Origin: an uncultured Mucispirillum sp.
GTDB taxonomy: Bacteria > Chrysiogenota > Deferribacteres > Deferribacterales > Mucispirillaceae
DNA: 64,000 bases
Direction: 5' to 3'
NCBI GenBank assembly: GCA_944325215.1
Contig: CALUZC010000011.1
Coordinates: 1 to 64,000, forward strand
A program made the position numbers and the translations under genes. The notes under the pieces were generated by a model. The model saw nothing but the letters and a program-made list of their open reading frames with translations, did no database searches and had not been told where the DNA came from. The first letter of the stretch is position 1, and every line of letters begins with the position of its first letter. Below are positions 1 to 64,000 of this stretch, one piece after another.

Positions 1-120
1 ACTTGCCGGTGCTTCATCTACTATTGGCGTAATAACTGGTGAAGGAACTTCTGAAGCCATACTTGCTGGTGCTTTATCTACTATTGGCGTAATAACCGGA
101 GAAGGAACTTCTGATGCCAT
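1..120 (-). repeat. 60-bp tandem repeat encoding a 20-residue Pro/Val-rich unit
   Basis: Bases 1-60 and 61-120 are near-identical, differing at only a handful of mostly silent positions. On the minus strand each encodes a 20-residue unit of the form MASEVPSPVITPIVD(E/K)APAS. The array may continue beyond the window edge. It lies inside the response regulator gene and keeps its frame. Confidence 0.9.
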
Positions 121-687
121 ACTTGCTGGCTCTGTCTGGTCTAATTCTTCCACATATCCCTTATCAGTTAAATCATCAATTTGAACTTCTTCTAAATTAT
201 CTAAATACTCTTTTTTTGTTATTGCTTCACTAGTTTCCTGCTGCCCATCTTGTGCTTTCTTAATATAATCATCATTATCACGTGCAAAATCAGCCTCAGC
301 AATACGCTCTACAATACCTGCAGGCATCATATCAACTTCTGATGATAATTTTTCATTTAAAGACTGAGAATCAAACGGCTTAACAAGATAATCATCAGCC
401 TTTGTTTTTTCTAAATCTGTCTCATCAAATCTATCAAAAGCACCAACAAGTAATATAATAGTAGCTTTTTTTTGCTGCTGCTTTAATTCTGATATATATT
501 CGGATATAATTATATTATCTAACTTATTATCAAGTAAAATGTAATCAAACTGTTCTGACTGTAACTTTAACGCTGCATCTTCTTTTGAAAATACTTTAAC
601 AATATCATATCTGTCAAAATCAATTGAAAGATCAATAACTCTGTGGATTGTAACGCTATCATCAATAAGAAGTACTTTACTTTTCAT
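1..687 (-). CDS. Response regulator receiver protein with repeat tail (C-terminus cut by window edge)
   Basis: Begins with ATG at 687 and runs off the left edge, so the stop is not seen. The first ~120 residues look like a CheY-type receiver domain: the N-terminus MKSKVLLIDDSVTIHRVIDL carries the acidic pair after the first strand, followed by a hydrophobic strand with an Asp near residue 53 (LLDNK) as the probable phosphoacceptor and a VKPF motif with the conserved Lys near residue 103. After it comes an acidic, Glu/Asp/Gln-rich stretch and then Pro/Val/Ser-rich 20-residue tandem repeats, of which two copies lie inside the window. The output domain, if any, is beyond the edge. No sensor kinase is adjacent. 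Receiver identity is fairly sure; the role is unknown. Confidence 0.8.
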   Translation of the reverse strand, partial: MKSKVLLIDDSVTIHRVIDLSIDFDRYDIVKVFSKEDAALKLQSEQFDYILLDNKLDNIIISEYISELKQQQKKATIILLVGAFDRFDETDLEKTKADDYLVKPFDSQSLNEKLSSEVDMMPAGIVERIAEADFARDNDDYIKKAQDGQQETSEAITKKEYLDNLEEVQIDDLTDKGYVEELDQTEPASMASEVPSPVITPIVDKAPASMASEVPSPVITPIVDEAPAS

Positions 688-804
688 ATATGACCTCAAA
701 GAAATATTATAAGTTATACTAGCATAACATTATATAATAAAAAAAGCAAATTTTATTTATTATTTTATACGATTTTACCAATATTACTGCATTATTATAT
801 ATTT

Positions 805-1827
805 TTATACTCGTTTTATATACATTGCGTCTCCATAACTAAAAAATTTATAGTTATTCTCTATTGCTAATTTATAAGATTTCATTATTAAATCATACCC
901 ACCTAATGCACAAACCATTGCTAAAAGTGTTGATTTTGGTAAGTGAAAATTTGTTATCATATTATCAACCACTTTAAATGTATAGGGCTCCATTATAAAT
1001 ATATCAGAATAATATTCACCTGATTTTATATTTCCATTATTGTCTGCTGCTGTTTCTAAAGCTCTTACCGATGTAGAACCTATGGCAGTTAATTTTTTAC
1101 CCTGCAGCTTTAACTGGTTTATTTTTTCTGCCATATCTGGTGATATATAAAATCTTTCTTTATGCATTATATGGTCTTCCATATATTTTGTTTTAACTGG
1201 CCTAAATGTGCCTATTCCTACATCTAATGTAATTTCTAATACTTCTATTCCTTTTGATTTTATTTTCTCAAGCAATTCTTCTGTAAAATGAAGCCCAGCA
1301 GTTGGTGCAGCACATGACGTTTTATATTTTGCATATACTGTTTGATAATCATTATAGTCCTGCTTGTTATCCTGCCTTTCAATATAAGGTGGTAAGGGAA
1401 CATGACCTGATTTATCCATTATTTCTTCTATATCATTTTCACTTTCTATAAGCCATATTCCTTCATTATCTTTTTCCAATAATTTAAATTTATAATCATC
1501 TACTAATAAATTATCACCGCTTTTAAAACTTCCTCTAATAAGTCCATGAAAATGTGTTGTATCTATTATATTTGTAATAAATACTTCACTTTTTCCACCA
1601 GTAATTTTTTTTGCATAAAGCCTTGCATTACGAACCTTTGTATTGTTTACCACTAAAAAAGTATCATTATCTAACATATCATATATATCAGAAAAAATAT
1701 GGTGGGTAATTAAATTATTTTGAACATCTACCTGCATAAGACGGCACTTATCCCGCATTTCTGCAGGATAAAGTGCAATTAATTCTTTTGGAAGTTCATA
1801 ATCAAATTTATCTACTAACGTGTTCAT
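805..1827 (-). CDS. queA: tRNA preQ1(34) S-adenosylmethionine ribosyltransferase-isomerase
   Basis: 340 residues, the usual QueA length. QueA transfers and isomerises the ribosyl group of SAM onto preQ1 at the wobble position of tRNA, giving epoxyqueuosine. Family landmarks visible are FDYELPKELIALYP at the N-terminus, the AAPTAGLHFT signature near residue 174, LDVGIGTFRPVK near 202 and the C-terminal TNFHLPKSTLLAMVCA block. The ATG shares one base with the stop codon of thrC (TAATG junction), so the two genes are probably translationally coupled although the pathways are unrelated. Downstream of the stop there is only a ~115-bp gap to the next start-to-stop unit. Confidence 0.97.
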   Translation of the reverse strand: MNTLVDKFDYELPKELIALYPAEMRDKCRLMQVDVQNNLITHHIFSDIYDMLDNDTFLVVNNTKVRNARLYAKKITGGKSEVFITNIIDTTHFHGLIRGSFKSGDNLLVDDYKFKLLEKDNEGIWLIESENDIEEIMDKSGHVPLPPYIERQDNKQDYNDYQTVYAKYKTSCAAPTAGLHFTEELLEKIKSKGIEVLEITLDVGIGTFRPVKTKYMEDHIMHKERFYISPDMAEKINQLKLQGKKLTAIGSTSVRALETAADNNGNIKSGEYYSDIFIMEPYTFKVVDNMITNFHLPKSTLLAMVCALGGYDLIMKSYKLAIENNYKFFSYGDAMYIKRV

Positions 1828-3212
1828 TATTTTGCGTTCTTTGCTATAAAATCTTTTAAAATTGATTCATCAGGATTAATTCTTTCTGAACGTCTTTGCC
1901 TTTCTTCAAGGTTTTGCAGCCCTGATGGCATTTCTGGCCATACACTTAAAACTTCATGGATTACTTCAGGAAATTTGGCAGGGTGAGCTGTTGATAAACA
2001 CACAGTATTATCTGCCACCAGTTCCATTTGTTCTGCTGCATGCACAGCACATGCAGTGTGAGGGTCAATTACATAATCTGATTTTGAAAATACCTGCCTT
2101 ATAGTATTTTTCATTTCTTCATCACTAGTTTCGCCTGCTATAAAATCACGCTGCAGTTGGCCCAAAAGATGACCACGTATATCTATTTCTTTGTCTGTTT
2201 TTAATCTTTCCATCGCCTCACTTACTTTTGAACAGTCCTCATTATATAGATAATATAAATATCGTTCAAAATTGCTGGCAATTTGTATATCCATTGCAGG
2301 ACTAATTGTAGGGTGCACTCTTTCAATACTGTAATCACCAAACTTTACAGTTCTTGTTAATATATTATTACGGTTTGTTGCAATCATTAACTTTGTAATA
2401 GGAAGCCCCATTTTTTTTGTCATATAACCTGCAAAAACATTACCAAAATTACCAGTAGGCACAACCACATTAATATCTTCACCAACTCTACGAATAGTTC
2501 TAAAATATATCCAAAAATAGTAAACCATTTGTGCTAATATTCTTGCAAAATTTATTGAGTTTACAGCTCCTAAACTATATTCTTCCTTAAATTCCAAGTC
2601 GCTAAATACATCTTTAACAAGACTTTGGCAGTTATCAAAGCTGCCTGTAACTTCTAAACAAAATACATTGGAAGATTCTGTTGTAGTCATTTGTAACTCT
2701 TGAATATTACTTACTCTGTTTGATGGATAAAGCATAAAAATATTTATATTTTTCTTTCCCTTAACTCCATAAATAGCAGCACTACCTGTATCACCACTTG
2801 TAGCACCTAATATATTTAATTTCTGTTTTCTTTTTTCAAGAATATATTCAAATAAATTACCTAAAAACTGTAATGCTATATCTTTAAATGAATAAGTAGG
2901 TCCATGGTAAAGTTCTGCAATTCTCATACCTGCTGCCTTTCTAACAGGTATCATATTAACATTATCAAACCTGCTGTATGTTTTTTGAATAATTTGCATT
3001 AAATCATCAGAAGGAATACCCTCTTGAAACCTGCTTATTATTTCATATGCAAGCTTCGTGTATGGCAGCTCTGATAAATGTTTTAAATCTTTTTCATTGA
3101 AAAGTGGTATTTTTTCAGGAATGAGCAGCCCACCATCACTGGCAAGCCCCATCATAACAGCTTCTTCAAAAGATATACCACTTACTCCACCTCTAGTGCT
3201 TTTATATTTCAT
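1827..3212 (-). CDS. thrC: Threonine synthase
   Basis: PLP enzyme converting O-phospho-homoserine to threonine. The PLP lysine lies in GPTYSFKDIALQF and the phosphate-binding GATSGDTGSAA loop is intact. The ATG at 3212 (MKYKSTRGG) is chosen because AGGAG lies just upstream of it; the frame stays open to a TTG at 3227, but that codon overlaps the ribosome-binding site. About 461 residues, in the range of the long bacterial/fungal ThrC class. First gene of a two-gene unit with queA, behind a plausible promoter at 3250-3278. Confidence 0.96.
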   Translation of the reverse strand: MKYKSTRGGVSGISFEEAVMMGLASDGGLLIPEKIPLFNEKDLKHLSELPYTKLAYEIISRFQEGIPSDDLMQIIQKTYSRFDNVNMIPVRKAAGMRIAELYHGPTYSFKDIALQFLGNLFEYILEKRKQKLNILGATSGDTGSAAIYGVKGKKNINIFMLYPSNRVSNIQELQMTTTESSNVFCLEVTGSFDNCQSLVKDVFSDLEFKEEYSLGAVNSINFARILAQMVYYFWIYFRTIRRVGEDINVVVPTGNFGNVFAGYMTKKMGLPITKLMIATNRNNILTRTVKFGDYSIERVHPTISPAMDIQIASNFERYLYYLYNEDCSKVSEAMERLKTDKEIDIRGHLLGQLQRDFIAGETSDEEMKNTIRQVFSKSDYVIDPHTACAVHAAEQMELVADNTVCLSTAHPAKFPEVIHEVLSVWPEMPSGLQNLEERQRRSERINPDESILKDFIAKNAK

Positions 3213-3249
3213 ATCAATCTCCTGCAAACTATAATAATATTCTATGATT

Positions 3250-3278
3250 ACTATATAATTAATTTGATATTACTGCAA
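3250..3278 (-). promoter_or_regulatory. Candidate sigma-70 promoter for thrC-queA
   Basis: On the minus strand TTGCAG (3278-3273), a 17-bp spacer and TATAGT (3255-3250), about 38 bases upstream of the thrC ATG. Good spacing and near-consensus boxes; no experimental support. Confidence 0.5.
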
Positions 3279-3334
3279 GAATAATTTATTTTCTTACACC
3301 TACTTTATGTTATAATAAACATTACCTGATACAT

Positions 3335-3365
3335 AAAAAAACCCGTCCTTATAAAAAGACGGGTT
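3335..3365 (-). terminator. Rho-independent terminator after ndk
   Basis: Perfect 8-bp stem (AACCCGTC/GACGGGTT, 3340-3347 with 3358-3365) and 10-base loop, followed on the minus strand by a run of T. It sits just downstream of ndk and upstream of the thrC promoter, separating the two transcripts. Confidence 0.9.
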
Positions 3366-3386
3366 ATCAATAATTAACAATCTTAA

Positions 3387-3803
3387 TTACATTAACTCAA
3401 TGCCATTAAAGAAAAATGCAACTTCTTCAGCTGCTGTTTCTGGTGCATCTGAACCGTGCACTGCATTGTTATCAATATTTTTACCATATAATTTACGAAG
3501 TGTATTAGCTTCTGCTGCTTCTGGATTAGTAGCCCCCATTAATGCTCTCCAGCCTTTAATAGCATCTTCTTTTTCAAGACACATTACAATACATGGACCA
3601 GAACTCATGAAATTTGTTAAATCATTATAGAATGGACGCTCTCTGTGAACAAAATAAAATCTTTCTGCAACAGCTTTCGTCATATGAATTTTTTTCATAG
3701 CTTTAATTGTAAAACCTTCAGCCTCTATTCTATCAATAATTTTACCTGCATTTTTGGCAGCAACTGCATCTGGCTTAATAATTGCAAAAGTTTTTTCCAA
3801 CAT
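3387..3803 (-). CDS. ndk: Nucleoside diphosphate kinase
   Basis: 138 residues, standard Ndk length. Transfers the gamma phosphate between NTPs and NDPs through a phosphohistidine. The TFAIIKPDAV start and the catalytic His in NAVHGSDA near residue 116 are present. GGAG lies upstream of the ATG. Monocistronic in appearance: own terminator at 3335-3365. Confidence 0.98.
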   Translation of the reverse strand: MLEKTFAIIKPDAVAAKNAGKIIDRIEAEGFTIKAMKKIHMTKAVAERFYFVHRERPFYNDLTNFMSSGPCIVMCLEKEDAIKGWRALMGATNPEAAEANTLRKLYGKNIDNNAVHGSDAPETAAEEVAFFFNGIELM

Positions 3804-3885
3804 TTACTTCTCCTTCTATTTTCTTTTACATATCTTTACTATGTTTTATTTTATATTTCAAGTTATTTATATTATTATAATAAAA

Positions 3886-4227
3886 TTACCCTATAATAAT
3901 GGCAATAAAATCTAATGTTCCATTTTTAGATGCCAGTCCGTGATATTCACCTTTATTGCAAAGCATTACATCATTAACACCAACTGCCACCTCTTTACCA
4001 TTATCATTATATATTCCTTCACCTTCTGTAATAATATATATTTCTAAATCATCTACATGCTGGTGGTATCCAATAGCAGAATCTGCATCTAACCTCATGT
4101 GATTAAAAGCTTTTACTTTCCCTTCTATTGACTTTAATATTTCATAAGGAAAGTTATTTGCTACACCTTTGCCATTTCTTGGTGCAACCATCTCCATAGG
4201 GTTAATGTCTTGAAATTTTGTTACCAT
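3886..4227 (-). CDS. Small cupin-domain protein
   Basis: 113 residues, single cupin fold. Metal ligands can be read as GYHQHVDDLEIY (His, His, Glu) and a later His in GEYHGL, the two conserved cupin motifs. The ATG at 4227 is chosen because GGAGG is placed ideally before it; the frame extends to a TTG at 4239 that overlaps that site. Substrate cannot be inferred. It follows the S4 gene by 17 bases and may close the mfd-chaperone-S4 transcription unit. Confidence 0.85.
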   Translation of the reverse strand: MVTKFQDINPMEMVAPRNGKGVANNFPYEILKSIEGKVKAFNHMRLDADSAIGYHQHVDDLEIYIITEGEGIYNDNGKEVAVGVNDVMLCNKGEYHGLASKNGTLDFIAIIIG

Positions 4228-4244
4228 AATATCCTCCAATTATT

Positions 4245-4517
4245 TTAAAATTCTATTTCTTTTGTTTTGTATTCCACAACTTTTATATATTTATCTATAT
4301 CTTTTTTAGGTATAGAGTTTTTTTCTATATTTTCTAAAACTTCTATTTTCTTATAATAGTTCCACATATCTATTTCTATAATATCACCCTGCTTAATATT
4401 GCATGATGGTTTTGCCTGCCTTCCGTTAACCTTTACAAATCCTTCATCAGATGCTTCATTAGCAACTGTTCTTCTTTTTATTAACTGCACTGTTTTTAAA
4501 AATTTATCAAGTCGCAT
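4245..4517 (-). CDS. S4-domain RNA-binding protein (RqcP/HslR-like)
   Basis: 90 residues made almost entirely of an S4 domain: MRLDKFLKTVQLIKRRTVAN with the basic helix and GFVKVNGRQAKPSCNIKQGD. Small stand-alone S4 proteins of this kind (HslR in E. coli, RqcP/YabO in Bacillus) bind 50S-tRNA or 50S-nascent-chain complexes in ribosome rescue. Its ATG overlaps the stop of the SurA-like gene by one base (TAATG), so the pair is coupled. The family is clear; HslR versus RqcP is not decided. Confidence 0.85.
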   Translation of the reverse strand: MRLDKFLKTVQLIKRRTVANEASDEGFVKVNGRQAKPSCNIKQGDIIEIDMWNYYKKIEVLENIEKNSIPKKDIDKYIKVVEYKTKEIEF

Positions 4518-5458
4518 TATTTAACCTTAAATTTATCTGCTGCACGCAGGACAACAACAGAATCTCTGCTTTTTTTCATCCATTTTTCAACAGCTTCATT
4601 AAAAAGCTGTTCACCAATAGCTGCTCTTATCTTTTCTCTTACTTCATCGTCCATTTCATATTTACTTTTAAACTTTTTAACAAAACATACTGCCCATTTA
4701 TCTTCATATTTAAATGGTTTTGTAAGGTTTCCTACTTTTGTTTGCTTAAGAACCTCTTCCATTTCCAACGGCATATATGTGGAATCTTGAATCCCTAAAT
4801 ATCCACCTTTTGCTGCACTTGTATCAAGTGAATATTTTTTTGCCTCATCTTCAAATGAAGCACCTTTTTTTATTCTGCTGATTACTTTATTAATATCTGA
4901 TTTATTTTGCATTGTAATCATACTTATTTCATACATATCTTTTAAACCAAACTCTTCCTGCTTCTTATCCACCATATTCATAATATCTTCTTCTGTAATG
5001 ACTATTTGTGGAACATTTATTTTACTGCGTAATATTAGCTGGCTTTTTATTTGATAACGATATTGTTTTAAACTTAGGTTTTGTGCAGCAAGTGTCCTTT
5101 CAAAATCTGCCATACTTAATTTGTTGCTTGCAGCAATTTCACTGACTGCTCTATCCACATCTTCATCACTAATTCTTATACCGTCTTTTTCGGCAGCTAT
5201 TTCCATTACATACATATCTATTAAAAAATTTAATGCCTGCTCTTTATATGCTTTTAGCTGTTCTTCCTTAATTGTTTCATCTTTAATAGCTATAATCTGC
5301 TTGTAAACTGCAGGGTTTAGCATTTCTATATCATATGATGTAATAATCTTACTGCCTACATGAGCCTCTATTTTATCTATCACTTCTGCTTTTGATGGTA
5401 TAATCAGAAAGCTTAATATCAGTAAGATACTCAATAAGTGCATTTTTATAAAGTTCAT
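4517..5458 (-). CDS. SurA-like periplasmic chaperone / parvulin peptidyl-prolyl isomerase
   Basis: 313 residues. A signal peptide of about 24 residues ends near PSKAEV; then a SurA_N-type helical chaperone region (DKIEAHVGSKIITSYDIEML, then helices to about residue 160) and one parvulin domain (about 170-265) with a SYD/AAKGGYLG-type loop. It would fold outer-membrane proteins in the periplasm. GAGGAA sits 8 bases before the ATG at 5458. The first 86 bases overlap the end of the upstream parvulin lipoprotein gene in another frame, so the signal peptide is coded inside its neighbour. Only one parvulin domain is present, whereas E. coli SurA has two. Confidence 0.87.
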   Translation of the reverse strand: MNFIKMHLLSILLILSFLIIPSKAEVIDKIEAHVGSKIITSYDIEMLNPAVYKQIIAIKDETIKEEQLKAYKEQALNFLIDMYVMEIAAEKDGIRISDEDVDRAVSEIAASNKLSMADFERTLAAQNLSLKQYRYQIKSQLILRSKINVPQIVITEEDIMNMVDKKQEEFGLKDMYEISMITMQNKSDINKVISRIKKGASFEDEAKKYSLDTSAAKGGYLGIQDSTYMPLEMEEVLKQTKVGNLTKPFKYEDKWAVCFVKKFKSKYEMDDEVREKIRAAIGEQLFNEAVEKWMKKSRDSVVVLRAADKFKVK

Positions 5459-6347
5459 CTATTAATTCCTCTATTTTTTTATTTTGCTCTTTATTATATA
5501 ATGAAAAATGGATATCTGTTTTTAATTCATCATAAGATGCCTGTTTAGCCTGCCCATATTCTTTTACTAGGAAAATATGGTATCCATATTCGCTTTTAAT
5601 AATATCACTATATTCACCAACCCTGAGCTTAAAAGCTTCAGAAAAGATTTCTGGGTAAACTGTATCTTCCACCATTCCCAAATCACCTCCATCTTCTTTT
5701 TCTGGACCTTCTGAATATCTTGAAGCTACTTCGTTAAAAGAAAGGCCACGGTTAAGCTCTGCCATTGCTTTTTCAGCCTGCTGTTTATCTGTTGTAAAAA
5801 TCTGAAATAAATGAGCCTTTCTTGATACTGGCATATTGCTGTAGTTATCATTATACGCCTTTCTTATCTCATCTTCACTAATATCTATATTTGCATTAAT
5901 TGTATCATAAATAAGTGTTTCTATCATAAATTTTTCACGCAGCATGTTTGATAATGCATTAGCATCTGTATTATAAGAACCAGAATATACTTTTAAATCC
6001 TGTGTGCCTGATTCTGTTAAAAATGAATCTGTAACTGCATTAATCCTTTTTTCATCAACAGCTATATTACGCTTTTGAGCTTCCTGTAACAATAGTTTAT
6101 GCTCTATAAAACCATCTACTAAATATTTTTTTATATCAGCATTTTTGTAATCTTCTTCACTCATTTCTCTGATTGCTACACCTGCAAAATCAAAAAAATC
6201 AGTATCATAATATGTGATTCCATTAATCTTTATATATGCTGTTTTATTATCCTGTTCATTTTTTTCTTCTTCCTGCTTTGAAAAAAGATTGCACCCAGAA
6301 AGCACAGCAAAGATTAATACTAAAACAACTAAATTTAAGCTTCTCAT
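5373..6347 (-). CDS. Parvulin-type peptidyl-prolyl isomerase lipoprotein
   Basis: 324 residues. Lipoprotein signal with lipobox LSGC (Cys19), then a Glu/Lys-rich linker, a SurA_N-like helical segment and a PpiC/parvulin domain at about 175-275, with AHLFQIFTT, the GDLG loop and the GYHIFLVKEY final strand. Probably a membrane-anchored foldase working with the SurA-like protein coded right after it, like PrsA. GGAG before the ATG. Its last 86 bases overlap the start of the next gene. It follows mfd by 14 bases. Confidence 0.9.
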   Translation of the reverse strand: MRSLNLVVLVLIFAVLSGCNLFSKQEEEKNEQDNKTAYIKINGITYYDTDFFDFAGVAIREMSEEDYKNADIKKYLVDGFIEHKLLLQEAQKRNIAVDEKRINAVTDSFLTESGTQDLKVYSGSYNTDANALSNMLREKFMIETLIYDTINANIDISEDEIRKAYNDNYSNMPVSRKAHLFQIFTTDKQQAEKAMAELNRGLSFNEVASRYSEGPEKEDGGDLGMVEDTVYPEIFSEAFKLRVGEYSDIIKSEYGYHIFLVKEYGQAKQASYDELKTDIHFSLYNKEQNKKIEELIDELYKNALIEYLTDIKLSDYTIKSRSDR

Positions 6348-6361
6348 TTATTCTCCTTATT

Positions 6362-9300
6362 TTACTTGTTTGATGTTAATATATATAATTCACCAAAAAA
6401 ATCTAATATTGCCTGAAGTATATTATTACTATCAATAGATAAACTTATTTCATATTCTGAATTAAACCTGTATATAATTTTTCTATTTCCAGCACATTTT
6501 TCTATATATTCAGGGTTTAGCCTTGTTTCTTTTACAAACTGAACTTTCACTGCCCCAGATTTAGATATAGTAAGTTTTTCTGCACCAAGAAGGCAGGCAT
6601 AATTTTTTATAACCATTATATATGACAGATTAATTATTTCCTGCCTTATATCACCATAACCTGCCTCTATTTCTTTGAGCAGCTCTATTCTATTATCATT
6701 ATCATAAATTGCAGCAAACCGTCTATAAAAATCAAACCTAATACGTGGATTTTCTATATAATCTGCTGGAATGAAGTATGCAATATTAGAATTTATCTCC
6801 GTATCTGATATATTTGCATAATCTCCACGCATTTCCTGCACTGCTTCTTCTATCATTGCAACATATAATTCATAACCTACACGCACCACAAAACCAGACT
6901 GCTCTGCTCCTAAAATATTTCCCGCCCCTCTTAACTGCAAATCATACATTGCTATTTTAAAACCACTCCCTAAATCTGATAACTGCTGAATTATAGAAAG
7001 CCTTTTTTGTGCCACAGGGTTAATGCGGGAAAAATCATGAACTGATAAATAGCAGTAACCACGTTTATCACTTCTACCAACACGCCCTTTTAACTGGTAT
7101 AATTGGGCAAGCCCAAAATGTGCTGCATTATTTATTATTATTGTATTTACATTTGGAATATTTATACCATTTTCTATAATTGTTGTTGCCACAAGTATAT
7201 CTATTTCTCCACTATAAAATGAAGATAAAATATTTTCCATAGTTTTTGCGTCCATTTGCCCATGGGCATAATCTATTTTTGCAAGTGGCAGTGCCATTTT
7301 AATCTCTTGGGCTACTTCATGAATATCTGATACCTTATTATGCAAAAAGAATACCTGCCCACCACGTTCTAATTCATTTCTAATAGCTTTAATTCTTTCA
7401 TCTAGCCCGTTAATAACTTTTACCACAACAGGCAGCCTGTTTTCAGGTGGTGTTTCTATTATACTCATATCCCTAATACCTGAAAGAGAAAGCTGTAATG
7501 TTCTTGGTATTGGAGTTGCTGTCATTGTAAGAGTATCTACATTTCTTTTAATGGAAGCTATTTTTTCCTTATGGCTTACTCCAAACCGTTGTTCTTCATC
7601 TATTATTAAAAGCCCCAAATCTTTAAATATTAAATCTTTTGATAATATCTTATGAGTACCGATTAATATATCAATGCTTCCTTCTTCCACTTTTTTATAT
7701 ATTTCTTTTACTTCACTATTTGTTTTAAAACGTGATACAAACTCTATATTAACAGGCAATCCCTTAAACCGTTCTATAAATGTTTCATAATGCTGCCTTG
7801 CTAAAATTGTGGTAGGCACTAGCACTGCCACCTGTTTAGAACATGCTGCTGCCTTACATGCTGCACGCATGGCAACTTCTGTTTTTCCAAAGCCAACATC
7901 TCCACAAATCAACCTTTCCATAGGAATACTGCTTTCCATATCCCTATATACATCATATATAGCTGAAAGCTGGTCTTCTGTTTCATTATACATAAACTTT
8001 CGTTCAAATACTTCTGTTAATACACCATCATCATTAAATGCAAAACCTTTTTTCGCTTTTCTCTCTGCATAAAGCCTAAGTAAATCTTCTGCTATATGTT
8101 TTGCACTTTCTTTTGCATGCTTTTTAAGTTTCTGCCATGCAGAACTTTTTAAGCTGTTTAGTTTTGGTTTGCTGTCCTGCAGTCCAATATATTTTTGAAT
8201 CTGTCCAATAGAATGAAGTGGAACGTATAATATATCATCTCCATCATATAATATACATAAAAAATCTCCCTCAACTCCACCTATTACCATTTGTTTTATT
8301 CCTTGATATATTCCTATACCATGGTTTACATGCACTACATAATCGCCTTCTTCTAAATCTGAAAGTTTTGTATTAAATGCATCTTTCTTTTTAGGTTTTG
8401 GTTTTCGTTTTATAAAACCAAAAATATCCATATCTGATATTAAGGCAAGCTTATCCTTTTTACTTATAAACCCACCTGTTATTTGCTTTTTATAAATATA
8501 TACATCTACTTTTTCTGCTTCATCTATATGGCTAATCTCTTTTGGGAAAATATCATAATCCCTTAAAAAATCTTTAAATATTCCTGCAAATTTTTCACTT
8601 TCAACACAGTATACTATTTTTATTTTTTCTTTTAACAGGCTTAAGATTACTTGTGCAGCATTTGTCATAGACTGGTATAAATTTTTCTTTTCAAAGGCAA
8701 AACGAGTATTTGTACTTGAATATTCCAGCCCCTGGCTTGATACGCTGTCAGTTATTTCTGATATTATGTAAATATCATTTTTACTTATATATTCTACTGC
8801 CTTATAAGCTTCTATAAAATTTAAAAGCTGTTTTTCATTTTCAGCAGATGATTTTATTATCTCATAATACCCATAAATACTTTCCTGCATACTGCTCATC
8901 AAACATGCAGTGCTGTATTTATCAAAATATTCAAATATATTTGACTGCTCTATATTTAAAAATGGTGCAAGCCAGTGATAGCCTGCAAACTTACCATAAG
9001 TTTCTGCCTTTTCTTTTAAGCTTTCATCAACCTTTTCTTGAAATTCACTGGTGGAAATAAGTAAATCTGTTACTGGAAGTAAATCTATTTTTTCATATGA
9101 TTTTATTCTGCTTTGTGTTTCTTTATTATACTCATATATATTTTCTACTTCATCATCAAAATATTCTATTCTTATTGGGTTTTCATTATTAATAGGGTAA
9201 ATATCTGCCAAATCACCTCGAAAAGTATATTCACCAGCGTCTGTTACATATTCCACATGGATATAGCCTAATTTATCCAGTGATTCTTCCAGCTTTTCTC

Positions 9301-9676
9301 GTCCATAAATACTGCCTTTTTCAATCTTTATAATACTATTTAAAAACTCATTCTTTGAAGGTATCTTTTTTAAAACCCCATAAGGAGCTATTAATAAGAT
9401 AAAATCATTTTTTTTAGTGATATTATATAGAGTTTGGCTTCTTTTTGCCATTATATCATTAAGTGGCCTTGCCTCTTCAAAAGGATTTTGGCTGTATGAA
9501 GGAAACTGATATACATCTATACTGCTTAATAATGACATTTCATTATATACTGATTCCATAACGGATTTATTTTCGGGAAGTAAAACTATTAAAGGAACAC
9601 CTGCTTTTTTCTTACTTATTGCATAAAATGCCGCAGATGCTCCCCACGCATTATGGTATTCTTCAAATACTCCCAT
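6362..9676 (-). CDS. mfd: Transcription-repair coupling factor
   Basis: 1104 residues, the usual Mfd size. A dsDNA translocase that dislodges RNA polymerase stalled at lesions and recruits UvrA. UvrB-like N-terminal modules lie at about 1-400; the RNA-polymerase-interaction domain starts at about 445 (LEEGDYVVHVNHGIGIYQG); the RecG-like motor has Walker A GDVGFGKTEVA, Walker B DEEQRFGV, TATPIPRTLQ and QLKGRVGRS; the TRCF C-terminal domain closes the protein. All motifs look intact. The ATG follows the gmhA stop by two bases, so the two are co-translated. Confidence 0.98.
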   Translation of the reverse strand: MGVFEEYHNAWGASAAFYAISKKKAGVPLIVLLPENKSVMESVYNEMSLLSSIDVYQFPSYSQNPFEEARPLNDIMAKRSQTLYNITKKNDFILLIAPYGVLKKIPSKNEFLNSIIKIEKGSIYGREKLEESLDKLGYIHVEYVTDAGEYTFRGDLADIYPINNENPIRIEYFDDEVENIYEYNKETQSRIKSYEKIDLLPVTDLLISTSEFQEKVDESLKEKAETYGKFAGYHWLAPFLNIEQSNIFEYFDKYSTACLMSSMQESIYGYYEIIKSSAENEKQLLNFIEAYKAVEYISKNDIYIISEITDSVSSQGLEYSSTNTRFAFEKKNLYQSMTNAAQVILSLLKEKIKIVYCVESEKFAGIFKDFLRDYDIFPKEISHIDEAEKVDVYIYKKQITGGFISKKDKLALISDMDIFGFIKRKPKPKKKDAFNTKLSDLEEGDYVVHVNHGIGIYQGIKQMVIGGVEGDFLCILYDGDDILYVPLHSIGQIQKYIGLQDSKPKLNSLKSSAWQKLKKHAKESAKHIAEDLLRLYAERKAKKGFAFNDDGVLTEVFERKFMYNETEDQLSAIYDVYRDMESSIPMERLICGDVGFGKTEVAMRAACKAAACSKQVAVLVPTTILARQHYETFIERFKGLPVNIEFVSRFKTNSEVKEIYKKVEEGSIDILIGTHKILSKDLIFKDLGLLIIDEEQRFGVSHKEKIASIKRNVDTLTMTATPIPRTLQLSLSGIRDMSIIETPPENRLPVVVKVINGLDERIKAIRNELERGGQVFFLHNKVSDIHEVAQEIKMALPLAKIDYAHGQMDAKTMENILSSFYSGEIDILVATTIIENGINIPNVNTIIINNAAHFGLAQLYQLKGRVGRSDKRGYCYLSVHDFSRINPVAQKRLSIIQQLSDLGSGFKIAMYDLQLRGAGNILGAEQSGFVVRVGYELYVAMIEEAVQEMRGDYANISDTEINSNIAYFIPADYIENPRIRFDFYRRFAAIYDNDNRIELLKEIEAGYGDIRQEIINLSYIMVIKNYACLLGAEKLTISKSGAVKVQFVKETRLNPEYIEKCAGNRKIIYRFNSEYEISLSIDSNNILQAILDFFGELYILTSNK

Positions 9677-9678
9677 TT

Positions 9679-10260
9679 TTATCCTGAATATTTACCAAAC
9701 ATTTTTTCATCAACAAGACCACAAATAATATGTGCTGCTAATATATGAAGCTCTTGAATACGTGCTGTCCTTTTATGTTTTACTATTAAAAGATGGTCAC
9801 AAAGACCAACCATTTTACCACCATCTCTACCTGCAAAACCTATTGTAACAGCTTCCTCTCTTAACGCTCTTTTTAAGCCTCTAATAACATTTTCAGAATT
9901 GCCGCTTGTGGAAATTCCCCATACTACATCGCCTTCATTGACTAATGCTGCCACCTGCTTTTCAAATACTTCATCGTAAGAATAATCATTACCAATAGCT
10001 GTAATTGCTGAAGTGTTGCCTGTCAATGTTATGGCTGGTAAAGTAGGGCGTTCCATTTCAAACCTGCCTACAAATTCTGCTGCAATGTGTAATGCATCTG
10101 ATGCTGAACCACCATTGCCCATTAAAATTACTTTATTGCCTCGCTTAAAACATTCTACTATCTCTAATGCTATTTTTTCTATTATCTCAACATTATCAAG
10201 TGCAAATTCTTTATGCGCATTAATAGATTCTTCTAATATATCTTTTATATACTCTTTCAT
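9679..10260 (-). CDS. gmhA: Phosphoheptose (sedoheptulose 7-phosphate) isomerase
   Basis: 193 residues with a SIS fold. Converts sedoheptulose 7-phosphate to D-glycero-D-manno-heptose 7-phosphate, the first step to ADP-heptose for the LPS inner core. GNGGSASDALHIAAEFVGRF, TGNTSAITAIGND and GISTSGNSENV are typical GmhA blocks. It fits the two GT9 heptosyltransferase-like genes 4 kb away. AAGGAG precedes the ATG. First gene of a likely gmhA-mfd-chaperone-S4-cupin transcript. Confidence 0.93.
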   Translation of the reverse strand: MKEYIKDILEESINAHKEFALDNVEIIEKIALEIVECFKRGNKVILMGNGGSASDALHIAAEFVGRFEMERPTLPAITLTGNTSAITAIGNDYSYDEVFEKQVAALVNEGDVVWGISTSGNSENVIRGLKRALREEAVTIGFAGRDGGKMVGLCDHLLIVKHKRTARIQELHILAAHIICGLVDEKMFGKYSG

Positions 10261-10280
10261 ATAAGCTCCTTATACCAACT

Positions 10281-10309
10281 AAAATAATAAATATTTTATA
10301 AAATAGCAA
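10281..10309 (-). promoter_or_regulatory. Candidate promoter for gmhA-mfd
   Basis: On the minus strand TTGCTA (10309-10304), a 17-bp spacer and TATTTT (10286-10281), just downstream of a terminator and about 20 bases upstream of gmhA. Boxes are moderate; location is sensible. Confidence 0.4.
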
Positions 10310-10316
10310 GGATAAT

Positions 10317-10347
10317 AAAAAAGCCTTATATATTTTCTATATAAGGC
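10317..10347 (-). terminator. Rho-independent terminator after the FmdB gene
   Basis: Perfect 10-bp stem GCCTTATATA/TATATAAGGC (10323-10332 with 10338-10347) and 5-base loop, followed on the minus strand by six T. Ends the transcript coming from 10409-10648 and isolates gmhA. Confidence 0.85.
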
Positions 10348-10408
10348 ATGAATTTCTTAACCATATTAAAAGAAATAAAACTATATTTCTTCATATAAAA
10401 ATATAGAA

Positions 10409-10648
10409 TTATTTATTTACAGGGCAGGCACCACCTGCACAGCATGAACCAGTAGCACATGCTGGAGCAGCATTTTTATCAGTATTATAAAAACCACTGC
10501 CTGTTAAATGATAACTTGTAACTGATACTTTTCGCTCTGCCTGTCCTTTACAGCTTGGACATTCTGTTATCCTTTCATCATTATTAATACTTTGCATTTT
10601 TTCAAACTCATTACCACAAGAGCTGCATTTGTATTCATAAATTGGCAT
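10409..10648 (-). CDS. FmdB-family zinc-ribbon protein
   Basis: 79 residues. The N-terminus MPIYEYKCSSCGNEFE with a second CPSC pair (residues 31-34) is the FmdB/CxxC_CXXC_SSSS zinc ribbon, probably binding one zinc. The tail is Gly/Cys/Ala-rich (GSCCAGGACP). Such proteins are widespread regulators or scaffolds of unknown partner. The next gene upstream on the same strand is 68 bases away; a terminator follows. Confidence 0.9.
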   Translation of the reverse strand: MPIYEYKCSSCGNEFEKMQSINNDERITECPSCKGQAERKVSVTSYHLTGSGFYNTDKNAAPACATGSCCAGGACPVNK

Positions 10649-10716
10649 AATATTCCCTCAAAACTATTTAATATCATGAAATATATTATTTATTTTAATT
10701 TATGCAAGTATAAATT

Positions 10717-11193
10717 TTACTGACCTGCTAAATCTTCACACACAATATATACAGGGTGTCCAATAAATGTAATAGAGCCTAATCCATAACCAATATTGCC
10801 ATCTACTGCCCCAAGGTTTGCAACACCCTGATACTGCGTATTCATATAAAATTTACTGCCAATAATAGCATTGTAACCTTCTTTTTCTGCTATACTTTGT
10901 GCATCGTTAATTAAATCACCCTGATATGAGTGGATTATTTTACTAAAGTTTTTATTATTATTAAATTCTTCACGTTCTGGTGCTCTAAACTCTGTAGTAG
11001 AACGGATTACTGATGGACGTATTTTTATTATTTCACAGCCTGTTACAGGATATGTATCTAAAAAAAATACTCCTAAAAACTCTTTATTCTTACTATTATT
11101 ATTTATACTTTTCTTTACTGATTCATCGCTTTGTGCTGCTGCACTAAATACTAATAAAAAACAAAGTGAAAATGCTAAAAATATTCTTTTCAT
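10717..11193 (-). CDS. Small exported protein of unknown function
   Basis: 158 residues. A clean Sec signal peptide (MKRIFLAFSLCFLLVFSAAAQ, cleavage after AAA or AAAQ) and a ~135-residue mature part. The segment DAQSIAEKEGYNAIIGSKFYMN recalls the heavy-metal-binding YbjQ fold, but that likeness is weak. I do not recognise the family. It follows the NTF2-like gene by 15 bases and is probably cotranscribed with hflX. Confidence 0.75.
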   Translation of the reverse strand: MKRIFLAFSLCFLLVFSAAAQSDESVKKSINNNSKNKEFLGVFFLDTYPVTGCEIIKIRPSVIRSTTEFRAPEREEFNNNKNFSKIIHSYQGDLINDAQSIAEKEGYNAIIGSKFYMNTQYQGVANLGAVDGNIGYGLGSITFIGHPVYIVCEDLAGQ

Positions 11194-11208
11194 AAACTGC
11201 CCCTTCTA

Positions 11209-11559
11209 TCATTTTTTATATGATGTTTCTCTTTTCTCGTTTATTATTTTCCAAATATTATCTTCTTTTATAAAAAACGCTTTTGCATAATATGTTATTA
11301 TATTACCATCTTCTATATTTTCAACATTTTCCGTAAATAATATTTCTGCCCATTCATTATTATATAAAACTTTATAAATTTCAACATTAACAGGTAAAAA
11401 AATATCTATTAATTTAAAAAAATGTTCCCTATAAACTTCTACACTTGGAAAAAACTGCCTAAATTCACTGTCAATACTATAAATATCGTATATTTTTTCA
11501 TAATCTTTATTTTTAAAGTGGCTTATTCTATCTTTTATTATATTTTCTATATTATTCAT
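11209..11559 (-). CDS. Small NTF2/SnoaL-like protein, function unknown
   Basis: 116 residues, no signal peptide. N-terminal helices (IIKDRISHFKNKDYEKIYDIY) followed by strands ending in AKAFFIKEDNIWKIINE give the outline of a cone-shaped NTF2-like fold. It overlaps the end of hflX by 8 bases, so it is translated in step with it. No catalytic residues can be assigned. Confidence 0.65.
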   Translation of the reverse strand: MNNIENIIKDRISHFKNKDYEKIYDIYSIDSEFRQFFPSVEVYREHFFKLIDIFLPVNVEIYKVLYNNEWAEILFTENVENIEDGNIITYYAKAFFIKEDNIWKIINEKRETSYKK

Positions 11560-13150
11560 CTAAACTTCCTAATCCTTCTTTAAAAAAATAATAGCTTATT
11601 TTTACAAGCATATTATCAAAACTTTTTCTATTTATAGCTGATACATATACCGCATTATAATACTCTTTTTCTACTTCTTCAAGCTGTTCACTGCTTATTT
11701 TATCTATTTTATTAAATACAATAAGTCTTTCTTTTTCTAATAAATTCATTTCTTCCAGCACTTTTTCCACTGATTTTATGTGCTTTCTAAAATGTTTATC
11801 ACTAATATCTACAACGTGTAAAAACATATCAGCATTATGAAGTTCTTCCAATGTAGATTTAAATGCACCAGCTAAATTTGCAGGTAAATCTCTTATAAAA
11901 CCTACTGTATCTGTAATTATTACATCTTTTTCTTTTGGAAAACGTATTCTCTTACTTGATGTATCAAGCGTTGCAAAAAGCAGGTTGTCTGCATATACTT
12001 CTGATTTTGTTAAGCTATTAAGTAATGTTGATTTTCCTGCATTTGTATAACCTATAATAGATACTACTGGCAGTGAATTTTTCTCTCTCTTTGCCCTTTG
12101 TATATCTCTTGCCTGCTCTGCTTTTTTTAATTTTTCATTTAAAAATGCTATTCGTTCTGTTATTCTTCGTTTATCAATTTCAAGTTTAGTTTCTCCCGGT
12201 CCTCTTCCTCCAATACCACCTGTCAGACGTGACAAGCTGTCATCTTTTACATTTAAACGTGGAAGAATATATTTCAACTGGGCAAGCTCCACACGTATTT
12301 TTCCTTCATTACTTACTGCCCTGCGTGCAAATATATCTAAAATAAGCTGAGTTCTATCTAATATTTTTAACTCTGTAAATTCTGATACTGCTCGTGACTG
12401 CGATGGTGATAAGCTGTTATCATAAACAATATATTCAGCACCTGATAATAATGCCTTAATTACTGCCTCCCTTAATTTTCCAGGTCCTACTACGTATTTT
12501 GGGTGAATTTCTTTTTTTATCTGTGGCATTCTTGCAATTATAAATAACCCTGCACTTCGTGCTAATTCTTCTAATTCATCAAGGTATATTTCACTTTCTT
12601 CTTTTGATTTAAACACACCTGTAACTACTGCATAATTACCATCTTTAATAGTATGCAGGCTTTCTGTTTTTCTCTCTATTTCATCATCAAGAGCCTCAAT
12701 AAATAATGGATAATCTATCTTTTGGTTATATGGGTCATTATCTTCTAAACTTCCAAACTGAGTTTCTGATATATTTATATCTGGTGGTAATATGTAGGAA
12801 GTATCAAGTGATTTTGGCAACCCTTTATTATCCATAGCGCATGCTGTTACACTATCAAGCCTTAATAGTGCTAAATCTGCCAAATCGTCATGGTCAAGCC
12901 CATCGCCTTTTGGGTGGGTATGTATTAATCTTAACCCTCTTAACCTGCCTGGTGCTAATTTAAATCTTGATAAAACTGGAATTGTAATATCTTCTGCTGT
13001 TCCTGAAAGAACATATTCTATTTTTCCTGCCCTGTCTATTAATAAACCAAGCTGCCTGCCTGTTTCATAGGAATAAAAACAAAGCTGTTTTAATATATCT
13101 ATGGATATTAATTCTCTGCCATGATTTTTCTTATGCAGGAATTTTTCCAT
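11552..13150 (-). CDS. hflX: Ribosome-associated GTPase HflX, long form
   Basis: 532 residues, about 100-150 longer than E. coli HflX. HflX binds the 50S subunit and splits stalled or hibernating ribosomes. The extra N-terminal domain (about 1-150) holds LIHTHPKGDGLDHDD, resembling the HxHPxGD metal motif of JAB/RadC folds; long HflX forms of this type occur in other phyla. Then the HflX subdomain with the glycine-rich TGGIGGRGPGETKLE, and the G domain with GYTNAGKS (G1), DTVGFIRDLP (G3) and FNKID (G4). Starts the minus-strand unit that includes the two small genes after it. Confidence 0.96.
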   Translation of the reverse strand: MEKFLHKKNHGRELISIDILKQLCFYSYETGRQLGLLIDRAGKIEYVLSGTAEDITIPVLSRFKLAPGRLRGLRLIHTHPKGDGLDHDDLADLALLRLDSVTACAMDNKGLPKSLDTSYILPPDINISETQFGSLEDNDPYNQKIDYPLFIEALDDEIERKTESLHTIKDGNYAVVTGVFKSKEESEIYLDELEELARSAGLFIIARMPQIKKEIHPKYVVGPGKLREAVIKALLSGAEYIVYDNSLSPSQSRAVSEFTELKILDRTQLILDIFARRAVSNEGKIRVELAQLKYILPRLNVKDDSLSRLTGGIGGRGPGETKLEIDKRRITERIAFLNEKLKKAEQARDIQRAKREKNSLPVVSIIGYTNAGKSTLLNSLTKSEVYADNLLFATLDTSSKRIRFPKEKDVIITDTVGFIRDLPANLAGAFKSTLEELHNADMFLHVVDISDKHFRKHIKSVEKVLEEMNLLEKERLIVFNKIDKISSEQLEEVEKEYYNAVYVSAINRKSFDNMLVKISYYFFKEGLGSLDE

Positions 13151-13302
13151 CTGTTTAATTGTCTTTTGGGATATGCCCTCTAAATTACCGTATAATATAT
13201 GCCGTTCCTTGTTGTTTTTTTATGCTTATACAATGATATCTTTATTTTTTCAATACTTATTATTTAATTGACTTATCTCTATTCTTTATTTATAAATTTT
13301 TT

Positions 13303-13992
13303 ATGGATTTAATATATAAAGAAATATATAAAGATAACAACTATCTTATAATCTATAAAGAACATGGTATATATGTTATTAATGACAGACAAATGCAGCA
13401 TACTCCGTTAATTGATATTCTTCGAAAAGAATATGGCAGCCAAATATATGTATGCCACAGACTTGATGCTGGCACTTCAGGGCTTATGATTTTTGCTCGT
13501 AATAAAAATGCTCATACATATATATCAAAACTTTTTGAAGAAAATAAGGTGCAAAAATATTATCTTGCTGTTGCTTCTGCTGCCATATATAACCAAACAG
13601 TTATGCTTCCTATTGCTAAAAAAAACCATGGTAAGTATAGTATTAATTTTAAAAGTGGTAAAAAAGCCATTACTTCATTTTATAATATTTCTTCAAATAG
13701 TAATGCATCATTAATTCTTGCAAAACTTTATACTGGAAGAACTCATCAAATTAGAATTCATCTTAAAGCTTTAAAAGCTCCACTTTATTATGACTTTTTA
13801 TATAATAAAAAAATTGATGATAAAAGGCTTTCTTTAGAATGTATCTATTTAAGTTTTTATGATAAATTTACTAATAAAAGCTTCTCATTTACAGGAAAAA
13901 TTTCTTTTTTTATGGATAATTTAATTAAAACTCTTGAATTATCCCATAAATTTGTGTATCAATATCTCTATGAAAATAAAGAAGTATTATAA
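13303..13992 (+). CDS. RluA-family pseudouridine synthase
   Basis: 229 residues without an S4 domain, resembling the compact RluA/RluC-type catalytic domain. The catalytic Asp is in CHRLDAGTSGLMIFA, near residue 53, and the late block LYTGRTHQIRIHLK is the second conserved motif. The target uridine (rRNA or tRNA) cannot be told. The start ATG at 13303 lacks a clear Shine-Dalgarno sequence. It is divergent from hflX, with about 150 bases between, and its 3' end overlaps the first GT9 gene by 23 bases. Confidence 0.9.
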   Translation: MDLIYKEIYKDNNYLIIYKEHGIYVINDRQMQHTPLIDILRKEYGSQIYVCHRLDAGTSGLMIFARNKNAHTYISKLFEENKVQKYYLAVASAAIYNQTVMLPIAKKNHGKYSINFKSGKKAITSFYNISSNSNASLILAKLYTGRTHQIRIHLKALKAPLYYDFLYNKKIDDKRLSLECIYLSFYDKFTNKSFSFTGKISFFMDNLIKTLELSHKFVYQYLYENKEVL

Positions 13993-15028
13993 CAATATTT
14001 TAGTTTTTAATCCTGCATTTTTAGGGGATACTGTTATTACTACCCCGCTGCTTAAAGCTTTAAAGGCATTATTCCCTAATGCTCAAATATCTTTTTGTGT
14101 TCGTCCAGAACATGCTAAATTATTTTATAATCTCCCTTTTATTGATAATGTTATTTTATTTGATAAAAGAAATACTCAAAAAGGTTTTTCAGGTATTTTA
14201 AAATTCGCCAATGAATTATCTAATTTTAAATTTGATTTGATAATTAACCTGCACTTATCACTGCGTTCTACTACTTTGCTTTCACTTATTAAAGATACAT
14301 ATCTTATTGGCTATTCTACTGCTGTTTTAAGCTATTTATTTAATAAGCGTATTGAAAAAAAGCAGGAACTTTGTGAAGTAGAGCGTAATTTAATGTTTTT
14401 AAGTGACTTGTGTGATGATTTTACGCTTGATGAGGCAAAAAAATTAGGTGCAGGTTTAGAAACATATGTTGATAAAACTATATATAATAATACTACTTCA
14501 TATTTTTTATCTACTTCTCCTAATAAAAAAGTTGTAGGTATTGCACCAGGTAGTGTTTGGGCTACTAAAAGATACCCTACTTCAAGTTATATTAAAGTGG
14601 CAGAAATGTTATATGAAAATGGGTATGCCATAGCATTATTTGGTGGTAAAGATGATATAGAAAGCCTTGATGAATTTGCCTCATCATTTAAATACCCTTA
14701 TTATGATTTTGCCTGCAAAACATCTTTAAGTGAACTTCCTGCAATTATAAAATCGGTTGATTTATTACTTGTAAATGATAGCGGGCTTATGCATATTGCC
14801 TGTTCTGTTCAAACACCTTGTGTTGCTGTATTTGGACCTACTACAAAACAGCTTGGTTTTTTTCCATATGATGAAAAAAGTATTGTTGTGGAAAATAATA
14901 ATATATCATGCAGACCTTGTGGTAAACATGGTGGTGATAAATGTCCTAAAAAGCATTTTCAATGTATGCTGGATATTGAACCTATTCAGATATTTAATGC
15001 TGCACTTTCTATATTACATAAGGATTAA
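13970..15028 (+). CDS. Glycosyltransferase family 9, LPS heptosyltransferase II-like
   Basis: About 352 residues. The N-terminal NILVFNPAFLGDTVITTPLL is the GT9 Rossmann start with the conserved Asp; KKVVGIAPGSVWATKRYP and VNDSGLMHIACSVQTPCVAVFGPTT form the ADP-heptose-binding half. A Cys/His motif, CRPCGKHGGDKCPKKHFQCM, follows. It should add a heptose to the LPS inner core. The ATG at 13970 is preferred over the upstream in-frame TTG at 13934 because the protein then starts just before the first strand. It is coupled to the pseudouridine synthase by overlap and followed after three bases by a second GT9 gene. Confidence 0.9.
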   Translation: MKIKKYYNNILVFNPAFLGDTVITTPLLKALKALFPNAQISFCVRPEHAKLFYNLPFIDNVILFDKRNTQKGFSGILKFANELSNFKFDLIINLHLSLRSTTLLSLIKDTYLIGYSTAVLSYLFNKRIEKKQELCEVERNLMFLSDLCDDFTLDEAKKLGAGLETYVDKTIYNNTTSYFLSTSPNKKVVGIAPGSVWATKRYPTSSYIKVAEMLYENGYAIALFGGKDDIESLDEFASSFKYPYYDFACKTSLSELPAIIKSVDLLLVNDSGLMHIACSVQTPCVAVFGPTTKQLGFFPYDEKSIVVENNNISCRPCGKHGGDKCPKKHFQCMLDIEPIQIFNAALSILHKD

Positions 15029-15031
15029 ATA

Positions 15032-16006
15032 ATGGCTGATATATTAATAATCCGATTTAGTTCTTTAGGTGATATAGTTTTAACAACAGGTGTTATAAAA
15101 TACGTTTCTGAAAATTCAAAAGAAAAACTTAATATTGATTTTCTTACTTCATCTCATTTTGCAGGTATTTTGCAAGACTTTCCTTATATTCGTAATGTAT
15201 ATTGTATTAATAAAGGCGATTCATTAATAAAACTAAATGAAGTAATATCCACTATGCCTAACTATGATTATATTTTTGATTTACATGATAATATTCGCTC
15301 TTTATTTACCCGCATTATTTCTAATTCTAATAATTTTGTTTATAATAAAAATGCTGTTGCAAGAAGATTATTCGTTAAATTTAGATTATGTAAATCATAT
15401 TTAAAAGAACATACTGTTATAAAATATTTTAAGCCTTTTATGAAATCATTTAATTTACAAATGCCAGCTCTTGAGCAGTTAAGACCATATTTTCCTGCAC
15501 AGTCTGTTGTAAAAAATAATAAACTTAAGCATATTGTAGTCCACCCATTTGCTTCAAAATATACTAAACAATGGCCATTCTTTTCAGAACTTGCTTCTGC
15601 GCTTATTGATGATGGCGTATTAGTTACTGTAATTGGTGATGGAGCTATTGATTTACAAGATAATGTTGTTAATAAAACTGGTAAAATTTCTCTTTCTGCA
15701 TTAAAAGAATATATTTCTTCAGCCGATGTTTTTATTACTACTGATTCTGGTCCTCTTCATATTGGTGTTGCCTTAAATGTTCCTACAATTGCTATATTTG
15801 GTTCAACTACAAAAGAGTTAGGATTTTATCCTAGCTTTAATAATGTAAAAGTTATTGAGTATATTGGTTTAAAATGCAGACCATGCCATATACATGGACT
15901 TAATAAATGCCCAAAAAAACATTTTAAATGTATGATGGATATTGGTGTAGAAGAAATAAGACACCATATAAACAGTTTTTTGTATGCTGGTAATAAAGGT
16001 AATTAG
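15032..16006 (+). CDS. Glycosyltransferase family 9, heptosyltransferase-like
   Basis: 324 residues. DILIIRFSSLGDIVLTTGV is the canonical GT9 N-terminus, and TTDSGPLHIGVALNVPTIAIFGSTT the sugar-nucleotide half. It carries the same Cys/His motif as its upstream neighbour (CRPCHIHGLNKCPKKHFKCM). The two enzymes are clearly related but not near-identical, so they probably add successive heptoses. With gmhA this supports a heptose-containing LPS core. Confidence 0.9.
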   Translation: MADILIIRFSSLGDIVLTTGVIKYVSENSKEKLNIDFLTSSHFAGILQDFPYIRNVYCINKGDSLIKLNEVISTMPNYDYIFDLHDNIRSLFTRIISNSNNFVYNKNAVARRLFVKFRLCKSYLKEHTVIKYFKPFMKSFNLQMPALEQLRPYFPAQSVVKNNKLKHIVVHPFASKYTKQWPFFSELASALIDDGVLVTVIGDGAIDLQDNVVNKTGKISLSALKEYISSADVFITTDSGPLHIGVALNVPTIAIFGSTTKELGFYPSFNNVKVIEYIGLKCRPCHIHGLNKCPKKHFKCMMDIGVEEIRHHINSFLYAGNKGN

Positions 16007-16582
16007 ATGTATAGATTTTTAATTATTATTTTATTTATTTTTTATTTTGCTTCATTTTCTTTTTCTCAAAGTGCTTTTGAATATAAATTTATTAATAACT
16101 ATAAAGCAGTTGATTCTCAAATGGCTGTTGATTATATTTATAGAGTAATAAATCCTAAATTTCCCAGCAATACTCATTTAAAAACTGAAACTATTAAACT
16201 TGATAGAGAAAATATTATATTGATTAGCCTTTATTATGCAGAATATGACGGTGCTACTCGTGGCGAAAGTAAGTATTTTATATCATTTTGGAAACAGCAC
16301 CAAGGATATATTGAATGTGTAGGTTCAAATATTTTAAATATTTATGATCCACAGGTGAATATTGCTAATAATATTATTACTGTTAAAGGTAAAAGACGTT
16401 ATGAACCATTAGCAACATATTATTACTCTTTTATTTATAAGAATAATGTTTTCCTTTATAATAATATTTTTAGTGTATATATAGATGCTGATAATGAAAC
16501 TATTTCTAAATATCACTATTCATCAGATAATAAATCGATTAAAATGGAATCCATTTTTGCTGATAAATTAATTAAAAAATAA
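16007..16582 (+). CDS. Exported protein of unknown function
   Basis: 191 residues. A hydrophobic signal peptide (MYRFLIIILFIFYFASFSFSQ, cleavage probably after SFS) and a mature domain rich in beta-prone segments with many Tyr, Asn and Lys. The ATG follows the preceding TAG without a gap, so it is the last gene of the rluA-GT9-GT9 unit and may have an envelope role. No family recognised. Confidence 0.7.
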   Translation: MYRFLIIILFIFYFASFSFSQSAFEYKFINNYKAVDSQMAVDYIYRVINPKFPSNTHLKTETIKLDRENIILISLYYAEYDGATRGESKYFISFWKQHQGYIECVGSNILNIYDPQVNIANNIITVKGKRRYEPLATYYYSFIYKNNVFLYNNIFSVYIDADNETISKYHYSSDNKSIKMESIFADKLIKK

Positions 16583-16584
16583 TT

Positions 16585-17208
16585 TTATATAACTGATTTC
16601 CTGCTGTAATCTGTTATATCTGTTTTTATCATATCCAGCAGTTTATATACTTCTATTTTTTTATCAATTACCGCTTTTAATTCGTTATCTGTCATACCTG
16701 TAAGCTGTAATATTTTCACTTTTCCATTTACAGTATCCACTGTCCCTGCTTTATGTGCAGTAATCACAAAGCCTGTTAATGCAGATTTACGCTCGGCATC
16801 TATTCCTTGCGTCTGACCAGTATAAATATACTGGTTTTCTTTAAAAACTTTCCCGCTTTCAAATACATAACCTGCTAAATAATTAAATATACTACATATA
16901 TTATTACATTCTTTACTTATATTATCTTCATTCATATCTTTAATGTTTAGTTTTACAGCAAGCTCAAACCCATATCCACTGTATTCGCCGTTTTCTATTT
17001 TTTTTTCTGCTACATCAGAAAAACCTAATGTTACAAATTCAATTATCTCCTTTGTTTTATATAACACAACACTATCAAGCAGAAAATCTCCACCAAATTC
17101 AGCACTGATTAATGGTCTGTAATACTCTGGCTCTATGTGTTTATATTCTTTTTGAAAAAAACTAAGAACTGCACCTGTATTTTGCTCATATAAATTATTT
17201 TCTTTCAT
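16585..17208 (-). CDS. Suppressor-of-fused (SUFU) domain protein
   Basis: 207 residues, all SUFU-like. The C-terminal half reads as the family core: LTGFVITAHKAGTVDTVNGK, then KILQLTGMTDNELKAV and a DITDYSRKSVI end matching the LTDxxRxS tail. Bacterial SUFU proteins are known chiefly as immunity proteins in polymorphic-toxin systems; no toxin gene is next to it. It is cytoplasmic (no signal) and converges on the exported-protein gene with only two bases between stops. Confidence 0.85.
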   Translation of the reverse strand: MKENNLYEQNTGAVLSFFQKEYKHIEPEYYRPLISAEFGGDFLLDSVVLYKTKEIIEFVTLGFSDVAEKKIENGEYSGYGFELAVKLNIKDMNEDNISKECNNICSIFNYLAGYVFESGKVFKENQYIYTGQTQGIDAERKSALTGFVITAHKAGTVDTVNGKVKILQLTGMTDNELKAVIDKKIEVYKLLDMIKTDITDYSRKSVI

Positions 17209-17263
17209 ATTTTTCTCCAGCTTTTAATGCCGTTTTATTTACTGATATTTTAGTTTATATAAC

Positions 17264-17281
17264 AAAAAAGAGCATAAGCTC
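17264..17281 (-). terminator. Weak terminator-like hairpin after mltD
   Basis: A 4-bp stem GAGC/GCTC (17270-17273 with 17278-17281), 4-base loop, then six T on the minus strand, lying between the transglycosylase and SUFU genes. Short stem, so only tentative. Confidence 0.35.
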
Positions 17282-17290
17282 ACATAATAT

Positions 17291-18874
17291 TTATTTTGAA
17301 TTTTTTCTTATTGTAAGCATTCTTCCTGCATATATATTATTGCCTGCAATTTTATTTGTTTTCTTTATGCTTGCCACTGAAGTATTAAATTTCTTTGCAA
17401 TAGACCATAAAGAATCACCACTGCGAACTCTATATTTTACAGCAACCTGCCTTGATTTTTTCTTTGATGCATAGCGAACATTACTATATCCATCTTTTGT
17501 AACCATTATATACTGTCCAGGATATATTCTGCTTGGTCGTATATTTGGGTTTAATTTTTGTAAGTCTTTTAATCTCATATTATGGTTGTGAGCAATGCCT
17601 ATAAAAGTATCACCTTTTCTTACCTTATAGTATTTAGGATCAATTTTTCCTAAAACTTGTGCAAAAGCATTATCAATTTTTGCATTTGTCATATTTGGTA
17701 TCGGTATAAATACTTTTCTCGATGTAAGTAGTGTTTCTCTATGTATGCCATTTACTCTTAAAATATCTTCTTTCTTTACATCATATTTTTTTGCTATGGC
17801 TGCTATTTCTTCACCGCGTTTTCCTTCATGAATTTTATATCCTATTCTTTCTTCTTTGCTGGCCGCTGCAATTATTGCCTGAGCCTGCTTATCTTTTTTA
17901 TAAGGAACTCTTATTGTATATTCAGCTGGCGGCGTTAATGGAAGTTTTAATGCTGGGTTTAAATCTCTCATCACTTCATAACTTACTTCTAACTTGTCTG
18001 CCAGCCAGTATATATTTGTATTTGCAGGTGCTTTTATAGATGAAAAAAGCATAGGCATATCTGTAGGTGGTGTAAACCCATATTTTAAATAGTTTTTGTA
18101 TATTATTAACTGGGCTAAATATTTAGGAACATAGTCCCTTGTTTCCATTTTTAATGTGTTCCTGCTTGATATTTTAAAGAAATCATTTGTATCATGTTTT
18201 TTTATTGCCCTTGCCATACGTGTAGGACCTGCATTATATGCTGCAAGTGCCAAATACCAGTCACCAAATCGTTCATATAATGCTTTTAAATACTTTGCTG
18301 CTGCTCTAGTTGCTTTTTCAAAATCCCTGCGTTCATCTACCCAGAAATTTTGCTCCATTCCATACATTTTACCTGTGCCCTGCATGAACTGCCACATACC
18401 AGTTGCTCCAGCATGGCTTACTGCATGAGTATTGTAACCACTTTCTGTAAAAGCAAGCACAACTAAATCACTTGGCAAACCTTCCTGTAAAAATATATCA
18501 CGAACAAGATACATATATTTGTTGGACCTGTTAAGCCAGCTTTGTGTAGTTGAAGGAACTCGCTCTGTAAAATATTGAATATAAGCATTTACTCTGCCTG
18601 TCATGGCCATTGGCACATTAAACTCTTTAAATTCCTTATAATATGTTTCACCACTATCTACATTTTCTGCCTGGTATGATGAATAAATAGTCAAATCAGG
18701 AAGTGGTAGAATATGCTCGTCAATTGCTGTAAAAATCTCATAATATTCTCCTTTTTCCTTACTTACTCTACCTGCCTCTCTTAATGTTTCCTTAGCCTGC
18801 TGGTTTCCTGTTCCTGCACAACTTGTTATCAGTAATGCTGCTATTAATGCTAAACTTAACTTACCTTTTTTCAT
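17291..18874 (-). CDS. mltD: Membrane-bound lytic transglycosylase, MltD-like, with LysM repeats
   Basis: 527 residues. Lipoprotein signal with lipobox ITSC (Cys19). The SLT catalytic domain spans about 130-260, with the catalytic Glu in AFTESGYNTHAVSHAGATG and the GMWQFM and AYNAGPTR motifs. Three LysM-type peptidoglycan-binding modules follow at about 345-390, 420-460 and 480-525. It cleaves glycan strands to 1,6-anhydro-muropeptides at the outer or inner membrane. The next gene upstream, an LpoA-like lipoprotein, ends 14 bases before, suggesting a joint cell-wall role. Confidence 0.94.
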   Translation of the reverse strand: MKKGKLSLALIAALLITSCAGTGNQQAKETLREAGRVSKEKGEYYEIFTAIDEHILPLPDLTIYSSYQAENVDSGETYYKEFKEFNVPMAMTGRVNAYIQYFTERVPSTTQSWLNRSNKYMYLVRDIFLQEGLPSDLVVLAFTESGYNTHAVSHAGATGMWQFMQGTGKMYGMEQNFWVDERRDFEKATRAAAKYLKALYERFGDWYLALAAYNAGPTRMARAIKKHDTNDFFKISSRNTLKMETRDYVPKYLAQLIIYKNYLKYGFTPPTDMPMLFSSIKAPANTNIYWLADKLEVSYEVMRDLNPALKLPLTPPAEYTIRVPYKKDKQAQAIIAAASKEERIGYKIHEGKRGEEIAAIAKKYDVKKEDILRVNGIHRETLLTSRKVFIPIPNMTNAKIDNAFAQVLGKIDPKYYKVRKGDTFIGIAHNHNMRLKDLQKLNPNIRPSRIYPGQYIMVTKDGYSNVRYASKKKSRQVAVKYRVRSGDSLWSIAKKFNTSVASIKKTNKIAGNNIYAGRMLTIRKNSK

Positions 18875-18888
18875 TTATTTTCCACCAC

Positions 18889-20463
18889 CTATGGAAGTAA
18901 TTCTTCCCCTTCGTATTCCTTTGGTTTATATCTTGCTTTTTCTATTAATTTATTTCCATTTGAATATAATAATACAGCAGGTCTTACAGCATAACCGTCA
19001 ACTACCTTTTCTATACCTGTTATATATTTTCCATCTTTATTTTTATTAACCATTTTATTTATATATGTTATAATATCATAACCTAAAGCACCCTTACCAC
19101 TTAAAGGCATTCTATAAAACCCTTTAAAATCTTCTGCAACACGTTTGTATTCTGGGTTTTCAACTAAATATGATGATGTTAATATATAAGTTCCTCTAAA
19201 GTAACTTTTTTGGTCATCAGATATTTCATATTCAGGTATAAAAGCCGTCATTATTAACACATCTTGTCTTGATGGATTTACCTGATAGTATTTTGCAATC
19301 GGAAGCACATCAAGTATTTCTTTCTCATCTGCAATAATTATAATCACATAGGAACCTTTACTGCTATTTTGTAATACATTTCGCATTTCTTCCTGATGGT
19401 TCTTTATATCAATAATAAATGCTTTTTTACCATTGCTTTGAAAACTATCAGCAATTATCTTGCCATGTGCTTTATAGTTTTCTGAAGTTACTACTACTGC
19501 CATATTTTTATTTGTTACAATATTAAGCCCTGTAGCCACTTCGCTAAGCTGTAAATAGTCAACTCCTAGGTTAGATTTTATACCACCTATAAATAAGTCG
19601 TAATTATTTAACCTAAGTAACATATCTGTTTTACTTTTTTCATCTGCTGCAAAATCTGACACTGGTTCAAGCTGGTAATTATTATTATATTTACCCATAC
19701 CATAAATAATACCTGATGCAACATCATCAAATATATCTCCACCTGCTATTTTTATTTTAGCATCTGGTTCTATATCTATATTTTTTAAATCTTCACTTTT
19801 TGTATCTTTCCCATCAATATTATCTACTGCTCCACCAATTCCTAAAGCTTTTAAATAGTCTTCATATGACATATCATCTGTTACAATAGGTAAATCTTGG
19901 TTTTTAATTTCTTTTGCTGCTATTTCTTGAAATTTCTTTTTGCCGTTTACTGCTACATCTATACATGAATTTATTTCACTATCACCAATAACAAGCACTC
20001 CATATTGGTTACAATATATTTGCATAACTCTCATATATACAGGTGTTCTTCTCATCTCTTTTACTTGATTACTTAAATTTATGGCTGCACCTTTTTCTCC
20101 CTCTCTTAATAGAGATTCCATTTTCCAAAGCTTACCAAATATACTCATCTCTTCATTTAAGTTTTTTGAGTTATAACTTTTATCTATTAATAATCTTCCG
20201 TAATTTTCATCACCGTAATATAAGTAATATGAACCTAATAATAATGTAGCCGAGTCTGCTACAAATAAATCTGGATTAACTGTAAGCTCCCTTAATTTTA
20301 CAATATCTTGATTTTGAAGCTGCCTTGCTGCATAATATTCTGGATAAAATGCTTTACCAGACTTACCGCCTAATCCACAACCTGATAAAATTAATAGTAA
20401 ACTAATGGTTAATAATACAGTAAGTGCGTGTAATGGGTTCTTCAATCCTAATATTTGTAACAT
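18889..20463 (-). CDS. LpoA-like lipoprotein (penicillin-binding-protein activator type)
   Basis: 524 residues. Lipobox LSGC with Cys29, a helical TPR-like N-terminal half (to about 240), and a C-terminal periplasmic-binding-protein-like domain (about 260-505) with GGIKSNLGVDYLQLSEVA, YVIIIIADEKEILDVLP and a final GALGYDIITYI resembling the LpoA/LppC end. By analogy it would activate a class A PBP from the outer membrane. AGAGAGG precedes the ATG at 20463, which lies inside rsmG: the two genes overlap by 62 bases. Family assignment is by architecture, so moderate. Confidence 0.65.
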   Translation of the reverse strand: MLQILGLKNPLHALTVLLTISLLLILSGCGLGGKSGKAFYPEYYAARQLQNQDIVKLRELTVNPDLFVADSATLLLGSYYLYYGDENYGRLLIDKSYNSKNLNEEMSIFGKLWKMESLLREGEKGAAINLSNQVKEMRRTPVYMRVMQIYCNQYGVLVIGDSEINSCIDVAVNGKKKFQEIAAKEIKNQDLPIVTDDMSYEDYLKALGIGGAVDNIDGKDTKSEDLKNIDIEPDAKIKIAGGDIFDDVASGIIYGMGKYNNNYQLEPVSDFAADEKSKTDMLLRLNNYDLFIGGIKSNLGVDYLQLSEVATGLNIVTNKNMAVVVTSENYKAHGKIIADSFQSNGKKAFIIDIKNHQEEMRNVLQNSSKGSYVIIIIADEKEILDVLPIAKYYQVNPSRQDVLIMTAFIPEYEISDDQKSYFRGTYILTSSYLVENPEYKRVAEDFKGFYRMPLSGKGALGYDIITYINKMVNKNKDGKYITGIEKVVDGYAVRPAVLLYSNGNKLIEKARYKPKEYEGEELLP

Positions 20464-20989
20464 TTAGACCTCTCTTTTGCAATATGGGTTTTGCTTCTTC
20501 AAGCTCACTTTGCAATTTTTCACCCTTATACATTATCCATTTTGTATTAGAGTGTGATATATTTTTTGTATTTTTAAGCAGCTCTTTTACAGTGGAAACT
20601 CCTCTTGCTGTTATTATATCATATTTTCTATCTTTTATATTTTCAACTCTTGTATTTAACACTACTATATTTTTTAATTCAAGTTCTTTTACTGCCTGCT
20701 CTAGAAATTTACATTTCTTACCAATACTTTCTATTAATGTTATAGAAATATCAGGATAGTATATTCCAAGCACTATACCGGGAAAACCACCACCACTGCC
20801 TATATCTGCTAAAGTTCCTTCCGGTTTTCCATACTGTTGAAAATAATATATGCTGTCATAATAATGTTTTAAATAAAACTCATCTCGCTCTTTTATTGCT
20901 GTAAGGTTTATTTGGCAGTTTATATGCATATTATAAAAATATGCAAGTTTTTTTTGTATTTTTTCATCAGTTTTTAATATTTTATCCAT
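20402..20989 (-). CDS. rsmG: 16S rRNA (guanine-527-N7) methyltransferase
   Basis: 195 residues. Class I SAM fold with DIGSGGGFPGIVLGIYYP as the SAM loop, and NLTAIKERDEFYLKHYYDSI in the N-terminal helices, typical of RsmG (GidB). Its ATG overlaps the mnmG stop by 8 bases, the classic gidA-gidB pair. The C-terminal coding region overlaps the start of the LpoA-like gene by 62 bases. Confidence 0.96.
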   Translation of the reverse strand: MDKILKTDEKIQKKLAYFYNMHINCQINLTAIKERDEFYLKHYYDSIYYFQQYGKPEGTLADIGSGGGFPGIVLGIYYPDISITLIESIGKKCKFLEQAVKELELKNIVVLNTRVENIKDRKYDIITARGVSTVKELLKNTKNISHSNTKWIMYKGEKLQSELEEAKPILQKRGLNVTNIRIEEPITRTYCIINH

Positions 20990-22850
20990 TATTTTTATAC
21001 TCTTTATTAATTGCTATCTCTAAAACTGAACATGCTGAATAGCTCATTCCAGGTATTCTTAATGCCTGCCCTATAGTTTTTGGCTTTATTTTACTAAGCT
21101 TTTCCACATACTCTCGTCTTAATCCTGATATTTTTGTATAGTCAATATTATCGGGTATTTTTTTATTCTCTAAAGATTGATATTTTTTTATATCCTCTTC
21201 CTGCAAGCTTATATATCCTTCATATTTTATTATTGTTTCCACCTGCTTTGCACTTCTACCTGTAAGTGATGTCAGCCCCATATCCAAAATCATATTAATA
21301 TTTGTTTCTGGCCGCTTTAAAAATTCATAGCATGATATACCACGTTCTAAATTTATACTATATTTTTCCAGCTTTTCTCTATTATCTTTTAACCTTATTG
21401 TTTCGTTCTTAAATTTTTCAACTTCTTTATATACTTCTTCCTTTTCTTTTAAAAACCTTTCATATCTTGTTTTTGATATTAATCCAAATTTATATCCATA
21501 ATCTATTAATCTATATTCTGCATTATCTTCCCTTAGATGAAGCCTGTATTCTCCACGGGAAGTAAACATTCTATATGGCTCATCTACTCCCTTAGTAATT
21601 AAATCATCAGTTAATACTCCAATGTAGCTTTCATTTCTTCCCAATATAAAATGTTCTTTATTATCAATACTTAAGACTGCATTTATACCAGCCATAAGCC
21701 CTTGACATGCTGCTTCTTCATATCCACTTGTTCCATTTATTTGACCTGCAAAGTATAGCCCTTTAATTATTTTTGTTTCATATGTTCCATAAAGAATAGT
21801 TGGTTGATACGCCTCATACTCTATTGCATATGCTGGACGTATAAACTCACATTTTTCTAACCCCTTAATTGTCCTGTATGCTTTAAGCTGTGCATCTACT
21901 GGTAAAGATGTTGAAAAACCGTTTGGATATACTTCTATACTGTCATACCCTTCACGTTCTAATATAATTTGATGCCTTTGGCGTTCTGGAAATTTTGCTA
22001 TTTTATCTTCCATACTTGGGCAGTATCTTGGACCTATTCCCTTATCCTGTGAATTATAATATATACTTCTATGTATATTTTCACTAACTATTTTATGGGT
22101 TTCTTCATTTGTATATGTTGCATAACATTTTATCTGTGGCAGTGGAAATTCTGTATTTTCAAATGAGAAAGGTATTTTTTCTCCCTGCATTTCATAAACT
22201 TCTAGTTTTGAATAATCTATTGTTCTGTAATCTATCCTTGCTGGAGTGCCTGTTTTTAACCTAACAGGTTCAAACCCTATTTCCTGTATTGATTTTGCAA
22301 GTGCAATTGATGGCATCTCATATGTCCTTCCTGCCCTATATGATGTTTCCCCAATAAATACTTTTCCATTTAAAAATGTCCCTGTTGATACTATAATCTT
22401 CCTGCAGGAAAATATTTCCCCCCATATATTCTCTACTGCCTTAACTTCATTATTTTCAGTTATTATTTTACTTACTTCACCCTGTTTTACATCTAAGTTA
22501 TCTTGGCTGATAAGTGTATCTATCATTCTTTTTATATATCTTTTTTTATCTGCCTGCCCTCGTGAGCTTTGAGCTGCTGCTCCTTTTTTACTATTTAGCA
22601 TTTGGAACTGGATACATGATGCATCAATATTTTTAGCCATTTCTCCACCTAATGCATCAATATCTTTAACTAAATTACCTTTTGCAAGCCCACCAATCGC
22701 TGGGTTACAGCTCATTTGTGCAATACTATCTATTGTAGAAGTTAAAAGCAGTGTTTTTGCACCCATTCGTGAAGACGCAAGTGCTGCTTCACAGCCTGCA
22801 TGTCCACCACCAATAACTATTACATCATATCTGTTTAATATAATATTCAT
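20982..22850 (-). CDS. mnmG: tRNA uridine-5-carboxymethylaminomethyl modification enzyme MnmG, copy 1
   Basis: 622 residues. With MnmE it forms the cmnm5 group on U34 of tRNA, using FAD, NADH and methylene-tetrahydrofolate. FAD motif IGGGHAGCEAALASSRMG, redox Cys48 in MSCNPAIGG and the second Cys in GPRYCPSMEDK are present, as is the C-terminal MnmE-binding helical domain (SGLRREYVEKL, QALRIPG). One normally conserved block is unusual: where most MnmG have GPAVRxxRAQ this copy has GAAAQSSRGQ. It sits directly with rsmG. A second full-length copy lies 1.6 kb upstream. Confidence 0.96.
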   Translation of the reverse strand: MNIILNRYDVIVIGGGHAGCEAALASSRMGAKTLLLTSTIDSIAQMSCNPAIGGLAKGNLVKDIDALGGEMAKNIDASCIQFQMLNSKKGAAAQSSRGQADKKRYIKRMIDTLISQDNLDVKQGEVSKIITENNEVKAVENIWGEIFSCRKIIVSTGTFLNGKVFIGETSYRAGRTYEMPSIALAKSIQEIGFEPVRLKTGTPARIDYRTIDYSKLEVYEMQGEKIPFSFENTEFPLPQIKCYATYTNEETHKIVSENIHRSIYYNSQDKGIGPRYCPSMEDKIAKFPERQRHQIILEREGYDSIEVYPNGFSTSLPVDAQLKAYRTIKGLEKCEFIRPAYAIEYEAYQPTILYGTYETKIIKGLYFAGQINGTSGYEEAACQGLMAGINAVLSIDNKEHFILGRNESYIGVLTDDLITKGVDEPYRMFTSRGEYRLHLREDNAEYRLIDYGYKFGLISKTRYERFLKEKEEVYKEVEKFKNETIRLKDNREKLEKYSINLERGISCYEFLKRPETNINMILDMGLTSLTGRSAKQVETIIKYEGYISLQEEDIKKYQSLENKKIPDNIDYTKISGLRREYVEKLSKIKPKTIGQALRIPGMSYSACSVLEIAINKEYKNNG

Positions 22851-23093
22851 TTTCTCTTTTTATTATCTTTATCTGTATAAGTTTATTTTTGTAGTGATAT
22901 AATTACTACTTTTATTTTATTTATTTATATAAATTTTTATTATATATCAAGCAATATTTAATAAAGTACTAATTTTTATATAATATTTCTTATTTTTTCT
23001 TTATACTTATTTATATTGCTTGTTAATTCTTTTATTTTTATAGATTACTTATTTATGATAATATTATATTTTATAATATCTTTTATATATTGC

Positions 23094-23345
23094 TTACACT
23101 TGATATATTCTTAATAATATACTTGTTATTATCGCTACAATTACAGCCATTATAAAACTATTTCTTTGGCTTTTTCCTCGCCATATATATGTAAAATTAA
23201 ATAATACCATTATTAATATTACAAGATATATATGTTTATACCCTGTATCCATCATACTTCTAATGGCAGCTGCTAACACACCTGTTATGGTAACAAGTGA
23301 AAGTATAAAAAACATAATTATTTTAATTGCTTTAAACTTATTCAT
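23094..23345 (-). CDS. Small membrane protein of unknown function
   Basis: 83 residues, two or three transmembrane helices (about 7-27, 36-52 and 62-80) with little loop between. Its start follows the larger membrane gene by about 20 bases. Very AT-rich, no recognisable family. It stands between the two mnmG copies and may be accessory DNA. Confidence 0.55.
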   Translation of the reverse strand: MNKFKAIKIIMFFILSLVTITGVLAAAIRSMMDTGYKHIYLVILIMVLFNFTYIWRGKSQRNSFIMAVIVAIITSILLRIYQV

Positions 23346-23364
23346 AAATTTCTTCTATATCTCA

Positions 23365-23877
23365 TTAATATGTAGGCCATAATAATGCTACAACTAATAT
23401 AAACAATATAAGTAATATATTTTGTATATTACTTAAAATATATGCGATGATGCCACATACTATTCCTTCTATTTCTACTGATTTTATCTTTTCATCTTTA
23501 TTTTCTGTTTTATTAGTTTCTTTATATGTAATTTTATGTATCAATGCTTCTATTAACAATATTAATAGAAGTATCATTATATTACTTATATAACCTATAA
23601 TAGGAATTAGTATTATTATTAATACAGTTATTACTACATTAACTATTCCAATATATAATAAAAATCTGTAATAATTCTCTTTTATTTTTTTATTATTTTT
23701 ATATATTCTTATTGCTACAATTATTAGAAATAATCCTATACTTGTTATTATATTAATCTCATCTGCAAGTGATTTATTAGTAACATCATTTATCTCATCT
23801 TTAAATGCATATGCAATTGGCATTAAATATACAGTATATGGTAAATACCTGTTTATTATATTTTCTTTTTTATTCAT
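23365..23877 (-). CDS. Membrane protein of unknown function
   Basis: 170 residues with about four or five transmembrane helices (roughly 35-57, 70-85, 88-112 and 140-166) and a Lys/Glu-rich cytoplasmic loop near 115-130. The ATG is preceded by AGGGAGC. I recognise no family. With the next small gene it forms a two-gene unit inserted between the mnmG copies. Confidence 0.6.
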   Translation of the reverse strand: MNKKENIINRYLPYTVYLMPIAYAFKDEINDVTNKSLADEINIITSIGLFLIIVAIRIYKNNKKIKENYYRFLLYIGIVNVVITVLIIILIPIIGYISNIMILLLILLIEALIHKITYKETNKTENKDEKIKSVEIEGIVCGIIAYILSNIQNILLILFILVVALLWPTY

Positions 23878-24484
23878 AGCTCCCTCTTTTTTTCTATATC
23901 TTTTTATTGTTCTATTTTATTTGTTTTCTACATACTCCATATTTTTTTAATCTTCTAATATTTTTACAAACAATAATCCATTGTAATAATCATATATCAT
24001 ACCCCATTATTGCTTATACTATTACTTTTTATTGTAACTTTTTATTTAAATCTTTTTCAACTATTATTTCATGGTTTATATTTCTATTTTTTTCATCTAT
24101 AACTTATATTCTATATAATATAATCATAGTGGAAGGAAATTGTGCTATATTTATTTAATATAAAAATGTAATTGCCACTTATATTACTACTTACAATATA
24201 GCTTTATTATAATTTTTTTATATTTTTATATTTATGTTTAACAATATGCTAACCCATATTATTTATAAAAATACTACAACTATTTTTCATTAATAGCATC
24301 TATATTTTTGTAATATTTTATAGTTTATATTTACATTCATAAGCATTAAAAATATTATATTTATTTCTTTATTCCATATTTTCCTAAATTGTTTCACGTG
24401 AAACATTTTTAAACAATCCAACATACATTTTATTAAAAACAGCACTCAAACCAATACTTGTACATAAATTATAATTTAAAAACA
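23878..24484. other. 607-bp AT-rich intergenic region holding a parS site
   Basis: No convincing gene. A frame at 23907-24158 on the plus strand is open but is low-complexity Phe/Ile/Tyr with no ribosome-binding site. The only clear element is the palindrome at 24390-24405. Confidence 0.6.
24390..24405. promoter_or_regulatory. parS: parS centromere site 1
   Basis: TGTTTCACGTGAAACA, a perfect match to the universal 16-bp chromosomal parS palindrome bound by ParB. It lies ~80 bases beyond the stop of mnmG copy 2. The parAB genes are in the same window at 60-61.7 kb. Confidence 0.95.
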
Positions 24485-26338
24485 TTATTTGCTTTTATTA
24501 TATTTATATATTTCCACTGCTAAAACTGAGATAGCTGTTTTTGTAAGCCCTGGTATCCTTAATGCCTGCCCTAATGTTTTTGGTTTTATTTCTTTTAACT
24601 TTTCTGAATACTCATGCCTTAATCCAGAAATATTATCAAAAGAAAAGCCAGCAGGTATCACAACATCTTCAATATCATCTTCTTCTTTCATGCTTGATAT
24701 ATACCCAGAATACTTAACTTTAATTTCAACCTGCCTTGCCTGCCTGCCAGATAAACCACCACCTATAAAAGTTAAAATATCTTCATAATTAAGCTGTGGT
24801 CGTTTTAGCAATTCTTCAGCTTTAAATGACTGACTAATCTCTACATCATACTCTTTTAACCTGTTATCTATTTCATCAGATTTTTTTATAAGAGTATTTT
24901 TTAATCTTTCAATTTCTTTATTTATTTCTTCTTGTTCTTTTTTAAACCTTTCATATCTTGTTTTTGATATTAAACCAAATTTATAACCATACTCAATTAG
25001 TCTTTCTTCTGCATTATCTTCTCTTGTTAAAAGCCTATATTCACTACGAGAAGTAAACATTCTATAAGGTTCTGTAACACCTTTTAACACTAAATCGTCA
25101 GTTAAAACACCAATATAACTTTCATTTCTACCTAATATAAAAGGCTCTTTTTTATCAAGAGATAATACTGCATTAACTCCAGCCATAAATCCTTGTGCTG
25201 CTGCCTCTTCGTATCCACTAGTTCCGTTAACCTGCCCAGCAAAATAAAGACCTTTTACAATCTTACTTTCATAACTGTGATATAGGTTTGTTGGTTGAAA
25301 CGCATCATACTGAATAGCATATGCTGGGCGAATAAATTTTGCATTTTCCATTCCTTTAACTGTTCTATATGCTTTAATTTGAGCTTCAACCGGTATGGAG
25401 CATGAAAACCCATTAACATGCACTTCTTTAGTATTTAAACCTTCTGGCTCAATTACAAGCTTATGTCCTGTTTTTTCAGGAAATTTTAAAACCTTATCTT
25501 CCATACTTGGACAGTATCTTGGACCATTACTTTCCCTTACACCATTATAAAACATACTTTCTTCAGCAGCTTTACGTATTACTTCATGAGTTACTTCATT
25601 AGTATAAGTTCCATAACACTCAATTTGTGGTAACGTTATCTCCTTAGTTTCTGTAGAAAAAGGAATAATAACATCATCACTTTTATATATCTCTAAACCA
25701 TCAAAATTAAGACTATCTATATGCAGCCTTGCTGGAGTATCTGTTTTTAACCTAATAGGGTTAAACCCTATTTTTTTAAGTGATGCAGAAAGAGAGGTCG
25801 ATGAAGGCTCATACATTCTACCAGCACTCATCACATTATCTCCAATAAATATTTCACCACCAATAAATGTTCCACCACATATTACAATTTTTTTGCATCT
25901 AAATTTTTGCCCACATTCAGTGGTTACACCATTCACTTCATTATTGTCTACCAATATATCCTTTACTATACCCTGTTTTACAGAAAGAGACTCTGTATTA
26001 AATATTATACTCTGAAATCGTTCTTTATACAAATATTTATCTGCCTGAGCTCTTGAACACCATACAGCAGGACCTTTTCTTTTATTAAGCACTCTAAACT
26101 GAATACCAGTGGCATCAATATTTTTACCCATTTCACCACCTAATGCGTCCATATCTTTAACTAAATTACCTTTACCTATTCCACCAATAGCAGGGTTGCA
26201 TGGCATTAATGCAATATTATCTACAGATATTGTAAGCAGTAAAGTATCTGCCCCCATTCTAGCAGCTGCTAAAGATGCTTCACATCCTGCATGGCCACCA
26301 CCTATAACTATAACATCATAAATCTTTTCAAAACTCAT
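24485..26338 (-). CDS. mnmG: MnmG paralogue, copy 2
   Basis: 617 residues, full length and uninterrupted. FAD motif IGGGHAGCEASLAAARMG, Cys47 in MPCNPAIGG, GPRYCPSMEDK and the C-terminal helical domain (SGLRHEYSEKL, QALRIPG) are all kept. Unlike copy 1 it has the canonical GPAVWCSRAQADK block, but reads KTDTPAR where MnmG normally has KTGTPxR. The middle of the protein (about 400-470, FILGRNESYIGVLTDDL onward) is near-identical to copy 1, also at the DNA level. It stands alone between two parS sites. It may be a second working enzyme, a form with another substrate, or a recent duplicate. Confidence 0.93.
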   Translation of the reverse strand: MSFEKIYDVIVIGGGHAGCEASLAAARMGADTLLLTISVDNIALMPCNPAIGGIGKGNLVKDMDALGGEMGKNIDATGIQFRVLNKRKGPAVWCSRAQADKYLYKERFQSIIFNTESLSVKQGIVKDILVDNNEVNGVTTECGQKFRCKKIVICGGTFIGGEIFIGDNVMSAGRMYEPSSTSLSASLKKIGFNPIRLKTDTPARLHIDSLNFDGLEIYKSDDVIIPFSTETKEITLPQIECYGTYTNEVTHEVIRKAAEESMFYNGVRESNGPRYCPSMEDKVLKFPEKTGHKLVIEPEGLNTKEVHVNGFSCSIPVEAQIKAYRTVKGMENAKFIRPAYAIQYDAFQPTNLYHSYESKIVKGLYFAGQVNGTSGYEEAAAQGFMAGVNAVLSLDKKEPFILGRNESYIGVLTDDLVLKGVTEPYRMFTSRSEYRLLTREDNAEERLIEYGYKFGLISKTRYERFKKEQEEINKEIERLKNTLIKKSDEIDNRLKEYDVEISQSFKAEELLKRPQLNYEDILTFIGGGLSGRQARQVEIKVKYSGYISSMKEEDDIEDVVIPAGFSFDNISGLRHEYSEKLKEIKPKTLGQALRIPGLTKTAISVLAVEIYKYNKSK

Positions 26339-26492
26339 AAAATACCTTTTAAAAAAAATTTATTTATCATAAATAAATAATCTATTTTTGTAAAGAAATT
26401 TATAAAAGTATAAAAATAAAAAAGGATATTATAAAGCATTATAATAAATAAAATCTGTTCTCTGCAACCGTAAATAAAGGAAAAATTAAAAA

Positions 26493-26508
26493 TGTTTCAC
26501 GTGAAACA
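26493..26508. promoter_or_regulatory. parS: parS centromere site 2
   Basis: A second perfect TGTTTCACGTGAAACA palindrome, about 155 bases upstream of the mnmG copy 2 start. It is ~2.1 kb from site 1 and ~14.4 kb from the presumed oriC. Confidence 0.95.
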
Positions 26509-26522
26509 ATTTATAAAGACAA

Positions 26523-26630
26523 TTAAAAAAAAACAGTAGAATTATCCATATATTCTACACCACCAGTTTTACTTGTAGACCAACCTTTAAAAACAAAACC
26601 AACAGGATTATACCCATTAAGCAAGAAATA
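26523..26630 (-). pseudogene. Remnant of a Listeria-Bacteroides-repeat surface protein
   Basis: A 35-codon stretch bounded by stops and lacking a start codon. It reads NGYNPVGFVFKGWSTSKTGG and continues VEYMDNSTVFF, which has the spacing and key residues (GY..F.GWST...GG..Y.D) of the Flg_new/InlB-B-type repeat found in surface proteins. It is too short to be a gene and ends at TAA 26523-26525. Best read as the tail of a deleted exported protein. Confidence 0.6.
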
Positions 26631-26695
26631 TTAAAAAAATAATATACAAATGATAACAAAAATAATATAATGGTACGAAAAGATAAGGAAAGAAA

Positions 26696-27376
26696 ATGGA
26701 AAGAAATATAACAATTAACAGATTAATGGGACCAGATTGCACAATTATTTTAAATGAATTATTAGAGGGATATGAGAATAATGACGAAATAAGGATACTT
26801 GATTTAGGTTGTGGTAAAGGCTTAACATCAATATATTTAGCAGAAAAATATAAAAATGCAGTAATATTTGCAGCAGATTTATGGGTGGAAGCAACAGATA
26901 ACTATAAATTTTTCAAAGAGCAAGGTTATGAAAATAGGATAATTCCACTTAATACATCAGCAGAAAATCTACCATTTGCATATCATTATTTTGATATGAT
27001 AGTAAGTGTTGATGCATACCATTATTTTGGAACAGATAAATTATTTTTTAAAGAAAAAATAAAACCTTATATAAAAGAAAATGGTCTAATATTTATATCT
27101 GTTCCCGGAGTGAAAAAAGACTATGATAATGTGCCTGAAGATTTATCAAAAAAAATAAGTGAAGATGATTTTAAACATTTTAAAAGTATAGATTATTGGA
27201 ATAATATCTTAAAAGAAAGTATAAAAGAAATAAAAATAGAAGAAATGAAATGCTTTAATGAAGCGTGGGACAGCTGGCTTGCAACAGATAATCCATATGC
27301 AGTAGAAGATGTAGAACTTTTAAAGGCAGATGGTGGAAAATTCTTAAATCTTATTGGTATTAAAGGGAAAATTTAA
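26696..27376 (+). CDS. SAM-dependent methyltransferase
   Basis: 226 residues. Class I fold with LDLGCGKGLTSIYLAEKY as the SAM loop, FAADLW as the acidic strand and NLPFAYHYFDMIVSVDAYHYF as motif IV-type block. A small-molecule methyltransferase of the UbiE/cyclopropane-type superfamily; substrate unknown. AGGAAAG lies before the ATG. It is one of two plus-strand genes set among minus-strand genes, suggesting local insertion. Confidence 0.85.
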   Translation: MERNITINRLMGPDCTIILNELLEGYENNDEIRILDLGCGKGLTSIYLAEKYKNAVIFAADLWVEATDNYKFFKEQGYENRIIPLNTSAENLPFAYHYFDMIVSVDAYHYFGTDKLFFKEKIKPYIKENGLIFISVPGVKKDYDNVPEDLSKKISEDDFKHFKSIDYWNNILKESIKEIKIEEMKCFNEAWDSWLATDNPYAVEDVELLKADGGKFLNLIGIKGKI

Positions 27377-27512
27377 CTAACATCATAATTTGCCCTAGAA
27401 AGAGCTTTAGAGTATATTTATAAATAAAAATTAAAAAAATGGCTTAAAACTAAAAATATGAATTGGTATATATAAATGACTGATAATTAAGTAGAAATTT
27501 TAAGGAAAAAAT

Positions 27513-27932
27513 ATATGGATAATTTATGCATCACTTTCTGCAATAGCATCAGGCATAACAACTATATTTTTAAAAAAAGGAGTACGCACAACTAATACAA
27601 GTGTGGCTTTAGCTTTAAGAACATTAGTAGTTTTAATATTTAGTATTATAATTGTGGCAATAGTAGGCTCACAAGGTCAAATATATTTAATAAATAAAAA
27701 GACATGGTTATTTTTAATACTATCTGGGCTTTCCACTGGAGTTGGCTGGTATTACTATTATAAAGCACTGCAAAATGGCCCAACTTCAGCAGTAGCAGCT
27801 ATAGATAAATTAAGTGTGCTTGTAGCAGTAGTTCTATCATACTTCATATTCAATGAGAAAATAAAAGCAAAAGAAGTTATAGGGTTGCTATTAATACTTA
27901 TAGGCACAATAGGCCTTGCATTTAAGTTATAG
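27513..27932 (+). CDS. Half-size EamA/DMT transporter, start codon ATA or lost
   Basis: The frame from 27513 gives 140 residues, the usual size of four-to-five-helix single-EamA proteins, beginning (I)WIIYASLSAIASGITTIFL and ending IGLLLILIGTIGLAFKL. AAGGA lies ~7 bases before codon 27513, but that codon is ATA, where the family has ATG-TGG. The first standard in-frame start is GTG 27603, which would remove the first helix and has no ribosome-binding site. An out-of-frame ATG at 27515 ends quickly. Either a rare ATA start, a start-loss mutation or a sequencing error. It would move small metabolites as a dimer if made. Confidence 0.7.
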   Translation: MWIIYASLSAIASGITTIFLKKGVRTTNTSVALALRTLVVLIFSIIIVAIVGSQGQIYLINKKTWLFLILSGLSTGVGWYYYYKALQNGPTSAVAAIDKLSVLVAVVLSYFIFNEKIKAKEVIGLLLILIGTIGLAFKL

Positions 27933-27939
27933 ATGAAAA

Positions 27940-29238
27940 TTATTCATAATATGAATAGTTTTCATCATAATCTTTTATGTATTTATCTAAAAGTTTATAA
28001 TAAGTATCATCATCATAAAAATTATAAAACGAACGAACAATATTCATATTCCTTAGCTTATATTTATCGCTGAGAGCATAGGAAATACATCTATTTAAAA
28101 GCTGTATTATATCGTCATTTTTTTCATAACTAATTCTAAGTATTGAAGATTCTTCTAAAATTTTATAGAATAAATCTGTAACTTCATCATTACTCAATTT
28201 ATTTAAATCACTAATATTGCTTGTATAATTGTTAAATATTTCATAAAAACGCTCATCATAAGCAGGATAAGTATCATAAAAATGTATTTGAGAAGAATGA
28301 ATAAACCCACGAACTACCCTTCCATCATTATAAGTGCAGGTTATAAAATACCAGTCTTTAAAAACAGATTTTGAAGGTTTTAATATTTTAAACCAACTAT
28401 AAAATAAATTTCTTGGAGGAAAGTTATACATTAAATGAAAATCATAAGCAATTTCATTAGGTTCCAAATAACCTACTTGATGAGTTATCTTATAATTTTC
28501 GTTATTTACATTAATTTTATGTATGATTTTACCATTAGGGCTCTCTCTAACATTAACAAATTTATCATCAGTATCAAGACTAACTTCTACAAAAAAAGAA
28601 TCATAATCATAAAAATAATAAACTATATTATTATCTTCCATTGTATTAATCATTTCGGAATAATCATAATATTTAATGCCTTTTACACTATTTATATTCA
28701 AGTCTTTTACATATAATACAAAAATACTTTCACCAGCTGAACCATATTGTATAATTGCATCTTTATCTAAGACAAAATCAGCTTGGAATAAAATTTCTCC
28801 TGCTATACCATTTTGTAAATAACTTTTGGGAATAACAGTGTTTAATTTATAATTTAAAGGAACGATAAATAAATTATCTAGATTAAAATTGCCACTATCT
28901 ACTTTAAATGAAGTTTTAAAAAAAGGAAAAGGTTTACCAGACTCATTATCTACCCATTTATAATTATAAAAATTAGATACTGTAAGTGTACCAGAAAGTT
29001 TTAATGGTTTATTAGGAAGAAATTTATAAGAACAATCATAATAACCTTCAGTTTCTGAACCACAAAAAGATGAATTATCTATCTTATAATAATTAGTAAT
29101 ATTTTTATTACCTGTTACATTAATTAGTTTTTCAGTATAGTATTTATAAGCTTCACTACTAATAGAATAAGTAAAACTAGTAAAAGGAATAAAAAGAATA
29201 AATAATAAAATAAATGATAAAACTTGTAACTTTTTCAT
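27940..29238 (-). CDS. Exported modular protein A-SH3-helical, unknown family
   Basis: 432 residues. Signal peptide (about 1-24), then a beta-rich domain A (about 45-200) with a Cys pair (FCGSETEGYYDCSYKF) and NKPLKLSGTLTVSN, an SH3b-like domain (about 225-325) starting FVNVRESPNGKIIHKI, and a helical tail (about 335-432). All parts recur in the 786-residue protein coded 22 bases upstream. TGAGGTGA precedes the ATG. No homologue recognised. Secreted or periplasmic; SH3b modules often bind peptidoglycan peptides or surfaces, which is only suggestive here. Confidence 0.75.
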   Translation of the reverse strand: MKKLQVLSFILLFILFIPFTSFTYSISSEAYKYYTEKLINVTGNKNITNYYKIDNSSFCGSETEGYYDCSYKFLPNKPLKLSGTLTVSNFYNYKWVDNESGKPFPFFKTSFKVDSGNFNLDNLFIVPLNYKLNTVIPKSYLQNGIAGEILFQADFVLDKDAIIQYGSAGESIFVLYVKDLNINSVKGIKYYDYSEMINTMEDNNIVYYFYDYDSFFVEVSLDTDDKFVNVRESPNGKIIHKINVNNENYKITHQVGYLEPNEIAYDFHLMYNFPPRNLFYSWFKILKPSKSVFKDWYFITCTYNDGRVVRGFIHSSQIHFYDTYPAYDERFYEIFNNYTSNISDLNKLSNDEVTDLFYKILEESSILRISYEKNDDIIQLLNRCISYALSDKYKLRNMNIVRSFYNFYDDDTYYKLLDKYIKDYDENYSYYE

Positions 29239-29260
29239 AAAATCACCTCATATATTATAA

Positions 29261-31621
29261 CTACTTTTCAACTTTTTTAAGTAAAGATGAATCAATATAG
29301 CCAGATATTGCTTTACTGCCATCATTTACTCCATCTGGAAAATAGATTACTTTAGTATATTTATCTGAACTATTATTATTGTAGTCCATAATATTTTCCC
29401 ATACAATATCAATATCAAAATTAACAGAATATACTACACTGCCATTTTTTAGATTAGTAATTACCTTACCATTAGGAAAATCAAGTAATGCAGCAGAACC
29501 ATTTTTAGATGATATATTATAATAACTAATTGAAACATTTTCATTATCACTAGATTTATAAGCTTCCTTATTATAATATGTAATATTTTTAGCACCTTTT
29601 ATTTGGATATTATTTACAAACAAATTATGAGTATCAGAACTAACTATAAATATTGTATTTTGAGAAAGAGTAAGTTCTACATCATAAGAAACTTTACCTA
29701 AATATCCTTTATTTAACAAATTAGAGTAAATAGAATTATTAATATTATAATTTAGCGGATAAATATTAATATCTCTACTTAAAAAATCATTAAAACTAAA
29801 AGTCAAATTACCAGATTTTGAATCAACTAAAATTTTACCTTGTATGGTAAATGGAGTAGATGAAGTATATCTATAATTACAACTACCAATTTTTGCATCT
29901 TTAATAAACTTATTGGCATCATATATACCATAAAGATTATTAATAAATAAATCATTATCATTACTATGCATAAAAGCACTTTGTGAAAAATCAAGTTTAA
30001 AATTAGAGAAATTTTTTGATGATAAAATACTTTTTAAAGTATAATTACAAGATGAAATAAGAGTATCATCATATAATTTATCATATATGACAAAATCTTT
30101 TAAATATTTATTAATTATTTTATAATAATTATCATCACTAACATAATAATATAAACTATTAATAAAATATACATCAAAGGAAACATCATCTCTCATAATA
30201 AAATTATCACTAAGCAAAAACGATACATATCTATCTACAAGTGTTTGTAGTTTTTGATTTTTTACATAATTTAAACGCTTAATATGAACATCTTCACCTA
30301 TAAAATCATATAATATATCAAATATCTCTTTATAAGATAGAGTATTAATATTTTCAATATTATTAACCCATTCAAGAATACTAGAATAATCAGCATCATG
30401 ATTTATCTCTGATGAATAGATATAACCAAATACTGGTTTTGTACTGTTTTTAGGAAAATATGTTACAAAAAACCAGTTATTAGATATAGGTTTTGAAAAA
30501 CCTAATATTTTATAATAATTATATAAATATCTAGATGGTGGATAACCTTCTCCAAGCCTGTAACCATCTATACCTGGTTCTTTATATCCTTCATAAAAAT
30601 AAACTTTATCACCAGATGAATCATTATGATTGATTTGGTAAACAATTTTACCATTAGGTTTATCTCTTAAATTTGTATAACTATCTTTTGCAGTAAGTTC
30701 ATATGTTTCTATAACATCTGAAAAAGCATAACTTTCTATATCAGTTTTATCATAATACTTAATGTTTTTTACACTATTAATATTTAAGTCTTTTACATAT
30801 ATTGATACTATATCTCCTACTGATGACTTTCCCATTTCAATAATACTATCTTTATCTAATATAAAATCAACATTAAAAGTTATCTCTCCAACTGCACCTG
30901 TTTGAAGATAATTTTTAGGTATTTTAGTATTAAGTTTATAATTTATGGGAACAATAAAAAATTTACTAAAATCAATATCTAAATTATTAGCTTTAAATGA
31001 TGTTTTAAAGTAATTAGGAGCGTTTGTATTGTCTTGATTATATAAATTAGAGACTGTAAGAGTTCCACTTAATTTTAATGGTTTATTATAAGTATATTTA
31101 TAAGAACATATTGAAAAACCTTCGCCATCAATACCACAAAATTTAGTTTTATCTATTTTATAGTAGCTTATAAATTTTTCATCTAAATCTTTTAACTCAT
31201 TGTTATAATGTCCCAAAGTATCATCATCAATACTTGAGTATTGATAATGATACAATTCAGACTTCTTATTTTTAACAATATCCATTATAATATTTTTTTT
31301 TAGTTGATTATATTTATCATCTTTCAAAATTGGTCTTATATTTTTTGAAAGTTTAAGATTATCATTAGGAGAAACAGTATTAGAATCACTAGCTGTTAAT
31401 AAAATATATTTATCAATTAACGATTTCAAATTATCAGTATTGCCACATTTATTATGGTAATCTACATAATAGTCATTTAAAAAATAATAAATTTCATCAT
31501 AATCATTAGAGTTAATTAAATTTTGAATCGTTTGATTAGAATTTTTACAGTAATCACCGTTATTTTGGGCATAAGTGATAAAAGGTACTAATAGTATAAT
31601 TATTGTAAGAAATTTATTCAT
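29261..31621 (-). CDS. Large exported protein with duplicated helical-A-SH3 modules, unknown family
   Basis: 786 residues. Signal peptide ending near ITYAQ (residue 19). The order is helical (about 25-130), domain A (150-295), SH3b-like (305-410), helical (415-520), domain A (540-685), SH3b-like (695-783). Domain A of the first half reads KFCGIDGEGFSICSYKYTYN and NKPLKLSGTLTVSN, the second a diverged GSCNYRYTSSTPFTIQG. SH3-like pieces start TNLRDKPNGKIVYQI and AALLDFPNGKVITNL. Extremely AT-rich and rich in Asn/Tyr/Asp. It pairs with the next gene as paralogues and lies upstream of no recognised partner. Confidence 0.75.
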   Translation of the reverse strand: MNKFLTIIILLVPFITYAQNNGDYCKNSNQTIQNLINSNDYDEIYYFLNDYYVDYHNKCGNTDNLKSLIDKYILLTASDSNTVSPNDNLKLSKNIRPILKDDKYNQLKKNIIMDIVKNKKSELYHYQYSSIDDDTLGHYNNELKDLDEKFISYYKIDKTKFCGIDGEGFSICSYKYTYNKPLKLSGTLTVSNLYNQDNTNAPNYFKTSFKANNLDIDFSKFFIVPINYKLNTKIPKNYLQTGAVGEITFNVDFILDKDSIIEMGKSSVGDIVSIYVKDLNINSVKNIKYYDKTDIESYAFSDVIETYELTAKDSYTNLRDKPNGKIVYQINHNDSSGDKVYFYEGYKEPGIDGYRLGEGYPPSRYLYNYYKILGFSKPISNNWFFVTYFPKNSTKPVFGYIYSSEINHDADYSSILEWVNNIENINTLSYKEIFDILYDFIGEDVHIKRLNYVKNQKLQTLVDRYVSFLLSDNFIMRDDVSFDVYFINSLYYYVSDDNYYKIINKYLKDFVIYDKLYDDTLISSCNYTLKSILSSKNFSNFKLDFSQSAFMHSNDNDLFINNLYGIYDANKFIKDAKIGSCNYRYTSSTPFTIQGKILVDSKSGNLTFSFNDFLSRDINIYPLNYNINNSIYSNLLNKGYLGKVSYDVELTLSQNTIFIVSSDTHNLFVNNIQIKGAKNITYYNKEAYKSSDNENVSISYYNISSKNGSAALLDFPNGKVITNLKNGSVVYSVNFDIDIVWENIMDYNNNSSDKYTKVIYFPDGVNDGSKAISGYIDSSLLKKVEK

Positions 31622-31690
31622 AGTAATAACCTAAAATTATATTTACTACATATATTGAATATACTAATAAAAATAAATTAAAACAAGTTA

Positions 31691-33043
31691 TTATTTACCA
31701 ATGCAAAATGATGAAAATACAATATCTAGCACTTTCTCTGTATAATTATCCCCTGTTATTTCTGAAATTAGATTAATGGCTCTTTCTAAATCAATACAGA
31801 GCATATCAATAGGGTAGATATATATTGATGATGATATTTTTTCTATTATCTGCCTTACTTCTAAAAGCAGAGTATAATGCCTTTGGGTTATGGCTGTGGC
31901 AGAAGTTTTTATATCATTATTAGAAATGCTTACGCGAGATTTAATAAGCTCTATAAACTTATCCATATTTTCATTATTTTTAGCTGATATATAAATATCA
32001 GCATCACTGAAATTATCAACACTTCCTATATCTATTTTATTACCAATTATAATTCTATTGCTATTTGCTGTAATATCAAGAAGATATTTATCTTCGCTGG
32101 ATAATGGCTTTGAAATATCAAGTATTAAAAATACAATATCTGAGTTATTTATTTTTTCTATACTTTTATCTATGCCTATTTTTTCCACATATTCAGAAGA
32201 AGAATGAATTCCTGCAGTATCAGTAATATGTACAGGAATACCGCCAATATATAAGTTTTCCTTAATAAAATCTCTTGTTGTGCCTGCAATATCAGAAACT
32301 ATTGCCCTTTCTTCTTTTAAAAGTGCATTTAAAAGGGATGATTTACCAACATTTGGTTTCCCTGCAATAACAATATCTATACCCTTATTATGCATTCTAT
32401 AGCTTTTATAACTTTCAAGAAGATTATCAATATTTTTAATAACTTCTAAGCTGTTTTCTTTTAATACTTCACTTTCAGAATCAAGAGTATCTTCATCTGG
32501 AAAATCAATTTTAGCTTCCATAATAGCTTTCATAGATAACAGCTTATTTTTTATAAAATCAAGGTTATTTTTAAGGCTTCCATGAAGCTGGTTATAAGCA
32601 GAATGAACGCCGTCAATTGATTTTGCAGAGATTAATTCTTGAATAGATTCTGCTTGAGTTAAATCTATTTTACCATTTAAAAAAGCACGTTTAGAAAATT
32701 CGCCGCCTTCTGCATTTCTAATGCCAAGCTTATAAATGCTAGATAAAGCAGCATTTACTAAAACAGGGTTTCCATGAAAAGAAATCTCCACCACATCTTC
32801 CCCTGTAAAAGAATGGGGTGCTTTAAAATAAACTGCCAGCACATCATCATATAAATCTTCATCTTTTATATTAAATTTATATAATGATACATAATTGGGT
32901 TTAATATTTGCAATATCAACACTAGAGCCGCCCTTTTCCATTAAAGAAAAAACTTTTAATGCATCACTTCCTGATATTCTAATACTAATAACAGGGCTTA
33001 CTACAAGCGGCGTAATAGGGGCAGCAATAGTATCATTAATCAT
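31691..33043 (-). CDS. mnmE: tRNA modification GTPase MnmE
   Basis: 450 residues. The N-terminal tetrahydrofolate-binding domain is followed by a helical domain with an inserted G domain: AGKPNVGKSSLLNALL (G1), AGTTRDF (G2), DTAGIHSS (G3), NKID (G4). The protein ends in the catalytic CIGK motif. Partner of MnmG in U34 modification; both MnmG copies are downstream on the same strand. It follows folD by one base, and FolD makes the methylene-tetrahydrofolate that the MnmEG reaction uses. Confidence 0.97.
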   Translation of the reverse strand: MINDTIAAPITPLVVSPVISIRISGSDALKVFSLMEKGGSSVDIANIKPNYVSLYKFNIKDEDLYDDVLAVYFKAPHSFTGEDVVEISFHGNPVLVNAALSSIYKLGIRNAEGGEFSKRAFLNGKIDLTQAESIQELISAKSIDGVHSAYNQLHGSLKNNLDFIKNKLLSMKAIMEAKIDFPDEDTLDSESEVLKENSLEVIKNIDNLLESYKSYRMHNKGIDIVIAGKPNVGKSSLLNALLKEERAIVSDIAGTTRDFIKENLYIGGIPVHITDTAGIHSSSEYVEKIGIDKSIEKINNSDIVFLILDISKPLSSEDKYLLDITANSNRIIIGNKIDIGSVDNFSDADIYISAKNNENMDKFIELIKSRVSISNNDIKTSATAITQRHYTLLLEVRQIIEKISSSIYIYPIDMLCIDLERAINLISEITGDNYTEKVLDIVFSSFCIGK

Positions 33044-33044
33044 A

Positions 33045-33896
33045 TTATAATTTCTCTATAACTTTAAATGCTTTTAATGTATTTTGCATTAATGTAGTAA
33101 TAGTCATAGGTCCAACACCGCCAGGAACTGGGGTAATATATGAACATTTATCTTTTACATCTTCAAAATCCACATCGCCACAGAGTTTACCGTCAACTCT
33201 ATTAATACCAACATCTATTACAACAGCACCATCTTTCACAAATTCTTTTTTAATAAACTTAGCTTTACCAATGGCAGCAACTAAAATATCAGCTTTAGCA
33301 CATACACCGCTTAAATCTTTAGTTTTAGAATGGCATACTGTAACAGTAGCATTAGCTTTTAAAAGCATAGCAGCAATTGGCTTTCCAACAATATTACTTC
33401 TACCAACAACTACAGCGTTTTTACCAGCTATTTCAATACCATAATCAGCCATCATATTCATAACACCAAAAGGTGTGCAAGGCATAAGGCAGTCTTCACC
33501 AATATTTAATAGCCCTACATTATATGGGTGAAAGCCGTCTACATCTTTTTTTGCCTTTATCGCACGTAAAATAGTTTTTTCATCGCAGGCAGAAGGAAGT
33601 GGCAGCTGCACTAATATACCATGTATTTTTTCATCATTATTATATTTTTCCACAAGTTTTAATACATCACTAGTTGTAACATCAGCACCAATTCTTTCAA
33701 CAACAGAATAAAAACCACATTCTATTGCTGCTTTTTCTTTAGAATTAACATAAACTGAGCTTGCAGCATCATCACCTGCTAAAATAACAGCAATGCCGGG
33801 AGCTTTACCTGTTTTTTCTTTTAAAGCTGATGTTTCTTCTTTTATATTTTGCCTAAATTTAGCAGATAATGCTTTACCATCAAGAATTACTGCCAT
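33045..33896 (-). CDS. folD: Methylenetetrahydrofolate dehydrogenase/cyclohydrolase
   Basis: 283 residues from ATG 33896 ([14 protein letters not shown]), which has GGGAGAAG before it; the frame is open further upstream inside gyrA but that part is not FolD-like. Interconverts methylene-, methenyl- and formyl-tetrahydrofolate with NADP. YVNSKEKAA with the catalytic Lys, VQLPLP, DGFHPYNVG and the VVGRSNIVGKP and TPVPGGVGPMT blocks are present. It overlaps the end of gyrA by 17 bases and abuts mnmE. Confidence 0.96.
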   Translation of the reverse strand: MAVILDGKALSAKFRQNIKEETSALKEKTGKAPGIAVILAGDDAASSVYVNSKEKAAIECGFYSVVERIGADVTTSDVLKLVEKYNNDEKIHGILVQLPLPSACDEKTILRAIKAKKDVDGFHPYNVGLLNIGEDCLMPCTPFGVMNMMADYGIEIAGKNAVVVGRSNIVGKPIAAMLLKANATVTVCHSKTKDLSGVCAKADILVAAIGKAKFIKKEFVKDGAVVIDVGINRVDGKLCGDVDFEDVKDKCSYITPVPGGVGPMTITTLMQNTLKAFKVIEKL

Positions 33897-36354
33897 TTTC
33901 TTCTCCCATATTTTCTTCTTCATTTTCATTTTCATCTTTTGGAACAACAGTAAATGATATAATTTCATCGCCTGATGTATTCATAAGCCTTGTGCCTTGT
34001 GTATTTCTACCAATAACTGATACTTCTGCAGCAGATATTCTAATGGTTTTACCATTTTTAGTAATAAGCATAATATCATCTTCTTCTTGATTTATCTGCC
34101 TAACACCTACTACAAGCCCTGTTTTAGAAGTAAGTTTCATAAGTTTTAAACCTTTACCACCACGAGACTGCAGCCTATATTCATCTTTATTTGTTCCTTT
34201 ACCATAACCAAGAGATGTAACAGCTAAAAGTGGACTATCTTCTTCCACCACTTCAGCAGATACAACCACATCATCTCTTTCAAGCATAATACCTCTTACA
34301 CCTGTAGCAGTTCTACCCATAGGGCGAACATCTTCCACACTAAACTGGATAGTTTTTCCGTCCCTTGTTGCAAGGAAAACTTTATCATCATCACCAGTTA
34401 AAAGAGTTGTTACTATTTCATCATTATCTCTTAAATTAAGAGCAATTATACCACTTCTACCACTTTTAAATTCTGCAGTTTTAACTCTTTTTACAACACC
34501 ATATTTAGTAGCAAAGAAAATAGATTTTGTTTCATCTTTTTCAGGCAGTGTTAAAAATGATGCAATTTTTTCATTTTCATCTAAAGAAAGAAGATTAGAA
34601 ATATGCCTGCCTTTAGAATCTCTTGACTGCTCTGGTATTTGGTAAACTTTTAAGAAATGAACTTTACCTTTTGTAGTAAATATAAAAAGGTGGCTTTTAT
34701 TTGTAGTATATATTATTTCTTCTACAAAATCTTCGCTTTTATTAGCAGCACCAATTTTACCTTTACCGCCTCTTTTTTGAGCTGTAAAATTATTAAGTAA
34801 AGTTCTTTTAATATAGCCATTATGGGTAATAGTTACAACCATTTCATCATTTGGTATTAAATCTTCATAGTCAATATCATCTATACTGTCAGCAATTTCT
34901 GTTTTTCTTTCATCGCCATATCTGTTTTTAATATCGACTATTTCTTCCCTAATAACACTCATAAGTTTAGATTTAGAATTAAGTATAGAGTTATAATATT
35001 CTATATCTTTTTTAAGCTGTTCATATTCTTCGTTTAATTTATCAATCTCCAAACCTGTAATTTTAGCAAGACGCATATCTAAAATAGCTTGAGACTGAAT
35101 ATCTGATAAATCAAACCTTTCCATTAATGCTTTTTTAGCTGTTGGAGTATCTTTTGATTCTTTAATAATTTTAACAACTTCATCAATATTATTAACTGCA
35201 ATTCTTAAGCCTTCAACAATATGCATTCTTTCTTCGGCTTTCATAAGTTTATAGCGTGTTCTTCTAGTTACAACTTCTATTCTATGGTTTAAAAACTCAG
35301 TTAATATATTTTCTAAAGATAAGATTTGCGGCCTGCCACCAACAAGTGCAACCATGTTAAAACCAAAAGATGATTCTAAGGCAGTAAATTTATATAATCT
35401 ATTTAATATAACTTCAGCAGATTCGCCTTTTTTAACATCTATTAATATTTTAATACCTTTCATACTAGATACATCTCTAATATCAGTAATACCTGGTATT
35501 TTCTTCTCATTAACAAGCTCTGCAATTTTTTCAACAAGCACAGATTTATTTACCTGATATGGAATTTCAGTAATAACAATCTGTTCTTTTCCACCTTTTA
35601 CTTCAACAATTTCAGCCCTTGCTCTAATACGGATACTTGCTCTGCCTGTTTTATAAGCGTTAATAATATCCCCTTTTCCCATAATTATACCACTTGTAGG
35701 AAAATCTGGACCTTTAATAATATTAAATAAACCTTCTTCAGTATAGTTTTCTTCATCTATCATATATAAAAGTCCGTCCATAACTTCAGTTAAGTTATGA
35801 GGTGGAATATTTGTTGCCATACCAACAGCAATACCTGAAATACCGTTTATTAAAAGGTTAGGTATTTTTGTAGGAAAAACTGTAGGTTCAGTCATAGAGC
35901 CGTCATAGTTTGGTATAAAATCTACTGTATTACAGTCAATATCTGCCATAAGCTCATCACTAATTCTAGCCATTCTAGCTTCAGTATAACGAGATGCTGC
36001 AGCACTATCCCCATCTATTGAGCCAAAGTTACCTTGACCAATAACAAGCGGATATCTCATAGAGAAATCTTGAGCTAAACGAACTAAAGCATAATAAATC
36101 GCACTATCACCATGTGGGTGAAGTTTACCCATAGTATCCCCAACAATTCTGGCAGATTTCTTATTAGGCTTATTATACTGCACACCCATTTCGTTCATTG
36201 TAAAAAGCACACGCCTGTGAACTGGTTTTAAACCGTCCCTGACATCAGGAAATGCCCTTCCTGCAATAACGCTCATAGCATAATCTAAATAACTGTTTTT
36301 AAGGGTATCTTCTATTGATACATCTTGAATATTTTTATTAATTATTTCGCTCAT
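33880..36354 (-). CDS. gyrA: DNA gyrase subunit A
   Basis: 824 residues. The breakage-reunion domain holds catalytic Tyr123 (ASRYTEARM), and the beta-pinwheel C-terminal domain holds the gyrase box QRGGKGKIG. In the quinolone-binding region the protein reads [17 protein letters not shown], so the residue matching E. coli Ser83 is Ser84, but that matching Asp87 is Tyr88. It is 10 bases downstream of gyrB. Introduces negative supercoils with GyrB. Confidence 0.98.
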
Positions 36355-36364
36355 CTAACCACCA

Positions 36365-38734
<2,370 letters not shown>

Positions 38735-38745
38735 CTATCCTTATA

Positions 38746-39756
38746 TTAATTTAATTTAATTGTATTTTTAAAATTTAATTTTGAATTATCAACACCTGTA
38801 TATAAAACCTGTCTTCCTTTTGAAAACAAATCTTTTATAAATGAAGCTCTGCCATTATCAAGAGCAGCTTCAAAATCATCTAAAAGAGTAATTATACTTA
38901 TTTTTCTATTTTCTTCAATAATTTTTATAAAAGAATATAATGAAAGTAGAGAAAATGTCTTTTTTTGCCCAGTAGATGAGAATTTTTCTATTACTTTATT
39001 ATCAAGCTCCATTTCTATTTTATCCCTGTGAACGCCATATAATATCTTTTTTATTACTTTTTCTTTATTTAATAAACTTTCATCTAAAATATTACTGTTA
39101 TATTTTATAAAAACTTTTTCATATTTAAATTCAAGCCTGTTATAAACATTATTAAGATAACTATTTAACTCTTTTACCATTTTATTACGTTTAAAATATA
39201 TTGTATTTGATAAATTGATTATTTTTTCATTAAGAACATCTAAATAAGTATAATCAATATTATCTTTTTCTAATTCTGCAGTCTTTTGTGATAAAATTCT
39301 AGTGTATGTTTTTATATCATAAATATGATTTTTATCATAGTAAAAAATGAACCTGTCTAAAAAATTTCTTCTATCAATTTGGTCTTTAGAAAGTATACCT
39401 AAATTTTCTGGTGTATAAAAAGCAATGGGATATTTATAAATGAAATCAGCAATATTTTCTATTTCATCACCATTATATATTGTAGAACGTTTATTTTTAT
39501 ATAGGCATATAATATTAGAATTATAGTTTTCTTCTGTAATATCACTTTCTATACGAAAAAAATCACTGTTAAAATTTATTATAGATGAAAAAGGCTGTTT
39601 TTTAAAACTTTTAACACCAAATAAAATATATAATGCTTCTAAAACTGATGTTTTACCAGTGCCATTCTCACCAATAAATATAGTTTCATCTTCCAAGTCA
39701 TATTTTGAAGAAATATGATTTCTAAAGTTATTTAGTTTTAAATTTAATACCTGCAT
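38746..39756 (-). CDS. recF: DNA replication and repair protein RecF
   Basis: 336 residues. SMC-like ATPase that loads RecA at gaps with RecO and RecR. Walker A is GENGTGKTSVLEALY, the signature FSSTGQKKTFSLLSLY and Walker B ITLLDDFEAALD. Stop and start with dnaN are one base apart. Slightly shorter than the typical ~360 residues, with no missing motif. Confidence 0.95.
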   Translation of the reverse strand: MQVLNLKLNNFRNHISSKYDLEDETIFIGENGTGKTSVLEALYILFGVKSFKKQPFSSIINFNSDFFRIESDITEENYNSNIICLYKNKRSTIYNGDEIENIADFIYKYPIAFYTPENLGILSKDQIDRRNFLDRFIFYYDKNHIYDIKTYTRILSQKTAELEKDNIDYTYLDVLNEKIINLSNTIYFKRNKMVKELNSYLNNVYNRLEFKYEKVFIKYNSNILDESLLNKEKVIKKILYGVHRDKIEMELDNKVIEKFSSTGQKKTFSLLSLYSFIKIIEENRKISIITLLDDFEAALDNGRASFIKDLFSKGRQVLYTGVDNSKLNFKNTIKLN

Positions 39757-40866
39757 TTATATTTTATCTATTGATATAGGAACAACTAAATACCTGTAGT
39801 TAGTATTATTAGGTGTTACAAGAACTGGTGAACGTTTATCGGCCATTTCTAATATAAATTCTTCTGTATCAATATTATTTAATATTTCATTTAAGTGTTT
39901 AGCATTTAATATAATTTCAAATGGTTCTGAATTATATTCAATTACATCTATTGTTTCAGAGCCTTCACCATATATAGTTTCTAATGATGATATTTTTAAC
40001 GTTGAATTATCAAAATTTAATATAATACCCGGTGTTTCATCACTTGTAATAGCAGATATTCTTTTAGAAGCATCAATAAATGATTTTCTATCAAGTTTTG
40101 CTTTTATAGGGTAGTCATTATTAAATAATCTTTCAATGTTTTTTATAAATTTTTCTATTAGTTTAGAATATATAATTATATTATCGTGTTTAAAAGAAAT
40201 TTGTTTTCTATCAGTTTGTATTTCTATTTCACCTTTTGGTTCAAATATTCTTAATATTTCAGTAATTGTTTTCTTAGGTATATTTATTATAAAATCATTT
40301 GAATATTCTGCATTAATATTAGAAGAAGCTATTGCAATTCGCTGCATACCTGTTGCAAATGTTTCTACAATATCTCTATTAATTCTAACCTGCGCACCAG
40401 TATATTCTAATTTTGTAGAATCATTAGATATACAAAAATATGTTCTTTTCATAAGATTTATAAAATTAGCTGCGTTAATTTTAATAAAATATTCTGGTAT
40501 AATCTCACTAATAGATGGAAAGTTTTCAGATGATAATGTGGATAATTTAAATTTTGATTTACCACATATTACATTGAGCCTTGTATCATCATATTGAAAA
40601 TCAATTAAAGCTCCATCTGGAAGTTCTTTTATAATATCTAAAAGTTTTCTACAGCTAACTGTAACTCTACCTTCTTTTTCTATAGAATTTGGTTCAAAAA
40701 AACATGAAAAACCCATTTGATAGTTAGTAGCTTTTATGTTTACTGTATTATTTTCTACTTCAATGTAGATATTTTGAAGTATATCATTTAAACCTTTAGG
40801 ATTAGTAAAACTGTTAGCATACTGTAAATATTTTAAAATATCTTCTTTAAGAACTTTAAATTGCAT
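39757..40866 (-). CDS. dnaN: DNA polymerase III beta sliding clamp
   Basis: 369 residues from ATG 40866 (MQFKVLKEDILKYLQY), which has GAGG just upstream. The open frame runs a further 39 codons into the origin region, but that part is AT-rich nonsense. Three clamp repeats are visible, ending with the conserved VTPNNTNYRYLVVPI. The protein is of normal length. A DnaA box lies inside the gene (40537-40545). Confidence 0.96.
   Translation of the reverse strand: MQFKVLKEDILKYLQYANSFTNPKGLNDILQNIYIEVENNTVNIKATNYQMGFSCFFEPNSIEKEGRVTVSCRKLLDIIKELPDGALIDFQYDDTRLNVICGKSKFKLSTLSSENFPSISEIIPEYFIKINAANFINLMKRTYFCISNDSTKLEYTGAQVRINRDIVETFATGMQRIAIASSNINAEYSNDFIINIPKKTITEILRIFEPKGEIEIQTDRKQISFKHDNIIIYSKLIEKFIKNIERLFNNDYPIKAKLDRKSFIDASKRISAITSDETPGIILNFDNSTLKISSLETIYGEGSETIDVIEYNSEPFEIILNAKHLNEILNNIDTEEFILEMADKRSPVLVTPNNTNYRYLVVPISIDKI
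40537..40545 (-). promoter_or_regulatory. DnaA box inside dnaN
   Basis: TGTGGATAA on the plus strand (TTATCCACA on minus), an exact DnaA-box consensus, ~330 bases inside dnaN. May be chance in AT-rich DNA or an outlying origin or autoregulatory site. Confidence 0.5.
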
Positions 40867-41184
40867 TTTAACCTCAATATAAATATATATATGTCTTATA
40901 TATAAATAGTTGTTGTTATTGTAGTAGTGTGGATAACTACTATTAACCTTAAAAAGTATATATTTTATAATGAATTTAATCAATAATAAAATGTTATAAC
41001 TTTCATTAATTTTAAAAAATTATTAAAAAAATTTCAAGTAATTTATTAAAAAACATAATTTTTAATAAAAAATTTTTTTAAAAAAATAAGTATGTTGAAA
41101 ACTTTTTCTTTTAAAAACTTTTATAACTTTATAACTTGTTGATATATATAATAATATTATGTGGATAAAATGTGTATAACTTTT
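40867..41184. other. oriC: Likely chromosomal replication origin (oriC)
   Basis: 318 bases between dnaA and dnaN, the commonest oriC site. Three sequences fit TTATNCACA on the minus strand: 40928-40936 and 41160-41168 (TTATCCACA) and 41171-41179 (TTATACACA), the last two 11 bases apart and just beyond the dnaA stop. Between them, about 41000-41110 is almost pure A/T and could be the unwinding element. Flanking genes are the standard dnaA, dnaN, recF, gyrB, gyrA. Confidence 0.8.
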
Positions 41185-42543
41185 TTATACTGAAAACATT
41201 TTCATTTTATTACTTAATTCGTTTAGTGTATTAACTATATATGCATTATTATTACTTATATCTTTTTCTATTTTACTAATAGAGTTTTTTATAGTTGAGT
41301 GGTCTCTATTAAAAATATCACCTATACCTTTAAGAGAAGATGGTGTATTTTTATATATTAGATATATTGCAAGGTTTCTAGGTATAACTATATTTTGCGA
41401 ACGGCTTGGAGATTTTAAATCAACAAGTTTTATATTAAAGTATTCAGATATTATATCTATTATATTTTGTGGTGTTAAAGTTTTATCTCTTTTTACAAGC
41501 ATTGATGCTATATGGTTTTGTAAAAAGTCAATAGTCAGCTCCACATTATGAAATTTAGACTGAACAAAAGCAGTTTTAGCAGCACCGAGTAAATCCCTTG
41601 TGCTGTCAGATTTAATATTTTCAGCTAAATAGTATATTATTTCATCTGTCATAAATATACCATACTGGGAAGAAAAACTTTTTAATATAGCCACCTTTTC
41701 TTCAACTGAAGGTGTTCCAATATGGGCAATTAAACCACCAGAAAAACGACTTTTTAATCTTTTATCCATATTTAAGCTTTCATCTGGTGATGAATTAGAT
41801 GTTAAAATTATTTGCTTTTCATTACTATGCAGCTTTGAAAATAAAAAGAAAAATTCTTCTGTTGTAGCATGGTTTCTTGATATTATTTGCACATCATCAA
41901 AAAGCAGCACATCTAAAGAGCAGTATTTTTCCTTAAATTCTGTCATTCTCTTTTTTGTAAGTGAAGAAACAAACTCATCTCGAAAATGTTCACCTGTAAT
42001 ACATAAAATTTTCTTTTTAGGAAAATTAAGCCTTATATAATTACCAACTGCATGCATAAGGTGAGTTTTTCCAAGCCCAACATCACCATAAATATATATA
42101 GGGTTATTAAGTTTATCAAACCCTTTAGCAGCACTTAAACATGCTGAATGAGCAAAAGAATTTGACTTACCAGCCACAAATGTATCAAAAGTGTAATCCT
42201 TATTAAGCGGTATACTGTATGAATCATAATTATCATTATTTTTAACAACTTCAGAAACAATGTTTTCCTGCACTTCCTTCTTAAGCTGTTTTGCACCTTT
42301 AAGTGTAATTTTTATATCACACTCAAGATGATAAAATTCTTTTAAAGCTGATTTTAATTTATTTAAATACTTATCTTCCACCCAGTTTTTTATAAACTTA
42401 TTATCAGCTTGAAGTGTTATTACATTTGATTCAAAGGATAGAATTTTTAAATCTTTTATCCATTTAAAAAATTCTGCGTCCTGTATCTTGCCTTTAATAT
42501 CAGATAATATAGTATCCCACGAAGCATCAAATTTATTATTCAT
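41185..42543 (-). CDS. dnaA: Chromosomal replication initiator DnaA
   Basis: 452 residues. Domain I (about 1-75); domain III AAA+ with Walker A GDVGLGKTHLMHAVGN, Walker B LLFDDVQ and the ISS/arginine-finger region RLKSRFSGG; domain IV with the NRDHSTIKNSI DNA-binding signature. Transcribed toward oriC. It starts only 8 bases after the stop of an outer-membrane-type gene, so it may be read from the purC transcript. Confidence 0.98.
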   Translation of the reverse strand: MNNKFDASWDTILSDIKGKIQDAEFFKWIKDLKILSFESNVITLQADNKFIKNWVEDKYLNKLKSALKEFYHLECDIKITLKGAKQLKKEVQENIVSEVVKNNDNYDSYSIPLNKDYTFDTFVAGKSNSFAHSACLSAAKGFDKLNNPIYIYGDVGLGKTHLMHAVGNYIRLNFPKKKILCITGEHFRDEFVSSLTKKRMTEFKEKYCSLDVLLFDDVQIISRNHATTEEFFFLFSKLHSNEKQIILTSNSSPDESLNMDKRLKSRFSGGLIAHIGTPSVEEKVAILKSFSSQYGIFMTDEIIYYLAENIKSDSTRDLLGAAKTAFVQSKFHNVELTIDFLQNHIASMLVKRDKTLTPQNIIDIISEYFNIKLVDLKSPSRSQNIVIPRNLAIYLIYKNTPSSLKGIGDIFNRDHSTIKNSISKIEKDISNNNAYIVNTLNELSNKMKMFSV

Positions 42544-42551
42544 TTTATCAC

Positions 42552-43472
42552 CTAAAAAAATGCAGTTATATTTATACCAGCAGAATAGCCAATTCCTGTT
42601 GATGAATTACTAAAAAGTTTTACTTCTTTAGAAGTATATCTGTGACTGTCTGCAATAAACTCTATAAAAGGGCTTATGCGAACAGTATTTTTTATAGTTA
42701 AAGCATAACGAAATCTTATTGATATTGTATCAGTATAATACTTTTCCTGCTCTGTATAATATACATCTTTTATCATACTAGAAAGTCTATACATGTCGTT
42801 TTCCATTTCTACTTGGAACTGCAGCATATTATTTTTATTAATACCTAAATTGTAAGAAAAAAACATGTCTAATACAGGCACATATTTAAACTCTACAGAA
42901 CTGTATTTTAAAAAATCAACTTTTATATAAGTTAAAGGCATACCAAAAATAACATCAAGCCCCGGTTTTGAATATTCATACCTAATAACAGGTAAAGGAT
43001 ATCCATCTAAAAATAACCTGTTAGTAGAATATTCAACACCTAAATATAATCTTGAATAATATGCTAATGCTTTACCTTTTATATTTTCATATTCTGTAAC
43101 ATGCTGGAATACTTTAAAAGCATAAAATACATCGAAATCTATTAAATTAAGTGAAGTCATAGGCTTATCACTGTTAGATGAAAGCCCAAAACCTGCCCAG
43201 TGGCTGCCTGCTTTATATGCATATGTTAAGCCTAATTTAGTAAGTGTATCGTTTCCTAAAACTTGTTGAAATTCATATCCAAACTGATGAGGCGTGCTTG
43301 TATGAAGCCCTGAAATTTCAATTGCATGAGTATCTGATTTAGCAGTATCAAGCCACCTGTATCTAAAATCAACACCTTCATATGGGGTATATAATGCATT
43401 TGATGCATAAACATATGTATAAGAAAACAGTATAAGTAGTAAAAAAAATAATTTTTTAGTCATTTTGCTCAT
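42552..43472 (-). CDS. Probable outer-membrane beta-barrel protein
   Basis: 306 residues. Signal peptide (LFFLLLILFSYTYVYAS), then a long series of amphipathic strands with alternating aromatic residues and a terminal Phe (NITAFF), the usual BAM signal of outer-membrane barrels. I recognise no family. The ATG at 43472 overlaps the preceding gene; ATG 43463 (MTKKLFF) is an equally good start. It sits between the PEP-synthase-like gene and dnaA in one tight unit. Confidence 0.65.
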   Translation of the reverse strand: MSKMTKKLFFLLLILFSYTYVYASNALYTPYEGVDFRYRWLDTAKSDTHAIEISGLHTSTPHQFGYEFQQVLGNDTLTKLGLTYAYKAGSHWAGFGLSSNSDKPMTSLNLIDFDVFYAFKVFQHVTEYENIKGKALAYYSRLYLGVEYSTNRLFLDGYPLPVIRYEYSKPGLDVIFGMPLTYIKVDFLKYSSVEFKYVPVLDMFFSYNLGINKNNMLQFQVEMENDMYRLSSMIKDVYYTEQEKYYTDTISIRFRYALTIKNTVRISPFIEFIADSHRYTSKEVKLFSNSSTGIGYSAGINITAFF

Positions 43473-45234
43473 CTATTTGAAATAACGTATTTTTCTCAAT
43501 AGCAATATTTTTTAAAAATAAAGAACCAAATCTTACCCCTGTCCATAAGGGAATATTATTTAAAACAGCAAATTCAGCAGCGAGAGAAAATGGTGATATA
43601 TTTTCAACTAATAATCCTTTTGCTGTTTTATAATTATTTAATTTTGTAACAGGCAGATTATAAGCAGCAATTATTTTATTACTATAATCTTCAAGATTTA
43701 AATTTGTTTCTATTTTACCACTACATTCAATTCTATTTAAACCATATGCTGCAAAAGCTTCTCTCTCTTTATATTTTATAATCATATCTTCAGCAATATG
43801 AGGCGTATCTGATATATCAAAGCCATATATTTCAGGTGGCATAACTTGGGCAGCATATCTTTTATTACGCCATTTTCTAAAACATATTATATCACTTGTA
43901 TCGCCAAAAAGTGTGTCTTTTAACATTCTTCTTATTTCATCATGGTCAAGGTAATATATATCATTCTCATTAACAAGCTTGTTTTTATTTATACCTATTT
44001 CTGTAAGATTTTTAAAAGCATCTTTAGACTTTACTATAAACTTAGACGCTGTTAAATAAAGCTCATCTCTCATATCTAAAAGTTTATGCATATTTTTTAT
44101 AGCTTTTTTTAGTTTAGCAGTTCTAGAAAATATGGAAAACCTTTTCATATGGATTTTCATTTTATCCACCTTTTTTTCCACATTAAATACTACCTTTTCC
44201 ACAGGGCTTTCAAAATCCATATATTTTGGAAGTAAAAATTCTTCTTCACTATAAAATATAGAGTTGTTTCTAGTTTTATATACAGCATTTAATACAAGTG
44301 ATATATTAGGATACTTTTTTAATAAAGTAGATAAGTTATTCATAAATTCAATAGATAAATATTCATAAACAATAACCATCTGCACTATATAATCATAAAA
44401 AGATTTATTAGATACCATATTTGCATCTAATGAATCAATACTTTCTTTAATGCTTTCAAGCACTTCTTTTATTTCTTCAAAAGTAACAGGAAAAAAGTTT
44501 CTATTTAATTTATCAAGCTTTGAATAGCCCATTTTCAAAAACAGATTAGGAGCATAAGTTCTTCTATAAAGGGACTTATTAAGCCCAATAGTATGCATCA
44601 TTTTTTCAAAACCAGTTAAGTTAATATACAGCCTTCCATATAAAGGAACTATTGATGGAGATGTGGTTTTTAAATTACACGAAACAAATATAGGGTTTAA
44701 TATATCTAGCACTTCATTAAATATTGATGATGATAAGTGAGATAAAACCTGTGGAAAATATGTTGCAAAATATGAGCTGGATAAAATGATTTCTTCATCA
44801 TACATTCTAGACTTTGGCTCACTATATTCATTAGATGAAAGGGGTCTTGGAATAGTATAATCTCTAGCATCATCATAATGCACAACTTCCTGCACTATTT
44901 CTGCATTTTTTACATAGCAGTTATCTTCACACAAGTAAATATCCATAAGTAATGGTGCATTAACTACTCTTTCAGCTTTAAATATTGTATCAATTAAAGT
45001 ATTAATTTCAAATGACGATAAAGGGTGCTTATTTCTAATATTTCTAGTGTTATCTTGATACTGACCTTTTAATATAATAAACTCATATTCTTCAGTAACA
45101 ACACGAAAAAAACCAAAATTATTATGGTAATGTGGGTGAATTTTAAGTTCTATGCCGTCTTGCTGGTCACTATATATTTTAATGCCATTTTGGCTTAATG
45201 TTTCAAAAATATTAGAAGCTAAAATTTCACCCAT
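43456..45234 (-). CDS. PEP-synthase/PPDK-like protein with a degenerate phosphohistidine site
   Basis: 592 residues. The N-terminus looks like the end of an ATP-grasp nucleotide-binding domain. The middle has a YYLDHDEIRRML block, then CFRKWRNKRYAAQVMPPEIYG, both in the style of PEP-utilising enzymes before the mobile domain. The last 48 residues align with the swivelling phosphohistidine domain: SPFSLAAEFAVLNNIPLWTG takes the place of GGxxSHaAIvAReLgIPavvG, so the catalytic His is Leu551. The PEP-binding barrel is absent. Probably a non-catalytic or regulatory relative. Assignment rests on motif likeness only. Confidence 0.5.
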   Translation of the reverse strand: MGEILASNIFETLSQNGIKIYSDQQDGIELKIHPHYHNNFGFFRVVTEEYEFIILKGQYQDNTRNIRNKHPLSSFEINTLIDTIFKAERVVNAPLLMDIYLCEDNCYVKNAEIVQEVVHYDDARDYTIPRPLSSNEYSEPKSRMYDEEIILSSSYFATYFPQVLSHLSSSIFNEVLDILNPIFVSCNLKTTSPSIVPLYGRLYINLTGFEKMMHTIGLNKSLYRRTYAPNLFLKMGYSKLDKLNRNFFPVTFEEIKEVLESIKESIDSLDANMVSNKSFYDYIVQMVIVYEYLSIEFMNNLSTLLKKYPNISLVLNAVYKTRNNSIFYSEEEFLLPKYMDFESPVEKVVFNVEKKVDKMKIHMKRFSIFSRTAKLKKAIKNMHKLLDMRDELYLTASKFIVKSKDAFKNLTEIGINKNKLVNENDIYYLDHDEIRRMLKDTLFGDTSDIICFRKWRNKRYAAQVMPPEIYGFDISDTPHIAEDMIIKYKEREAFAAYGLNRIECSGKIETNLNLEDYSNKIIAAYNLPVTKLNNYKTAKGLLVENISPFSLAAEFAVLNNIPLWTGVRFGSLFLKNIAIEKNTLFQIDEQND

Positions 45235-45253
45235 TAAAAATCACCTTAATAAA

Positions 45254-46129
45254 TTATTTAATTAATAAATCAGCTATTTCTCTATATCTTTTAGATGTTT
45301 CATCAGAAATATTTTTTGGAAGCACAGGACCAGGTGCCTGCTTATTCCAGTCCAAAGTTTCAAGGTAGTTTCTAACTATTTGTTTATCCATACTATCCTG
45401 AACTTTTCCAGGAGTATATTTATCTGCAAACCAAAAGCGAGAAGAATCAGGAGTTAAAACTTCATCAATTAAAATAACTTTACCATCAAAAAGCCCAAAC
45501 TCAAGTTTTGTATCTGCAATGATTATACCTTTTTTAAGAGCAAGTTCTGATGCAAATTTGTATATAGCAATAGTATAATCTTTCATTTGGTTTGCATAAT
45601 CTTCCCCTACTATCTCACACATTTTTTCAAAAGATATACTTTCATCATGGCCAACATCTGCTTTAGTAGATGGTGTAAATATTGGCTCAGGCAGTTTATC
45701 AGCCTCTTTTAAACCAGCAGGAAGTTTTATACCACAAACAGAGCCAGTTTTTAAATAATCTTTCATACCAGAACCTGTAATATAGCCACGAACAACACAT
45801 TCTGCTAAAAGTGGTTTAGCTTTTTTTACAAGCATACTTCTTCCTTCAAGCACATCTTTATATTTATGGCATTCTTCAGGCATTTTTGAAACATCTGTAG
45901 TAATAAGATGGTTATCTATAATATGGCTTGTTTTATCAAACCAAAATTTTGAAAGAGCAGTTAATACTTTTCCTTTTCCTTCTATTCCTTCTGGTAAAAT
46001 AACATCAAAAGCAGAAAGCCTGTCAGTTGAAACTATTAAAAGTTTATCATCTAAATCATAAATATCTCTAACTTTTCCTCTGCCAACAAGTTTCAAATCA
46101 GTAAACTCTGTCTGCATTACTATATCCAT
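45254..46129 (-). CDS. purC: Phosphoribosylaminoimidazole-succinocarboxamide synthase
   Basis: About 291 residues. Joins CAIR and aspartate with ATP in purine synthesis. [39 protein letters not shown] and LTPDSSRFW are family blocks of the long, eukaryote-like SAICAR synthase class. ATG 46129 has GAGGTGA before it; an in-frame TTG at 46144 overlaps that site. First gene of the purC-PEP-like-barrel-dnaA series. Confidence 0.95.
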
Positions 46130-46311
46130 AAATTCACCTCGCAAATATATTGATAATATTTTTCCACACTAAAATCAAGAAAATTAATTTTTCAGCCCAC
46201 ATTTTATATATAAAATTTTATATATACATATAAAAAATTATATACATGCTTATTGAAAACAAAAAATATATGCAATAATACGGTAGATAATAAAAAAAAT
46301 TAACTATTTAC

Positions 46312-46340
46312 TTGAAAAATAAAAAAATATAGTTTATATT
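46312..46340 (+). promoter_or_regulatory. Candidate promoter for the Lrp-type regulator
   Basis: TTGAAA (46312-46317), exact 17-bp spacer, TATATT (46335-46340), then 23 bases to the ATG with GAGGTG between. Good spacing. Confidence 0.5.
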
Positions 46341-46363
46341 CAGTAAGATAAGTGAGGTGCATC

Positions 46364-46813
46364 ATGGCATTAGACTCAATTGACGTGCAGATTTTAAATA
46401 TGCTGATAGAAAATGGCAGAATATCATATACAGATATTGCCAAAGAAGTTGGCATGAAACCACCATCTGTTATTGACCGTATTAAAAAAATGGAGATGGA
46501 CGGCTTAATATACGACTACACTGCCCGTGTAGATTACAGAAAAATGGGTTATGACATGGTTGCTTTCATTGGTGTTGTTATGGACAACCCTGTATATATT
46601 GATGATTCTGAAAATATTTTTAAAAATATTGATGAAGATATTGTAGAATGTTACCACGTTACAGGTGATTTTACATTATTATTAAAAGTAATAACAAAAA
46701 ATACAAATACATTAGCAGGTATAATCCGTAAATTGAGAGAGTTACCGGGTGTTGCAAGTACAAATACTATATTAGTATTTTCTACAATGATTAATAGAGT
46801 TCATAAGGTGTAA
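46364..46813 (+). CDS. Lrp/AsnC-family transcription regulator
   Basis: 149 residues from ATG 46364 (GAGGTG upstream). N-terminal winged HTH (DVQILNMLIENGRISYTDIAKEVGMKPPSVIDRIKKMEMDG split over residues 6-46) and C-terminal RAM ligand-binding domain (GDFTLLLKV, AGIIRKLRELPGVASTNT). Probably senses an amino acid and acts as dimer/octamer. Divergent from purC; target unknown. Confidence 0.93.
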   Translation: MALDSIDVQILNMLIENGRISYTDIAKEVGMKPPSVIDRIKKMEMDGLIYDYTARVDYRKMGYDMVAFIGVVMDNPVYIDDSENIFKNIDEDIVECYHVTGDFTLLLKVITKNTNTLAGIIRKLRELPGVASTNTILVFSTMINRVHKV

Positions 46814-46819
46814 GTTTTT

Positions 46820-47590
46820 GTGAGTGATATTTCTGTTATTATACCAGTATATAATAGAGATAGTTCTTTAAAAGATGCAGTAGAAAGCGTATTATTACAA
46901 ACATATAAGCCATCGGAAATAATAGTTATTGACGATGGCTCTTTTTTTTCTGCAAAAGAGATTTTAAAAAATTATTTAAATCATGTTAAAATTATTAACC
47001 ATTTAAGCAATACAGGTGTTAGTTCTGCACGTAATACTGGCATAATAAACAGCAGCACAAAATATATTGCTTTTCTTGATTCCGATGATATTTTCCTGCC
47101 TAATAAACTAGAGATGCAGCTTAAATTTATGAAAGATAATGGTTATAAAATAAGCCATACAAATGAGTTTTGGTATAGAATTGATAAATGGGTAAATCAA
47201 GTAAAATCAAGCCAAAGATATGGTGGTAATATTTTTGAAAAGATTTTAGATAAATGTAGAATAAGCCCATCATCGTTAATGGTGGAAAAGAAAATATTTG
47301 AAAAAACAGGGCTTTTTAATACATATCTTAAAGTATGTGAAGATTATGATATATCATTAAGGTTTGCATTATTTTATAATATTGGTTATTTAGATAGAAA
47401 ATTAATTATAAAACGTGCTGTTGAAGAGAACAGTTTAAGTGCATCTATTAAGCATATCGAATACATAAGGTATAATATACTAAAAAATTTTTATGATATT
47501 TATAAAGAAAAATTAAGTGAAGAACAAAGCAATGCAGTTATTAAGGAAATTGATAGAAAATCACAAATAATTAAGCCATCATACAGGTAA
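46820..47590 (+). CDS. Glycosyltransferase family 2
   Basis: 256 residues, GTG start at 46820 preceded by AAGGTG. GT-A fold: ISVIIPVYNRDSSLKDAVES, VIDDGS, GVSSARNTGI and the metal-binding FLDSDD. No C-terminal membrane helix. Likely adds a sugar to LPS, a surface glycan or a glycoprotein oligosaccharide. Follows the Lrp gene by 6 bases. Confidence 0.9.
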   Translation: MSDISVIIPVYNRDSSLKDAVESVLLQTYKPSEIIVIDDGSFFSAKEILKNYLNHVKIINHLSNTGVSSARNTGIINSSTKYIAFLDSDDIFLPNKLEMQLKFMKDNGYKISHTNEFWYRIDKWVNQVKSSQRYGGNIFEKILDKCRISPSSLMVEKKIFEKTGLFNTYLKVCEDYDISLRFALFYNIGYLDRKLIIKRAVEENSLSASIKHIEYIRYNILKNFYDIYKEKLSEEQSNAVIKEIDRKSQIIKPSYR

Positions 47591-47628
47591 AACTCTTCAT
47601 AACTTTTCTAAAACGTATATTCAAAATA

Positions 47629-47658
47629 TTGACACTCTAAAAACATATGTAATATTAA
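47629..47658 (+). promoter_or_regulatory. Candidate promoter for ccsBA
   Basis: TTGACA at 47629-47634 is a consensus -35 box. The -10 is less clear: TAATAT after 15 bases or TATTAA after 18. It lies ~100 bases before the ccsBA start. Confidence 0.4.
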
Positions 47659-47756
47659 TGGAGATATTATAATTAATAATTGAAGTTATAAATATTATTG
47701 TGATAAGGTATAAAAATTTTAATTCAACAAAATCATATGCAGGAGAATTACAGCTT

Positions 47757-50600
47757 ATGAAAATCGTTAAACTATTTTGTTCAGTATATGTAACAGTAGC
47801 ACTTCTTGCACTTTATGGAATATTATGTGCAGTAGCTACATTTATTGAAGCAGATGCAGCATATGGCACCAGTGCTGCTCAAGATTTAATATACAGAACA
47901 GCTTTTTTTAATATTGTCCATTTTCTATTACTTTTAAATTTAATAGGTGTATTTGTAATAAGAAAATTTTGGAAAACTAAAAAATATTACAGTATGATTC
48001 TTCATATATCATTTATAGTAATATTAATAGGTGCAGCAATTACAAGATTTTATGGTTTTGAAGGTCTTATGCATATAAGGGAGGGTAGTTCAGTAGACAG
48101 TATTTCCACATTAGATGAATATATTAATATTGGAGCAGTTGTTGATGGCGAATTTTACAGCTATAAATTTCCAGTTAGATTTAACAGTGTTACACAAACT
48201 CGTTTTAATGAAGTAATACCATTTCATGGAAAAAATTTAGTTGTTAAATTTAATGGATACCAAAAAGGTGATATGAATACTTTTGATGTAATAAATATTA
48301 CAGTATCATATGATGGAGAAACTTCCAGACTAACTTTACCACAAAGCTATCTTGATGCACAAATTGGTGATGCAGTAAGATTAGGTGGTATAGATTTTCA
48401 ATTTATATGGGGGCCTGCTCAGCTTAGTGTGCCATTTAAAATTAATTTAGATGATTTTATATTGACAAGATATCCAGGTTCTGAAAGCCCATCATCATAT
48501 AAATCAAAAATTACAGTTACAAACTATGAAGATAACTCTAATTTTTCATATGAAATATTTATGAATAATGTGCTTGATTATAAAGGTTACAGGTTTTTTC
48601 AGTCATCATATGATACAGATGAGAAAGGAACGATTTTAAGTGTTAATAAAGACCCTGGTAAAATTCCAACATATATTGGTTACTTTTTATTAACAGTAGG
48701 CTTTTTATGGAGCTTTTTTGGTAAACACAGTAGAATATGGCAGTTAAGCAATTATTTGAAAAAGCAAAATTTATATGCTTTATTAATTGGTATTTCTTCT
48801 GTATTTTTCATGCTTGCTGGTAATGCTTATGCTCAAGAAAATACAGGAAACCAAAACGGTTATCAAGGTAATGTATTTGTATATCATGAAAAAAGAACAC
48901 CAGAAGAAATAGAGGCATTAAATAAAAAAGAAATCGATGCATTATCATCAAATATAAGCAAAAATATGAAAGACCATTCTAAAAAGCTTGCAAAAATATT
49001 AGTCCAAGATTATCAGGGCAGGATTAAGCCTTTAGATACATTAGCATTAGATATTCTTCACAAGCTTATAAGAAAAGAAAGTTATAATGGTATGAACCAT
49101 GTGGAAATATTTTTAGGTATGATGTTATACCGTGATACTTTTGAGAAAATGAAAATGTTTCCTATAAAAACAAAAGAATTAAAAAAGCTTTTAGGAATAG
49201 AACCTGATGAAGAATATGTTGCATTTAAAGATGTATTTAATGCAGAAGGTAAATATAAATTAAGTGATGCAGTTAGTAATGCTAATAAAGTAAGCCCATA
49301 TAACAGAAATAAGTTTGAAAAAGAGCTTATTAAATTTAATGAACAGATGAATATTGCTTATACAGTATATAATGCACAAATGTTTTTAATAATACCAGAT
49401 ATTACAGGTAAAACAACTGGTTTTTTAACACCAGATGAGGCAGTTCATACTTTTGATGCACAAAACTCTAATGAAATAAAAAATATTCTGCAAAATTACT
49501 TAAATAGCGTAAGAGATGGCATAGCAAATAATAACTGGGCAGAGGCAGATAAAAACCTTGATTTATTAGTTCAGTATCAAAAAATACACGGTGCAAAAAT
49601 ACTACCATCTGATACTAAAGTTAGTGTAGAAATATTTATGAACTCTTTTAATCCATTTAAAAATTTAACATTAGTTTATATTTTACTTGGTATTATTTTA
49701 TTTGGTTTTGTAATAACAGCCATCTTACAAAACAAACCTGTTAATAAAACAGCAGGAAAAGTAATTATTATATTATCTATTATAGCAGTAGCACTGCATA
49801 CACTTGGTTTGATATTAAGGTGGTATATAGCAGGTTATGCTCCATGGAGTAATGCTTATGAATCAATGATATATATCGCATGGGCAGGTGCAGCAGCAGG
49901 TCTTATTTTCTTTAGAAAATCGCTTCTTGCAATTGCAGGCACTAATTTTGTTGCAGGTATAACTTTATTTGTGGCAAATTTAGGTTTTATGGACCCACAG
50001 ATTGGAACTTTAGTGCCAGTGCTTAAATCATACTGGTTAAATATACACGTATCAGTTATTACAGCAAGTTACAGCTTTTTTGGTTTATCATTTGTGCTTG
50101 GTGTAGTTGTAATGATATTATTTATTTTACGCAGTGATGAAAGAAAACATATTGACCAAAGTATTTTAAATGTTAATGCTATTAATGAGATTAGCTTAAT
50201 TTTAGGTTTAGGCTTACTTACTGTTGGAACATTTTTAGGTGGCGTTTGGGCAAATGAAAGCTGGGGGCGTTACTGGGGCTGGGACCCAAAAGAAACCTGG
50301 TCATTAATCACTATTATAGCATATACTATTGTTCTGCATTTAAGGTTAATTAAACCTTTAAATAAACCATATATTTTTACAGTAGCTACAACACTTGGGT
50401 TTTATACAGTATTAATGACATATTTTGGTGTAAATTTTTATTTAAGTGGTAAGCATTCATATGCATCAGGCGAGCCAGTACCTATTCCAACATTCTTATA
50501 TGTAATGGTTGGGCTGCATATATTATTAATTGTTCTTTCTTATAGAAAAAGAAATATTGAAAATGCTTCTCTTAGTGAGAAAGAAGAAAATCAAAATTGA
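47757..50600 (+). CDS. Fused cytochrome c haem lyase CcsBA (ResB-ResC)
   Basis: 947 residues from ATG 47757 (AGGAG 11 bases before); a GTG at 47700 would add 19 polar residues. N-terminal CcsB/ResB part with four helices and a large periplasmic domain (about 1-330), a ~250-residue soluble linker, then CcsA/ResC with the haem-binding WWD-type motif WGRYWGWDPKETW and flanking His (LNIHVSVI, VLHLRL). Exports haem and joins it to CxxCH apocytochromes (System II). Single-chain CcsBA is known in several phyla. It implies c-type cytochromes and hence anaerobic or microaerobic respiration. Confidence 0.93.
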   Translation: MKIVKLFCSVYVTVALLALYGILCAVATFIEADAAYGTSAAQDLIYRTAFFNIVHFLLLLNLIGVFVIRKFWKTKKYYSMILHISFIVILIGAAITRFYGFEGLMHIREGSSVDSISTLDEYINIGAVVDGEFYSYKFPVRFNSVTQTRFNEVIPFHGKNLVVKFNGYQKGDMNTFDVINITVSYDGETSRLTLPQSYLDAQIGDAVRLGGIDFQFIWGPAQLSVPFKINLDDFILTRYPGSESPSSYKSKITVTNYEDNSNFSYEIFMNNVLDYKGYRFFQSSYDTDEKGTILSVNKDPGKIPTYIGYFLLTVGFLWSFFGKHSRIWQLSNYLKKQNLYALLIGISSVFFMLAGNAYAQENTGNQNGYQGNVFVYHEKRTPEEIEALNKKEIDALSSNISKNMKDHSKKLAKILVQDYQGRIKPLDTLALDILHKLIRKESYNGMNHVEIFLGMMLYRDTFEKMKMFPIKTKELKKLLGIEPDEEYVAFKDVFNAEGKYKLSDAVSNANKVSPYNRNKFEKELIKFNEQMNIAYTVYNAQMFLIIPDITGKTTGFLTPDEAVHTFDAQNSNEIKNILQNYLNSVRDGIANNNWAEADKNLDLLVQYQKIHGAKILPSDTKVSVEIFMNSFNPFKNLTLVYILLGIILFGFVITAILQNKPVNKTAGKVIIILSIIAVALHTLGLILRWYIAGYAPWSNAYESMIYIAWAGAAAGLIFFRKSLLAIAGTNFVAGITLFVANLGFMDPQIGTLVPVLKSYWLNIHVSVITASYSFFGLSFVLGVVVMILFILRSDERKHIDQSILNVNAINEISLILGLGLLTVGTFLGGVWANESWGRYWGWDPKETWSLITIIAYTIVLHLRLIKPLNKPYIFTVATTLGFYTVLMTYFGVNFYLSGKHSYASGEPVPIPTFLYVMVGLHILLIVLSYRKRNIENASLSEKEENQN

Positions 50601-50620
50601 TAAGTAAGCTATAATAAATT

Positions 50621-50651
50621 ACCCTGTCTAAAAAATTAGGCAGGGTTTTTT
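50621..50651 (+). terminator. Rho-independent terminator after ccsBA
   Basis: 11-bp stem ACCCTGTCTAA/TTAGGCAGGGT (one G-T pair), AAAA loop, then six T on the plus strand, 20 bases after the ccsBA stop. Confidence 0.9.
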
Positions 50652-50828
50652 GAAATTAAATTGAAAAATATAAATTAATTAAAAAAGAAAATCAATAAAT
50701 TTAGCTAATAATATATAAATATATCATATTAATAGAATATAATACTAATATAATATTAATATAATGATAGATGAAATAATAAATAGAAGTAAAAAAATAT
50801 ATTATATATTAGAAAAGTAGGAAAATAT

Positions 50829-51353
50829 CTATTCTTCTGTAATTTTATAATCACCACTACTTATTCTTTTTTTAATATGTTTTTTGATAGTTTCTCTTTT
50901 AGTATTTGGCAGCCTGTCGATAAAGAGAGTGCCTTCTAAATGGTCAGACTCATGCTGCAGTATACGAGAAAGCCTGTCAGTTGCTTCTATTACTTTTTCA
51001 TTACCATATCTGTCTTGATATTTAACTTTTACTTTCATATATCTTTTTACAAAAGCATATTCTCCGGGAATAGAAAGGCAGCCTTCTTCTTCTAATATTT
51101 CCCCTTCTTTTTCAATAAATTCAGGGTTTATTATTTCCATAGGGTTATTTTTGTTAGGTTCTGGTAAATCATCAAGAACAAAAAGCCTTAGAGAAAGCCC
51201 AACTTGTGGAGCTGCTAACCCAATCCCCTTTGCTTCATACATAGTTTCAAGCATATTATCTAAAAGTGTATGAAGTTCTTCATTAAACTCTGTAACAGGT
51301 TTTGCCTTTTGGCGTAATATTTCATTTGGAAAAGTTTTTATTTCTAGTATCAT
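50829..51353 (-). CDS. def: Peptide deformylase
   Basis: 174 residues. Removes the formyl group from nascent N-terminal methionine. The three family motifs are GIGLAAPQ, EEGCLS and QHESDH, giving Cys and two His metal ligands and the catalytic Glu. Last gene of the rplU-rpmA-obgE series, four bases after the DciA-like gene. Confidence 0.97.
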   Translation of the reverse strand: MILEIKTFPNEILRQKAKPVTEFNEELHTLLDNMLETMYEAKGIGLAAPQVGLSLRLFVLDDLPEPNKNNPMEIINPEFIEKEGEILEEEGCLSIPGEYAFVKRYMKVKVKYQDRYGNEKVIEATDRLSRILQHESDHLEGTLFIDRLPNTKRETIKKHIKKRISSGDYKITEE

Positions 51354-51357
51354 ATGT

Positions 51358-51804
51358 TTACCCTTTTAATATCCAGATATCAAAATTATTTTGGTGAAAA
51401 AAATTTGTAAGAAACTCTTTAAAATATTCACCTAAAACTTTATTATCAAACCTTTGAGCATAGTTATTAATATAGCTTTCTGCTCGTTTAGATATATTAT
51501 AGTTAATAATATTATTTTTATCAAGTTTTTCATACTTAGGATAGAATTTAAAAATAATTTTATTAACTTCAAAGCCATTGCTTTTCAAAAGTTCTATAAA
51601 CTCATGCTCCATATAAAGCATTTCACTATACCATATATCATCATGAACAGATACAGTAAGGATTTTTTTTAACGGATTAAAATCATAAGGTGTGGTAACC
51701 TTTTTAATATCATCAATAACAGAAGAATACCATATTTTATAAATAAGCTTCATTTGAGCAACGGCTGTATTATTACTATTAAGTATCTGGTTGATTTTCT
51801 TCAT
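51358..51804 (-). CDS. DciA-like (DUF721) protein
   Basis: 148 residues. The pattern IYKIWYSSVIDDIKKVTTPY, then KILTVSVHDDIWYSEMLYM and a NGFEVNKIIFKFYP end follows the DUF721/DciA fold (W..vvG....ht.P, L.V.v.s..W..eL). DciA loads the replicative helicase in bacteria without DnaC. The likeness is in pattern only and the C-terminal 50 residues are an extra helical part. It overlaps obgE by 26 bases. Confidence 0.5.
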   Translation of the reverse strand: MKKINQILNSNNTAVAQMKLIYKIWYSSVIDDIKKVTTPYDFNPLKKILTVSVHDDIWYSEMLYMEHEFIELLKSNGFEVNKIIFKFYPKYEKLDKNNIINYNISKRAESYINNYAQRFDNKVLGEYFKEFLTNFFHQNNFDIWILKG

Positions 51805-52804
51805 ATTCTGCTCTATATTCTTTTACCTTTTGTGCAATGTAGTCAATTAATTCACTTGTTCCATTATGGCTTATAGAAGAAATTTTAAAAAGAGTAAGAT
51901 TATTTTTTATTACATATTCTTCAAATTCTTTTAAGTTTTCTTCATTACAAGAGTCTATTTTTGTAGCAGTAACAATTTCCATTCTATTTTCAAGCCCACT
52001 GTTATAAAGGGTTAATTCTTTTCTAATAGTTTCATAGCGTTTAATCATAGATTCTTCACTTGATGAGTCTATAAAGTGCAATAAAATGGAAGTTCTTTCA
52101 ATATGGCGTAAAAATTGATGTCCAAGCCCTGAACCTGTGTGAGCATCTTCAATAAGACCTGGCATATCAGCAATAACAAAGCTGCCACCATGCCCATCTT
52201 TTACTACACCTAGATTTGGTGTTAGTGTAGTAAATGGATAATCTGCTATTTTTGGTTTAGCAGCAGATACAACAGATATAAATGTAGATTTTCCTGCATT
52301 AGGAAATCCGATTATACCAACATCAGCTAAAAGTTTTAACTCCAGTTCTACTTCTAACTCTTCACCATCTTTACCATCTTCTGCATATCTTGGTGCACGC
52401 TGTTCTGGAGTTGCAAAGCACATGTTACCTCTGCCACCTCTGCCACCACGAGCCACAAGAATTTTTTCATCATGGTGAATAATATCTGCAATAATATCGC
52501 CAGTTTCTTTATTTTTAATAATAGTTCCTAGTGGCACAGGAAGAATTAAGTCATCACCAGCTTTACCGTGCATATCACTGCCTTTTCCTTTTTCACCATC
52601 TTCTGCTTTATATATTGATTTATAGCGAAAATCCATAAGAGTATGGCGAGCTTTATCACCTATAAAGTAAATATTAGCACCGTTACCACCATTGCCACCA
52701 TTGGGTCCGCCTTTAGGAACATATTTTTCTCTGCGAAAACTAATGCAGCCATCACCACCTTTGCCTGCTTTTAGTTTTATTGTTGCTGTATCTATAAATT
52801 TCAT
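51779..52804 (-). CDS. obgE: Obg-family GTPase ObgE/CgtA
   Basis: 341 residues. Glycine-rich OBG fold (about 1-158, with GGPNGGNGGNGANIYF), then the G domain with GFPNAGKSTFIS, DMPGLIEDAHTGSGLG and TKIDS. Binds 50S subunits and links ribosome assembly to ppGpp and growth. The usual rplU-rpmA-obgE order is kept, although a terminator lies between rpmA and obgE. Confidence 0.97.
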   Translation of the reverse strand: MKFIDTATIKLKAGKGGDGCISFRREKYVPKGGPNGGNGGNGANIYFIGDKARHTLMDFRYKSIYKAEDGEKGKGSDMHGKAGDDLILPVPLGTIIKNKETGDIIADIIHHDEKILVARGGRGGRGNMCFATPEQRAPRYAEDGKDGEELEVELELKLLADVGIIGFPNAGKSTFISVVSAAKPKIADYPFTTLTPNLGVVKDGHGGSFVIADMPGLIEDAHTGSGLGHQFLRHIERTSILLHFIDSSSEESMIKRYETIRKELTLYNSGLENRMEIVTATKIDSCNEENLKEFEEYVIKNNLTLFKISSISHNGTSELIDYIAQKVKEYRAEYEENQPDT

Positions 52805-52824
52805 TAACCTTACTCAAAAGATAT

Positions 52825-52853
52825 AAAAAAAGCCGGTATTTTATAACCGGCTT
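52825..52853 (-). terminator. Rho-independent terminator between rpmA and obgE
   Basis: 8-bp stem AAGCCGGT/ACCGGCTT (52830-52837 with 52846-52853), 8-base loop, then a run of T on the minus strand. Likely attenuates, so obgE is made less than L21/L27. Confidence 0.85.
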
Positions 52854-52876
52854 AATATTCATTTTATTATTAATAA

Positions 52877-53140
52877 TTAAGATGCTTTTTCAGCTTCAAT
52901 AGTAACAAAATGGCCAAGTCTGCCTTTATCTACAAACTTAACATAGCCAGGAATAAGAGCAAATAATGTATCATCTTTACCTATACCTACGCCTTCGCCT
53001 GGTTTATACTTTGTTCCACGTTGACGAATAATAATATTACCAGCCTTAACTAACTCGCCACCAAATTTTTTAACGCCAAGTCTTTTGGAATGGCTGTCCC
53101 TACCGTTTCTTGAACTACCGCCTGCTTTCTTGTGAGCCAT
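52877..53140 (-). CDS. rpmA: Ribosomal protein L27
   Basis: 87 residues, [22 protein letters not shown]-terminus split by the initiator Met; no N-terminal cleavage extension of the Firmicute type. Its tail reaches the peptidyl-transferase centre. SD GGAG before the ATG, 9 bases after rplU. Confidence 0.98.
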
Positions 53141-53149
53141 GGTTATCTC

Positions 53150-53461
53150 CTATCCGTTAATTTTAACAACTTGTACTTTAGTAAACATTTGTCTGTGACC
53201 TTGGCGTTTACGATAGTCTTTTCTTCTTTTCTTTTTGAAAATATAAACGCGGTCAGCTTTACCGTGCTCAAGCACTTTAACTTCTACTGAAGCCCCTTTA
53301 ATAAAAGGCGAACCTGCAGTTTGCTTGTTATCACCTGAAATAAAAAGAACTTCTTCAATTTTGTATGTGGCGTCTTTTTCAGCTTCAATTTTTTCAACAT
53401 TAAAAGTATCGCCTTCTTTTACGGTGTATTGTTTACCACCAGTTTTAATTACTGCGAACAT
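53150..53461 (-). CDS. rplU: Ribosomal protein L21
   Basis: 103 residues from ATG 53461 (MFAVIKTGGKQYTV), with GGAGG six bases before. The frame is open for another 20 codons upstream, but those cover the promoter. Contains KKRRKDYRKRQGHRQ, the rRNA-binding basic segment. Confidence 0.98.
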   Translation of the reverse strand: MFAVIKTGGKQYTVKEGDTFNVEKIEAEKDATYKIEEVLFISGDNKQTAGSPFIKGASVEVKVLEHGKADRVYIFKKKRRKDYRKRQGHRQMFTKVQVVKING

Positions 53462-53492
53462 GCAGAACCTCCACCTATTATTAAGGAAAGAT

Positions 53493-53521
53493 AATCTAAA
53501 CCAAAAAAAAACTACTGTCAA
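53493..53521 (-). promoter_or_regulatory. Strong promoter for rplU-rpmA
   Basis: On the minus strand a perfect TTGACA (53521-53516), exact 17-bp spacer and TAGATT (53498-53493), about 30 bases upstream of the rplU ATG and just after the stop of the preceding gene. Confidence 0.75.
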
Positions 53522-53530
53522 GCATTAATT

Positions 53531-54724
53531 TTAGTTTTCCTGTAATTTTTCTACACCAATACCTTTTAGTGTAATTTCTCTTCTTTCTCCTGTATTACTC
53601 ATTACAATCACTTTCTTTGAAAATTCTTCATTTCTATCTGGTGCAAAAGTAAACCCTAAATAACATGACTGACCTTTTTTTAGAAGAAAATTAGTTTCAT
53701 CACTATTTGTAATACAAGAAGATATATTAGTATCGTTTAACACAACAAGTCTAAAATTATTTTCTTTACTTTCAGATAATATAGAATATCTTTGGTCTGT
53801 ATCACTGGAATTAAGTATAAGTATTTTTTGAACATTACCACCAAAATAAACTGTACCAAAATCAAGAACATCTGAAGCACCACCATAAAGCAGGTATTCT
53901 TTTGCACCTGAAAGTATACGTTTGTTAAAAATTAATTTAGAAGTAAAATCCCCAGCTGATGCTGGTTTAAAGCTTATAACAATACCACATGGTTCTTTTT
54001 CAGGTTCTATTATAGTATTATTTTTTATTTTACATGTGGTTAAATTTTTATCAATTTCAAAAGATTTATCACCTTCTAAAGAAAATGTAAGTGGCTGTTT
54101 ACTTTCAGGGTTTTTTAAAATTTTAATATATGCATATTCATCACTTTTTACACCAGCTGTTTCTCCATTCCATTTAATAGAATATTCAGCACGTTTGTTA
54201 TCTGAATTTTCTCCGCTATTATCTGTATAGTATAAAACTGTAAAATCAGGCATATGTATACCTTTGCCCTTGATTTCATATTTTGTGGTAGCATATATTT
54301 CAGTAGTATTGCTTTGCCTGGCAGTTATTACCATTTCTTCATTATAATCTTTTACTTCTGTAGGGGAGAAAGTAATATGAAGCCTGCATTTTTGATTTGC
54401 AGGCAGACTAAATAAAGTCTCTCCATAATGTTGGATACAAGAATCTTTTGTAATGCTTGAAAAAAATTCTTTTGTATCATCATCATAAACATCATCTGTT
54501 AATGGTGTGATTTTTATATCACTTGTCTGCATAGAAGGGTGTGCAGTAAAAGCAATACTATATTCCATTGTATTTTCTGTATTATTTTGTATATTTATAA
54601 CTTTACTAATAGTATTTGTTCTATCTTTATTAAAAAATGAATTACCAAAATTTATTGTTTCTGCATTTACTGCATTAATCATAACAGAGCAAAAAAGTAA
54701 AGTTAATATGATTTTATAATGCAT
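53531..54724 (-). CDS. Exported protein with ASH/Hydin-like (choice-of-anchor-D) repeats
   Basis: 397 residues. Signal peptide ending NAVNAE. Three Ig-like beta-sandwich units can be read, each with the CxLxxTFxPxxxxxF pattern: RLHITFSPTEVKDYNEEM, GIVISFKPASAGDFTSKL and LGFTFAPDRNEEFSKKV, each preceded by a Cys. This is the ASPM-SPD2-Hydin/choice-of-anchor-D style seen in bacterial surface proteins. No C-terminal anchor is evident. Its role is unknown. Confidence 0.7.
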   Translation of the reverse strand: MHYKIILTLLFCSVMINAVNAETINFGNSFFNKDRTNTISKVINIQNNTENTMEYSIAFTAHPSMQTSDIKITPLTDDVYDDDTKEFFSSITKDSCIQHYGETLFSLPANQKCRLHITFSPTEVKDYNEEMVITARQSNTTEIYATTKYEIKGKGIHMPDFTVLYYTDNSGENSDNKRAEYSIKWNGETAGVKSDEYAYIKILKNPESKQPLTFSLEGDKSFEIDKNLTTCKIKNNTIIEPEKEPCGIVISFKPASAGDFTSKLIFNKRILSGAKEYLLYGGASDVLDFGTVYFGGNVQKILILNSSDTDQRYSILSESKENNFRLVVLNDTNISSCITNSDETNFLLKKGQSCYLGFTFAPDRNEEFSKKVIVMSNTGERREITLKGIGVEKLQEN

Positions 54725-54826
54725 ATAATCTCCTAAACAATGAGTATCCCTTTAATATAGCATTTTTTTTATGATTATGAAAGCATAATATTTTATTTTA
54801 ATAAAAACCATTTATTTATCAAAAAT

Positions 54827-56941
54827 TTATTTAAGTCTATATACAGTGCTGTATGGGTAATTATCATATACCAGTTCAAACAATTCTGGATTATAGTCTT
54901 TTAGTAAAAAAAGTTGCACAAAAGATGAATTTGCCACATCAGAACTAACAATATATACAGCAGCCACATTATTTTCCTTTTCTATTATTGCATTTAGCCC
55001 TTTTGTAAGGGAAAAAGTTTTAGTGTTTATATTTTTACCTTTATTTGTATATATAATAGATGATACAGGAACAGCATTATCACCCATATAAAATATGCCC
55101 TGGCTTACATCAAACTTAATATCAAATCTATTTCCAGCATCTAACTGGTGCTGGCACATTAATACATTACTGTTTTGTTCAACACAAATAATTTGTATAA
55201 TGCCATCATCTTTTTTAGAAAAATAGCTTAAAGCACTATATTTTTGAACCATATCATATGTAAATAGAATATAGTTGTTATCATTTTTAGGACCTTTTGA
55301 GAAATTATCCATAGTGTTTTCTACATCACTTACAGAAGATTTATTATCAAACATGCTCATTACTTCTTCATATCCACCTTGTTCAATATAAGATGCAATA
55401 TTATGTAATGTTTGCTGGTTTGATGTAAAACTTCGTGCTATCATCCATGTTTTAGGTGTCGACTGGCTCATACCACTGTGATAAACAGGAAACTCTGTAA
55501 TATCAGTAATAGCAAGCCCATAATCCCACCATGTATATATGGTGGAGTTATCAGGAAGTATGTTTTTAAGGTTTGAAATATCCTTATATATATTGGTATT
55601 AATAGATGGCTGCGGCACTAGACTATATGCTGTTTGATTAGAACCAAATAAAATAGAGAGCATAAAAAATGACAGCACAAGAGGCATTACAGCTTTTGTA
55701 AAATCTATACGTTTTTCTATATTTTTACCAAATTTTTCAATAATATAATTACTTATAATATATATTATATAGCCATAACCAATAGCAATAAACGGCATTA
55801 AAAACATAGCAAATCTGGCAGAACTTATAAATACCATAAGCCCCATAGCAAATATAGGCAGCAAACCTATAGTCTTTTTAATATTAGCAATTAAGAAAAC
55901 TATACCAAAAGCAAGCCCTGCAATAAAAGTAACGGGGTTTGATGTAGTAAGTGATACAATACCACTAAATGGCTGTGATGCTGCCTCGCTTATTGTATTA
56001 TACACCCATGGAATTGGTGATGTTGCTTCTAAATTATTTGGCAGAAATGGAATATAAACAGCCATAGAGCCAATTAATGAATTTAACGACATTATAAAAG
56101 CAACAGGGTTAGATGTTATAATATATGTAGCTGCAGCAATTAAAATATTACGATATGAAATTTTATTAATAAACAGTGAAAAAATAAATATTAAAAAGAA
56201 TACTAAATTAAATAATATATGGTTATAAAAATGCTGGAAACCAAGTATTGTTATACCTAAAAGAGCAGAATAGATATAGAGTATACGTTCTTTTTTCGCA
56301 TTTGATGCAAGGTAAATAAAAAGTGCAGCTAAAAAGAGAAAGAACATATTTCCACCATCTGTATCAAAACGTCCAATAGAAGTTCTAGACATAAATATGG
56401 CACTAAAACTGGTTAAAAGACCAGCAACAATCCCAATAGCAGGATAGCCTATAATGTAGAAATATGCACACAGCACAAGTATAAAGATACTAGAAAGCCA
56501 TGGAACCATATTGATTGCAATATTATAATAATCATAACCTGTAATATTATGAAGTTTTGCAAGCATAACACTTAAAAGTGGAGCAGGATCATAAAATGGA
56601 ACACCTTCTGGGTAAAAAATCTTAACATCATTACCACCGGGAACGTATTCATTATTATTAATTTCTTTAGCATGGCGAATATATTTATATGCATCTAAAG
56701 TCGTCATCATAGGAGTATTGTTATAGAAAAACTCATTTTTATATTCTTTCCAAAAATCATACTGATTATACCTGCCGTTTACAGATACAGCAAATGCAGT
56801 CAGGGCTGCAACTATATATATAATAAGTACAAATTTTGAATGTTTTGTTGGAAAATTAATATAATTTATCAATTGTTTATATTTATTATATATTTTTATA
56901 ATTGTTTTGTTTTCTATTATAGTATCTCTAATGTCTTTCAT
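54827..56941 (-). CDS. pglB: STT3/PglB-type oligosaccharyltransferase
   Basis: About 704 residues: an N-terminal part with a dozen or more transmembrane helices (to about 440) and a C-terminal periplasmic domain. Catalytic signatures are all seen: TLDAYKYIR (first acidic residue), GRFDTDGGN (DxD type), TISE in the external loop (the bacterial TIxE motif) and WWDYG for sequon recognition. It should move a lipid-linked glycan to Asn in periplasmic proteins. ATG 56941 is preferred (GAGGGTG before it) over GTG 56947. No pgl glycan cluster is adjacent. Overlaps pepA by 14 bases. Confidence 0.88.
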   Translation of the reverse strand: MKDIRDTIIENKTIIKIYNKYKQLINYINFPTKHSKFVLIIYIVAALTAFAVSVNGRYNQYDFWKEYKNEFFYNNTPMMTTLDAYKYIRHAKEINNNEYVPGGNDVKIFYPEGVPFYDPAPLLSVMLAKLHNITGYDYYNIAINMVPWLSSIFILVLCAYFYIIGYPAIGIVAGLLTSFSAIFMSRTSIGRFDTDGGNMFFLFLAALFIYLASNAKKERILYIYSALLGITILGFQHFYNHILFNLVFFLIFIFSLFINKISYRNILIAAATYIITSNPVAFIMSLNSLIGSMAVYIPFLPNNLEATSPIPWVYNTISEAASQPFSGIVSLTTSNPVTFIAGLAFGIVFLIANIKKTIGLLPIFAMGLMVFISSARFAMFLMPFIAIGYGYIIYIISNYIIEKFGKNIEKRIDFTKAVMPLVLSFFMLSILFGSNQTAYSLVPQPSINTNIYKDISNLKNILPDNSTIYTWWDYGLAITDITEFPVYHSGMSQSTPKTWMIARSFTSNQQTLHNIASYIEQGGYEEVMSMFDNKSSVSDVENTMDNFSKGPKNDNNYILFTYDMVQKYSALSYFSKKDDGIIQIICVEQNSNVLMCQHQLDAGNRFDIKFDVSQGIFYMGDNAVPVSSIIYTNKGKNINTKTFSLTKGLNAIIEKENNVAAVYIVSSDVANSSFVQLFLLKDYNPELFELVYDNYPYSTVYRLK

Positions 56942-58436
56942 TTTCACCCTCAGAGTAGTGAGTTAGTAAAAAGTTATACAAAAGCCTTAATCCAAACCCA
57001 GTAGCTTCTTTTCCAAAAACAGGGTGGCTTTTTTCTAAGTATGCAGGTCCTGCCATATCAATATGTATCCAAGGGTAATTATCTATAAATTGTTTAAGAA
57101 AAAGTGCAGCATGAATTGCCCCACCTTCCCTTGTAAAGCTGCTCATGTTTGCAATATCGGCAACAGAGCTTATTATTCCCTGTTCATAATCAGCATAAAG
57201 TGGCAGCTCCCATACATCTTCTGATACTTCATATGAAACATCACTAATCTGTTTGCTTAAAAATTTTCTATTAGAGAAAATACCTGCACAGTATGGTCCA
57301 AGAGCAACAACACATGCACCTGTTAATGTTGCTGCATCAATTATTATTTCAGGGTCAGTTTTTGTGGCGAAATAAAGGGCATCAGCAAGAATAAGCCTGC
57401 CTTCTGCATCAGTATTTAGTATTTCAACTGTTTTAGAGCTGGCAGAAGTAATAACATCACCAACAAGAACAGAGTTTGCCCCTATTAAATTTTCAGCCAG
57501 TGGAATATATGTATTAATATTTATTTTTAAATTTAGCTCTGAAATAAGTTTTGTAAGTGTAAACATTAAGGCAGCCCCTGCCATATCGTCTTTCATATGG
57601 GCCATACTAGAGGCTGGTTTTAAAGAGTAGCCGCCGCTGTCAAATGTAATACCTTTACCAACAAGTGCAATATTTTTATCACTTTCTGGGTTGCCTTTAT
57701 ATTTTAACTGTATAAAGTATGGTTTATTAACACTGCCTTTACCAACATTATACAGCAGGTTCATATTATTATTTAATATTTCCTTTTCGTCCCATATAAT
57801 ACATTCCACATTATCAGCAATATTGTTCTTTACAAACTCAGTAAAATCATAAGGGTTTAGATAGTTTGATGGTGTATTAATCAAGTCTTTCATAATATTA
57901 ATATTAGTGAATACAGCATTCCATCTATCAGTATTTTCATCAATATATTTTTTCATTTTAGGCATAGCAGTAATAATTTCTGCCTCAAAAAAATATTCTG
58001 GTGATTTTTTTGATTTATATTTATCAAATGTATAATCATTAAACATAAATCCTTCTAAAAAGGCTTTTGTAATATATAAATCTTTCTTTTCATTATATAT
58101 ATCTTCAAAGGAAATAAGAGAAAATGATGATATTTTATCTTTTTTAAATATGGAGGCAGTTTTTGCACCTAGTTCCATATAAAATCTTGCTTCACCTTTT
58201 TCTTTTGGTATATGTATAATATATATTTTTTTTAATTTTTTATTAACATCAATATAGAAGCTTTTAGATTCTTTTTCATCAAAATTAAAATAATCAGACT
58301 GGATAATATTCTGAAGTTCATCATCTATTTTTTTCCCAGTAATATTTTTTAATGAGCGTATATTTTTATATACAGGTATAATGATAGCATCTTTTTTAGA
58401 ATCAACTGCAATTTTTTTTCTACATGAAATTTTCAT
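56928..58436 (-). CDS. pepA: Leucyl aminopeptidase, M17 family
   Basis: 502 residues from ATG 58436 (GGTGG upstream). The C-terminal catalytic domain has GKGITFDSGGYSLKPASSM with metal ligands, KDDMAGAA, and the family signature NTDAEGRLILADAL. Two-metal cytosolic exopeptidase. PepA in some bacteria is also a DNA-binding protein; nothing here shows that. N-terminal domain is diverged. Confidence 0.95.
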   Translation of the reverse strand: MKISCRKKIAVDSKKDAIIIPVYKNIRSLKNITGKKIDDELQNIIQSDYFNFDEKESKSFYIDVNKKLKKIYIIHIPKEKGEARFYMELGAKTASIFKKDKISSFSLISFEDIYNEKKDLYITKAFLEGFMFNDYTFDKYKSKKSPEYFFEAEIITAMPKMKKYIDENTDRWNAVFTNINIMKDLINTPSNYLNPYDFTEFVKNNIADNVECIIWDEKEILNNNMNLLYNVGKGSVNKPYFIQLKYKGNPESDKNIALVGKGITFDSGGYSLKPASSMAHMKDDMAGAALMFTLTKLISELNLKININTYIPLAENLIGANSVLVGDVITSASSKTVEILNTDAEGRLILADALYFATKTDPEIIIDAATLTGACVVALGPYCAGIFSNRKFLSKQISDVSYEVSEDVWELPLYADYEQGIISSVADIANMSSFTREGGAIHAALFLKQFIDNYPWIHIDMAGPAYLEKSHPVFGKEATGFGLRLLYNFLLTHYSEGENERH

Positions 58437-58540
58437 ATAAACCACCTAACTAATATATAAGTATAAAAATTCTATTTATAATAAATTTTACTAAAAATAA
58501 ATATAAAAAATAATTTTTTTCAAAAATTAATCAAAAATTA

Positions 58541-58569
58541 TTGCAATAGAGATATAAATTTTTTAAAAT
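58541..58569 (+). promoter_or_regulatory. Candidate promoter for the GGDEF gene
   Basis: TTGCAA (58541-58546), 17-bp spacer, TAAAAT (58564-58569). It would give a leader of about 10 bases holding GGAG, so the true start could also be ATG 58598. Confidence 0.4.
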
Positions 58570-58585
58570 ACATTCATATTGGAGT

Positions 58586-59932
58586 ATGAGTAAAGAAATG
58601 AATGAATATTCTGTAAAGTTTATTGGTAAGAAAATAGCATTATTGACAGCTTTAGAGCTGGTTCTTGCATTTTCTGGTCTTGGTTATTTAATTCCTTATG
58701 CCACATTGATGTATATACCTGTTATATTGGCGGCATATTTTTATGGAGTTTTAGCGTCTGGCTTTTTAGGTTTTATATTTGGCCTTACAAGCATGTGGAA
58801 AGCATCTGTTGTTGGAGTAGATGAATTTGATGCATTGTTTTCTCCATTTGCAACTGGAGCCCATTTTGAAAGTATAATGTTAAGCACTGGCACAAGAATA
58901 TTATTTGGTATAGTTGCAGGGCTTGTTTTTAAATTTATTAAGAAAATTAAATCACATAAAATAATACTGCTTTTAGTATGTTCTGTTTTATTGCAGATGT
59001 TTCATTCAGTAATTGTGCTGCTGACTGCTGTTTATTTTTTTCCAGAAACAGGTATAAATACAGCTTTTATTATGAAAGATATTTTTTCATTAAAAGAGCT
59101 TATACAGGCAATAGTGCTTTGTAGTGTTATGTATATATCATATAAAATAAGTATATCAAAATCTTTTAGAAAGTTTGAGCAGATACTAAGTGACGGTGGA
59201 CATGCTTATTTTACAAATCGATTTAAGCTGGAAGGTGTTGCTGTAGGAACAATTGTCTTTTTAACAAATCTTTTGCTAATGTATAATTTAGAGTCTACAA
59301 TTGTAAAGGCTATGAGAATACAAAATATATTGTTAGACAGGGCTACATATCATGTATATATTAATTCATCGGCACAGTTTATTGTAGGCTGTGCTGCTTT
59401 AAGTTATATAATAGGCTTATTAGTTGTTGCATATAGAGTGTATTCTGCATATAGAATAAATAATTCAGACCAAGATTTAATGACAGGTTTACATACAAAG
59501 GCAGCAGCATTAGAGTATGGTAAGGCATTATTGCAGGATAAGAGTAATGCTTATTTTATGATTATAGATATAGATAAGTTTAAAGTAATAAATGATACCT
59601 TTGGGCATATTGCAGGGGACAGGGTTATAGTAAATGTTGCCATGTATTTGGAAAAATATTTTTTAGATTTAGGCTATGTAGCAAGGTTTGGTGGAGATGA
59701 ATTTGCAGTATTTGTTACAAAGGAAATAGATAAGCAGTCATTAATAGAGCGAATACAGAATTTTCAAAAAGATATGCTTGATATTCCACTGGTAGCTATG
59801 AAAGTAACATGCAGTATAGGTGTAGCACAAATTCATAATGAAAAAAGGTTTGAAGAAGTATATGAAAAAGCAGATGAAATGCTTTATCAAGTAAAGTCTT
59901 CAGGAAGGAACGGTTACGCCTTTAACAAGTAA
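58586..59932 (+). CDS. Membrane diguanylate cyclase with ECF-S-like sensor domain
   Basis: 448 residues. Six or so helices in residues 15-200 with YIPVILAAYFYGVLASGFLG and later STGTRILFGIVAGLVFKFI, resembling the substrate-binding S component of ECF transporters; two more helices near 215-290; then GGDEF (about 295-448) with DIDKFKVINDTFGH and ARFGGDEFAVF. The active site is intact, so it should make c-di-GMP. The inhibitory RxxD site is not seen ahead of GGDEF. Perhaps a vitamin- or nucleoside-sensing cyclase. Confidence 0.85.
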   Translation: MSKEMNEYSVKFIGKKIALLTALELVLAFSGLGYLIPYATLMYIPVILAAYFYGVLASGFLGFIFGLTSMWKASVVGVDEFDALFSPFATGAHFESIMLSTGTRILFGIVAGLVFKFIKKIKSHKIILLLVCSVLLQMFHSVIVLLTAVYFFPETGINTAFIMKDIFSLKELIQAIVLCSVMYISYKISISKSFRKFEQILSDGGHAYFTNRFKLEGVAVGTIVFLTNLLLMYNLESTIVKAMRIQNILLDRATYHVYINSSAQFIVGCAALSYIIGLLVVAYRVYSAYRINNSDQDLMTGLHTKAAALEYGKALLQDKSNAYFMIIDIDKFKVINDTFGHIAGDRVIVNVAMYLEKYFLDLGYVARFGGDEFAVFVTKEIDKQSLIERIQNFQKDMLDIPLVAMKVTCSIGVAQIHNEKRFEEVYEKADEMLYQVKSSGRNGYAFNK

Positions 59933-60003
59933 GATAAAAATGAAAAAAATGTATAAATTTAAAAGTATTGCTTGCAAGCTTACAAATATAATGATATTAG
60001 TTA

Positions 60004-60032
60004 TGGACTATTATAAATTTTTAGGGTATAAT
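60004..60032 (+). promoter_or_regulatory. Candidate promoter for parAB
   Basis: TGGACT (60004-60009), 17-bp spacer and a consensus TATAAT (60027-60032), about 48 bases upstream of the parA start. Confidence 0.5.
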
Positions 60033-60079
60033 CCCATGCAAGATTTTTATAATCATTAAGTATGGAGGCATCATCGCTG

Positions 60080-60847
60080 ATGAATTGTAGAGTAATAGCA
60101 GTAGCAAATCAGAAAGGTGGGGTAGGTAAAACTACCACTGCAGTAAACTTATCTGCTTCATTAGCTGTGGCAGAAGCAAGAGTATTACTAATAGATTTCG
60201 ACCCACAGGGCAATTCTACCAGTGGTCTTGGTTTTACTGCAGATACAATAATCAGTGATATTTATGATGTTATTGTTAATGATGTAAATATAAAAGATAC
60301 AATTTTACATACAGAAATAGACGGGCTTGATATAATTCCTGCACGTATTGAGCTTTCAGCAGCAGAAGTTGAGTTAATACAGGAAAATGCAAGAGAGAAG
60401 AAATTAAAACAGGCAATTAGTTCTATTACAAGTGATTATGATTTTATATTAATAGACTGCCCGCCTTCCCTTGGGCTTTTAACAGTAAATGCACTAACTG
60501 CAGCAGACAGTGTTTTAATACCTATGCAGTGTGAATATTATGCTATGGAAGGTTTAGGACAGCTTTTAAATACTATAAACTTAATAAAAGAGAGTTTAAA
60601 TCCAGAATTATCAATAGAAGGTATTTTACTTACTATGTATGATTCAAGGAATAATCTTTCAAAAGAAGTAATGCAGCAGGTTAGAACACATTTTCCTGAT
60701 AAAGCATTTAATACAGTAGTGCCGCGTGGTGTAGCATTAAGTGAGGCTCCAAGTTACGGTAAACCAGTATTACTTTATCAGCCTAAAGCTAAGGTTTCAG
60801 AGTGTTACATTGAGCTTGCAAAAGAGATGTTGGAAAAAGTTAAATAA
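60080..60847 (+). CDS. parA: Chromosome partitioning ATPase ParA/Soj
   Basis: 255 residues from ATG 60080, which has GGAGG ten bases upstream; an ATG at 60062 is in frame but that site lies inside it. Deviant Walker A KGGVGKTTTAVNLS, Walker B DFDPQGN and IDCPPSLGLLT are intact. Drives segregation of ParB-parS complexes. No N-terminal HTH, so chromosomal Soj type. Confidence 0.96.
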   Translation: MNCRVIAVANQKGGVGKTTTAVNLSASLAVAEARVLLIDFDPQGNSTSGLGFTADTIISDIYDVIVNDVNIKDTILHTEIDGLDIIPARIELSAAEVELIQENAREKKLKQAISSITSDYDFILIDCPPSLGLLTVNALTAADSVLIPMQCEYYAMEGLGQLLNTINLIKESLNPELSIEGILLTMYDSRNNLSKEVMQQVRTHFPDKAFNTVVPRGVALSEAPSYGKPVLLYQPKAKVSECYIELAKEMLEKVK

Positions 60848-60871
60848 AATTTAGGAAAAGGTAATATATAG

Positions 60872-61744
60872 ATGAAAAAACCATTAGGCAGAGGGTTGGA
60901 TTCTTTAATTCCAAGGAGCAGTGAGGAAGCACAGGCAAAACACACTGGTGTTGTTACGTCCAATTATTTTGAGCTTGCTGTTACAGAAATTATACCCAAC
61001 GATAATCAGCCTAGACGTATTTTTGATGAGGCACTTTTAGAAGAGTTAGCAGAAAGTATACGTTTAAAAGGTGTTATTCAGCCAATTATTGTAACTAAGC
61101 TTGAAAATGGCAAGTATATGATAATTGAAGGTGAACGCAGATGGCGTGCTTCAGGGCTTGCTGGTAAAAAAACGATACCAGTAGTTGTAAGAAATACAGA
61201 AACAGCAAAAGAGCGTTTAGAGCTTGCCTTAATTACAAATGCTCAAAGGGAGGATTTAAATCCTGTTGAGCTTGCTGTTGCATATAAAAAATTAATGGAC
61301 GAACATAATTACAAACATGAAGATTTAGGTGTAATTGTAGGTAAAAGTCGTTCTGCAGTTACAAACAGGTTAAGGCTTTTAAATCTTCCTAAAACGGTTC
61401 TTTCATTAATAGAAAATAAAGAAATTAGTGAAGGGCATGCAAGGGCATTACTTTCACTAAGTAGTGAAAGTGATATTATTTCTATTGCTAATGCAGTAAA
61501 AGAAAAAAACTTATCTGTTCGTGATGTGGAAAATATGGTTAAAGCCATACAAAATAAAGGCACAAAGAAGGAAAAGAAAGTTTTAGATGCAAATATGCAG
61601 GGTATTGCAAAAGAGATGGAAACATTTTTTAATTCAAAAGTAGATATTAAGCCATCAAAAAAAGGTGGAATTATCAATATACGTTATAATTCTGATGATG
61701 AGCTTGATACGATTATAAAAAAAATTAGAGGGGAACAATGCTAA
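60872..61744 (+). CDS. parB: Chromosome partitioning CTPase ParB/Spo0J
   Basis: 290 residues. NDNQPRRIFDEALLEELAESI and the CTP-binding GERRWRA motif, the HTH near residues 140-175 (VGKSRSAVTNRLRLL), and a C-terminal dimer domain. It should load at the two parS sites at 24.4 and 26.5 kb. It overlaps the bactofilin gene by 7 bases. Confidence 0.97.
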   Translation: MKKPLGRGLDSLIPRSSEEAQAKHTGVVTSNYFELAVTEIIPNDNQPRRIFDEALLEELAESIRLKGVIQPIIVTKLENGKYMIIEGERRWRASGLAGKKTIPVVVRNTETAKERLELALITNAQREDLNPVELAVAYKKLMDEHNYKHEDLGVIVGKSRSAVTNRLRLLNLPKTVLSLIENKEISEGHARALLSLSSESDIISIANAVKEKNLSVRDVENMVKAIQNKGTKKEKKVLDANMQGIAKEMETFFNSKVDIKPSKKGGIINIRYNSDDELDTIIKKIRGEQC

Positions 61745-62118
61745 AAGTGGCTAAAGAAACTGGTGGCGGAATTGACGCTTTTTTAGGACAAAGTACATCA
61801 TTTAATGGAACACTTGTATTTGAAGGTGTTGTTAGGTTAGATGGTAATTTTGAAGGTAATGTTAAAAGTAATGACACTCTTGTTATTGCAGAAAGTGGTA
61901 ATGTAAATGCGACAATTGAGGCAGGTATTGTAAAAATATCTGGCACATTTGATGGTTTAGTGGTTGCAAAAAACAAAGTGGAGCTTTATAAACCAGCAGT
62001 TATTTCTGGCACAATCAGAACGCCTGTTATCAAAATTGAAGAAGGTGTTGTTATGAACGGCACTCTTGAAATGGATAACGGCAGAAATAAACCATTAACA
62101 GGTAAAAAAGAAGAATAG
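61738..62118 (+). CDS. Bactofilin
   Basis: 126 residues. A right-handed beta-helix core (DUF583) with the repeating hydrophobic pattern FNGTLVFEGVVRLDGNFEGN, VNATIEAGIVKISGTFDGLV and VISGTIRTPVIKIEEGVVMNG. N-terminal tail GGGIDAFLGQS is typical. Forms nucleotide-free filaments on the membrane. Translational overlap with parB suggests it works as a scaffold for ParABS, as bactofilins do in Myxococcus, or in cell shape. Confidence 0.95.
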   Translation: MLKVAKETGGGIDAFLGQSTSFNGTLVFEGVVRLDGNFEGNVKSNDTLVIAESGNVNATIEAGIVKISGTFDGLVVAKNKVELYKPAVISGTIRTPVIKIEEGVVMNGTLEMDNGRNKPLTGKKEE

Positions 62119-62271
62119 GTAATTGTTATTTTCATAGTATATTTATAGAGTGTAAGTATATTTTAGAATAGTTATAGCATATTTAGTATTAACAATGAAA
62201 TAATGAGATGCTGCATAAAACATGTCAGTTATTTATTATATTTGGTTATTATTTAAATAAGGAGGCTTACT

Positions 62272-63030
62272 ATGAGTCGTAAACCATTAATTGCAGGTAA
62301 CTGGAAAATGAACAAAAATGTATCTGAGGGTGCAGAACTTGCTTCTGAAATCACAGGTGCAGAGATTGATTATTCTACTAGAGATGTTTTATTTGCACCA
62401 CCATTTACAAGTATTTATGCTGTAAGTGAAGCTGTGAAAAAGAATGGTGGTAAAGCATTGGTTGCTGCACAAAATATTTATTTTGAAGCAAATGGAGCAT
62501 TTACTGGTGAGGTATCTAGTGATATGGTAAAATCAGCTGGTGCGTCATGGGTGATACTTGGTCATTCAGAAAGAAGAAGTATTTTTGGCGAAACAGATGA
62601 AGTTATAAATAAAAAGGTGAAAAAAGCATTATCTGATGGTCTTTCAGTTATTTTATGTGTTGGTGAAACACTTTGGGAAAGGGAGGCTGGTGCTGAAATA
62701 GAAACTGTCCTTGCACAAACTGGTAAAGGTCTTGAAGGTGTTACAGACTTATCAAATGTAGTTATTGCATATGAGCCAGTGTGGGCAATAGGAACAGGAA
62801 AAACAGCTTCCCCTGCTGATGCTGAAGCAATGCATAAAGCTATAAGAGAATATATATCAAGAATACGCAGTAAAGAGCAGGCAGAGAATATTCGTATTTT
62901 ATATGGTGGTTCTATGAAACCAGATAATGCTAAAGAGTTAATGGCTCAGCCAGATATAGATGGTGGGTTAGTTGGCGGTGCCAGCTTAAGAGCTGCTGAC
63001 TTTTTAAAAATAATTAATTTTGATAAATAA
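62272..63030 (+). CDS. tpiA: Triosephosphate isomerase
   Basis: 252 residues. GNWKMNKN with the catalytic Lys, GHSERRSIFGE with the catalytic His, YEPVWAIGTGK with the catalytic Glu, and LYGGSMKPDN and GGASL phosphate-binding loops. AAGGAGG before the ATG. The 153-base gap from bactofilin holds no gene. Confidence 0.98.
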   Translation: MSRKPLIAGNWKMNKNVSEGAELASEITGAEIDYSTRDVLFAPPFTSIYAVSEAVKKNGGKALVAAQNIYFEANGAFTGEVSSDMVKSAGASWVILGHSERRSIFGETDEVINKKVKKALSDGLSVILCVGETLWEREAGAEIETVLAQTGKGLEGVTDLSNVVIAYEPVWAIGTGKTASPADAEAMHKAIREYISRIRSKEQAENIRILYGGSMKPDNAKELMAQPDIDGGLVGGASLRAADFLKIINFDK

Positions 63031-63055
63031 ATATTAGATTATTAATTGGAGGAAT

Positions 63056-63079
63056 ATGGGTTTTTCCCATGGTATTTAG
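63056..63079 (+). CDS. Seven-codon leader ORF before secG (MGFSHGI)
   Basis: ATG at 63056 preceded by GGAGG (63048-63052) and ending with TAG six bases before the secG start. Its first 15 bases form a perfect hairpin ATGGG-TTTTT-CCCAT. The secG ribosome-binding site (AGGA) overlaps its stop, so secG translation may be coupled to it. Could equally be a chance ORF around an RNA hairpin. Confidence 0.4.
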   Translation: MGFSHGI

Positions 63080-63085
63080 GAAAAA

Positions 63086-63454
63086 ATGTATACAATTATT
63101 TTAGCTTTATACGTATTTATTTGTGTTTTATTAATAATAGCTGTGCTTTTACAGAACAGTAAAAGTTCTGATTTAGGAGCAGCATTAGGTGGTGGAAGTG
63201 GTGAAATGTTTGGTCCAAAAACACCATCAAGTATTATGAATAAAATTACAACAGTAATTGCTGCAGCATTTTTAATATTATCATTAATACTTGCTGTTAT
63301 GTCTGGTTTAGGTGAAGAAAGTATTATGCAAAGGTCTAATGCAGTTGTGCCACAAACACCATCAACAATGAATGTGCCTGTGGAAACAGCACCTGTTGCA
63401 CCTGTGCAAAATTCAGCACCTGTAACTACACCATCTACTACCCCAGCAGAGTAG
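63086..63454 (+). CDS. secG: Preprotein translocase subunit SecG
   Basis: 122 residues. Two transmembrane helices (about 3-22 and 51-72) around the conserved LLQNSKSSDLGAALGGGSGE and FGPKTPSS loop. The C-terminal Pro/Thr/Ala/Val-rich tail is long compared with the core. Part of SecYEG. AGGA upstream of the ATG. Confidence 0.96.
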   Translation: MYTIILALYVFICVLLIIAVLLQNSKSSDLGAALGGGSGEMFGPKTPSSIMNKITTVIAAAFLILSLILAVMSGLGEESIMQRSNAVVPQTPSTMNVPVETAPVAPVQNSAPVTTPSTTPAE

Positions 63455-63481
63455 TAAAATTAATTTTATAAGGTTGTTAAT

Positions 63482-64000
63482 GTGAAAAAAAATATTTTAC
63501 TAGTGTCTTTGTATCTAATTATCTCAACTTTGTTTATTTCATGTAAGAAAACAGAAGAAGTTGCAGATAACACTACTGTTATAAATGAACAAAAGGAAGT
63601 AGTTGAAGAATTTACTGATTATGGTGATGCTTTATCAACAGGTGAGATAGCAGAGCCTATAAATCTTATTCCTGCAATGGCAGCAGATTCTGCAAGCCAT
63701 AATGTTACACAATATATTTATAATGGACTAGTAAAGTATGATAAAGACCTTAATTTAGTGGGTAATTTAGCAGAACGCTGGGAAGTAAGTGATAATAATA
63801 CTGTAATAACTTTTTATTTAAGAAAAGGTGTTAAATGGCATGATGGTGTTGAATTTACAGCTGATGATGTGAAATTTACATATGAGTTTATGATATCAGA
63901 TGATACACCAACAGTATATGACAGTGATTTTAGAACTATAGAAAGTGTTGAAGTTATAGATAGATATACAGTTAAAATAAAATATAAAGAGGCATTTGCC
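63482..64000 (+). CDS. Peptide-binding lipoprotein of ABC transporter (SBP family 5), 3' end beyond window
   Basis: GTG start at 63482 (AAGG upstream); 173 codons inside the window. Lipoprotein signal with lipobox FISC (Cys21). The mature part reads EIAEPINLIPAMAADSAS, then YIYNGLVKYDKDLNLVGNLA and FYLRKGVKWHDGVEFTADDV, the DppA/OppA-type start. Delivers di- or oligopeptides (or nickel or haem in relatives) to a permease expected downstream. Confidence 0.92.
   Translation, partial: MKKNILLVSLYLIISTLFISCKKTEEVADNTTVINEQKEVVEEFTDYGDALSTGEIAEPINLIPAMAADSASHNVTQYIYNGLVKYDKDLNLVGNLAERWEVSDNNTVITFYLRKGVKWHDGVEFTADDVKFTYEFMISDDTPTVYDSDFRTIESVEVIDRYTVKIKYKEAFA

Follow-up and report, generated by a model that had tools for sequence, protein, structure and literature searches.

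A mobile, fast-diverging family of predicted exported A-SH3 proteins in Mucispirillum

Two adjacent genes in a stretch of 64,000 nucleotides of Mucispirillum DNA (the window), taken from a genome of 2.55 Mb, belong to a real modular protein family that is apparently undescribed and is built around an unclassified core domain, domain A. A modular exported family had been proposed for this pair from the letters of the sequence, and the proposal stands, export being predicted from N-terminal sequences alone. The main additions are mobility and rapid divergence. As comparison among genomes of the genus establishes, family members share homologous and duplicated domains, are patchily distributed, have been exchanged between species and evolve fast. 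The preferred reading, held tentatively and at slightly less than even odds, is that the family is accessory and fast-evolving and supplies Mucispirillum with exported adaptor proteins of the cell envelope.

Architecture of the two window genes

The open reading frames of 432 and 786 amino acids lie on the minus strand, separated by a gap of 22 bp and flanked by mnmE on one side and a convergent EamA gene on the other. The 786-aa gene (29261–31621, −), with orthologues in the same slot of other genomes, encodes a putative signal peptide and two successive helical-A-SH3 units. The 432-aa gene (27940–29238, −) lies downstream, its start preceded by a good ribosome site, GAGGTGATTTTATG, and encodes a putative signal peptide, domain A, SH3 and a helical unit. 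Between the 432-aa and EamA genes, one terminator-like stem was found (27932–27966), where 1.0 is expected by chance. The EamA transporter gene itself (27513–27932, +, approximate) is reduced to about half, its two parts fused at a common TATTATAAAGCACTGCAA with about 445 bp missing relative to genomes G008 and G010, and it has ATA at the start where its relatives have ATG.

The 786-aa chain begins with a signal peptide-like N-terminus (MNKFLTIIILLVPFITYA followed by QNN; 31568–31621, −), judged by eye to be without lipobox. Helical unit 1 (residues 19–152; 31166–31567, −) is placed by AlphaFold2 secondary structure with pLDDT of 31–78 by block. It is followed by copy 1 of domain A (residues 153–292; 30746–31165, −), delimited by alignment and model, and by SH3 copy 1 (residues 304–408; 30398–30712, −), which reads NLRDKPNGK ... 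W ... GYIYSS and carries an insertion of ∼50 aa. Helical unit 2 (residues 409–560; 29942–30397, −) rests on homology and the AlphaFold2 model, the divergent copy 2 of domain A (residues 577–684; 29570–29893, −) on a jackknifed profile, and SH3 copy 2 (residues 696–786; 29264–29536, −) on alignment and model. The 432-aa chain has a signal peptide-like N-terminus (residues 1–23; 29170–29238, −), assigned by eye and modeled as a helix over residues 2–15, then an all-beta domain A (residues 51–190; 28669–29088, −; pLDDT 51–92 by block, strands mostly >74), an SH3 with insertion (residues 214–322; 28273–28599, −), recognized by signature residues and BFVD matches, and a C-terminal helical unit, the homologue of 786 helical unit 2 (27955–28272, −). 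By eye, the N-termini of intact members follow the typical n-h-c pattern, and those of the two window chains contain no lipobox.

The order claimed for these modules, A-SH3-helical in the shorter protein and helical-A-SH3 twice in the longer one, is borne out by BLASTP and jackknifed profiles. In a small BLASTP database, residues 25–428 of 432 align to residues 130–517 of 786 with 40% identity (6.5e-90), while the second 786 module is matched at 21% (4e-12). The A1-SH3-helical 2 part of 786 is the counterpart of the 432-aa protein (40–44%), the second module being far more diverged (about 20%). When second-module rows were left out of the profile, those modules were still recovered at 71–76 bits, with 72.8 bits for A2 and SH3 copy 2 of 786 together; the best of 2000 shuffles reached 4.8 bits. 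Judged by these alignments, the likeness of all three A-SH3 copies exceeds chance. The helical units are clearly alike between the 432 tail and 786 unit 2 (34%, 1e-19) and weakly alike between 786 units 1 and 2 (27%, 5e-5).

The motifs by which domain A had been described hold in part. The Cys pair (C59/C69 in 432, C162/C172 in 786), PLKLSGTLTVSN and KDLNINSVK are present in 432 and in the first 786 module and are missing from the second, which has a single Cys and, at the motif positions, the sequences PFTIQGKILVDS and NNIQIKGAK. The Cys pair was also not present in the alignment of paralogues of the type found on contig C22, described below. On the alignments, therefore, the Cys pair and these motifs are subfamily features and not family-wide marks. 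The PNGK described after each domain A does follow all three window copies in the alignment; it is retained even in the second SH3 of 786, from which the NxR and Trp signature residues have been lost.

Elsewhere in the window, two MnmG/GidA paralogues (20982–22850 and 24485–26338, both −) are separated by 1.6 kb, and each has a full GIDA domain; a second copy close to the first recurs in further genomes of the genus as well as in G005. A signal-bearing protein (53531–54724, −) contains repeated Ig-like domains of the ASH/HYDIN/Cep192 type, families named after cilia proteins. A SUFU-domain protein (16585–17208, −; 4e-20) has no match in the compared part of G008. SUFU proteins are predicted immunity proteins of polymorphic toxins.

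Identity of domain A and of the SH3 domain

As modeled, domain A is an all-beta, unclassified domain of ∼120 residues. The AlphaFold2 model of 432 is usable (pLDDT 72.6, pTM 0.72), while that of 786 is weak and of low confidence (pLDDT 65.6, pTM 0.46). The original statement that domain A matches nothing known held against Pfam, NCBIfam, PADLOC and, by sequence, the PDB, and no profile library used placed the chains in any characterized family. Structure prediction, which had been proposed as a check on domain A, was followed by Foldseek searches of the PDB and BFVD with the whole 432 and whole 786 models, and gave no reliable match for the domain. The only library trace that bears on it is phrog_2459, a family whose function is not known, which weakly matches residues 672–746 of 786 (4e-5) across the junction of A2 and SH3. 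A lead offered by DUF4431 (PF14485), a small beta domain with an LxGTL-type start, was rejected: it was not among the Pfam families found for 24 members at E-values up to 10, a PF14485 search of the genus did not touch the family loci, and its sole match in the phylum (L063, in G039), with no convincing gene among its open reading frames, was taken as chance.

The SH3-like units are bacterial SH3 (SH3b) domains, as had been suspected, with Foldseek probabilities of up to 1.0. The 786 model matches the bacterial-type SH3 9ovi (probability 1.00, TM 0.69 on the target) and 2kt8 (probability 0.99); these are matches of the whole chain and may lie in either SH3 copy, and their E-values are weak (0.1–0.3) despite a probability near 1. 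Two BFVD entries, one a peptidoglycan endopeptidase from a phage and the other a protein of 82 aa, match the 432 model across 108 columns (probability 0.99). SH3_3 (PF08239) proteins share the NxR..PNGK start, the Trp, the GYIHSS end and the SH3b fold. The best score against SH3_3 is nevertheless 18.4 bits in one search, under the curated Pfam cut-off of 27, and the best E-value in another is 7e-4. The present proteins differ further in the ∼50–60 aa insertion of the long forms and in the fusion to an unclassified domain, and searches of the chains with Pfam and NCBIfam revealed no catalytic domain (NlpC/P60, amidase or CHAP).

Distribution, transfer and rate of change

A survey of copy number and order in relatives was carried out by searching an A-SH3 alignment against the genus and the phylum Deferribacterota (51 genomes). 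It located several loci with the A-SH3 pair as the core unit. Members occur in six of the ten Mucispirillum genomes, mostly as intact open reading frames, so that a locally decayed sequence without homologues, which had been envisaged, is not what the window contains. Outside the genus, the phylum search gave one weak SH3-sized match in one genome of the same taxonomic family. Plasmid and phage collections gave no match, nor did viral contigs queried with a single protein, and a scan of genome contigs with six short 786 peptides, which may miss distant relatives in Campylobacterota or other phyla, matched Mucispirillum only. Restriction of the family to Mucispirillum is provisional, because the profile searches covered Deferribacterota only.

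The window genome holds A-SH3 proteins at three loci. The slot beside mnmE contains 786 in G008, G010 and G011 (orthologues 92–95% identical), 786 together with 432 in the window genome, and is empty in G006, G009 and G012. The 786-type frames are intact at 786–789 aa in three species, and 432 was seen in the window genome only, with genus and phylum searched. In the single-contig genome G007, which gave no A-SH3 match, the mnmE-EamA slot (L027, 7420–9236) is occupied by a C5 DNA methyltransferase-like gene with its partner, both named by reading the sequence, in place of A-SH3 genes, and the slot therefore seems to accommodate variable cargo. The second locus is a cluster of helical-A-SH3 chains beside a radical-SAM gene on contig C22, with four copies in the window genome and two each in G008 and G010. 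The array neighbors (L020, 960–7493) encode exported or membrane-anchored products that Pfam does not match at 0.001 or better; for some of them, divergence is far greater in G010 than in G008. At the third locus, a single A-SH3 gene adjoins queD wherever the neighbor was read; it occurs in six genomes in a minimal form of about 300 aa (signal, A, SH3), which is probably the ancestral one since it is both the simplest and the most widespread. G010 has an additional, more divergent A-like-SH3 protein of 285 aa. Broken copies comprise a frame break near residue 111 of 786 in G008, a stop in the queD-linked gene of G006 and an SH3-less copy in C22; the genomes being partly MAGs, broken frames may be assembly errors.

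The 786 gene has been transferred recently between species. Its dS to G011 is 0.092, as compared with 0.370 for mnmE, 0.578 for gyrA, and 0.918 and 1.259 for MTase and mnmG2, a gap that argues for such an event. Nucleotide identity with G011 is 91–99% in the gene and 67–90% in most flanks, with the exception of the adjoining part of mnmE (about 92–93%). Since the raised identity continues into mnmE, flanking homology was probably the route.

Rapid divergence is seen at the queD locus. Window orthologues in the window genome and G008 are mostly 83–99% identical, exported proteins included, as against 55% for the queD-linked A-SH3 protein; in the comparison with G010 it is again 55% identical, while queD, rsuA and mnmE are 98–100% identical, with 99–100% for queD and rsuA. 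Between G008 and G006, by contrast, the queD-linked A-SH3 proteins are 92% identical though mnmE is only 74% identical. In the queD-linked gene dN/dS is 0.59, against about 0.07 or less in upstream neighbors. Import alone does not account for this divergence: the dS of 0.55 is the same as for trpS and scpA (0.50–0.63), and the excess is therefore protein change. In the C22 cluster, the A-SH3 genes are 64–88% identical to those of G008 and their neighbors 94–100%, a contrast that may be exaggerated by comparison of non-orthologous paralogues. Most C22-type comparisons show the tightest constraint in domain A, the helical and SH3 parts being looser (SH3 dN/dS 0.33–0.91). Whole-gene dN/dS is mostly <0.6, and 786-type frames persist in three species, which makes decaying paralogues without present function a very improbable account despite the break in G008 786, the stop in G006 and the SH3-less C22 copy.

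Possible roles at the cell envelope

Under the preferred reading as envelope adaptors, domain A followed by SH3b is the core unit, found in its simplest form, signal-A-SH3, beside queD. An N-terminal helical module would have been joined to it, with later duplication into tandem arrays; in the window, 786 joins two units, and 432 would be a long-standing copy of its middle portion. The N-termini suggest Sec export of the chain, which would then remain in the periplasm or envelope. By analogy, the ligand of the SH3b domains may be an envelope protein or the stem peptides of peptidoglycan, and domain A and the helical modules may bind a variable partner. Non-enzymatic exported SH3b proteins proposed to bind the wall have precedents in Csd5 and TagV (PMC3310797 and PMC7614798). 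Csd5 of Helicobacter pylori likewise has a signal or membrane N-terminus and a C-terminal bacterial SH3, with no enzyme activity described in the available portion of its source; compared by description and not by sequence, it differs as a cell-shape factor for which that portion mentions no A domain (PMC3310797). TagV of Serratia marcescens is also exported and has SH3b, with peptidoglycan as its proposed ligand, but is a 166-aa outer-membrane lipoprotein within a T6SS cluster (PMC7614798), whereas the proteins described here have neither lipobox nor, in the neighborhoods read, T6SS linkage. Several points count against the adaptor reading: SH3 copy 2 of 786 is without the signature Arg and Trp, the SH3 dN/dS in C22-type arrays fits poorly with an invariant peptidoglycan ligand, and the SH3 matches of 786 have weak E-values and come from a model of low confidence.

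That the genes are patchy, tandem, swapped and fast-changing suggests a role in biological conflict (with rival toxins, phage or host surveillance) over housekeeping wall building. The main rival explanation, which is unlikely but deserves to be kept in mind, is that these are orphan arrays of periplasmic immunity proteins, each variant directed against a specific rival toxin, e.g. a wall-targeting type VI effector. Signal peptides, tandem divergent copies, decayed copies, interspecies exchange and fast divergence would all be expected of such proteins; M. schaedleri has a T6SS (PMC5285517), Hcp genes occur in the window genome, and the G007 slot holds the restriction-modification-like pair named from its sequence. 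Yet the Hcp genes lie on other contigs, no toxin or T6SS gene was recognized in the stretches read around family members, PADLOC gave no match, and at 786 aa the longer protein is big for this role. A bolder proposal is considered speculative and still less likely: domain A would represent a new fold family, and mucus-dwelling Mucispirillum would have built around it a polymorphic system of self-protection or recognition, with cassette-like swapping between species and reordering of exported A-SH3 proteins.

Marginally less probable again is a housekeeping envelope scaffold like Csd5, which would support helical cell shape by holding wall enzymes at the peptidoglycan. The SH3b, the signal peptide, the place of the queD-linked member beside queD wherever its neighbor was read, and the Csd5 precedent itself (PMC3310797) agree with it, but a single-contig genome without a match, 55% identity next to neighbors 98–100% identical, and tandem arrays with broken copies do not. 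Action of a secreted or surface protein at host mucus is improbable: the mucus habitat and rapid divergence would fit, as would an exported SH3-ankyrin protein in the same genome, but apart from the signal peptide the family yielded no route of export, and neither an anchor nor an adhesin fold was found. The gene for that SH3-ankyrin protein (L062, 751–1821; L059, 1420–2489), which also bears a signal, lies on contig C26 of the window genome and adjoins a row of lipoprotein-like genes; in G008 its frame is broken into two open reading frames.

Mucispirillum dwells in intestinal mucus and has been linked to inflammation in mice (PMC5285517). A variable, exchanged and unclassified exported family is a natural candidate for what separates species at the mucosa. 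For structural biologists, domain A offers a domain without recognized relative, and the series from one-unit to two-unit proteins provides a view of how modular exported proteins get assembled.
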